Source: Tsukamurella sp. M9C (lineage in GTDB: Bacteria; Actinomycetota; Actinomycetes; Mycobacteriales; Mycobacteriaceae). Taken from it: a DNA stretch of 36,210 bases. This document shows positions 1 to 36,210 of the stretch, piece after piece (position 1 is the first letter of the stretch; the number at the start of each line of letters is the position of its first letter). The notes beneath the pieces are model-generated. The model saw only the letters and a program-made list of their open reading frames with translations. It searched no databases and was not told the DNA's origin. The position numbers and the translations under genes are program-made. The stretch covers positions 1-36,210 of the forward strand of contig NZ_JAIULG010000053.1 of NCBI RefSeq assembly GCF_020169415.1. Reading direction: 5' to 3'.

Positions 1-762
1 GGCCGCCTGCGGGGCCGCGGGGGCACCCTTGATCTGGCCGCTGGCCTGCATCGACGCGCGGATCTGCTCGAGCCGCGAATGGCCGGCCATCTGCACGGTG
101 GCGTTCTGGACCTCCATCATGCGTCCCTGCACCGAGTTCTGCGCCAGCTCGGTGGAGCCGAGGGCGTTGGCGTAGCGGCGCTCGATCTTCTCGCGGACCT
201 CGTCGAGGTTGGGGGTGTTGCCCGGGGCCGCGAGCTGACCCATCTGGTTGAGCGACGCGGAGACCTGCTCCTGCATCTTCGCCTGCTCCAGCTGGCTGAG
301 CAGCTTGGTGCGCTCGGCGAGCTTCTGCTGCAGCTGCATGGCGTTCTGCTCGACGGCGCGTTTGGCCTGGCCGGCGGCCTGCAGCGACTGGTCGTGCAGC
401 CCCTTCAGGTCCTCGACGCTCTGCTCGGCGGTCACCAGCTGCGCGGCGAAGGCCTCGGCGGCGTTGGTGTACTCGGTGGCCTTGGCGACGTCACCGGCGG
501 CGGTCGCCTGGTCGGCGAGCTGCACGGCCTGACGGGTGTTCGCCGACAGCTTCTCGACCTCGGCGAGCTGACGGTTCAGCTTCATCTCGAGCTGACGCTG
601 GTTGCCGATGACGGCCGCGGCCTGCTGCGAGAGCGCCTGGTGCTGGCGCTGCGCGTCTTCGATCGCCTGCTGGATCTGCACCTTCGGATCGGCGTTCTCG
701 TCGATCTTCGAGTTGAACAGCGCCATCAGGTAGTTCCACCCCTTGACGAACGGGTTAGCCAT
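1..762 (-). CDS. pspA: PspA/IM30 family envelope-stress protein (35-kDa antigen homologue), 3' end cut off by window
   Basis: The first 254 codons are visible and the C-terminus runs off the left edge. The protein begins [19 protein letters not shown], an amphipathic N-terminal helix. A long Gln/Glu/Lys/Ala-rich coiled coil follows (about residues 25-190), then an Ala/Gln/Pro-rich tail. This is the PspA/IM30/Vipp1 (ESCRT-III-like) architecture and matches the mycobacterial 35-kDa antigen Rv2744c, which is about 270 aa. Family proteins bind stressed inner membranes from the cytoplasmic side. The ATG start is set by a strong GGAGGAG Shine-Dalgarno 8 bases upstream. clgR lies directly upstream on the same strand, as in mycobacteria, where ClgR activates this gene. 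A perfect 13-bp hairpin separates the two genes and could uncouple their expression. Identification is firm; regulation is inferred. Confidence 0.93.
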
Positions 763-927
763 CGTCAGTTCTCCTCCGCCTCGATACGTCCATCGCCGAA
801 CCCACGTTCGGCCGTCCGGCGACCGCCGGACTCGTGCTTATCAATCTATCGGCAAACGACCCTGTTGCGCCGCCCTGGTCGCGGGTTCGGGGGAAATCCC
901 CGAACCCGCGGACCGGTCGTCTCAGGG
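763..927 (-). promoter_or_regulatory. clgR-pspA intergenic leader with three stem-loops
   Basis: These 165 bases hold three hairpins. The largest is a perfect 13-bp stem (880-892 with 898-910, 5-base loop). The others are a 7-bp stem (814-820 with 825-831) and a 6-bp CCGAAC/GTTCGG palindrome (796-801 with 806-811). A TANNNT-type hexamer TAGATT (848 to 843, minus strand) could be a separate pspA -10. The large hairpin lacks a U tract but could terminate part of the clgR transcripts or protect the pspA mRNA. The hairpins are seen directly; their roles are inferred. Confidence 0.55.
880..910 (-). terminator. 13-bp GC-rich hairpin between clgR and pspA
   Basis: Arms 880-892 (CGCGGGTTCGGGG) and 898-910 are perfect complements around a 5-base loop, starting 18 bases after the clgR stop. 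It has terminator strength for a GC-rich actinobacterium but no U run. It may be a partial terminator or attenuator, or an RNA-stability element. Confidence 0.5.
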
Positions 928-1203
928 TCAGGCGGCGGCGAGCGCGGGCGCCGGGATCACCATGGTGGGGATCGGGCGCATCGATACGCTGGCCTGGGCC
1001 ACCACGTCGGCCACGTCGATGGCAAGCGCGCCGCAGATCGCGGCCAGCAGCTCGCTGGACGCCTCCTTCTGGCCGCGCTCGACCTCCGACAGGTAGCCGA
1101 GGCTGACCTGTGCCGCCGAGGAAACGTCTCGCAGCGTGCGACTCTGACGCACCCGGGTCTTGCGCAGGTTCTCGCCGATCGCCTCGCGAAGCAGTAGAGC
1201 CAT
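928..1203 (-). CDS. clgR: ClgR, Clp protease gene regulator (XRE family)
   Basis: A 91-aa helix-turn-helix protein beginning [17 protein letters not shown]. The XRE HTH is at about residues 20-55, with the family-typical [20 protein letters not shown]. ClgR activates clp protease genes and, in mycobacteria, the psp genes. The ATG follows a GGAGGTGAG Shine-Dalgarno, which rejects a longer upstream reading running into cinA. As I recall, mycobacterial ClgR is somewhat longer (about 110 aa), so the region after the HTH is short here. The protein ends in ALAAA. In other actinobacteria, C-terminal alanines of ClgR are a ClpP degradation signal, so the tail fits conditional proteolysis. It sits 28 bases after cinA and has its own ECF-type promoter. 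Confidence 0.9.
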
Positions 1204-1231
1204 GCTCACCTCCGTCTTGGTTACTGTCCAG

Positions 1232-1735
1232 TCAACGCGGGGCGGGCCCGGAAGGTTCCCGATTCGCCGAAACCCGCGCGGTGAGCTCCCGCAGGGCCGC
1301 CTCGACGGTCCCCCGGCGGACGTTCGCCCGGTCACCGTCGAGCTGCAGGGTTGTGACGGACGTGCCCGACGGGCCGGATATCCCCAGGTGGACGGTGCCG
1401 ACGGGCACCCCGTCCTGTTCGGTGGGGCCGGCGACGCCGGTGAGCCCGACGCCCCAATCCGCCCCGCAGCGCGTCCGCGCACCGTCGGCGAGGGCGCGCG
1501 CGGTCCCGGGATGGACGGGTCCGTTGCGCTCCAACTCGCCCGACGGGACGCCGGCCAGACTCGCCTTGAGGTCGGTGGCGTAGACGATGAGGCCGCCGCG
1601 CAGCACGGCGCTGGCGCCGGGAACGTCGGCGACGGTGGCGGCGAAGAGGCCGGCGGTGAGCGACTCGGCCGACGCGACCGTCTCGCCGCGCTCGGCGAGG
1701 GCGGCTACCAGGCGGGCGGCGTCACTTGCGGCCAC
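1232..1735 (-). CDS. cinA: CinA C-terminal-domain protein (nicotinamide-nucleotide amidohydrolase, PncC type)
   Basis: A 167-aa stand-alone CinA C-terminal domain. The SAESLTAG motif (residues 22-29) supplies the catalytic serine region, and [10 protein letters not shown] follows near residue 100. The family deamidates nicotinamide mononucleotide to nicotinate mononucleotide in the cytoplasm (pyridine nucleotide salvage). The N-terminal molybdopterin-binding-like half of long CinA proteins is absent, as in E. coli PncC. The GTG start overlaps the end of pgsA by 14 bases, so the two are probably translationally coupled. The gene sits between pgsA and clgR, as in many actinobacteria but not M. 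tuberculosis. Confidence 0.88.
1233..1260 (-). promoter_or_regulatory. SigE-type ECF promoter of clgR
   Basis: On the minus strand GGGAAC (1260 to 1255) is followed 17 bases later by CGTTG (1237 to 1233). This fits the mycobacterial SigE/SigH class consensus (GGAAC about 16-19 bases before CGTT). The -35 lies inside the 3' end of cinA and the -10 overlaps the cinA TGA stop, so transcription would start about 20-25 bases before clgR. SigE control of clgR is established in M. tuberculosis; here it is inferred from the motif. Confidence 0.72.
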
Positions 1736-2300
1736 GCCACCAGCTCAGCAGGTAGTCGACGCCGGTCGCGACGGTGACGATCACGGCCGCGCCCATGGCG
1801 ACCTGGCTGGGCACGTCCATCCACGCCGGCAGCGGCATGAGGTACAGCCCGATGGCGATGGTCTGCAGCAGGGTCTTGAGCTTGCCGCCGCGGCTCGCGG
1901 GGATCACGCCGTCGCGGATGACGGCGAACCGGAAGGCGGTGATGCCGAACTCGCGGGCGAGGACGATCAGGGTGACCCACCACGGGAGCTCGCCGAGCAC
2001 GGACAGGCCGACGAAGGCGGCGCCGGTGAGCGCCTTGTCGGCGATGGGATCCATGAGCTTGCCGAAATCGGTGATGAGTCCGTAGCGGCGCGCGATCTGG
2101 CCGTCGACCCGGTCGGTGAACATCGCGGCGGCGAAGACCGCGAAGGCGATCCAGCGCCAGGTCGTCGAGTGCCCGCCGTCGACGAACAGGGCCGCGAGGA
2201 AGACGGGGACGAGTACGATCCGGAGCACCGTCAACCCGTTCGCGACGTTGACGTTCGAGACAGGTGTGCTCGCGGGCTGCACGCCGTCCGTTGCACTCAC
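1722..2300 (-). CDS. pgsA: CDP-diacylglycerol-glycerol-3-phosphate phosphatidyltransferase family protein (PgsA3-like)
   Basis: A 192-aa integral membrane CDP-alcohol phosphatidyltransferase. The full catalytic signature D-x2-D-G-x2-A-R-x8-G-x3-D-x3-D is present (D63, D66, G67, A70, R71, G80, D84, D88), flanked by several hydrophobic helices. The family forms phosphatidylglycerophosphate from CDP-diacylglycerol and glycerol-3-phosphate, feeding phosphatidylglycerol and cardiolipin synthesis. Its position beside clgR and argA matches PgsA3 (Rv2746c). The GTG start has no Shine-Dalgarno but lies 7 bases after a TAGGCT -10 hexamer, so the mRNA is probably leaderless. The exact lipid product could differ among PgsA paralogues. 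Confidence 0.9.
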   Translation of the reverse strand: MSATDGVQPASTPVSNVNVANGLTVLRIVLVPVFLAALFVDGGHSTTWRWIAFAVFAAAMFTDRVDGQIARRYGLITDFGKLMDPIADKALTGAAFVGLSVLGELPWWVTLIVLAREFGITAFRFAVIRDGVIPASRGGKLKTLLQTIAIGLYLMPLPAWMDVPSQVAMGAAVIVTVATGVDYLLSWWRGRK

Positions 2301-2307
2301 GCCGATC

Positions 2308-2313
2308 AGCCTA
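2308..2313 (-). promoter_or_regulatory. Leaderless -10 hexamer of pgsA (TAGGCT)
   Basis: TAGGCT reads on the minus strand 7 bases before the GTG of pgsA, with no Shine-Dalgarno between. The divergent argA promoter lies 30 bases away. Confidence 0.6.
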
Positions 2314-2343
2314 TCGGTACGCGGAATCGGCGGCTCTGCGCGC

Positions 2344-2349
2344 TACAGT
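2344..2349 (+). promoter_or_regulatory. Leaderless -10 hexamer of argA (TACAGT)
   Basis: TACAGT lies 8 bases before the argA GTG with no Shine-Dalgarno. The 57-base pgsA/argA gap is a divergent pair of leaderless promoters. Confidence 0.6.
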
Positions 2350-2357
2350 TTCCTACC

Positions 2358-2864
2358 GTGACCACCGACCACGACGATGTGCTGCGCCGCGCCCGGACCT
2401 CCGACGTCCCCGCGATCAAGCGCCTCATCGACGTCTACGCGGGCAAGATCCTGCTGGAGAAGAATCTGGTCACCCTGTACGAGTCGGTACAGGAGTTCTG
2501 GGTGTACGAGGTCGACGGCGTCGCCGTGGGCTGCGGCGCGCTGCACGTGCTGTGGTCGGACCTGGGCGAGATCCGCACCCTCGCGGTCGACCCGACGGTG
2601 AAGGGCCACGGCATCGGGCACAAGATCGTCGCCCGCCTGCTCGACGAGGCGCGCGCGTTGGAGCTGAGCCGGGTGTTCGTGTTGACCTTCGAGACGGCCT
2701 TCTTCGGCCGGCACGGGTTCGAGGAGATCGACGGGACGCCGGTCAGCGCCGAGGTCTACAACGAGTTGTGCCGCAGCTACGACGAGGGTGTCGCGGAGTT
2801 CCTCGACCTGTCGTACGTCAAGCCCAACACGCTGGGCAACACCCGCATGCTCGTCACGCTGTAG
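2358..2864 (+). CDS. argA: N-acetylglutamate synthase, actinobacterial GNAT type
   Basis: A 168-aa GNAT acetyltransferase closely resembling M. tuberculosis ArgA (Rv2747, 174 aa). The acetyl-CoA-binding motif A is RTLAVDPTVKGHGIGHKIV, and the C-terminus carries the family-typical FVLTFETAFFGRHGF and LDLSYVKPNTLGN. It makes N-acetylglutamate, the first step of arginine biosynthesis, in the cytoplasm. The GTG at 2358 begins VTTDHDDVLRRARTSD, lies 8 bases after TACAGT and has no Shine-Dalgarno; upstream in-frame starts would run back through pgsA antisense. It is divergent from pgsA, as in mycobacteria. Confidence 0.9.
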   Translation: MTTDHDDVLRRARTSDVPAIKRLIDVYAGKILLEKNLVTLYESVQEFWVYEVDGVAVGCGALHVLWSDLGEIRTLAVDPTVKGHGIGHKIVARLLDEARALELSRVFVLTFETAFFGRHGFEEIDGTPVSAEVYNELCRSYDEGVAEFLDLSYVKPNTLGNTRMLVTL

Positions 2865-2898
2865 CGCCCGCGGTCCACCCAGGGCGACGCGCGTCCGG

Positions 2899-3297
2899 TC
2901 AGGCCTGCGGCGTGATCACCACGACGGTGTCGCCGTACGGCTGCGTCCGGCCCTTGAGCCTCGCGCCGATCGCGTTGAACATCTTCGACATCGGCACCTG
3001 GAAGCCGTACTTCGCCTTCACTGCCGCCTGCACGGCGTCGAACTCCGGCCCGCTCGAGACCAGCTGCGCCGTCCCGGCGGTCGTCGCCGCGCCGGCGGCG
3101 ATCGCGCCACGCTGGTTGCACGGCGTGATCTCGACGGCGGGATTGTTGCGGATCCGCTTGGCCTTCCCCGACGTGGAGGACGTCCAGAAGCCGATGCGGT
3201 CACCGTCGACGGGGACCACCCACACCGGAGTGGCGACCTTCTCGCCCGACCGACGGAACGTCGCGACGGAAATGGTCTTCTCGGAGCCCAGGGTCAT
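2899..3297 (-). CDS. PPOX-class F420/flavin-dependent oxidoreductase
   Basis: A 132-aa split-barrel protein starting MTLGSEKTISVATFRRSGEK. It has the PPOX-class pattern: a basic patch near TSSTSGKAKRIRNNPAVEI, then a C-terminal LKGRTQPYGDTVVVITP. Small proteins of this fold in actinobacteria bind F420 or flavin and reduce diverse substrates; the substrate here is unknown. I chose the ATG at 3297, 6 bases after TATGCT (leaderless), over a longer frame reaching 3378, whose N-terminal extension is Arg/Ala-rich and not family-like. The gene converges on argA with a 34-base gap in which I see no clear terminator. Confidence 0.78.
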   Translation of the reverse strand: MTLGSEKTISVATFRRSGEKVATPVWVVPVDGDRIGFWTSSTSGKAKRIRNNPAVEITPCNQRGAIAAGAATTAGTAQLVSSGPEFDAVQAAVKAKYGFQVPMSKMFNAIGARLKGRTQPYGDTVVVITPQA

Positions 3298-3303
3298 GGG
3301 GTC

Positions 3304-3309
3304 AGCATA
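3304..3309 (-). promoter_or_regulatory. Leaderless -10 hexamer of the PPOX gene (TATGCT)
   Basis: TATGCT on the minus strand lies 6 bases before the ATG at 3297, with no Shine-Dalgarno. It decides the start choice. Confidence 0.6.
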
Positions 3310-3473
3310 GCGCCAAGGTGCCGCCGAGAACCTCTTCACGGCCGCCCTGAACTGGGCATTCGCCCCACACCGGCACATTTTCAGCCGCCCCGCCGACGCG
3401 TCACCTTCACCGATTCACGACCGTCGATATCGCACAGTGAACCAATGCATACCGGGGTGTCGTGAGTGTGGTG

Positions 3474-3493
3474 AATCACGCCCAACCGTGATT
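3474..3493. promoter_or_regulatory. Inverted repeat upstream of the PrmC-like gene (possible operator)
   Basis: AATCACG (3474-3480) and CGTGATT (3487-3493) are perfect complements 6 bases apart, ending 10 bases before the GTG start of the methyltransferase. A bound repressor would cover its promoter. A chance repeat cannot be excluded. Confidence 0.35.
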
Positions 3494-3503
3494 GACTCCA
3501 CCG

Positions 3504-4235
3504 GTGAATGTGATCGGTGAGCTGCGCGCAGCCGGATGCGCCTTCGCCGAACGCGAGGCCGAACTGCTGGAGGACGCGGCGGCGTCCGGGCCCGACCTCG
3601 AGGCCCTCGTCCGGCGGCGGTGCGCGGGCGAACCGTTGGAGCACCTGCTCGGCTGGGTCGAGTTCCGCGGCCGCCGGTTGATCGTCGGCCCCGGCGTCTT
3701 CGTCCCCCGCCGGCGCACCGAGCTGCTGTCCGAGCTCGCCGACGGCAGCGGCGTCCTCGTCGAGCTGTGCTGCGGCGCCGGTCCGATCGTGGCGACCGCC
3801 GCCGCCGCGAAGACCTACGCCGCGGACATCGACCGCACCGCCGCCGAGTACGCCGCGCGCAACGCCCCGGAAGCGACGGTCCTCGTCGGCGACCTGTTCC
3901 GCCCGCTTCCCGGGGTGCTGCGCGGAACCGTCGACGTGATCGCGGCGAACGCGCCGTACGTTCCGACCGCGGCGATCCGGACGATGCCGCCCGAGGCCCG
4001 CGACAACGAGCCGCACCGGGCGCTGGACGGCGGGCCGGACGGTCTGACCCTGCACCGGCGGATCGCTATGGACGCGCCGCTCTGGCTGCGCCCGGGCGGC
4101 CGTGTGCTCATCGAGACCGGGCGCCAGCAGGCCACGTACACGGTGGCCGCGCTGCGCGCCGTGGGCCTGGACACGTACATCGAGATCGACGACGAGCGGC
4201 AGGCCACCGTCGCCGTCGGCGTCAAGCCGACCTGA
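3504..4235 (+). CDS. PrmC-related putative protein-(glutamine-N5) methyltransferase with NAPY motif
   Basis: A 243-aa class I SAM methyltransferase resembling PrmC/HemK. A helical N-terminal region includes RRRCAGEPLEHLLGWVEFRG. The SAM-binding motif I is VELCCGAGPI. The catalytic NPPY of true PrmC is replaced by NAPY (AANAPYVPT), with RALDGGPDGLTLHRR following as in the family. This matches the actinobacterial PrmC-related family of unknown substrate (TIGR03704 type) rather than the release-factor enzyme. The start is uncertain: GTG at 3504 or 3510, or TTG at 3492. None has a Shine-Dalgarno, and the hexamer before 3504 (TTGACT) fits the -10 consensus poorly. Confidence 0.82.
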   Translation: MNVIGELRAAGCAFAEREAELLEDAAASGPDLEALVRRRCAGEPLEHLLGWVEFRGRRLIVGPGVFVPRRRTELLSELADGSGVLVELCCGAGPIVATAAAAKTYAADIDRTAAEYAARNAPEATVLVGDLFRPLPGVLRGTVDVIAANAPYVPTAAIRTMPPEARDNEPHRALDGGPDGLTLHRRIAMDAPLWLRPGGRVLIETGRQQATYTVAALRAVGLDTYIEIDDERQATVAVGVKPT

Positions 4236-4263
4236 CGCCCGCGCCCCCCACCGCGTGCGGGCG
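4236..4263 (+). terminator. Possible terminator after the PrmC-like gene
   Basis: CGCCCGC (4236-4242) pairs with GCGGGCG (4257-4263) around a 14-base loop, starting immediately after the TGA stop. The stem is GC-only with no U tract. Confidence 0.4.
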
Positions 4264-4282
4264 CCCCGTCACGAACTCCGCG

Positions 4283-4580
4283 TCAGGACACCGCGGCCCG
4301 TCGGTCGCTGAGCAGCGCGACCACCGACTCCACCACCGCCACCGGTGCGGTCACGACGTCGTGCCAGGTGAAGGCGAGAACCGTCATTCCGAGCCGGGCG
4401 AGGGCGTTCCGCTTGTCGTGGTCGGCCTGGAAGCGCACCGCGTCCCAGTCGCGCCCACTCGCCGCGGCGCAGCCGCCCGTCCACCTGGCGCGGCGACAGC
4501 CCGCACGCCTTCGCCTGCGCGACCGTGATCACCCCGTCGTTGTCGGCCACGATGCGGCTGACGTCCTTCGACTCGCCCAT
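4283..4580 (-). pseudogene. Remnant of an AbiEi-type HTH / DUF559 endonuclease-like gene, internally deleted and frameshifted
   Basis: One minus-strand frame from 4580 gives MGESKDVSRIVADNDGVITV followed by AQAKACGLSPRQVDGRLRRG. This is the N-terminal winged-helix domain seen in AbiEi-like antitoxin-domain proteins fused to DUF559. After about 45 residues the frame is lost. The next frame picks up with GRDWDAVRFQADHDKRNALA and continues through MTVLAFTWHDVV to a TGA at 4283, a typical DUF559 C-terminus. Intact relatives are roughly 300 aa, so most of the middle, including the nuclease core, is gone. Both halves read across the same short sequence (GGGCGCGACTGGGACGCGG), where the junction lies. 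No clean start context is seen: a purine-rich AAGGAG lies only 1 base from the ATG. The gene is most likely dead. Confidence 0.72.
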
Positions 4581-4625
4581 ACTCCTTGGACGCACGGGAG
4601 GCCGACGAGGTTCCGCCGATACGAC

Positions 4626-4666
4626 TGTGCACCGTTGACCACCTCAGGGGTGGTCGACGGTGCACA
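4626..4666 (-). terminator. Terminator hairpin of terC
   Basis: An 18-base arm (4626-4643) pairs with 4649-4666 with a single T:G position and a 5-base loop, ending 10 bases beyond the terC stop. No U tract follows, as is common in actinobacteria. It may also serve the opposite strand. Confidence 0.72.
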
Positions 4667-4675
4667 ATGCGCGGG

Positions 4676-5707
4676 CTACTTCGTGTCGGAGTCCGAAGGC
4701 ACGTCCGACGACGCCTGCTCCCGGGCACCGTCGCGCTTGGACTTGATCAGCGAGGCGACGGTGGTGATCACCAGGACGCCCAGGATGACCGACAGGGACA
4801 GGCCGGTGGAGATCTCCGGCACCGCGAGGTGCTCGCCGCCGTTGATGAAGGGCAGCGTGTTCTCGTGCAGCGCGTGCAGCACCAGCTTCACGCCGATGAA
4901 GCCGAGCACGATCGACAGGCCGTAGGACAGGTACACCAGGCGGTCGAGCAGGCCACCGATGAGGAAGTACAGCTGGCGCAGGCCCATCAGCGCGAAGGCG
5001 TTCGCCATGAACACCAGGTAGGGCTCCTGGGTGAGTCCGTAGATCGCGGGGATCGAGTCGAGCGCGAACAGCACGTCGGTGAACCCGATGACCACCAGCG
5101 CCAGCAGCAGCGGGGTCGCGACCTTCTTGCCGTCGACCTTGGTGATCAGCTTGTCGCCGTCGTAGGTCTCCGTGGTGGGGACGATCTTCTTGAACAGCGC
5201 GGCGACGCGGCCCTCGCGCTCCTTCTCGTCCTCGACGGGCCCCTCGGGCGACGACGCCTCCTTGACCAGCTTGATCGCGGTGTACAGCAGGAACGCGCCG
5301 AAGATGTAGAACACCCAGGAGTAGGTGGAGATGGCGGCGGCGCCCACGGCGATGAAGCCGGCGCGCATCACGAGCGCCATCACGATGCCGATCAGCAGGA
5401 CCTTCTGCTGGTAGATCCGGGGAACCGCGAACTTCGCCATGATGATGACGAACACGAAGAGGTTGTCGACGGACAGCGCCTTCTCGGTGACGAAGCCGGC
5501 GAAGAACTCACCGCCGTACTGCGGTCCGGAGACCGCCCACACGCCGATGCCGAAGAGGATCGCGATGCCGATGTACACCGCAGACCAGAAGCCGGACTCC
5601 TTCAGCGAGGGCTCGTGCGGCGTGCGCACATGGCTGAAGAAGTCGAAGACGAAGAGGCCGAGAACGACCAGGATCGAGACGATCCAGACGACAGCAGAAA
5701 CTTGCAT
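4676..5707 (-). CDS. terC: TerC/Alx-family integral membrane metal exporter
   Basis: A 343-aa protein with about nine hydrophobic segments. Both family acidic motifs sit in membrane helices: EKALSVDN (E75, D81, N82) and DVLFALDSIPA (D211, D217). A charged cytoplasmic loop (about 150-195) separates the halves and the tail is hydrophilic. TerC/Alx proteins are linked to tellurite resistance and export Mn2+ or related metals, in some species metallating secreted enzymes. I chose the ATG at 5707, 7 bases after the GGAGGT Shine-Dalgarno. A GTG at 5716 lies inside that Shine-Dalgarno and cannot be the start. The mRNA leader is a yybP-ykoY riboswitch, so expression should rise with Mn2+, supporting a manganese role. 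Confidence 0.93.
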   Translation of the reverse strand: MQVSAVVWIVSILVVLGLFVFDFFSHVRTPHEPSLKESGFWSAVYIGIAILFGIGVWAVSGPQYGGEFFAGFVTEKALSVDNLFVFVIIMAKFAVPRIYQQKVLLIGIVMALVMRAGFIAVGAAAISTYSWVFYIFGAFLLYTAIKLVKEASSPEGPVEDEKEREGRVAALFKKIVPTTETYDGDKLITKVDGKKVATPLLLALVVIGFTDVLFALDSIPAIYGLTQEPYLVFMANAFALMGLRQLYFLIGGLLDRLVYLSYGLSIVLGFIGVKLVLHALHENTLPFINGGEHLAVPEISTGLSLSVILGVLVITTVASLIKSKRDGAREQASSDVPSDSDTK

Positions 5708-5714
5708 TGCATAC

Positions 5715-5840
5715 ACCTCCGGTACAGATCCGGAGGTCTCTCCCGACCCGAACTGCGGGTCCGGCGTGCCCGGGTGGATATCGATCCACCGTGCTGACGT
5801 TCACGCCGCGAGCGGGATACTCCCCTCACACATGCAAGCA
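5715..5840 (-). ncRNA. yybP-ykoY manganese riboswitch upstream of terC
   Basis: Read on the minus strand, the leader contains GGGGAGTA (5825 to 5818), ACGTCAGCAC (5800 to 5791) and a 7-bp hairpin (5773-5790 region). A 6-bp hairpin (5745-5761) and GAGAGACC (5742 to 5735) follow. These are hallmarks of the yybP-ykoY Mn2+ sensor, which often precedes terC/alx genes. The last stem pairs ACCTCCGG (5737 to 5730) with CCGGAGGT (5722 to 5715), and the latter contains the terC Shine-Dalgarno. This suggests translational control in which Mn2+ binding frees the ribosome site. Boundaries are approximate. Confidence 0.85.
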
Positions 5841-5842
5841 GG

Positions 5843-5850
5843 ACTGTATC
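5843..5850 (-). promoter_or_regulatory. Extended -10 promoter for the terC riboswitch transcript
   Basis: TGATACAGT on the minus strand (5851 to 5843) combines a TGN extension with TACAGT. It overlaps the ftsK TGA stop and would start transcription near 5836, just before the riboswitch. No good -35 is visible, consistent with an extended -10. Confidence 0.6.
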
Positions 5851-8491
5851 AGAAGTCCGGTTCGTCCGCTTCCTGAGCGACATCGCCGCCGCCGCGCAGC
5901 ACCAGCAGTAGGCCGGGCAGCTCGTCGGGCGTGACGAGCACATCGCGCGCCTTGGAACCCTCCGACGGCCCGACGATGTCGCGGGTCTCCATGAGGTCCA
6001 TGAGGCGGCCGGCCTTCGCGAAGCCCACGCGGAGCTTGCGCTGCAGCATCGAGGTCGAGCCGAACTGCGAGGACACGACCAGCTCGACGGCCTGCAGGAA
6101 GACGTCCAGGTCGTCGCCGATGTCGGGGTCGACGTCCTTCTTCTCGACCTTCGTCTCGGTGACGCCGTTGGCGTACTCCGGCTCGGCCTGGTTGCGCACG
6201 AAGTCGACGACGGAGGTGATCTCCTCGTCGGTGATGAACGCGCCCTGCATACGGGTCGACTTGCCGCCCATCGGCAGGAACAGCGCGTCGCCCATGCCGA
6301 TCAGCTTCTCGGCGCCCGGCTGGTCGAGAATGACCCGCGAGTCCGTCAGCGAGCTGGTCGCGAAGGCCAGACGGGAGGGCACGTTGGTCTTGATCAGGCC
6401 GGTGACGACGTCCACGGACGGGCGCTGCGTGGCGAGCACCAGGTGGATGCCGGCGGCGCGCGCTTTCTGCGTGATCCGGACGATCGCCTCCTCGACGTCG
6501 CGCGGCGCGGTCATCATGAGGTCGGCGAGCTCGTCGACGATGGCGACGATGTACGGGTACGGCCGGTACACGCGCTCGCTGCCGAGCGGCGTGGTGATCT
6601 CGCCGGACTTCACCTTCCGGTTGAAGTCGTCGATGTGGCGCACGCGCGAGGCCTGCATGTCCTTGTACCGCTGCTCCATCTCCTCGACCAGCCAGGACAG
6701 CGCCGCGGCGGCCTTCTTGGGGTCGGTGATGATGGGCGTGATGAGGTGCGGGATGCCCTCGTAGGGCGTCAGCTCGACCATCTTGGGGTCGATGAGGATC
6801 ATCCGCACCTCGTCGGGGGTGGCGCGCGCGAGCAGCGAGACGAGCATCGAGTTCACGAAGCTCGACTTGCCGGAGCCCGTCGAACCGGCGACCAGCAGGT
6901 GGGGCATCTTGGCGAGGTTGGCGTTGACCATCTCGCCCTCGATGTCCTTGCCGAGGCCGATGACCAGCGGGTGCGTGTCCTTGCGCGTGTTGTCCGCGGC
7001 CAGCACGTCGGCCAGGCGCACCATCTCGCGGTCGGTGTTGGGCACCTCGATGCCCACGGCCGATTTGCCGGGGATCGGCGCCAGCAGGCGGACGTTGTCC
7101 GTCGCCACCGCGTAGGAGATGTTGCGGTGCAGCTGGGTGACCTTCTCGACCTTCACGCCGGGGCCGAGCTCGAGCTCGTAGCGCGTGACCGTCGGGCCGC
7201 GGGTGTAGCCGGTGACGGCGGCGTCGATCTTGAACTGCTCCATGACGCCGGTGATCGCGTCGATCATCGCGTCGTTCGCGCTGGTCCCCGCCTTGGCCGG
7301 CTCGCCCTCGATGAGCAGGTCGGCCGGCGGCAGGATGTAGTCCTCGCTGTCGATGGTCCGCGCGACGGTGAACTCGGTCGCCTTCGGCGCGGGCGGCGGC
7401 GTGTGGTCCTTCACCACGGCGGCGCGACGCGGCTTCGGCGCCGGCGGCACCTCGACGGTCGGCTCGTCCGACGGGGCCGGCTCGGGCGTGATCGGCGCGG
7501 TCACCTGGTCCGACGGTGCCGGCTCGTCCTCCTCGGCGGCCTTGCGGCGACGGCTCCGCTTGGGCGGCTCGGGGTCGGCCGGGTAGTTGTCGTACGGGTC
7601 GCCGTAGGGCCTGAGCGCACGCGTGGCGGTGTCGCCGCGCCCCGAGTCGAAGTCGGCGAAGGGCGAGTCGAGATCGTCCTCGTCGAGCGGCTCCTCGTCG
7701 CCGTACTGCTCCCTCATGTCGACGCCGAAGTAGAACTTGAGCCGGTCGACGATCTCGCGCACCGTCATACCGCTGACCAGGAGCAGGCCGAACAGAGCGA
7801 CCAGGACCAGCAGCGGCACGGAGATCCACGCTGTGAAGCCGTCGGTGAGCGGCCCGCCGACGACGTACCCGAGGTAACCGCCGGCGGCGGCGCGGTCGTC
7901 GAAACTCGACGGTCCGCCGGACGCGATGTGCAGCAGCCCCAGGAAGGGCAGCACGATGAGGGCGGAGCCGACGCGGTGCCGCACGTGCGCCGACGGGTTG
8001 TCGGGGCGGCGCATCATGATCACGCCGAGGGCGATGGCGAGCGGCGGGACCAGCACGGCGAACCAGCCGACCACGGCGCGCACGCCGGTCGAGAAGAACG
8101 AGCCCACGGGCCCGCCGGCGTCGAAGTAGACGGCCGCGCCGAGGATGATCGCGACGGCGAACAGGGCCAGCGCGAGTCCGTCGCGCGAGTGGGTCGGCTT
8201 CGGCGGCGTGACCTCGCCGGTCGCGGTGGCGGGTTCGACGTCGTCGGACCGGCGACCGGTGCGCACGGCGCCCCCGACGCCCTTGGCCAGCAGCTTCCAC
8301 CCGGCGCCGAGGCCGCGTGCCACTCCCCCACCGGCGCCCGAGGCGGCCTTGGGGGCCGCGGCGCCCTGCTTACCGCGGGTGCGCGGGGCGGCCTGTCGGC
8401 TGCGCGTCGGGCTCGCGGCGCGGCTGGTGCGTGCGCCCCCGGAGCGGGAGTTCGCGGCGCCGCGCGCGCGGGTGGTGGTCTTCGATGCCAT
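5849..8491 (-). CDS. ftsK: DNA translocase FtsK
   Basis: An 880-aa septal DNA pump, almost the length of M. tuberculosis FtsK (Rv2748c). A basic Ala/Arg-rich N-terminus (about 1-100) precedes four membrane helices (about 105-250) and an acidic/Pro-rich linker. The RecA-like motor has Walker A GSTGSGKS (536-543) and Walker [14 protein letters not shown] (D653). The C-terminal gamma winged helix ([20 protein letters not shown]) recognises polar DNA motifs. It anchors at the division septum and moves chromosome ends to daughter cells, assisting XerCD/dif resolution. The ATG lies 6 bases after TAGACT with no Shine-Dalgarno, so the mRNA is probably leaderless. The stop codon sits within the extended -10 of terC. 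Confidence 0.96.
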
Positions 8492-8497
8492 GGGGGC

Positions 8498-8503
8498 AGT
8501 CTA
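8498..8503 (-). promoter_or_regulatory. Leaderless -10 hexamer of ftsK (TAGACT)
   Basis: TAGACT on the minus strand lies 6 bases before the ftsK ATG. It is identical in sequence and spacing to the thyA promoter in this window. Confidence 0.62.
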
Positions 8504-8565
8504 TCGACATTAACCCCATCCGTATCAAGTGCCACACATGTAACAGCAGGACCTGCGGCGGGTCG

Positions 8566-9183
8566 TCAGAGCGAACGGACCACCGAGCCGAGCAGATCGA
8601 TGTCTCCGTCGGCCCCCTCGAACGTGACCAGCGCCTCATCGCGGCCGAAGGCCCACATCGCGACCTCGCCGATCGCGCCGATCACCGCGACGTCGGGCCC
8701 GCGCCCCGCGGTGGCGACGGTGCCCTCCTCGGTCGTGAGGCTGACCCGCAGCGGAGCGCCGCGCATCGTGAGCCGCGCGATCCGCGCGACGACGTCGTGA
8801 AGGCCGCGTTCGACCCGCTTGTCGAGCACCCGCGGCGTCCACCCCGGCGCGGCCCGCCGGATGTCCTCGGTATGCACGAAGTACTCGCCGAGATTCACCT
8901 GCTCGTCGACGAGGCGCAGGGGCGAGAGCCGGGGCGGGCCGCCCGCGACGGTCTCGAGCAGATCGTCGAACGGGCGGGCCGCGATTCCCGCCTGCACCCG
9001 CTCGGTGTACCCGGCGAGCGGGCGCACGAGGATGCCCGCCATGGCGTCCGGCCGCCCCTCGCGGAGGATGAGGTGTGCGAGCAACTCCCGCACGGTCCAC
9101 TCGCCGCAGAGCGTCGAGGCGTCGGGTCCGGCGGCGCGGGCCGCCTCGACGAGGGCGGCGCGTTCACTCCGAGCTGGCTTCAC
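8566..9183 (-). CDS. TIGR03085-type metal-binding protein (DinB/mycothiol-dependent isomerase-like fold)
   Basis: A 205-aa actinobacterial protein of the TIGR03085 type. The N-terminal half resembles mycothiol-dependent maleylpyruvate-isomerase/DinB four-helix bundles: LCGEWTVRELLAHLILREGR, then NLGEYFVHTEDIRRA. Conserved His/Glu positions could bind a metal. A C-terminal SCP2-like segment ends in TFEGADGDIDLLGSVVRSL. Biochemical function is unknown; a thiol-cofactor-linked role is inferred from the fold. GTG at 9183 was chosen because TAGGGT ends 7 bases before it (leaderless). An in-frame GTG at 9192 is possible, and the longest frame to 9279 has no family similarity. It is divergent from the first secreted paralogue. 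Confidence 0.75.
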   Translation of the reverse strand: MKPARSERAALVEAARAAGPDASTLCGEWTVRELLAHLILREGRPDAMAGILVRPLAGYTERVQAGIAARPFDDLLETVAGGPPRLSPLRLVDEQVNLGEYFVHTEDIRRAAPGWTPRVLDKRVERGLHDVVARIARLTMRGAPLRVSLTTEEGTVATAGRGPDVAVIGAIGEVAMWAFGRDEALVTFEGADGDIDLLGSVVRSL

Positions 9184-9190
9184 ACGGGTC

Positions 9191-9196
9191 ACCCTA
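9191..9196 (-). promoter_or_regulatory. Leaderless -10 hexamer of the TIGR03085 gene (TAGGGT)
   Basis: TAGGGT on the minus strand lies 7 bases before the GTG at 9183, with no Shine-Dalgarno. Confidence 0.55.
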
Positions 9197-9239
9197 GACC
9201 CGTCCGGCGGTGCGCCGCAGCGCACGCCAGCACGCCTGT

Positions 9240-9265
9240 ACTTCGTACTGAAATCAAAACGAAGT
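9240..9265. promoter_or_regulatory. Inverted repeat in the divergent promoter region (possible operator)
   Basis: ACTTCGT (9240-9246) and ACGAAGT (9259-9265) are perfect complements around a 12-base A-rich spacer, ending 5 bases before the TATACT -10 of the secreted-protein cluster. A related ACTTC occurs again at 9273-9277. The patch is much more AT-rich than its surroundings. It may be a repressor site for the cluster. Confidence 0.45.
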
Positions 9266-9269
9266 GTCC

Positions 9270-9275
9270 TATACT
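9270..9275 (+). promoter_or_regulatory. Leaderless -10 hexamer of the secreted-protein cluster (TATACT)
   Basis: TATACT lies 7 bases before the ATG at 9283, with no Shine-Dalgarno. It is close to the consensus -10. Confidence 0.62.
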
Positions 9276-9282
9276 TCACCGC

Positions 9283-9888
9283 ATGATTGCGAACTCAACG
9301 TCGACGTCCCGCCGCACGCGCTTCGCCTCGGCCTCCGCCCTCCTCGCGGTGCTCGCGGCCGGGGGCACGGCCCTCGCCCCCGCGGCCTCCGCCGCGCCGG
9401 TGGGCCCGAACCTCGTGCTCACCAAGGCCGAGTTCCCGGCCGGGTCGAACGACTACCGCACCGGCAAGCCCGCGCCGTCCAAGCTGACCGCGGGCGACAA
9501 CCCGTCGCCGGCCTGCACCGCGGCCACCGAGCGGGTCAACCGCTCCGCCGCCGGCACGCAGGGCTTCAGCGCCTCCGCGCGCAACGGCTACTCCCTCATG
9601 CTCAGCGCGGTCGTCGCTCCCCCGCAGGCCTCCGTCTGGCGCGCCGCGACCCAGGCCTGCGGCGGCCCCGTCGCCGAGCTCCCCGTCCCCGGCGACCTCG
9701 TGCGCTACAACCCCGTCGTGCTCACCTACCGCGACGGCCAGCGCATCCAGGCCGTCGAGGGCGTCGCCGACGTCGCCGGCCGCACCGTCGACGTGTACGT
9801 CGGCGGCCTCAGCGAGACCCCCGCCAACACCGCCCGCTTCTGGCAGGTCTTCCGCGCGCAGATCCAGAAGGTCGAGACGGCGCGCTGA
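9283..9888 (+). CDS. Secreted protein, paralogue 1 of a tandem triplet (function unknown)
   Basis: A 201-aa exported protein with a Sec-type signal: a basic N-terminus (STSTSRRTR), a hydrophobic stretch, and a probable cleavage after the Ala-rich ASAAP near residue 38. The mature part shares a scaffold with the next two genes: VLTKAEFPAG near the start, two cysteines (PACTA and TQACGG) likely forming a disulfide, a VADVAGRTVDVYV strand and a terminal FWQVFRAQIQKVE. No catalytic residues are obvious, and I do not recognise a characterised family. A PknH-type sensor or DUF5642-like fold is possible but unproven. The stop overlaps the next ATG by one base (TGATG), indicating coupling. Confidence 0.8.
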   Translation: MIANSTSTSRRTRFASASALLAVLAAGGTALAPAASAAPVGPNLVLTKAEFPAGSNDYRTGKPAPSKLTAGDNPSPACTAATERVNRSAAGTQGFSASARNGYSLMLSAVVAPPQASVWRAATQACGGPVAELPVPGDLVRYNPVVLTYRDGQRIQAVEGVADVAGRTVDVYVGGLSETPANTARFWQVFRAQIQKVETAR

Positions 9889-10472
9889 TGCGCCTGCGCA
9901 ACCTCCTCGCCGGGTCGACGGTGGCGGCCCTCGCCGCCGTCGCCCTGCCTGCGGCCGCGCACGCCGCCCCGGTCGTCCCGGCGCAGGTCGTCCTCGCCGC
10001 TCACGAATTCCCGGTCGGAACGACCGGGTACTCCGTGGAGAACGAGACGATCAGGACCACGGACGACGTCAACGGACCGACCCGCACCGAGTGCGATCGA
10101 CGCCTCGTCGCCGGCGCGAAGCGCATCGACGGTGCACACGCGTCGACCGCGAAGGTCACACGCGGACCCGTCCGCATGGAATCGGCTGTAGTCGACCGTT
10201 CGTTCACCACCGAGGTCAGCGCGCTGAGCGCCGCGTGCGATGCCGAGCAGGCGCCGAGCAGCCGTTCCGTCGTCCTGCCCGCTCCCGCGGACCTGACCCG
10301 CTTCCGCTCGTTCCTCACGCAGTACGGCGGAATGTCCTTCCAGGGGTGGGTCGACGTCCGAGGCGCCACCGTGACCGTCGACGTGACAAGCAGCAGCAGC
10401 GACGCGGACCCCCGCGACCTGTTCTGGCAGGTCCTTCGCGCTCAGGTCGCCAAGGTCGAGCGGAGTCGCTGA
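9888..10472 (+). CDS. Secreted protein, paralogue 2 of a tandem triplet (function unknown)
   Basis: A 194-aa exported protein with a signal peptide (MRLRNLLAGSTVAALAAVAL, then an AHA-A cleavage-like site near residue 26). The mature protein begins APVVPAQVVLAAHEFPVGTT, very close to paralogue 3. It has two conserved cysteines (RTECDRR and SAACDAE), the strand GWVDVRGATVTVDV, and a C-terminal FWQVLRAQVAKVERSR. Translation probably starts by termination-reinitiation at the TGATG overlap with paralogue 1, as no independent Shine-Dalgarno is evident. Function is unknown. Confidence 0.8.
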   Translation: MRLRNLLAGSTVAALAAVALPAAAHAAPVVPAQVVLAAHEFPVGTTGYSVENETIRTTDDVNGPTRTECDRRLVAGAKRIDGAHASTAKVTRGPVRMESAVVDRSFTTEVSALSAACDAEQAPSSRSVVLPAPADLTRFRSFLTQYGGMSFQGWVDVRGATVTVDVTSSSSDADPRDLFWQVLRAQVAKVERSR

Positions 10473-10500
10473 CTCGGGCTCCCCGAACCGGACACTCCGC

Positions 10501-10506
10501 TAGGAT
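10501..10506 (+). promoter_or_regulatory. Possible -10 (TAGGAT) for paralogue 3
   Basis: TAGGAT lies 37 bases before the ATG at 10544. Unlike paralogue 1 this transcript would carry a short leader with a GGAGGAG Shine-Dalgarno. Confidence 0.42.
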
Positions 10507-10543
10507 CCGGCCCACGAGCAGATCCTTCTTCGGAGGAGCGAAC

Positions 10544-11134
10544 ATGAACGTTCGACGCCGGGTCGCAGGTGCGGCAGCCGCCGCGGCCACCATCGTCTCC
10601 CTACCCGCTCTCGCGCACGCCGCCCCGGTCGTCCCGCAGCAGGCGGTCCTCGCCGCGCACGAGTTCCCCGCCGGCAGTACCGGTTACAAGGTCGAGCGCG
10701 AGACGCTGACCTCCCCCGACGGGCTCCCCGAGGATTCGCCCGCCGATTCGGAGTGCGGCACGAAGCTCAACGCCCTCGCGCGCTCCATGGAGGGCACCGA
10801 GATCGTGGAGGCCGAGGCGGTCCACGGCACGACGGAGCTCGAGGCCTCGGTGCTCAGCAGGACGATCACCGCGGCTCGCGGCGCGGCGACCGAGGCCTGC
10901 CGCTCCGACGTCGCCGCGGCGAACCGCCCGACGATCCTCGCCGCACCCGACGACCTCGCGCGGCTCAAGCCCTTCATCATGGCCGTCGGCCGGAACACGC
11001 TGCAGGCGTGGGTCGACGTCCGCGGCGTGACGGTCATCGTCGAGGCGGAGGGGAAGAAGGACGCAGCAGCGGACTCCGAGATCTTCTGGCAGACGCTGCG
11101 CGCCCAGGTCGCGAAGGTCGAACGGCAGCCCTGA
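10544..11134 (+). CDS. Secreted protein, paralogue 3 of a tandem triplet (function unknown)
   Basis: A 196-aa exported protein. The signal is MNVRRRVAGAAAAAATIVSL with an AHA-A cleavage-like site near residue 27. The mature N-terminus APVVPQQAVLAAHEFPAGST is nearly that of paralogue 2. Conserved cysteines are SECGTK and TEACRSD, followed by AWVDVRGVTVIVEA and a C-terminal FWQTLRAQVAKVERQP. The ATG has a strong GGAGGAG Shine-Dalgarno 7 bases upstream. Paralogues 2 and 3 are closer to each other than to 1, consistent with stepwise tandem duplication. Function is unknown. Confidence 0.8.
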   Translation: MNVRRRVAGAAAAAATIVSLPALAHAAPVVPQQAVLAAHEFPAGSTGYKVERETLTSPDGLPEDSPADSECGTKLNALARSMEGTEIVEAEAVHGTTELEASVLSRTITAARGAATEACRSDVAAANRPTILAAPDDLARLKPFIMAVGRNTLQAWVDVRGVTVIVEAEGKKDAAADSEIFWQTLRAQVAKVERQP

Positions 11135-11140
11135 CACCCT

Positions 11141-11197
11141 CTTTTGAAGCGTTCTGCGACGTCCCGTCCACGGAAACGTCGCAGAACGCTTCAGAAG
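11141..11197. terminator. Bidirectional terminator between the secreted-protein cluster and rnj
   Basis: A 22-base arm (11141-11162) pairs with 11176-11197 with one G:U pair and a 13-base loop. It has a T run on the plus strand at 11142-11145. It lies 7 bases past the paralogue 3 stop and 8 bases before the rnj stop on the other strand, so it can end both convergent transcripts. Confidence 0.8.
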
Positions 11198-11204
11198 ATG
11201 TGCG

Positions 11205-13178
11205 CTACTCCCCCACCACGATGACGGTGGGGACGATCATCGGCCGGCGACGGTAGGCCTTGTCGACCCAGCGGCCCACGGCCCGTCGAACGCCCTGCGC
11301 GATGCGGTGCGCCTCCTTGACCCCCTCGGCGGCCAGATCGGCGATCACGTCCTCGACGATCTGCTCCGCCTCCTTGAGCGCGGTCGGGTCGTCGGAGAAG
11401 CCACGGCCGGAGACCTCGGGCTTGCTGACGGCGTTGCCCTCCTCGTCGATCGCGACGGTGATGGCGATGAAGCCGCCCTCGCCGAGGACGAGGCGGTCGG
11501 ACAGCGTCGACTCGCCGACGTCGCCGACGGACGAGCCGTCCACGTAGACGTGGCCGACGGGCACCTGCCCGACGATCTTCGCGACACCGCCGACGAGGTC
11601 CACCACGACGCCGTCCTCGGCGAGCATGATGCGGTCCTTCGGCACGCCGGTGGCCTCGGCCAGCGCGGCGTTGGCGCGCAGGTGGCGCCACTCGCCGTGC
11701 ACGGGCATCGCGTTGCGCGGGCGCACCGCGTTGTAGAGGTACAGCAGCTCGCCGGCGCTGGCGTGGCCGGAGACGTGGACCTTCGCGCTCTGCTGCGTGA
11801 TCACCTTGGCGCCCAGCTTGGACAGCCCGTTGACCACCGCGAACACCGAGTTCTCGTTGCCCGGGATGAGCGAGCTGGCCAGCACGACGAGGTCGTTCGG
11901 CGAGATGGTGATGTTGCGGTGCTCGCCGCGGGCCATGCGCGAGAGCGCGGCCAGGGGCTCGCCCTGCGAGCCGGTGGAGATGAGCACGACGCGGTCGTCG
12001 GGCAGTGAGGCGGCGGTGTCGAGGTCCACCTCGACGCCCTCGGGCAGGTGCATGTAGCCGAGCTCCTGCGCGAGCGCCATGTTCCGCACCATCGACCGGC
12101 CGACGAAGGTGATCCGCCGGTTGTGGGCCATCGCGACCTCGGCGATCTGCTGGATGCGGTGCACGTGCGAGGCGAAGGACGCCACGATCACGCGGCCCTT
12201 GGCCCGCCCGATCACGTTGTCGAGCACGGGCCCGATCTCGCGTTCGGGGGTCACGAAGCCGGGGACCTCGGCGTTGGTGGAGTCCACGAGGAACAGATCC
12301 ACGCCCGCGTCGCCGAGCCGCGAGAAGCCCGCGAGGTCGGTGAGCCGGCCGTCGAGCGGCAGCTGGTCGAGCTTGATGTCGCCGGTGTGCAGCGCCACCT
12401 GGCCGCCGGCGTGGATCGCCACGGCGATCGCGTCGGGGATGGAGTGGTTCACGGCGAAGTACTCGCACTCGAACGGTCCGTGGCTGGTCGACTCGCCCTC
12501 GCGGACCTCGATCAGCTTGGGCCGCAGCCGGTGCTCGTCGCACTTGGCCTTGACCAGCGCGAGCGTGAACTTGGCACCCACGACGGGGATGTCGGGCCGC
12601 AGGCGCAGCAGGAAGGGCACCGCGCCGATGTGATCCTCGTGGCCGTGCGTGAGCACGATCGCCTCGACGTCCTTGATCCGGTCCTCGATGTACCGGAAGT
12701 CCGGGAGGATCAGGTCGACGCCGGGCTGCTGGTCCTCGGGGAAGAGCACGCCGCAGTCGACGACGAGCAGCTTGCCGTCGTACTCGAAGACGGTCATGTT
12801 GCGACCGATCTCCTTGATGCCGCCGAGCGCGACCACGCGCATGCCGCCCTTGGGCAGCTTGGGCGGGGCGCCCAGCCGCTCCACCGCGGCCGACGGTGCC
12901 TTCTGCCCACCGCCGCGCCGCCCACCGCCGCGACGGTTGCCACCGCCCTTCGACGTGGACTTCTGCGGCTGCTGCGCCTCGGTCTTCGCGGCCGGAGCCT
13001 GCGCCTTCACCGGGGCCTGCGTCTTCGCGGGAGCCTGCGCCGCCGGAGCGGTCGCCTTCTCCTCGGCGACGACCCGCGCCGCCGAGGTGGCGATCACCGG
13101 CTTGGGCTCGGCAGGCGGTCCCGCCTGTCGGGTGGCCTTTCGGCTCCGTCGAGCTCCGCCTGCTGCACCGTCGGTCAT
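11205..13178 (-). CDS. rnj: Ribonuclease J with long basic N-terminal extension
   Basis: A 657-aa metallo-beta-lactamase/beta-CASP ribonuclease. The metal-binding motif HGHEDH is at 178-183 (LTHGHEDHIGAVPFLL); further motifs include HTGDIKLDQ and, in the beta-CASP domain, FVGRSMVRNM and VHVSGHASAGE. RNase J combines 5'-3' exo- and endonuclease activity in mRNA decay and rRNA maturation. B. subtilis RNase J1 has HGHEDH near residue 75, so about 100 residues are added here. They consist of an Ala/Lys/Pro-rich stretch and an Arg/Gly block (GGGNRRGGGRRGGGQK), a likely RNA-binding tail. The start lies 3 bases after the dapA stop; only a weak GGGGGTG is seen upstream, so translation probably couples to dapA. 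Confidence 0.95.
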   Translation of the reverse strand: MTDGAAGGARRSRKATRQAGPPAEPKPVIATSAARVVAEEKATAPAAQAPAKTQAPVKAQAPAAKTEAQQPQKSTSKGGGNRRGGGRRGGGQKAPSAAVERLGAPPKLPKGGMRVVALGGIKEIGRNMTVFEYDGKLLVVDCGVLFPEDQQPGVDLILPDFRYIEDRIKDVEAIVLTHGHEDHIGAVPFLLRLRPDIPVVGAKFTLALVKAKCDEHRLRPKLIEVREGESTSHGPFECEYFAVNHSIPDAIAVAIHAGGQVALHTGDIKLDQLPLDGRLTDLAGFSRLGDAGVDLFLVDSTNAEVPGFVTPEREIGPVLDNVIGRAKGRVIVASFASHVHRIQQIAEVAMAHNRRITFVGRSMVRNMALAQELGYMHLPEGVEVDLDTAASLPDDRVVLISTGSQGEPLAALSRMARGEHRNITISPNDLVVLASSLIPGNENSVFAVVNGLSKLGAKVITQQSAKVHVSGHASAGELLYLYNAVRPRNAMPVHGEWRHLRANAALAEATGVPKDRIMLAEDGVVVDLVGGVAKIVGQVPVGHVYVDGSSVGDVGESTLSDRLVLGEGGFIAITVAIDEEGNAVSKPEVSGRGFSDDPTALKEAEQIVEDVIADLAAEGVKEAHRIAQGVRRAVGRWVDKAYRRRPMIVPTVIVVGE

Positions 13179-13181
13179 TGT

Positions 13182-14123
<942 letters not shown>

Positions 14124-14130
14124 CTATTGG

Positions 14131-14601
14131 CTAGCGGTTGCGCCGGTAGGTCAGGTGCCGGTAGCGCAGGCCCGACGAGGACTCGCGCCACGCCGCGTCC
14201 TCCTCCAGGGCGAAGTCCTCCGGGATCGACGGTGCCGTCGTGTCGCCCTCGACGGTGGCGTCCACCTCGGTCACGGCGAGCAGGTCCGCGAGCGGCAGTG
14301 CCGCGTCGTAGATCTCGCCGCCGCCGATCACCCACACATCGCCGTCGGGGACGGCGAGGTCGTGCTGGACCACGGCACCGTCGGCGCGCCAGGCCCGATC
14401 CCTCGTCACCACGATGTTCGTGCGCCCGGGGAGCGGGCGGAACCGCGGCGGCAGGGAGTCCCAGGTGCGACGACCCATCAGAACCGTGGCGCCCGCGGTG
14501 GTCTCGCGGAAGAACTTCATGTCCTCGGGGATGTGCCACGGGATCCCGCCGTCGGCGCCGATCACTCCCCCGCGGGCCTGCGCCCAGATCAGGCCGATCA
14601 C
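14131..14601 (-). CDS. dfrA: Dihydrofolate reductase
   Basis: A 156-aa DHFR close to M. tuberculosis DfrA (159 aa). It begins with the typical MIGLIWAQARGGVIG (GTG-initiated). The substrate-binding acid is D27 in IPWHIPEDM. NADPH-site motifs are MGRRTWDSLPPRFRPLPGR and VIGGGEIYDAAL. It reduces dihydrofolate to tetrahydrofolate and regenerates the folate consumed by ThyA. The GTG overlaps the thyA stop by one base (TAGTG), so the two genes are translationally coupled and placement of the start is secure. Confidence 0.96.
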   Translation of the reverse strand: MIGLIWAQARGGVIGADGGIPWHIPEDMKFFRETTAGATVLMGRRTWDSLPPRFRPLPGRTNIVVTRDRAWRADGAVVQHDLAVPDGDVWVIGGGEIYDAALPLADLLAVTEVDATVEGDTTAPSIPEDFALEEDAAWRESSSGLRYRHLTYRRNR

Positions 14602-15398
14602 TAGACCGCCACCGGCGCCTTGATCGCGGGGTGGTGCACGTAGTCGTGGATGGTGATGTCGCCGTACTCGTAGTCGAAGACACTGGGGCGCTCGGCGAGC
14701 TCGAGCCGCGGGTACGGGTACGGGTCGCGGCTGAGCTGCTCGGTGACCTGCTCGACGTGATTGTCGTAGATGTGGCAGTCGCCACCTGTCCACACGAAGT
14801 CGCCGGGTTCGAGGCCCACCTGCGCGGCCACCATATGGGTGAGCAGCGCGTAGCTGGCGATGTTGAACGGGACGCCGAGGAACAGGTCGGCGCTGCGCTG
14901 GTAGAGCTGGCAGCTGAGCCTGCCGTCCGCCGCGTAGAACTGGAAGAAGGCGTGGCAGGGCGGCAGGGCCATGTTCTCGATCTCGGCGACGTTCCAGGCG
15001 GAGACGATGTTGCGCCGGCTCGACGGGTTGGTGCGCAGCGTCTCGATCGCCTTGCTGATCTGGTCGATGTGCTCGCCGTTCGGGGTGGGCCAGCTGCGCC
15101 ACTGCACCCCGTAGACGGGTCCGAGCTCGCCGTCCGGAGCCGCCCATTCGTCCCAGATGGTGACGCCGTTGTCCTGCAGCCACTTGACGTTCGAGTCCCC
15201 GCGCAGGAACCACAGCAGCTCGTACGCGATGGACTTCATGTGCACCCGCTTGGTGGTGATGAGCGGGAAGCCCTGCGACAGGTCGTAACGGAGCTGGCGC
15301 CCGAAGACGCTGCGCGTCCCGGTGCCCGTGCGGTCGGGCCGGTGCGTGCCGTTCTCCAGCACGTCGCGGAGCAGGTCTTCATAGGGCGTCGCGATCAC
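14601..15398 (-). CDS. thyA: Thymidylate synthase (ThyA)
   Basis: A 265-aa enzyme of the classical length. The nucleophilic cysteine is C148 in [11 protein letters not shown]. Other signatures are [15 protein letters not shown] and [19 protein letters not shown]. It methylates dUMP to dTMP using methylene-tetrahydrofolate and releases dihydrofolate, which the coupled downstream dfrA product recycles. The GTG start lies 6 bases after TAGACT with no Shine-Dalgarno (leaderless), the same arrangement as ftsK. Confidence 0.97.
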
Positions 15399-15404
15399 AC
15401 CCCC

Positions 15405-15410
15405 AGTCTA
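15405..15410 (-). promoter_or_regulatory. Leaderless -10 hexamer of thyA-dfrA (TAGACT)
   Basis: TAGACT on the minus strand lies 6 bases before the thyA GTG. Confidence 0.62.
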
Positions 15411-15464
15411 GAGCGGACCCCCGACAACCTCGGGCGCGGCGCGACCGCGTCCGCCCGGCGCCGG

Positions 15465-15992
15465 TCAGCCGGCGTTCAGCGCCGCGCGGGCGACGCGCTG
15501 CTGGCCGATCTCGGCGAGGTTCTTCATCAGCTCGGCGTTGACCCACGCGACCTGGTGGCCGACGGTCAGGTCGGCGTCCGGCGGCCAGGGGAACCCCGAC
15601 GGCTCGTCGAGGCGGTCCTCGGTGAGCGCGTCGAGGACGGTCAGCCACTCGTCGCGGATCCCCGTCAGCCAGGCGACGGCACCTTCGGGCCCGGGCCACC
15701 GCACGGACCCGCGCTCCCGGACCTCGCGCCCGAGGAGATGATCGGCGGTGGTGCTCCACCACCAGCCGATGTGCCAGCTGAGCCACGCCATCGTCGGGAC
15801 CGGGATCGGGTCGGGCTCCGTCTCGGCCCAGTCGGCGACCCACTCACCGTCGTCGCTGCGGCGCATCGTCCAGCACAGCGCCGCCGGCTCCCAGCGGAAG
15901 TCGTCGGCCGTGAGCTCGGCGAGATGCACCTCGCCGAGCGCCCAGGTGAGGTCGAACTGCCAACGCAAGAGATCGAGCCGCGATTCAGCCAC
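15465..15992 (-). CDS. DinB-like four-helix-bundle protein
   Basis: A 175-aa protein starting MAESRLDLLRWQFDLTWALG. Spaced histidines (WLSWHIGWWWSTTADH and, later, VGHQVAWVNAELMKNLAEIG) fit the metal site of the DinB/YfiT-like superfamily. Actinobacterial members are linked to mycothiol or bacillithiol chemistry, but this one's reaction is unknown. The GTG start lies 6 bases after TAGGGT with no Shine-Dalgarno. It is transcribed toward thyA with a 66-base gap and appears to be a single-gene unit. Confidence 0.78.
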   Translation of the reverse strand: MAESRLDLLRWQFDLTWALGEVHLAELTADDFRWEPAALCWTMRRSDDGEWVADWAETEPDPIPVPTMAWLSWHIGWWWSTTADHLLGREVRERGSVRWPGPEGAVAWLTGIRDEWLTVLDALTEDRLDEPSGFPWPPDADLTVGHQVAWVNAELMKNLAEIGQQRVARAALNAG

Positions 15993-15998
15993 TAGCCG

Positions 15999-16004
15999 AC
16001 CCTA
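15999..16004 (-). promoter_or_regulatory. Leaderless -10 hexamer of the DinB-like gene (TAGGGT)
   Basis: TAGGGT on the minus strand lies 6 bases before the GTG at 15992. It begins 13 bases past the 3' end of the HNH gene. Confidence 0.58.
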
Positions 16005-16016
16005 TTTCCTCCGCGC

Positions 16017-17237
16017 TCAAGCCGCCTGCCGGGGCGCCGTGGACCGGAGCGAATGCCCACTCGGCGTTCGGGCGTCGACGGTGTGCCGTCCGCTCGGATC
16101 GCCGACGACCGCACTGCTCCAGCCCGCGGCCTCCTTGGCGTAGTTGCACGCAGCGCACAAGCCTTGACCGTTGTCGAAGCTGGTGGGGCCACCCGCCGCG
16201 TGCGGAACCACGTGGTCGGTATGCGCGATCGGTGCATCGCAGTACGGGCTCCGACAGTACCGGTCCCGAGCCCGGATCATGTCCGCGAGCCCGTCCGGGA
16301 AGCAGCGGGCCCGTGAGTCCATGCCGACCACCGCGCCCGTCTCGGGTGCGATGTAGAGGCGTTTGACCCACGCGACGCCGGCGGCGGTGGCCTTCCCGAT
16401 GAGGTTGCGGGCGATCTCCGCCGGCATCGCCCCACCGCCGTCCAGGTACGCGGTCCCGGGCTGGTCGCCGAGCAGCACCGTGGCCGGAAGAGTGAGGTTC
16501 ACAGTCACGGGCTGGCCTCCGGTGGCCTCGCGGCCGGTGAGGCGGGCGAAGGCGGTGTCGGCCATGATCTGCCCGCGGGTCCGCAGGTCCGCGCCGATCC
16601 CGATCAACGTTGCGGCATGCTTGCGCAGGGCCGCGTACACCCCGACGCCCTGCGCCACCGGCAGCAGCAGCGACACCCGCGCCATCCCCTCCGGCAGCGG
16701 CCGGATCGTCACGGTCCGGTCCTTCTCCGCCGACGCGTTCCGATCCACCGTGCCCTGCGCATCTAGCGCATAGGCGACCTGCTCGACTCGCGCGCTGAGT
16801 TGCTTGAGTCCCATGCCCGCCAGCGTCGCCGCCTCGGCACACAGCAGCTCATCCGCCGTATGCCGATCGGAGGCGTCCAGGTGCGCGAGGCCGCCGACGA
16901 TCACCGGGATCGCCTCCGGCGCGAGATCACCCTCGCGCAGGCGGGTGCGGGTGTGCGGCAGGATCTTCTCCAGCTCCACCGCCCGGGCCACGAACTTCGC
17001 GGCCGTGTTGGGCGACATGTGCAGCGCCAGCCCGACCTCCGCGGCGACGCCCTGCTGCCATCGGTCCTGCGGCAACCCTGCCGCGACCCGTTCGCACACC
17101 CGCTCGCGCAGCAGCTCCGCCGCCAACCGGTACTGCTCGAACACCGTCAAGCACCGCCGCCGTTCCATCGAACGCAACCGATCCGCCACGCCACCGCCGG
17201 GTGGCCGGTCCTCATCTACACCACCGTCTTCGTCCAT
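16017..17237 (-). CDS. DUF222 / HNH endonuclease-signature protein (13E12 repeat family)
   Basis: A 406-aa protein. The helical DUF222 region (about 30-300) contains LSARVEQVAYAL and ARLTGREATGGQPVTVNLTL. A C-terminal HNH motif follows: CRSPYCDAPIAHTDHVVPHA, then GPTSFDNGQGLCAACNYAKE, with paired CxxxxC/CxxC zinc ligands and the catalytic His-Asn-His set. Mycobacterial relatives are the 13E12 repeat proteins, multicopy genes that can serve as phage integration sites. Function is unproven; a DNA nicking role is likely from the motif. The ATG lies 6 bases after TAGCGT (leaderless). The family is often transferred between strains. Confidence 0.87.
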   Translation of the reverse strand: MDEDGGVDEDRPPGGGVADRLRSMERRRCLTVFEQYRLAAELLRERVCERVAAGLPQDRWQQGVAAEVGLALHMSPNTAAKFVARAVELEKILPHTRTRLREGDLAPEAIPVIVGGLAHLDASDRHTADELLCAEAATLAGMGLKQLSARVEQVAYALDAQGTVDRNASAEKDRTVTIRPLPEGMARVSLLLPVAQGVGVYAALRKHAATLIGIGADLRTRGQIMADTAFARLTGREATGGQPVTVNLTLPATVLLGDQPGTAYLDGGGAMPAEIARNLIGKATAAGVAWVKRLYIAPETGAVVGMDSRARCFPDGLADMIRARDRYCRSPYCDAPIAHTDHVVPHAAGGPTSFDNGQGLCAACNYAKEAAGWSSAVVGDPSGRHTVDARTPSGHSLRSTAPRQAA

Positions 17238-17243
17238 GCCCAG

Positions 17244-17249
17244 ACGCTA
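17244..17249 (-). promoter_or_regulatory. Leaderless -10 hexamer of the DUF222/HNH gene (TAGCGT)
   Basis: TAGCGT on the minus strand lies 6 bases before the ATG at 17237. A 7-bp inverted repeat (17270-17294) sits just upstream at the expected -35 zone. Confidence 0.58.
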
Positions 17250-17269
17250 CGTCGACCGACTGACAAGTT

Positions 17270-17294
17270 TTCGAGATAGCAACTTACTCTCGAA
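17270..17294. promoter_or_regulatory. Inverted repeat between DUF4238 and DUF222/HNH genes
   Basis: TTCGAGA (17270-17276) and TCTCGAA (17288-17294) are perfect complements 11 bases apart in an AT-richer 109-base gap. It could be an operator for the HNH gene or a weak terminator for the upstream DUF4238 gene. A smaller GACAT/ATGTC palindrome lies at 17337-17348, at the DUF4238 stop. Confidence 0.35.
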
Positions 17295-17346
17295 TACCTG
17301 ACGAGCTGATCGCGGCCCACTCTGACTAGCGCTCCGGACATCAATG

Positions 17347-18429
17347 TCACGGGTACCACCGACCAACAGCCCACGGTGGGCCTTCTCCGATTGTCCACCG
17401 GGAGGGTTCGGCTACAGCCTCCATGAAGGTCGATGCCCGTGCGGGCTCAAACCTGGGCCATGGCGGCACGTCGAATGCGGCAGCGATGCTCGTGAGCGGG
17501 TTCTCGTAGCAGAACTCGTGTGATGCAGCGACGATCTCGAAGTTGACCTTGCTGGTCTCCTCGGCGCTCAACACGAACGAAGGAGGCAAAGGGTGGAACC
17601 TCTCCGAGACAAGGACCAGAAGCCGACTGGGACCCACCGGATAGATGCCGTGGGACGACTTTGCCCAGGCCGCAGGCTCCCACCTGCCGCGCGCGGGACC
17701 GCCAAGCCAAACGACAGGTTCATCGCAAGTAATGAGTGGCGCTCTAGTCGACACGAGCCACCAACTGCGCGCAATCGCGAGGTGCGGAACCGCACTATGT
17801 CGCCAGACACCAATTGCACTCTCCAACGCTCGGGGCTTGCGCTCTGTGCTGAGCAGTGGCACATCTAGCAGCTGCTGAACCAGCTCATCGTGTCGATCTG
17901 GCGAATATGGAGTACCACTGATGGCACACAACGTGGGTAGGTTCGCTGCCACGACCTCAGCCCGACCGAAATGGTTGAGCGCATCCTCGATCCGCAACTC
18001 TTGCGCGCGCTTCTTGAGCGTCCGCTGTTCCTGCAACCCGACGAAAACTGCAAGGTTGGCGATCAGCTCGACATCAACGATCTGGCCGTCGGGAAGGGAA
18101 TCGAGATAGCCGATCCAGCCCGCTGCCTCGCTCTCAATCCGAGACATATGCTTCTCAAACCACAACGCCGGATAGTCGGGTGCGAGGTCGTCGGCAGAGA
18201 TCGTGTACAGGTTCGTCTTCTTCGCGATGTCCTTGGTCGGCTGAACGTAGCTATCACGAGTCGCGACCTTCGTAACTCTGAGCGCTCCCGCGTCATCTGC
18301 CCATCGACGCAGGTAGACCTGCGGTACGTGATGATGCCTCTTCCCTACTCCGCCGGCACTGGCCTGCCGCTTCGATTCCTCGATCTCCGCATCCGTCGTC
18401 CACCGGTGAGCGAACACGCGGCCAGCCAC
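17347..18429 (-). CDS. DUF4238 domain protein, probably acquired
   Basis: A 360-aa protein with the DUF4238 N-terminal signature KRHHHVPQVYLRRWADD (near residues 30-46). Family-like downstream segments include LAVFVGLQEQRT, a central APLITCDEPVVWL and MYPVG-type HGIYPVGPSRLLVLV. DUF4238 has no established biochemical function; its scattered distribution suggests an accessory or defence-related role (inference). Base composition differs from its neighbours: 17881-17940 has 32 G/C of 60, against 44 of 60 at 20161-20220 (counted by hand). The GTG start follows the flavodoxin stop by one base, tacking the gene onto the end of the dapB operon. The exact start is uncertain, as no Shine-Dalgarno is clear. 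Confidence 0.78.
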   Translation of the reverse strand: MAGRVFAHRWTTDAEIEESKRQASAGGVGKRHHHVPQVYLRRWADDAGALRVTKVATRDSYVQPTKDIAKKTNLYTISADDLAPDYPALWFEKHMSRIESEAAGWIGYLDSLPDGQIVDVELIANLAVFVGLQEQRTLKKRAQELRIEDALNHFGRAEVVAANLPTLCAISGTPYSPDRHDELVQQLLDVPLLSTERKPRALESAIGVWRHSAVPHLAIARSWWLVSTRAPLITCDEPVVWLGGPARGRWEPAAWAKSSHGIYPVGPSRLLVLVSERFHPLPPSFVLSAEETSKVNFEIVAASHEFCYENPLTSIAAAFDVPPWPRFEPARASTFMEAVAEPSRWTIGEGPPWAVGRWYP

Positions 18430-18430
18430 A

Positions 18431-18885
18431 TCACTCGCTCATCAATTGCGCGGCGACAGTGGCACCCAGGTTCCAGCACGCCTCGAGGTCCGCCTTCGAC
18501 GGTTTGCCCGACACGACGACGTGCGGCGTGGCCTTCACCCAACCGAGCCCGGCGGTGATCGAATCCACCGCGCGCTCGGCGCCCTCGCCGCCCTCGTTCG
18601 CGTGCAGGTACAGCCCGAACGGCCGGTCGCGCGTCGAATCGAGGCACGGGTAGTAGATCGTGTCGAAGGCGTGCTTGAGCGCCCCGGAGATGTAGCCGAG
18701 GTTCGCCGGCGAGCCGAGGACGTAGCCGTCCGCGGCCAGCACGTCCGACGCGGTCACGGCGAGCGCCGCGCGCCGCACCACCTCGACGCCCTCGATCTCG
18801 GGGTCGGTCGCCCCGGCGATCACCGCCTCGAACATCTCCTGGCAGTGCGGAGACGGCGTGTGGTGGATCACGAGGAGCACGGCCA

Positions 18886-18886
<1 letters not shown>
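18431..18886 (-). CDS. Flavodoxin/NAD(P)H-FMN reductase-like protein (Rv2771c-like)
   Basis: A 151-aa flavodoxin-fold protein beginning MAVLLVIHHTPSPHCQEMF. The HHTPSPH loop sits at the phosphate-binding position of flavodoxins. The FMN isoalloxazine loop is GSPANLGYISGALKHAFDT. It probably binds FMN and carries or transfers electrons in the cytoplasm; the partner is unknown. Third in a conserved dapB cluster, it matches the position of Rv2771c. Its ATG overlaps the preceding stop by one base (TGATG), indicating coupling. Confidence 0.82.
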
Positions 18887-20509
<1,623 letters not shown>

Positions 20510-20518
20510 GGTTGCCCC

Positions 20519-21490
20519 ATGGACGTGACCATCCGGACCTTCGTGGACGACGCGGACGACTGCTTCGACGTCGTCCACCACGCCGCGACGGACGCCGCCA
20601 CGCGGGCGCTGGCCGCACCGTCGGGCCTGATCTGGGTGGACGTGCTCGACCCGACCGAGGCCGAGTTCGCCCCCTTCGTCCAGACCATGGGACTCGACAA
20701 GCTGGCGGTGGAGGACGCGCTCACCGTTCATGAGCGCCCGAAGTCCCTGCGCTACGGCGAGATCCTGTTCGTCACCGCCTACACGGTGGCCGAGGACGGT
20801 GCCACGAGCCGACTCTCGCTGTTCCTGTTCGAGCACGGGGTGCTGACGGTGCGCCTGGGCGAGGGCTTCCCCGTCGACGACGTGGCGGAGAACATCTCCG
20901 ACAACGCTGATCTGTTGCAGTACGGCCCGAAGTCGCTGGAGCTGATGCTGCTGGACGCGGTCGTCGACGGCTACACGGCGCGGGTGACCGCGGTCGACGA
21001 GCGGCTCGACGACGTGGAATCGATTCTGTTCGACGGCCGCTCGAGCGACCGGGTCTCCCAGGTCACGTTCGATCTGCACAAGCAAGTGGGCGAGCTGCGC
21101 CGCATCGTCCTACCGATGCGCGACGTGGTGGGCTCGGTGCTCCGGCGGGTGTCCGCGGCCCCCGATCTACACGATCTCCTGCCCTACGCCGAGGACGTCT
21201 ACGACCACACCATGCGCGCCGCGGATTGGACGGAGGGCCTGCGCGACAACGTCGAATCCGTGCGCTCGACCAACCTGGCCCTGGTCGACAACCAGCTGAA
21301 CACGGTGATGAAGAAGCTCACCAGCTGGGCGGCGATCATCGCGGTGCCGACCGCCATCACCGGCTACTTCGGCCAGAACGTGCCCTACCCGGGCTTCGGC
21401 AAGGAATGGGGTTTCTGGCTGAGCCTCCTGATGATGCTCACCCTGGCCGGCGGCCTGTACGCGGCCTTCAAGCGCCGCGGCTGGCTCTGA
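20519..21490 (+). CDS. corA: CorA-family divalent metal transporter with GQN in place of GMN
   Basis: A 323-aa protein. A large cytoplasmic alpha/beta-helical domain (about 1-250) precedes two C-terminal transmembrane helices (KLTSWAAIIAVPTAITGYFG and FWLSLLMMLTLAGGLYAAF). The selectivity signature after TM1 is GQN (285-287, YFGQNVPYPGFG) rather than the canonical GMN, so the ion preference (Mg2+, Co2+ or Zn2+) should not be assumed. The family forms pentameric inner-membrane channels. The ATG lies 6 bases after TAGGGT (leaderless). The last 23 bases overlap the 3' end of the convergent MMPL gene. Confidence 0.9.
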   Translation: MDVTIRTFVDDADDCFDVVHHAATDAATRALAAPSGLIWVDVLDPTEAEFAPFVQTMGLDKLAVEDALTVHERPKSLRYGEILFVTAYTVAEDGATSRLSLFLFEHGVLTVRLGEGFPVDDVAENISDNADLLQYGPKSLELMLLDAVVDGYTARVTAVDERLDDVESILFDGRSSDRVSQVTFDLHKQVGELRRIVLPMRDVVGSVLRRVSAAPDLHDLLPYAEDVYDHTMRAADWTEGLRDNVESVRSTNLALVDNQLNTVMKKLTSWAAIIAVPTAITGYFGQNVPYPGFGKEWGFWLSLLMMLTLAGGLYAAFKRRGWL

Positions 21491-23603
21491 ACCCCGGCCA
21501 CCAGTTGGCGGTGCCCGCGATCCGCATGAACGCCGGCAGCAGCACCAGCCGCACCAGGGTGGCGTCGAGCAGCACGGCGATCGCGAGGCCCACGCCCAAC
21601 ATCCGCATGAAGGACACCTCGGAGAAGCCGATCGCGGCGAAGACCACGGCCATGAGCAGTGCGGCGGCGGTGACCACCCGCGCGGTGCTCGCAATGCCGC
21701 GGGCCACGGCCTCGTCGTTCGCGGCGCGATCCCGGCCGGGCGATCCCTGCCACTCCTCGCGGATCCGCGAGAGCAGGAAGACCTCGTAGTCCATCGACAG
21801 CCCGAAGGCGATGCAGAACATCAGCACCGGCATGTCCGCGATGAGGTGTCCGGTCACGGTGGTCCCCAGCCCGCCCAAGTGCCCCTCCTGGAAGATCCAC
21901 ACCATCGCGCCGAAGGTCGCCGAGAGCGAGAGCACGTTGAGCACCAGCGCCTTCAGCGGCAGCAGCACGCTGCCGGTGAGCAGGAACAGCAGTAGGAAAG
22001 TGGTGATCGCGATCGCGACGAGGACCCGCGGCACCGCGCCGAGGATGGAGTCGACGGCGTCCCGGTCCGCCTGCGCCGCACCGGCGAACAGCGTCGGGGC
22101 GGGCTCGGGCACCGCGCGCAGCGCGTCCAGCTGGGTGCCGCCGTCCGCCGACCGCGGGTCGTGCTCGCTCGCCACCGTGATCAGGCGCGCGAAGCCCGCC
22201 CGGGACGTCGGATCCCCGTCGGCGACGCGGTCTCCGCGCAGCCATGTCCCGTCCGGCCCGACGACGGGGCCCGTGCCGGCGGTCCGGGACAGCTCCCGGG
22301 CGTAGTCCTCGGTGCCCGACGGTGCGCCCTCCGGCAGCAGGATCAGGACGTCTGCCGTGGGATTCGGGTGGAAGCCGGTGCGCAGGTCGTCGCCGACGGC
22401 GTGCGACGAGGCGGCGGTCGGCAGGGTCCGGTCGTCGGGGTAGCCGAGCTTAGCGCCGAGGAAGGGCGCGCCGAGTGCGACCAGCAGCGCCACCACGGCG
22501 ATCCCGAGCGGGACCGCTCGGCGTTGCACGGCCTTCACCGCGCGGTACCAGCGGGATTCGTCCGTCGGGCGCGGGCCGCGACCCACGCGGAGCCGATCGA
22601 TGCGGTCGCCCAGCAGCGTCAGGATCGCCGGTGTCACGATCAGGGTCGCGATGGCGGTGAAGCCGACGACGACCAGGCCGGCGTAGGCGAAGGAGCGCAG
22701 GAAGTACATGGGGAACAGGACCATCGCGGCGAGGCTGAGCCCGACCGTGATCGCGGAGAACAGGACCGTGCGCCCGGCCGTCGCCATGGCGGTCACGAGC
22801 GCCTCCTCGCGGCCGCGGGCGGGCACCTCCTCGCGATACCGGCTCACCACCAGCAGCGTGTAGTCGATGGCCAGCGCCAGGCTCATGGCGGTGATGAGGT
22901 TGAGCGCGAACACGGAGACGTCGGTGACCTCCGCGACGAGCCGCAGCAGCCCCGAGGTCGCGATGATCGCCGCGACCCCCACCACGACGGGCACCGCGGC
23001 GGCGACGAGCCCGCCGAACGCCCACACGAGGACGAGGAAGGTGAGCGGCAGGGCGATCAGCTCCGCCCGCACCAGATCCTTCCCGGACTGCTCGTTGATC
23101 TGCAGGTAGGTCATGGCCTCGCCGCCGGCCTCGACCCGCACCCCGTCGGGCGGGCTCGGCAGGCCGTCGACGATCGCGCGGGCGTGGTCGGGTGCGTCCC
23201 CGGTGCCGCCGGTCAGGTTCGCGACGACGAGGCCGGTGCGGCCGTCCGCCGACGTCAGGCGCGCCGCAGCGGCGGGATCGGTCCAGGCGGAGACGGCGGC
23301 CTGCACCGCAGGGGCGCGCCGGACCGCCTCCGCGATCGCGCGACCGTGGTCCGCGGCGGCCGCCGCCGCCGCGGGCGTCAGCGCGCGCACCGTCAGCACG
23401 AGGGACGACCCGCCGCGCCCGAAGTCGTCCTCGAGAACCTGCTGCGCGCGGGCGGATTCGGCGCTCGGGTCGGTACTGCCGCCGCTGCGGAGCGCGCCGC
23501 CGACGCCGGCCCCGAGCCAGCCCAGCACGACGAGCAGGAGCAACGACGCCGCGAGCACCGTGCGGGGCCGCGCGGCGACGGCGCGCGTGAGCCGGGCGAT
23601 CAC
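21468..23603 (-). CDS. MMPL-family RND lipid/small-molecule exporter
   Basis: A 711-aa protein with the RND-type arrangement: TM1 (TVLAASLLLLVVLGWLGAGV), a periplasmic loop, five helices, then the same pattern repeated. Proton-relay Asp-Tyr pairs lie in AIDYTLLVVSRYREE and GLSMDYEVFLLSRIREEW. MMPL proteins export lipids and siderophores across the inner membrane of mycolate-containing bacteria. This is the short form without the large cytoplasmic tail of MmpL3. GTG overlaps the acyltransferase stop by 4 bases (GTGA), so it is the last gene of a coupled three-gene operon and likely exports its product. The 3' end overlaps corA. Confidence 0.92.
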   Translation of the reverse strand: MIARLTRAVAARPRTVLAASLLLLVVLGWLGAGVGGALRSGGSTDPSAESARAQQVLEDDFGRGGSSLVLTVRALTPAAAAAAADHGRAIAEAVRRAPAVQAAVSAWTDPAAAARLTSADGRTGLVVANLTGGTGDAPDHARAIVDGLPSPPDGVRVEAGGEAMTYLQINEQSGKDLVRAELIALPLTFLVLVWAFGGLVAAAVPVVVGVAAIIATSGLLRLVAEVTDVSVFALNLITAMSLALAIDYTLLVVSRYREEVPARGREEALVTAMATAGRTVLFSAITVGLSLAAMVLFPMYFLRSFAYAGLVVVGFTAIATLIVTPAILTLLGDRIDRLRVGRGPRPTDESRWYRAVKAVQRRAVPLGIAVVALLVALGAPFLGAKLGYPDDRTLPTAASSHAVGDDLRTGFHPNPTADVLILLPEGAPSGTEDYARELSRTAGTGPVVGPDGTWLRGDRVADGDPTSRAGFARLITVASEHDPRSADGGTQLDALRAVPEPAPTLFAGAAQADRDAVDSILGAVPRVLVAIAITTFLLLFLLTGSVLLPLKALVLNVLSLSATFGAMVWIFQEGHLGGLGTTVTGHLIADMPVLMFCIAFGLSMDYEVFLLSRIREEWQGSPGRDRAANDEAVARGIASTARVVTAAALLMAVVFAAIGFSEVSFMRMLGVGLAIAVLLDATLVRLVLLPAFMRIAGTANWWPGFRASRGA

Positions 23604-24436
23604 AGCGCCGCGAGGAAGGAGCGGACCTCGTCGAGGCAGCCGGCCGCACGCATCCGCTCGTCCTCGAACAGGACGAGGAAGTCCGCCATCTCGAAATCGG
23701 GGTCGTACGAGGGCATGCCGCAGACGACACCGCCGTACCGGACGGCGATGCGGATCGTGGGCGGCACCAGGTCCTCGTCGGCGCCGTCGGGCCGCGGGAG
23801 CTCGCCGATGGGGACCCCGTCGACGGCGACGGGCCGGATCGGATCGGCGCGGACCGCGCCGTCCGCGAGGGCGTCGTTGTCGGCGAGGAAGCCGAGGGCG
23901 GCGCGGACCAGCGCGGCGCGCGGGTGCACGCCGTCCTCCATGCGGACGGACATGCAGCCCATCGCGAAGCGGAAGCCGGAGCGCTCGTAGAAGGCCAGCA
24001 GCGCGATCCGCAGCAGCACCGAGACCACCCCGCCGCGGTAGTCCGCCGCGATGGTGGCGCGCCCCCACTCGGCGACGTCGTCGGCCATCGCGGCGAACGC
24101 CGGGCTGAGCCGGAACATGCTGGTGGTGAACACCTCCCGCTGCCCGCTCGGGGCCGGCAGGATGATCCGGTAGCAGCCCACGATCTCGTCGGTCGGGTCG
24201 TGCCGCACGAGGAGGTGAGCGCTGTAGTCGTCGAACCGGTCCACGTCGATCGGCCGGCCGAGCCGCTCGCTGATCACTGCCCCGGGCAGCGGCGCGCCCA
24301 GCTCCGTGGAGAAGGCGTCGTACCGCAGGGCCTGTGCGCGTTCGATGTCGCGCGGGTCCTCGGCGACGAAGACCGTGAACGGAGTGCGTTCGGTCGCCGC
24401 GAAGAGCACGGTGCCCGCCGGTGTCCTCGTGGTCAT
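23600..24436 (-). CDS. OlsB-like GNAT N-acyltransferase (ornithine lipid synthase first-step type)
   Basis: A 278-aa member of the OlsB/hemolysin-like acyltransferase group. It has AQALRYDAFSTELG near 34-47, DVDRFDDYSAHLLVR, GCYRIILP, the EWGRATIAADYRGG motif (123-136), MGCMSV (159-164) and a C-terminal DFEMADFLVLFEDER. OlsB transfers a fatty acyl group from acyl-ACP to the alpha-amine of ornithine to make lyso-ornithine lipid. Here the substrate may be the N-hydroxylated amino acid made by the upstream gene (inference). The ATG overlaps the upstream stop by 4 bases (ATGA), fixing the start and excluding longer frames. Confidence 0.82.
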   Translation of the reverse strand: MTTRTPAGTVLFAATERTPFTVFVAEDPRDIERAQALRYDAFSTELGAPLPGAVISERLGRPIDVDRFDDYSAHLLVRHDPTDEIVGCYRIILPAPSGQREVFTTSMFRLSPAFAAMADDVAEWGRATIAADYRGGVVSVLLRIALLAFYERSGFRFAMGCMSVRMEDGVHPRAALVRAALGFLADNDALADGAVRADPIRPVAVDGVPIGELPRPDGADEDLVPPTIRIAVRYGGVVCGMPSYDPDFEMADFLVLFEDERMRAAGCLDEVRSFLAAL

Positions 24437-25713
24437 GGCGACTCCTCCTGGTGCAGCGCGCGGGCGATCTCGCCCGCGCGGACGGCGACGTTGGACAGCA
24501 GCGTGGTCCCGAGACCGTGGCCCGGGAGGTCGGCGCCCTGCACGTACAGGCCCGGCACCTCGGCGCCGTCGATCACGGCGCGGTGCGTGCGGGCGACGCG
24601 CACATCGGCGGCCGGCGGCGCGATGCCGTCCAACCCGCTGAGGCCGCCGGGCCGGAATCCGGTGGCGCACACCACGGCGTCGTAGGTCGCCGCGGTCCGC
24701 TCGCCGGTGGTGAGGCGGCGCAGATCGGTCGCGACGCCGCCGCCGGGCGCGGCGTTCGCGGCGACGACCTCGCTGGTGCGATGCACGCCCAATCGACTTG
24801 GGCCGCCGACCTTCTGCCGGTACCAGCGGTCGTACAGGTCGCGGGTCAGCGCGTGCTCGACCGCCGCGTAGTTGGTGTTGCCGTGCCGATGCAGCAGCGC
24901 CTCGCGCGTCTCCGGAGGCGCGACGGCGAACTCGTCGACCACGTCCGGGTCGAAGACCTGGTTGACGAAGGGACTCTCGTCGACGTCCGCGAGCCCGAAG
25001 CCGTGGAAGGCAAGGTCCACGCGCGCCCCCGCGTCGTGCAGGTGCAGCGCCACCTCGGCGGCGGACTGGCCGCCCCCCACCACGAGGAAGCGCCCGCCCG
25101 CGACCCCGTCGGAGAGCTCGCGCTCCAGCTCACCGAGCCGCGGGACGAGGTCGATGTTGTGGAAGACGCGCCGCGGGTCGAGCCCGTCCGTCCACGCGGG
25201 GAGTACGGGCCGCAGTCCGCGGGCCACGACCACCGACCGTGCCCGGGTCACTCGTTCGTCGCCGTCGGGGCCCCGATGGGCGACGGCGAACCTCGGACCG
25301 TCGGCGCAGCGGATCAGACCCGTCACCGCTCGGCCGTACCGCACCTGATCGGCGAACGACGCGGCCGCCCAGGCCAAGTAGTCCGCGAACTCCGCCCGCT
25401 CGGGGGTGAGGACGGCGCGGTTGACGAAGTCCACGAGCCGGCCCCGGGCGCCGAGGTACGCGACGAAGGAGAACGGGCTGGCCTGGTTGCGCAGCGTCAC
25501 CAGGTCCTTGAGGAAGCTGATCTGCATCGACGTGCCCGGCAGCAGCATTCCCGGGTGCCACGCGAAGGCCTCGCGGCGCTCCAGGAACCGCACGGTGCCG
25601 ATCCGGTCGGGCGACTCCGCGAGCGCGATCGCCAGCGCCAGGTTGGCGGGTCCGAATCCGACCCCGAGTACGTCGACGACGTCGCCGTCGTCCACCGGTT
25701 CCGTCGTGCGCAT
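24433..25713 (-). CDS. Lysine/ornithine N-hydroxylase (SidA/IucD/PvdA family flavin monooxygenase)
   Basis: A 426-aa class B flavoprotein monooxygenase. FAD site: DVLGVGFGPANLALAIAL (residues 14-31). Family-typical HPGMLLPGTSMQISFLKDLV and a Pro/Ser-rich NQASPFSFVAYL follow. The NADPH site is FLVVGGGQSAAEVALHL and the C-terminal motif is VVCATGFRPGGLSG. Such enzymes hydroxylate the side-chain amine of ornithine or lysine to form hydroxamate precursors. No NRPS or IucA-type siderophore synthetase is nearby. The ATG at 25713 follows a GGGAAGGG Shine-Dalgarno; ATG 25752 (13 residues longer) is an alternative, and the TTG at 25779 is unlikely. First gene of a coupled operon with the acyltransferase and MMPL genes. 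Confidence 0.85.
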   Translation of the reverse strand: MRTTEPVDDGDVVDVLGVGFGPANLALAIALAESPDRIGTVRFLERREAFAWHPGMLLPGTSMQISFLKDLVTLRNQASPFSFVAYLGARGRLVDFVNRAVLTPERAEFADYLAWAAASFADQVRYGRAVTGLIRCADGPRFAVAHRGPDGDERVTRARSVVVARGLRPVLPAWTDGLDPRRVFHNIDLVPRLGELERELSDGVAGGRFLVVGGGQSAAEVALHLHDAGARVDLAFHGFGLADVDESPFVNQVFDPDVVDEFAVAPPETREALLHRHGNTNYAAVEHALTRDLYDRWYRQKVGGPSRLGVHRTSEVVAANAAPGGGVATDLRRLTTGERTAATYDAVVCATGFRPGGLSGLDGIAPPAADVRVARTHRAVIDGAEVPGLYVQGADLPGHGLGTTLLSNVAVRAGEIARALHQEESP

Positions 25714-25773
25714 CACACCCTTCCCCACCGACGTCGGGGCGGTGCTGGGCATCCGCCTGAACGGATCGTAACC

Positions 25774-25834
25774 CTGCAAAGATCCTGTACACCGTACTTG
25801 ATGACAGATTTTTCACGCTTTGCAGTGTGAAAAA
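25774..25834. promoter_or_regulatory. Palindromic operator region upstream of the hydroxylase/acyltransferase/MMPL operon
   Basis: TTTTTCAC (25809-25816) and GTGAAAAA (25827-25834) form a perfect 8-bp inverted repeat with a 10-base spacer. CTTTGCAG (25818-25825, in the spacer) is also repeated in inverted orientation as CTGCAAAG at 25774-25781. The region is strikingly AT-rich for this genome. The A/T-only outer arms argue for a repressor site rather than a terminator of the upstream glucosidase gene. A TACGAT hexamer (25770 to 25765) may be the -10. Confidence 0.6.
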
Positions 25835-25845
25835 CTCCGCGCTCG

Positions 25846-28551
25846 TCAGGCCCCCGGAGCGCGCGGAGGCTCCATGGGTAGACGGGGGTTGTGCAAGTGC
25901 GCGACGAGGCCGGTCCACCCCGTCTGGTGCGTGGCCCCCAGGCCCTCGCCGGTGTCGCCGTCGAAGTACTCGTAGAAGGTGGGATGCTGCGCCCAGAGCG
26001 GGTTGTCGCTGCCCTCGATCCGCCCTGCGTCGGCGGGGCGGCGGGCGCCGCCGCCGTCTGCCCGCGCGACGGGACGGAACAGCCCGACGAGGCCCTCGTC
26101 GATGACGTCGGCGGCCTCCTCCAGCGTGCAGAGATTGTCGGAGCCGGTGGGGATGGCGATGGTGAAGGAGTCGCCGAAGTGCCGGCCGTAGGTGCGCAGC
26201 TTGTCGGCGAGCAGCACGTTCACCGGGAACCACACGGGCCCACGCCAGTTGGAGTTGCCGCCGAACATGCCGGTGGTCGACTCGCCGGGCTCGTACTGGA
26301 TGGAGACGGTGTTACCGTCCACGTCCTCGGTCACCTGCTGCTCCGTCTTGGACAGCGAGCGGATGCCGTAGGGCGCCAGGAACTCCGCCGGGTCGAACAT
26401 CCGCTCCAGCACGCGGCGCAGCCGGTCGGGGCTGACGAGGGAGAGCAGCATCCGGCCGTCCCCGTCGCCGTCGGCGGAGGCGCCGGAGAGGACGGGCTCC
26501 ACGAGTTCCGGGCGGCGGGAGCGCAGCCAGTTCAGGCGCGCCGTCACGTCGGGGCACTCCTGCGCCACCCACGCCGGCACGTCGGTGGCGCCCAGCAGCG
26601 GGAGCAGGCCCACCATGGAGCGCACCCGCATCGGCAGGGCGCTGCCGTCGGGCCGGACGAGCACGTCGTAGAAGAAGCCGTCCTCGTCGTCCCACAGCGA
26701 GAGGCTGTGCGAACCGAAGTTGTACGTGGCCTTGGAGATCTGCAGGAAGTGCTCGAGGAACTTGGTGGCGCAGTCCTGCCACACCGGGTCGTGCCGCGAG
26801 AGCTCGATGGCGATCTTGAACATCTGCTGGCAGTAGAAGGCCATCCAGCTGGTGGCGTCGGACTGCTCGAGCCGGTAGCCGGGCGGCAGCGGCGCGGACC
26901 GGTTGAAGAAGCCGATGTTGTCCATGCCGAGGAAGCCGCCCTCGAAGACGCCGGCGTCGTCAGAGCCCTTGCGGTTGACCCACCAGGAGAAGTTGAGCAG
27001 CAGCTTGGTGAAGACGCGGACGAGGAAGTCCTGGTCGCGCCAGCCGTCGATGCGGTAGACGTGCCACGCCGCCCACGCGTGCACGGGCGGGTTGACGTCG
27101 CCGAACTCCCATTCGTACGCCGGCAGTTGGCCGTTCGGGTGCATGGCCCACTCGCGGCACATGAGGACCAGCTGTTCCTTGGCGAACTCGGGGTCGACGT
27201 GGGCCAGCGGGATGCAGTGGAAGGCGAGGTCCCACGCGGCGAACCAGGGGTACTCCCATTCGTCGGGCATGGAGATCACGTCGGCCAGCGAGAAGTGCTT
27301 CCACGTGGTGTTGCGGCGGCCCGGGTCCGCCCGCTCCCGCGGCGACGGGTCGACCGCGGGATCGCCCTCCAGCCAGGACTCCACGTCGTAGCGGTAGAGC
27401 TGCTTGTTCCACAGCATGCCCGCGTAGGCGCGGCGCGCGACGGCGCGGTCCTCGCCCTGCACGTCCCCGTGGATCACGGTGCCGTAGAACTCGTCCGCCT
27501 CCTCGCGCCGGTCGGCGAACACGGCGGCGAAGCCCGGGCCGAAGGTGTCCAGCGACGGCGGGGTGCGCGAGAGGCGCAGCCGCACGGTCACGCTCTCCCC
27601 CGCCGGCACGGACGCGAAGCGGTACCAGATCGCCGCCTTGGTGCCGCGCTCCTCCGGGTTGACGGCGGCCTCGTCGCCCTGCACCACCCGCTTGGTGATC
27701 GCGTCCTTCGGGTGGGGCGAGGCGTTGGCCGCCGCGCCGAAGAGCTCCACGGCATCGGTCTCGTTGTCGCAGAACAGGAGCTGTGGGGAGCCCTCGGCGG
27801 CGAGGTGGTACTCGCCGAGCCACTGGTGCGTCACGCGGACCGCCTCGAGGCCGCCGGCCTGCGGCGAGTGCACGCGCGTGATCTCACCGCGACGCTCGTC
27901 GTGCCCCCACGCCCAGGTATTGCGCAGCCACAGCTGCGGCAGCAGATCGAGCGGCGCGGGCGACGGACCGTGGTTGACCGCCTCGATCTCCACGCAGATG
28001 TCGTCGGGCGCGGCCTTGGCGTAGCGCACGTGCACGTCGAAGAAGCGGTTGTCGGCGAGCACGCCGGTGTCGGCGAGCTCGTACTCGCGCTGCGTGCGGT
28101 CGCGACCGGCGTTGCCGTCGCGGAGCTGCTGGTACGGATACTCGGCCTGCGGGTACCGGTACATCCAGTGCATCCAACTGTGAGTGGGCGTCCCGTCGAC
28201 GGGCCACCAGTACTCCTTGACGTCCTCGCCGTGGTTGCCCTGCTCGTTGGTGAGCCCGAACAGGCGCTCCTTGAGGATGGGGTCGTTGTGGTTCCACAGG
28301 CCGACGGCCAGGTTGAGGAAGCCGTAGCGGTCGCAGATCCCGCCGAGCCCGTCCTCGCCCCACCGATAGGCGCGGCGGTGCGCCTGGTCGAAGCCGAAGC
28401 TGGCCCACGCGTCGCCGCTGCCGCTGTAGTCCTCCCGGACGGTGCCCCACTGGCGCCCCGCGAGGTACGGGCCCCAGAGCCGCCACGGACCGTCGGGTCC
28501 CGGGCTCTCCGCGAGGCGGCGGTGTTCGGCGGTGGAATCGGTGTTCTGCAC
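25846..28551 (-). CDS. GH63-like glucosidase (MGH1-type (alpha/alpha)6-barrel glycoside hydrolase)
   Basis: A 901-aa cytoplasmic protein (no signal peptide). Its N-terminal beta-rich part (about 1-370) begins WRLWGPYLAGRQWGTVREDY. The C-terminal helical barrel carries typical GH63/MGH1-like segments: EWEYPWFAAWDLAFHCIPLA, GQLPAYEWEFGDVNPPVHAW, GGNSNWRGPVWFPVN and a final HQTGWTGLVAHL. Acidic residues in AAWDLAFH and AYEWEFGD are candidates for the catalytic pair. Related enzymes act on glucosyl or mannosyl-glycerate-type compounds; the substrate here is unknown. The GTG is preceded by AGGAGG. It is transcribed toward the hydroxylase operon but separated by the palindrome, so probably a distinct unit. 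Confidence 0.85.
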   Translation of the reverse strand: MQNTDSTAEHRRLAESPGPDGPWRLWGPYLAGRQWGTVREDYSGSGDAWASFGFDQAHRRAYRWGEDGLGGICDRYGFLNLAVGLWNHNDPILKERLFGLTNEQGNHGEDVKEYWWPVDGTPTHSWMHWMYRYPQAEYPYQQLRDGNAGRDRTQREYELADTGVLADNRFFDVHVRYAKAAPDDICVEIEAVNHGPSPAPLDLLPQLWLRNTWAWGHDERRGEITRVHSPQAGGLEAVRVTHQWLGEYHLAAEGSPQLLFCDNETDAVELFGAAANASPHPKDAITKRVVQGDEAAVNPEERGTKAAIWYRFASVPAGESVTVRLRLSRTPPSLDTFGPGFAAVFADRREEADEFYGTVIHGDVQGEDRAVARRAYAGMLWNKQLYRYDVESWLEGDPAVDPSPRERADPGRRNTTWKHFSLADVISMPDEWEYPWFAAWDLAFHCIPLAHVDPEFAKEQLVLMCREWAMHPNGQLPAYEWEFGDVNPPVHAWAAWHVYRIDGWRDQDFLVRVFTKLLLNFSWWVNRKGSDDAGVFEGGFLGMDNIGFFNRSAPLPPGYRLEQSDATSWMAFYCQQMFKIAIELSRHDPVWQDCATKFLEHFLQISKATYNFGSHSLSLWDDEDGFFYDVLVRPDGSALPMRVRSMVGLLPLLGATDVPAWVAQECPDVTARLNWLRSRRPELVEPVLSGASADGDGDGRMLLSLVSPDRLRRVLERMFDPAEFLAPYGIRSLSKTEQQVTEDVDGNTVSIQYEPGESTTGMFGGNSNWRGPVWFPVNVLLADKLRTYGRHFGDSFTIAIPTGSDNLCTLEEAADVIDEGLVGLFRPVARADGGGARRPADAGRIEGSDNPLWAQHPTFYEYFDGDTGEGLGATHQTGWTGLVAHLHNPRLPMEPPRAPGA

Positions 28552-28640
28552 TGGAGAATCCTCCTACACCGCGGGCCGCGCCGCAGGAGGTGGACCGAGC
28601 CGGAGGCGAACGGGCCCGAACGGGCATTCCCCGTGAGCGA

Positions 28641-29363
28641 TCAGCGCGCGGAGACCGCCTGCGCGTGCATCTCCCAGAACAGGATCTCGGCGGGCTCGGA
28701 GGCGATCGCCGTGAGGGCACCGGTGTGGACGGTGCGCAGCGCGTCGCCCTCACCGAGCCGGTCGTCGCCGACGGCGACGGCACCCGAGATCACGAAGAGG
28801 TGCCCGTAGGGCGCCGGCGGCAGGACGACCGACTCCCCCGCCACCATCCGGGCGGCGTACAGCGCGGCGGCGTCGTTGTTGATCACCACTGCCGGGTCGC
28901 GGCCCGCGATCCCCGAGGCGACGAGGACCAGGCCGCGCCCGTCGAGCGGGACGTCGGCGGTGCGGTACTCGGGCTCGCCGCCGGGCTCGTTCGGCGGCAA
29001 CCACATCTGAACGACCCGGGCGACCACGCCGGTGGAGCGGGGGTTCTGCTCGCGGTGATTGACCCCGCTGCCCGCACTCATGGCCTGCACCTGGCCGGCG
29101 CGGACCAGGCCCGTCTCGCCGGACGAATCGTCGTGGTGCACCTCGCCCGCGATCACCCAGGTGACGATCTCGGCGTCGCGGTGGAAGTGCCGGTCGACGC
29201 CCGAGCCGGGGTCGATGAGGTCGTCGTTGTGCACGAGCAGCTGCCCGTGCGCGTTCTCACCCAGATCGAAGTTGCCGGTGAAGGGCATCGACTGCCGCGT
29301 GTAGATCCCCTCGCCGCGCCAGTGCGTGCGGTCGGCGGCCGGGATGATCCTGCTCTCGCTCAC
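28641..29363 (-). CDS. Pirin family protein
   Basis: A 240-aa bicupin. Metal-binding residues in the N-terminal cupin are DRHFHRDAEIVTW and GSGVNHREQNP (two His of HFH, the later His and the Glu). The C-terminal half has LPPAPYGHLFVISGAVAVGD. Bacterial pirins have quercetinase-like or redox-regulatory roles; the substrate is unknown. GTG at 29363 lies 6 bases after TACGCT (leaderless), which rejects the much longer frame reaching 30515, antisense-like and fused to a dehydrogenase shadow. The 26-base gap to the upstream dehydrogenase allows co-transcription too. Confidence 0.87.
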   Translation of the reverse strand: MSESRIIPAADRTHWRGEGIYTRQSMPFTGNFDLGENAHGQLLVHNDDLIDPGSGVDRHFHRDAEIVTWVIAGEVHHDDSSGETGLVRAGQVQAMSAGSGVNHREQNPRSTGVVARVVQMWLPPNEPGGEPEYRTADVPLDGRGLVLVASGIAGRDPAVVINNDAAALYAARMVAGESVVLPPAPYGHLFVISGAVAVGDDRLGEGDALRTVHTGALTAIASEPAEILFWEMHAQAVSAR

Positions 29364-29369
29364 CCCGAC

Positions 29370-29375
29370 AGCGTA
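29370..29375 (-). promoter_or_regulatory. Leaderless -10 hexamer of the pirin gene (TACGCT)
   Basis: TACGCT on the minus strand lies 6 bases before the GTG at 29363. Confidence 0.58.
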
Positions 29376-29389
29376 GGCCGGTGCCGCGG

Positions 29390-30478
29390 TCAGACTTCCG
29401 CGGGCAGCCCCGCCCCGGACGGCGAGACAAGGATCTTCACGGCGGTCTCGTTGTGGTGCAGCAGGGTGTCGTAGCCGACGGTGACCAGCTCGTCGAGGCC
29501 GATCCTTCCGGTGATGAACGGCGCCAGGTCGACGGTGCCGCTCTCGACCAGCGCGATCGTCTCGGCGTGGTTGTTGACGTAGGCGATGGTGCCGCGCATG
29601 TCGATCTCCTTGAGCACCAGCTTCTGCATGTCGACGCTGCCGGGGTGGCCCCAGATGGAGACGACCACGAGCACGGCCTGCGGCCGCAGCGCGTCGAACA
29701 GGGTGTCCAGGGCGGGCTGCACGGAGGTGCACTCGAAGCCGACGTCGGCGCCGCGGCCGCCCGTGAGATCCCGGACCGCCTCGACCACGTCGACCTGCGT
29801 GGGATCGAAGACGTGATCGGCGACGCCGGTCTCCGCGGCCCGGCTGCGGCGCAGGGAGCTGGGCTCGCTGATCGCCACGGTGAGGCCCTTCGCCTTGCAC
29901 ACCGCGGCGGTGAGCAGCCCGATCGGCCCCGCGCCGGTGATGAGGGCGAACGCGCCCGCCCCGGCGCCGGAGCGCTGCAGCGCGTGGTACCCCACGGCGA
30001 GGGGCTCGATGAGCGCCGCCTGGTCCAGCGGCACGTCCTTCGACACCCGGTGCACCCAGCGGCGCTGCACGACGATCCGCTCCGAGAGCCCACCGCCGCG
30101 GCCGCCAAGACCGATGAAGTTCATGTTCGGCGAGAGGTGGTAGTCGGTGCTGTCCGGCCCCGTGTCCACGTCGTCGGCGATGATGTACGGCTCGACCACC
30201 ACGTGGTCGCCCACCTGCAGGTCGTCGACGCCCGCGCCGACCGCGGCGACGACGCCGGACATCTCGTGCCCGATCGTCAGCGGCGCGGCTTCGCCGCTCA
30301 CCGGATTCGGGTGCCCGCACGGGGGCACGAAGATCGGGCCGTCGACGTACTCGTGCAGGTCGGTGCCGCAGATGCCGCACCACGCGACGTCGATGGCGAC
30401 GGTGCCGTCCGTCACCGCGGGCGCGGGGACGTCCTCGATCCGGACGTCGTTGCGGTCGTAGTAGCGCGCTGCTCGCAT
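29390..30478 (-). CDS. 2,3-butanediol dehydrogenase-like zinc alcohol dehydrogenase lacking the structural zinc site
   Basis: A 362-aa medium-chain dehydrogenase. Catalytic zinc ligands are C37 (CGICGTDLHEY), H71/E72 (IGHEMSG) and E158 (ALIEPLAVGYHAL). The Rossmann motif is ITGAGPIGLL. NMNFIGLGGRGGGLSE places it with butanediol/sorbitol-type dehydrogenases. The usual four-cysteine structural zinc loop (about residues 99-117) reads EPYIIADDVDTGPDSTDYHL, with no cysteine at all. Likely NAD-dependent oxidation of a vicinal diol such as butanediol or acetoin. The ATG has a GGAGGAA Shine-Dalgarno. A tandem GTTGCA repeat upstream suggests dedicated regulation. Confidence 0.85.
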   Translation of the reverse strand: MRAARYYDRNDVRIEDVPAPAVTDGTVAIDVAWCGICGTDLHEYVDGPIFVPPCGHPNPVSGEAAPLTIGHEMSGVVAAVGAGVDDLQVGDHVVVEPYIIADDVDTGPDSTDYHLSPNMNFIGLGGRGGGLSERIVVQRRWVHRVSKDVPLDQAALIEPLAVGYHALQRSGAGAGAFALITGAGPIGLLTAAVCKAKGLTVAISEPSSLRRSRAAETGVADHVFDPTQVDVVEAVRDLTGGRGADVGFECTSVQPALDTLFDALRPQAVLVVVSIWGHPGSVDMQKLVLKEIDMRGTIAYVNNHAETIALVESGTVDLAPFITGRIGLDELVTVGYDTLLHHNETAVKILVSPSGAGLPAEV

Positions 30479-30545
30479 GGGATTCCTCCGGTCGTGGACG
30501 TGTGACCCGTCCCACAGTCGCCGCGGTCCGCGCGCCCCGTCGATC

Positions 30546-30563
30546 GTTGCAACGGGTTGCAGC
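30546..30563. promoter_or_regulatory. Tandem GTTGCARC repeat upstream of the butanediol-dehydrogenase-like gene
   Basis: GTTGCAAC (30546-30553) and GTTGCAGC (30556-30563) are spaced exactly 10 bases, one helical turn, so a regulator could bind both on the same DNA face. They lie 68-85 bases before the dehydrogenase ATG and abut the aldR stop. GTTGCAAC is itself a palindrome. Confidence 0.42.
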
Positions 30564-31073
30564 CTAGAGCGGCGCCGAGCCGCGGACGTGCTCGAAGACG
30601 AGGGAGGTGTTGGTGCCGGCGACCTCCTCGCGGGCGCTGAGGTATTCGACGAGGTGCCGCAGGTCGTCGGTGTCGACGGCCGCGATGTGCAGGAGGTAGT
30701 CGTCGCCGCCGGCGAGGAAGTACGCGTCGATGACGGGAGGCAGGTCGATCACGGACTCCACGAACTGCCGGATCCGGTGCCGCGCCGTGGAACGCAGCGT
30801 CACGGCGATCATGGCGCGCAGCGGCCGGCCGACGGCCGCGGGATCGACGTCGGCGTAGAAGCCGCGGATCACGCCCGCGTCGGTGAGTCGCCGGACCCGG
30901 GTGTGCACCGTCGACGGGGCGAGGCCGACCTCCTCCGCGAGGGCGGCGTTCGAGACCCGTCCGTCCCGCTGGAGCACGAGCAGGATCCGCCGGTCCGCGT
31001 CGTCGAGCAGGGGTCGACGATCGTTCGATGATGGTGGGCGATACGCCGTTCTCACAGAATGTACGTCAGCCAC
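30564..31073 (-). CDS. aldR: Lrp/AsnC-family regulator AldR
   Basis: A 169-aa regulator. The N-terminal AsnC helix-turn-helix is LLDDADRRILLVLQRDGRVS followed by NAALAEEVGLAPSTVHTRVR (about 22-65). The C-terminal RAM ligand-binding domain includes VIDAYFLAGGDDYLLHIAAV. It is divergent from ald, exactly as AldR (Rv2779c) and ald (Rv2780) in M. tuberculosis, where AldR controls ald in response to alanine. Start GTG 31073 is tentative; GTG 31055 is an in-frame alternative. Neither has a strong Shine-Dalgarno or -10. Confidence 0.88.
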   Translation of the reverse strand: MADVHSVRTAYRPPSSNDRRPLLDDADRRILLVLQRDGRVSNAALAEEVGLAPSTVHTRVRRLTDAGVIRGFYADVDPAAVGRPLRAMIAVTLRSTARHRIRQFVESVIDLPPVIDAYFLAGGDDYLLHIAAVDTDDLRHLVEYLSAREEVAGTNTSLVFEHVRGSAPL

Positions 31074-31172
31074 GTCTCGCCCTCTCAGAATCTTCTTCCG
31101 TGCCCTTGATCGGTTCTCGATGTTTCTTCAGACTATGTGACACAAGCCACCATCGCCTGACAGGAGCACACG
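31074..31172. promoter_or_regulatory. aldR/ald divergent control region
   Basis: This 99-base gap is AT-richer than its surroundings and must hold both promoters. CTCACAGAAT (31051-31060, just inside aldR) and CTCTCAGAAT (31082-31091) form a near-repeat 31 bases apart, about three helical turns, plausible for Lrp-type octamers. An AGGAG Shine-Dalgarno (31162-31166) serves ald. No clean -10 is visible. AldR binding here is inferred from the mycobacterial system. Confidence 0.5.
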
Positions 31173-32288
31173 ATGCGCGTCGGAATCCCCACCGAGATCA
31201 AGAACAACGAGTACCGCGTGGCGATCACGCCCGGCGGCGTCGCCGAGCTGACCCGCCGCGGCCACGACGTGCTGATCGAGGACGGCGCGGGCGTCGGATC
31301 GGCGATCAGTAACGAGGACTTCACCGCGGCGGGCGCCCGCATCGTGCCGACGGCGGACGACGTCTGGGGCGAGGCCGACCTGCTGCTCAAGGTCAAGGAG
31401 CCCATCGAGGCGGAGTACGCCCGGATGCGCGCCGACCAGACGATCTTCACCTACCTGCACCTGGCCGCCTCGCGGCCGTGCACCGATGCGCTCCTGTCCT
31501 CGAAGACCACGTCGATCGCGTACGAGACGGTCCAGCTCCCCGACGGCTCGCTCCCGCTGCTCGCCCCGATGTCCGAGGTGGCGGGCCGCCTCGCGCCGCA
31601 GGTCGGCAGCTACCACCTGATGCGCTCCAAGGGCGGCCGCGGCGTGCTCATGGGCGGCGTCCCCGGCACCGCGCCCGCGAAGGTCACGGTGCTCGGCGGC
31701 GGCGTCTCCGGCATCAACGCGGCGCAGATCGCCGCGGGTATGGGCGCCGACGTCACCGTCTTCGACCTGGACGTGCGCAAGATGCGCGCCGTCAACGCCC
31801 AGTTCGGCGGCCGCGTGCACACCAGCTACTCCACCTCGCTCGCGCTCGAGGAGGCCGTCGTCGAGTCGGACCTGGTGATCGGCGCCGTGCTGATCCCGGG
31901 CGCCGCTGCGCCGAAGCTCGTCTCCACCGACCTGGTGCACCGCATGCGCCCCGGCGCCGTGCTCGTCGACATCGCGATCGACCAGGGCGGCTGCTTCGCC
32001 GACTCGCACCCCACCACGCACGACGATCCGACCTTCACCGTCGGCGAGACCGTCTTCTACTGCGTCGCCAACATGCCGGGCGCCGTGCCGCGCACCTCCA
32101 CGTTCGCGCTCACCGGCGCCACCCTGCCCTACGTGCTGCGCATCGCGGACAAGGGCTGGAAGACCGCATGCTCGGAGGATGCCGCACTGGCCGCGGGCCT
32201 GTCGACGCACGACGGTGTGCTCCTCAACGCGGGCGTCGGCGAGGCCCTGGGCATCGAGTCGAAGGCACCCGAGGCCGTCCTGGCCTGA
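31173..32288 (+). CDS. ald: L-alanine dehydrogenase
   Basis: A 371-aa enzyme, the same length as M. tuberculosis Ald. Catalytic residues are in register: K75 (LLLKVKEP), H96 (TYLHLAA) and D270 (VDIAIDQGG). The NAD-binding motif is VTVLGGGVSGINAA (171-184). It interconverts L-alanine and pyruvate plus ammonia with NAD(H), serving alanine use as a nitrogen source and redox balance in hypoxia. The start has an AGGAG Shine-Dalgarno 6 bases upstream. It is divergent from its likely regulator aldR and converges on the next gene with a 23-base gap without a visible hairpin. Confidence 0.97.
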   Translation: MRVGIPTEIKNNEYRVAITPGGVAELTRRGHDVLIEDGAGVGSAISNEDFTAAGARIVPTADDVWGEADLLLKVKEPIEAEYARMRADQTIFTYLHLAASRPCTDALLSSKTTSIAYETVQLPDGSLPLLAPMSEVAGRLAPQVGSYHLMRSKGGRGVLMGGVPGTAPAKVTVLGGGVSGINAAQIAAGMGADVTVFDLDVRKMRAVNAQFGGRVHTSYSTSLALEEAVVESDLVIGAVLIPGAAAPKLVSTDLVHRMRPGAVLVDIAIDQGGCFADSHPTTHDDPTFTVGETVFYCVANMPGAVPRTSTFALTGATLPYVLRIADKGWKTACSEDAALAAGLSTHDGVLLNAGVGEALGIESKAPEAVLA

Positions 32289-32311
32289 GCCGCGACGTCA
32301 CCCGCGCCGGT

Positions 32312-34192
32312 TCACCATTCGCCGGCGTCGAGGTACTGCGCGAGGTTGGCCATGCGGCGCTGCACCGCGGCCACCTCGCGCACGCACTGCTCGAGGAGCC
32401 CGCGGTCCAGGGACGACATCCGCCGGATGGACAGGACGTCCCCCGGCGCGCGACCGGCGCCCATCTGCTGCACCTGATGCTCCATGCGGAGGCGCTCGAG
32501 GATCGAGAAGGCCTCGCGCAGCACCTCGGCGGAATCGTCGGGCAGCACGGGCGAATCCGCGCCCGCGGCGAGCCGGTTGCGGGTCTGCAGCTTGGTGGAT
32601 CCGCGGCTCAGCGCCGCCCACCGGGCGATGTTCACCACCGGCACCAACGCGTGCGCCTTGATGTCGAAGGTGCCGCCCCGCAGCGAGATCACGTCGCGCA
32701 CCGAGCGCAGCCGCGCCTTCGCGGTGAGGGCCTCGCGCAACATCAGGATGAAGGCACGGGGATGCTCCGAAAGATGTTGATAGACACCGGCCACGGGCTG
32801 CAGGGTCAGGTCGCCCCACACGGGCCGGCCGTCCACCAGCAACGAGGCCATCATCATCGCGTTGTTCGACAGCGGCGCGTCGATCCACTCGCCTGCCGCG
32901 TACAGCCATTCGGACTCGGTGCGGCAGAAGCGGGGCTGGGCGGCGACGGCGCCATTGGTGTCCGACGGGATGCCGCACTCCTCGAGCCGCGTGTGGACCG
33001 CGGCGGCCAGGGCGAGGGCGGCGGACCGTCGGACCTCGATCTCCTCCGCGGTGGCGCCGGGCAGGTCCTTGAGGATGATCGCGCTGTCGACGTCCGAGCT
33101 GGGCACCACCTCGCGGCGCGAGACGCTGCCGAGCGAGAGCCACGTGAAATCGCCCTCCTTCAACCCGGGATGCACCGACAGCTCGAGCTCGATGCAGCGA
33201 CGCACCATCGCCTCGATCGCCACGGCGGCGACACCGGAGATGTGCCGGACCGGCGCCTGCTGGCCCCACAGCACGGGGAAGATCTCGCGGATCGTCGCGC
33301 CGATCTCCGGCAGCTCCGCCGCCTCCGCGCGTTCGATCCGGCGCTGCAGTGCGAACGTGGACGTCGTGGGCACCGTGAGGAAATCGACGTCCTGGACGAC
33401 GCCCCGGACGGCCGCGTGCTCGTCCAGCACCGCCATGTAGTGCAGCTTGCGGTCGAGCATCTCGATCAGCACGTCGGACGAGAGCGCGGACTCCGGGACG
33501 GCGGCCAGCGGCGCCGTCATCACCGCCGTCACGGGATCGGTCACCGGCCGCCCCACGGAGATCACCCGCGCCCGCAGGTCGTGATCGGTGACGATGCCGA
33601 GCGGCTCGCGGGCGGCGTTCTCGACCAGGATGTAGCCCGACTTCGCGGCCGTCATCGCCGTGGCGGCCTCCTGGACGGTAACGGTGGGCGGGCAGACGAC
33701 GGGTGGCCGACGCACGATCTCGCCCGCCGTGCGCTCGCGGATCTCGTCTGCGGAGACGGCCGTGGTCGGCTTGGCGAGCTCGGTCGCCAGGAACGCCGCG
33801 CCCGCGGGAGTGGAGAACATGTCGCCGACGGCCCAGGCCGGCAGGCGCAGCAACGTGACGTCCGAGAGGGCGACGGCGCGGGGCCCACCCTTCGCACCCA
33901 CGAGGATGACCACGTAGCCGAACACCCCGCCCGGACCGACCACCTCGTCGACGTCACCCACGTCGGTCGGCGAAACCGCCGGGAAGTTCCACACCCCGAC
34001 CCGGCCGGCGAGCACGACGAAGGCGTGGTCGGGCGAAGCGGACAAACCGTCCAGGATCGTCGCGCCCTCGGCGAACTCGCTGATCGACGATTCGGCCGCC
34101 AGACGTGCGCGAACGTCGTCGGGCAGGCCGTCGAAGGGCGCGTGTCCGGAGAGGAAGGCGAACAGCTCCCCGAGGTCCGAGAAGTCGGTCAT
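32312..34192 (-). CDS. Cyclic-nucleotide-binding / CBS / DUF294 putative nucleotidyltransferase
   Basis: A 626-aa multidomain signalling protein. A cNMP-binding-like beta-roll (about 5-130) is followed by a CBS pair (about 160-277: VTVQEAATAMTAAKSGYILV and GIVTDHDLRARVI). Next comes a DUF294 GlnD-like nucleotidyltransferase domain with GSVSRREVVPSSDVDSAII (355-373, the GS...DxD metal motif), and a helical DUF294_C substrate-binding domain. It likely senses nucleotides and modifies an unknown partner in the cytoplasm. The ATG at 34192 (MTDFSDLGELF) is chosen over the long upstream frame, whose extension is unrelated. TAAACA lies 7 bases before it, an imperfect leaderless -10. Confidence 0.85.
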   Translation of the reverse strand: MTDFSDLGELFAFLSGHAPFDGLPDDVRARLAAESSISEFAEGATILDGLSASPDHAFVVLAGRVGVWNFPAVSPTDVGDVDEVVGPGGVFGYVVILVGAKGGPRAVALSDVTLLRLPAWAVGDMFSTPAGAAFLATELAKPTTAVSADEIRERTAGEIVRRPPVVCPPTVTVQEAATAMTAAKSGYILVENAAREPLGIVTDHDLRARVISVGRPVTDPVTAVMTAPLAAVPESALSSDVLIEMLDRKLHYMAVLDEHAAVRGVVQDVDFLTVPTTSTFALQRRIERAEAAELPEIGATIREIFPVLWGQQAPVRHISGVAAVAIEAMVRRCIELELSVHPGLKEGDFTWLSLGSVSRREVVPSSDVDSAIILKDLPGATAEEIEVRRSAALALAAAVHTRLEECGIPSDTNGAVAAQPRFCRTESEWLYAAGEWIDAPLSNNAMMMASLLVDGRPVWGDLTLQPVAGVYQHLSEHPRAFILMLREALTAKARLRSVRDVISLRGGTFDIKAHALVPVVNIARWAALSRGSTKLQTRNRLAAGADSPVLPDDSAEVLREAFSILERLRMEHQVQQMGAGRAPGDVLSIRRMSSLDRGLLEQCVREVAAVQRRMANLAQYLDAGEW

Positions 34193-34334
34193 GGACCTAT
34201 GTTTACACGTCGGCGGCGATCGACATCCCCAAGTCATCTCTCGGTAACGCGTCCGCGGAAGCGTTGCGAGGTCTACATTCCCATCCAGCGCACAACCCCA
34301 TGCGCACCGATACGTCGAGGAGAAAGACTCATCC
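34193..34334. promoter_or_regulatory. Divergent control region between the DUF294 and permease genes
   Basis: This 142-base gap contains a candidate permease -10 TACATT (34274-34279) and a GAGGAGAAAG ribosome site (34317-34326) before ATG 34335. On the minus strand an imperfect -10 TAAACA precedes the DUF294 gene. A weak AACGC/GCGTT inverted repeat lies between them (around 34245-34265). Confidence 0.42.
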
Positions 34335-35843
34335 ATGACGCATTCCGTCGATAAGTTCGCCGCCGAGCAGGAGGGCTACAAGCAGACCCTCGGTCGGCGA
34401 CACGTGCAGATGATCGCCATCGGCGGCGCCATCGGCACGGGCCTGTTCCTGGGCTCCGCCAGCCGCCTCAACAGCACGGGCCCGGCGCTCCTCTTCAGTT
34501 ACGCCTTCGTCGGCGTGATCGCCTTCTTCCTCATGCGCGCCCTCGGGGAGCTGGTGCTGTACCGCCAGAGCTCGGGCGCGTTCGTCTCCTACGCCCGCGA
34601 GTTCTTCGGCGAGGCCGCGGCCTACGCCGCGGGATGGCTGTACTGGATCTTCTGGGCGCTCACCGGCGTCGCCGAGCTGTCGGCCGTCGCGGTCTACGTC
34701 CGGAAGTGGTGGGAACTGCCCAACTGGGTCTCCGTGATCATCGCTCTGGCAGTGGTCCTCGTCATCAACCTGCTCTCGGCCCGCGCCTTCGGCGAGTTCG
34801 AGTTCTGGGCGTCCGTGCTCAAGGTCGGCGCCATCGTGATCTTCCTCGTGGTCGGCCTCGTCATCGTGATCGGCCAGGTCACGGTGGGCAGCGGCGATCT
34901 GGCGCACAAGGCGGGCATCTCCAACCTCTGGTCGAACCCCGGCGGATTCTGGCCCCACAGCGACACCTTCGGCTGGATCGCGCCGATCGTCGTGATGTCG
35001 GGCGTCGTCTTCGCCTACGCGGCCATCGAGATGGTCGGCATCGCCGCGGGCGAGATGCAGAACCCGCAGCGCGAGGTGCCCAAGGCCGTCAACTCGGTGA
35101 TCCTGCGTATCGCGGTCTTCTACTGCGGCTCGATCTTCCTCCTCGTCTGCATCCTGCCGACCAGCCAGTACGGCAACAAGACCGCCGCCGGCGATCTCGA
35201 GTCCCCGTTCGTCACGGTCTTCGAGCGCATGGGCATCAGCTGGATGGCGACCCTCATCAACGGCGTGCTCATCGTCGCCGCCATGAGCTCGCTCAACGCC
35301 GGCCTGTACACCACGGGTCGCATGCTGCGCAGCCTCGCCGCCAGCCGCGAAGCACCGAAGATGTTCATGAACATGAGCAAGTCGGGCGTCCCGGCGACCG
35401 GCATCATTGTGACGTCGATCTTCTACGTGCTCGGCGCCGTGCTCAACGCACTCGTTCCCGGCCACGCCTTCGACATCGCCCTCGAGGCCTCCGCCATCGC
35501 GGTCGTCGGCGTGTGGAGCCTGATCTTCCTGTGCCACATCCGCTACCGGAAGCTCTCGGACGCGGGCATCGTCACCAAGAGCCCGTTCCGCGCCCCGCTC
35601 GCGCCGTTCATGAGCTACGTCGGCCTCGTCTTCCTGTTCCTCGTCCTGGTCGGCATGGCCTACTCGGGGTACAAGTCCGACGGTGGCTTCTGGGACAAGA
35701 CGAACCTCATCGTCGTCATCCTGGGCATCCCCGCCTTCGTCGCCATCCTGGCGATCGGCTGGATCGCCGTGAAGCCCAAGGTGCTCCAGCACACCGGCGG
35801 CGACCTCGCACCCACCTGGTCGCTCAAGGACAAGAAGGACTGA
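34335..35843 (+). CDS. ansP: Amino acid permease, AnsP (L-asparagine) type
   Basis: A 502-aa APC-superfamily (AAT family) transporter with about 12 transmembrane helices. The conserved first helix is QMIAIGGAIGTGLFLGSASR. Then RALGELVLYRQSSGAFVSYA, a central GVVFAYAAIEMVGIAAGEMQ and MSSLNAGLYTTGRMLRSLA follow. I recall close segment-by-segment similarity to E. coli AnsP; M. tuberculosis AnsP1 has similar length. It probably imports asparagine by proton symport, though related permeases take GABA, proline or D-alanine. The start is set by the GAGGAG ribosome site. It ends before a strong terminator. Confidence 0.87.
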   Translation: MTHSVDKFAAEQEGYKQTLGRRHVQMIAIGGAIGTGLFLGSASRLNSTGPALLFSYAFVGVIAFFLMRALGELVLYRQSSGAFVSYAREFFGEAAAYAAGWLYWIFWALTGVAELSAVAVYVRKWWELPNWVSVIIALAVVLVINLLSARAFGEFEFWASVLKVGAIVIFLVVGLVIVIGQVTVGSGDLAHKAGISNLWSNPGGFWPHSDTFGWIAPIVVMSGVVFAYAAIEMVGIAAGEMQNPQREVPKAVNSVILRIAVFYCGSIFLLVCILPTSQYGNKTAAGDLESPFVTVFERMGISWMATLINGVLIVAAMSSLNAGLYTTGRMLRSLAASREAPKMFMNMSKSGVPATGIIVTSIFYVLGAVLNALVPGHAFDIALEASAIAVVGVWSLIFLCHIRYRKLSDAGIVTKSPFRAPLAPFMSYVGLVFLFLVLVGMAYSGYKSDGGFWDKTNLIVVILGIPAFVAILAIGWIAVKPKVLQHTGGDLAPTWSLKDKKD

Positions 35844-35856
35844 CCTCCCCGCTCAC

Positions 35857-35890
35857 ACGGACGCCCGCCGGTTCGCCGGCGGGCGTCCGT
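35857..35890 (+). terminator. Strong terminator with TTCG tetraloop after the permease gene
   Basis: ACGGACGCCCGCCGG (35857-35871) pairs perfectly with 35876-35890 over 15 bp, around a TTCG loop, 14 bases past the permease stop. A CGTCTCT stretch follows instead of a U tract. Confidence 0.85.
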
Positions 35891-35957
35891 CGTCTCTCGG
35901 GACCGGGACGGGACGCGCCTGCGACCGGACGCGGATACGACGGTGACGCGGCGCTCC

Positions 35958-35963
35958 TAGCGT
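35958..35963 (+). promoter_or_regulatory. Possible -10 (TAGCGT) of the rightmost secreted-protein gene
   Basis: TAGCGT lies 54 bases before the ATG at 36018, giving a leader of about 45 bases. No convincing -35 is seen. Confidence 0.4.
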
Positions 35964-36017
35964 CGGCACCGGCCGCCCGCATCCGGGCGCGGCGGCCCGT
36001 CACCAGGGAGAGAAACC

Positions 36018-36210
36018 ATGTCGATCCTCATCGCCGGCGGACGCCGGCTCCTCCTCGCCGCCGTCGCCGCAGCCGCGCTGGGCGTCCCGCTCGCCGCAGC
36101 CGCCCACGCCGCGCCGGGCCCGCTCCCCGCGCCGGCCGCTCCCGGCGCTCCCGCGCCGATCCCCGCGGACGGCAGCGTCCCCGGGAAGCCCGCACCGCCG
36201 GCCCCCGGGT
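36018..36210 (+). CDS. Secreted Pro/Ala-rich protein, 3' end cut off by window
   Basis: The first 64 codons are visible. The ATG follows AGGGAGAG by 5 bases. MSILIAGGRRLLLAAVAAAA begins a Sec-type signal peptide, with a cleavage-like AHA-A near residue 31. The mature part starts APGPLPAPAAPGAPAPIPAD and stays Pro/Ala/Gly-rich, like cell-wall-spanning linkers. No domain can be named from this fragment. Confidence 0.72.
   Translation, partial: MSILIAGGRRLLLAAVAAAALGVPLAAAAHAAPGPLPAPAAPGAPAPIPADGSVPGKPAPPAPG

Follow-up and report, generated by a model that had tools for sequence, protein, structure and literature searches.

The question raised by this locus of Tsukamurella sp. M9C is what a flavin-dependent N-hydroxylase (NMO), an acyltransferase and an exporter, encoded side by side, could make together. 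In the window (the whole stretch of DNA analysed, 36,210 nucleotides) the three genes lie on the minus strand, and their coordinates and Pfam matches bear out the original prediction of a unit comprising a SidA/PvdA-type NMO, an acyltransferase and an MMPL protein.

24433..25713, minus strand: flavin-dependent N-hydroxylase (Lys_Orn_oxgnase, PF13434, 311.6 bits), predicted substrate ornithine or lysine
23600..24436, minus strand: GNAT_5 acyltransferase (PF13444, 72.5 bits), of a clade apart from the OlsA-linked OlsB type
21468..23603, minus strand: short MMPL transporter (711 aa, PF03176, 242.6 bits), presumed product exporter
24433..24436, minus strand: ATGA start/stop overlap, NMO to acyltransferase
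23600..23603, minus strand: GTGA start/stop overlap, acyltransferase to MMPL

Both overlaps are exactly as had been noted in the window, and each is kept in 12 of the 12 Tsukamurella operons examined, a count that includes the window and leaves out a thirteenth operon with broken frames (G014). All three genes are under purifying selection, with dN/dS values against seven relatives of 0.17–0.32 (NMO), 0.06–0.29 (acyltransferase) and 0.11–0.24 (MMPL). The absence of an adjacent assembly-line gene (NRPS or siderophore synthetase) was also borne out: the Pfam scan of 13 window proteins found no NRPS or NIS synthetase, three of the ten neighbours of the trio having no match at 1e-10. The scanned proteins likewise included no uptake gene, and ThiF matched neither the trio proteins nor the scanned neighbours. 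Searching the window for Rfam families and tRNAs gave nothing, and defence-system models had no match.

The three proteins

The NMO belongs with the ornithine/lysine N-hydroxylases of the SidA/PvdA/MbtG type, as indicated by the PF13434 match and by conservation of the residues aligned with PvdA Q64, K69, N254, N284 and S410; the substrate-binding residues are conserved in 19 of the 19 NMOs compared. Roles of these residues in substrate binding are described in PMC7347517 and PMC12498188. The best reading, going by family and binding residues, is that the enzyme hydroxylates ornithine or lysine. Its closest solved chain has the record name MbtG, and the gene likely begins at the ATG, with an open frame extending to a TTG at 25779.

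The acyltransferase shares core GNAT residues with the OlsB type, and the two OlsB models are its nearest in NCBIfam, at 75.4 and 68.7 bits. It falls far below the curated OlsB cut-off (75.4 bits vs 350), a weak test, as the OlsB-type protein of the same genome itself scores 111. In the tree, a branch with support 100/99 separates its clade from the OlsA-linked sequences. The earlier description of the protein as OlsB-like thus holds at the level of the family, but not at that of the lineage, since it lies outside the one that adjoins OlsA-like genes. Its AlphaFold model has a pLDDT of 86.8 and a pTM of 0.83; a sequence search of the PDB returned nothing significant (best E 1.1).

The PF03176 match of the transporter falls in two stretches, and the protein reaches 318.2 bits against the equivalog cut-off of 1400 for MmpL3, the trehalose monomycolate exporter.

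Distribution and gene neighbourhoods

The trio is syntenic in 13 of the 16 Tsukamurella genomes searched; in the other three it is absent and corA adjoins the glucosidase gene. Altogether the acyltransferase clade has 20 members found (13 from Tsukamurella, three probably from Mycobacterium and four from another genus of the Mycobacteriaceae), from a partial sampling of genomes in which the profile searches scored no more than 6 to 8 candidates from each genome. Outside Tsukamurella the gene order of the operon is reversed and, in the two other genera, an MFS pump takes the place of the MMPL protein.

Conserved co-occurrence had been proposed as a check, together with a search for OlsA or NRPS genes joining elsewhere; the co-occurrence held, and no OlsA-like gene joins the clade members. 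Among the retrieved loci, to which all neighbour counts refer, an NMO gene adjoins 20 of 20 clade acyltransferases, across three genera and two gene orders, and none of the 69 GNAT_5 sequences outside the clade. Conversely, an OlsA-like/PlsC gene is near 66 of those 69 (the source locus of the query among them) and at none of the 20 clade members, nor in any of 19 clade loci of 17–20 kb. A search across the phylum gave the same split over 15 loci (NMO in 2/2, PlsC-like gene in 13/13), only five of which are from a genus (g122) absent from the 89 sequences above. These counts show that members of this acyltransferase lineage have an N-hydroxylase and a transporter as neighbours, while their relatives have an OlsA-like gene. 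Gene adjacency alone is no proof that the acyltransferase uses the product of the NMO. No copies of the acyltransferase were found in the phage collection searched.

The partners of the acyltransferase seem not to share its history. A single clade of the trio NMOs is rejected (p-AU 0.013); in Tsukamurella the trio NMO has as its sister the NMO from the siderophore cluster of the same genome, and the MMPL protein is the sister of a resident Tsukamurella MMPL. For these reasons the NMO and the exporter seem to have been recruited separately around a shared acyltransferase. Because the partners were apparently recruited separately and the exporters differ, the product itself is suggested to be useful to mycolic-acid bacteria. 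Between Tsukamurella and the other genera the acyltransferases share only 36–41% identity, and for that reason their substrates may differ.

Two other features of the neighbourhood were considered and set aside. Some relatives carry extra genes between MMPL and corA, which we labelled TspO-like, AAA ATPase and TPR from reading the sequences; these are variable and were rejected as parts of the module. The nearby dapB was rejected as a hint of a lysine substrate, the order dapB-corA-glucosidase being intact in the three genomes that lack the trio.

Upstream region and iron control

Two elements precede the operon.

25765..25799, minus strand: promoter-like element (ACGGTGTACA, about 15 nt, TACGAT), of putative function
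25809..25834, no strand assigned: imperfect inverted repeat, 10/11 paired, 4-nt loop

The promoter-like element is recognisable, with substitutions, in 13 of 13 aligned upstream regions. The inverted repeat had been described as a perfect palindrome, which it is not, and it is poorly conserved: among the 12 other upstream regions, G003 has a 7/8 repeat at the site, G005 and G004 have sequence that is similar but weaker, and nine have nothing recognisable. It was accordingly rejected as a conserved operator. As it sits just past the glucosidase stop, it is possibly a hairpin of that gene.

For iron control, operon starts were scored against the DtxR/IdeR-type box consensus (19 positions). The best matches at the 13 Tsukamurella and seven other starts were 11 or 12 of 19, as in shuffled sequences, so that these 20 starts gave no sign of IdeR control. 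By comparison, the divergent promoter of a separate DHB/NRPS siderophore cluster on another contig of the genome (C44) matched at 15 of 19, a positive control of one site, since a second start of that cluster (AMP ligase) scores only 11.

What the operon could make

We lean towards a pathway in which the trio, with no assembly line, produces an N-acylated, N-hydroxylated ornithine or lysine and secretes it. The NMO would act on the free amino acid and hydroxylate its side-chain nitrogen, as the enzyme's family and conserved substrate residues suggest. The GNAT_5 acyltransferase would then take a single fatty acyl chain from ACP or CoA and attach it, most likely to the hydroxylated nitrogen to give a hydroxamate amphiphile and less likely to the alpha nitrogen. 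Export would be by the MMPL protein in Tsukamurella and by the MFS pump in the other genera. The acyl, hydroxy ornithine or lysine of the original prediction thus gains from the conserved pairing of NMO and acyltransferase, but its iron-binding or siderophore role is weakly indicated, with no IdeR-like box at the 20 starts.

That role would be central if the product were a classical siderophore, an acyl-hydroxamate made under iron starvation, binding iron three to one and re-imported. The NMO family is typical of siderophores, the Tsukamurella enzyme is sister to the siderophore NMO of its own genome, and at one Mycobacterium-type locus an SIP gene (PF04954) follows the NMO, with a 17/19 IdeR-like box. 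We nevertheless consider a classical siderophore rather unlikely: that box precedes SIP and not the operon, SIP occurs at only this one of the 19 loci of 17–20 kb (0/12 Tsukamurella, 1/7 non-Tsukamurella), matches at the operon starts stay at shuffle level against 15/19 at the single control site, and the scanned window proteins lack an uptake gene. Hydroxamate siderophore pathways employ an NMO and a GNAT such as IucB or MbtK, followed by an NRPS or NIS synthetase. The trio resembles them in its NMO and N-acyltransferase logic but differs in having a PF13444 acyltransferase, where the C44 cluster has a PF13523 one, and in lacking an assembly enzyme (among the scanned window proteins) and an IdeR-like box. 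The trio might otherwise supply the C44 NRPS cluster with an acyl-hydroxyamino acid as a building block, as both occur in the same genome and mycobactin genes are likewise split between loci. We judged this very unlikely, since C44 already has an NMO, a PF13523 N-acyltransferase and an SIP of its own, a transporter gene is coupled to the trio, and two genomes (G007 and G011) retain the C44-type NMO without the trio.

If OlsB chemistry were instead retained, the product would be an N-alpha-acyl, N-hydroxy ornithine, in which the NMO hydroxylates the head group to give a hydroxylamine lyso-ornithine membrane lipid or surfactant. The closeness to the OlsB models and the shared GNAT residues speak for this, and the trio resembles OlsB/OlsA ornithine-lipid synthesis to that extent. 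Yet the acyltransferase is in a separate clade and has an NMO as its partner, with an OlsA-like gene at 0/20 members, an OlsB-PlsC type pair already exists on a different contig of the genome, the NMO residues suit a free amino acid, and free hydroxylamines are unstable as end products; such a lipid appears unlikely, somewhat more so than a siderophore. That the genes are mere neighbours, with NMO and acyltransferase in unrelated pathways, has no direct support and strikes us as extremely improbable in view of the conserved 4-nt overlaps, the pairing in two gene orders by NMOs that are not one clade, and the 20/20 against 0/69 split.

Returning to the secreted acyl-hydroxyamino acid, a broader and more tentative possibility is a class of free-standing lipo-hydroxamates, each built from a single amino acid and a single fatty acid. 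Its acyltransferase lineage would have left ornithine-lipid synthesis, hydroxylase and exporter being recruited separately in different Mycobacteriaceae, and its role might lie beyond an IdeR-controlled siderophore, e.g. as a signal, surface lipid, other metallophore or inhibitor.

Comparison with N-acyl amino acid pathways

FeeM-type N-acyl amino acid synthases belong to a related GNAT group, but the trio acyltransferase differs from them in its coupling to an NMO and a transporter. A sub-threshold FeeM match (26.1 vs 27 bits) was seen in a Mycobacterium-type member and none in the window protein. The oxazolone clusters tyzACB and trzAS of mycolic-acid bacteria, as described in PMC12856293, make an N-acyl amino acid that a flavoenzyme then modifies, and in this they resemble the trio. 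According to the same text their enzymes are a ThiF-like cyclase and a flavin-dependent oxidase, whereas the trio has an N-hydroxylase and a transporter; with no ThiF match and an NMO as its flavoenzyme, it falls outside the Tyz/Trz type.

No described pathway of NMO/GNAT_5/transporter composition, in general or among Tsukamurella siderophores, was found in the literature searched, whose coverage excludes most subscription papers. The trio joins two well-known enzyme families in a minimal pathway that our searches did not find described. The prediction is a single hydroxylation and a single acyl chain on one amino acid, with one exporter. In M. tuberculosis, itself a mycolic-acid bacterium, most lipid features of published surveys are without a database match, according to PMC12856293. 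The small size of the operon suits heterologous expression.

Conservation of the trio in Tsukamurella

The three genes of the trio lie in the window as follows.

21468-23603, minus strand, MMPL transporter (PF03176, 242.6 bits, Pfam)
23600-24436, minus strand, OlsB-like (GNAT_5) acyltransferase (PF13444, 72.5 bits, Pfam)
24433-25713, minus strand, flavin N-hydroxylase, NMO (PF13434, 311.6 bits, Pfam)

The ATGA and GTGA overlaps reported to join them are both seen in the window, and both 4-nt overlaps are kept in all 12 Tsukamurella operons examined (genome G014 left out). The trio is flanked by CorA on one side and by an MGH1-like glycoside hydrolase ("glucosidase") on the other. The acyltransferase is 73–97% identical to close relatives in eight records named Tsukamurella and was found at an identity of at least 74% in 13 of the 16 Tsukamurella genomes searched, window genome counted; in those 13 the NMO adjoins it and MMPL comes next, both as fragments in G014. 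In G006, G007 and G011, corA directly adjoins the glucosidase gene with no trio between. Values of dN/dS between the window and seven relatives were 0.06–0.29 for the acyltransferase, 0.11–0.24 for MMPL and 0.17–0.32 for the NMO.

The original prediction placed a perfect palindrome before the operon, which proved to be an inverted repeat pairing at only 10 of 11 positions. At this site G003 pairs 7 of 8, G005 and G004 have a similar, weaker sequence, and nothing recognisable was found in the other nine regions. All 13 upstream regions share a promoter-like element that can be recognised despite substitutions.

Several variations were seen around the trio (labels by reading for the ATPase, TPR-like and TspO-like genes). 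Between MMPL and corA the presence of an AAA-type ATPase and of a TPR-like gene varies (loci L044, L048, L051, L052), and a TspO-like gene lies at the trio boundary in L043, L044 and L045. Near dapB, the small gene at window 18431-18886 has a second, partial match adjoining it in L044, L047 and L230. In L049 (from G014, an assembly 83% complete) the reading frames of NMO, MMPL and a pirin-like gene are broken, possibly through sequencing errors.

Partner genes of the acyltransferase

We ran profile searches on 397 genomes of the order, 401 of the family, 394 of the class and 296 of the phylum (overlapping sets), scoring at most 6 to 8 candidates per genome. In the family search 20 genomes carried an acyltransferase of at least 333 bits, the next best score being 249: 13 Tsukamurella, three of genus g44 and four of genus g11. 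The gene order in g44 and g11 is MFS, acyltransferase, NMO. In G079 the acyltransferase-NMO pair is followed directly by an ORF (L099:11647-14256) that we take to be PE_PGRS-like, and from which g44 is probably Mycobacterium.

Among 89 non-redundant acyltransferase rows, 20 had an NMO partner (within 1.5 kb, same strand), and these 20 are separated from the rest by a branch supported at 100/99. Of the 69 other rows, 66 have a PlsC/OlsA-like gene in their locus, one of these loci (L040) being the source of the search query itself; the exceptions are L067, L068 and L163. Such a gene was found in none of the loci of the 20 NMO-linked rows, nor in their 19 larger loci. These counts rest on fetched loci, most of the small ones spanning only 1.5 kb each side, and further NMO-linked members may be present among lower-scoring matches. 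Fifteen loci of the phylum search concur (NMO in 2 of 2, PlsC-like gene in 13 of 13); five of the 13 belong to genus g122, outside the 89 rows, and the rest are mostly from genomes already counted. The L163 gene (9411-10148, G251) is a divergent GNAT_5 paralogue; no NMO or PlsC-like gene lies beside it, and UbiD-like genes (by reading) are nearby.

The window genome carries two related systems. On contig C37 a GNAT_5 gene adjoins a PlsC-type gene, an ornithine-lipid-type pair, and contig C44 (L039, G000:C44:10000-29900) holds a separate siderophore-type cluster: a DHB-AMP ligase-like gene (672.1 bits, under the 723.55 cut-off), an NRPS gene with condensation and AMP-binding domains, an isochorismatase-like gene, an NMO, a PF13523 N-acyltransferase, SIP and a binding protein. 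This makes the trio a third, distinct system. The NMO, GNAT_5 and transporter families are already known; of their combination as a stand-alone module we found no description in the literature searched for it or for Tsukamurella siderophores.

Origin of the partners

In a 40-row tree the Tsukamurella trio NMO is sister to other Tsukamurella NMOs, that of the C44 cluster included (98/99), and those of g44 and g11 group apart from them (81/92). A constraint keeping the 19 trio-type NMOs in one clade was rejected (p-AU 0.013, and 0.014 in a smaller tree); both trees contain long branches. A 16-row MMPL tree, in which two rows are resident Tsukamurella proteins and five come from two other genera, places the trio MMPL as sister to a resident Tsukamurella MMPL (100/100). 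The acyltransferase is the sole component common to the Tsukamurella and g44/g11 modules. An old module whose NMO was later replaced is as possible as assembly on two occasions, and the depth of the Tsukamurella acyltransferase branch is uncertain because that branch is long (2.53 in the 89-row tree).

Iron control

We scanned 330 bases per operon start (a few starts being approximate) with what we take to be the DtxR/IdeR consensus, in comparison with shuffles. At 13 Tsukamurella and seven other operon starts the best match was 11 or 12 of 19, within the shuffle range, and this absence of an IdeR-like box lowers the siderophore reading of the trio. The C44 divergent promoter reached 15 of 19, a score as high as this occurring in 2 of 200 shuffles when counted from one of its sides and in 3 of 200 from the other; the C44 ligase start reached only 11 of 19. 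In L098 (G289, g44) a SIP gene directly after the NMO (L098:7060-7808) is preceded by a 17/19 box, a score equalled in 0 of 200 shuffles. SIP was not found in the two sister loci, and among 19 loci of 17–20 kb (12 Tsukamurella, seven others) it was present in L098 only.

Hydroxylase residues and proposed chemistry

Residues aligned with Q64, K69, N254, N284 and S410 of PvdA (presumed numbering) are kept in 19 of 19 NMOs examined. According to two papers, the corresponding lysine, asparagines and serine bind the amino acid substrate in SidA and TheA (PMC7347517, PMC12498188), which suggests that the free amino acid would be hydroxylated before acylation. The review among the two gives the substrate of MbtG as "lysine or acyl-lysine", so acylation before hydroxylation is also possible. 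If the acyl chain goes to the hydroxylated nitrogen, a stable hydroxamate would result; with alpha-acylation a free hydroxylamine would remain. We infer that the hydroxylated nitrogen is the more probable site. The closest solved relative of the NMO (46% identity) bears the name MbtG in its record; KtzI is 39% and PvdA 38% identical. As this name is only a label, lysine is favoured as substrate slightly at best. In the NYS flavin loop the third position is occupied by A or G in the 12 trio NMOs of Tsukamurella and by S in the remaining seven, so the two sets may differ in cofactor preference.
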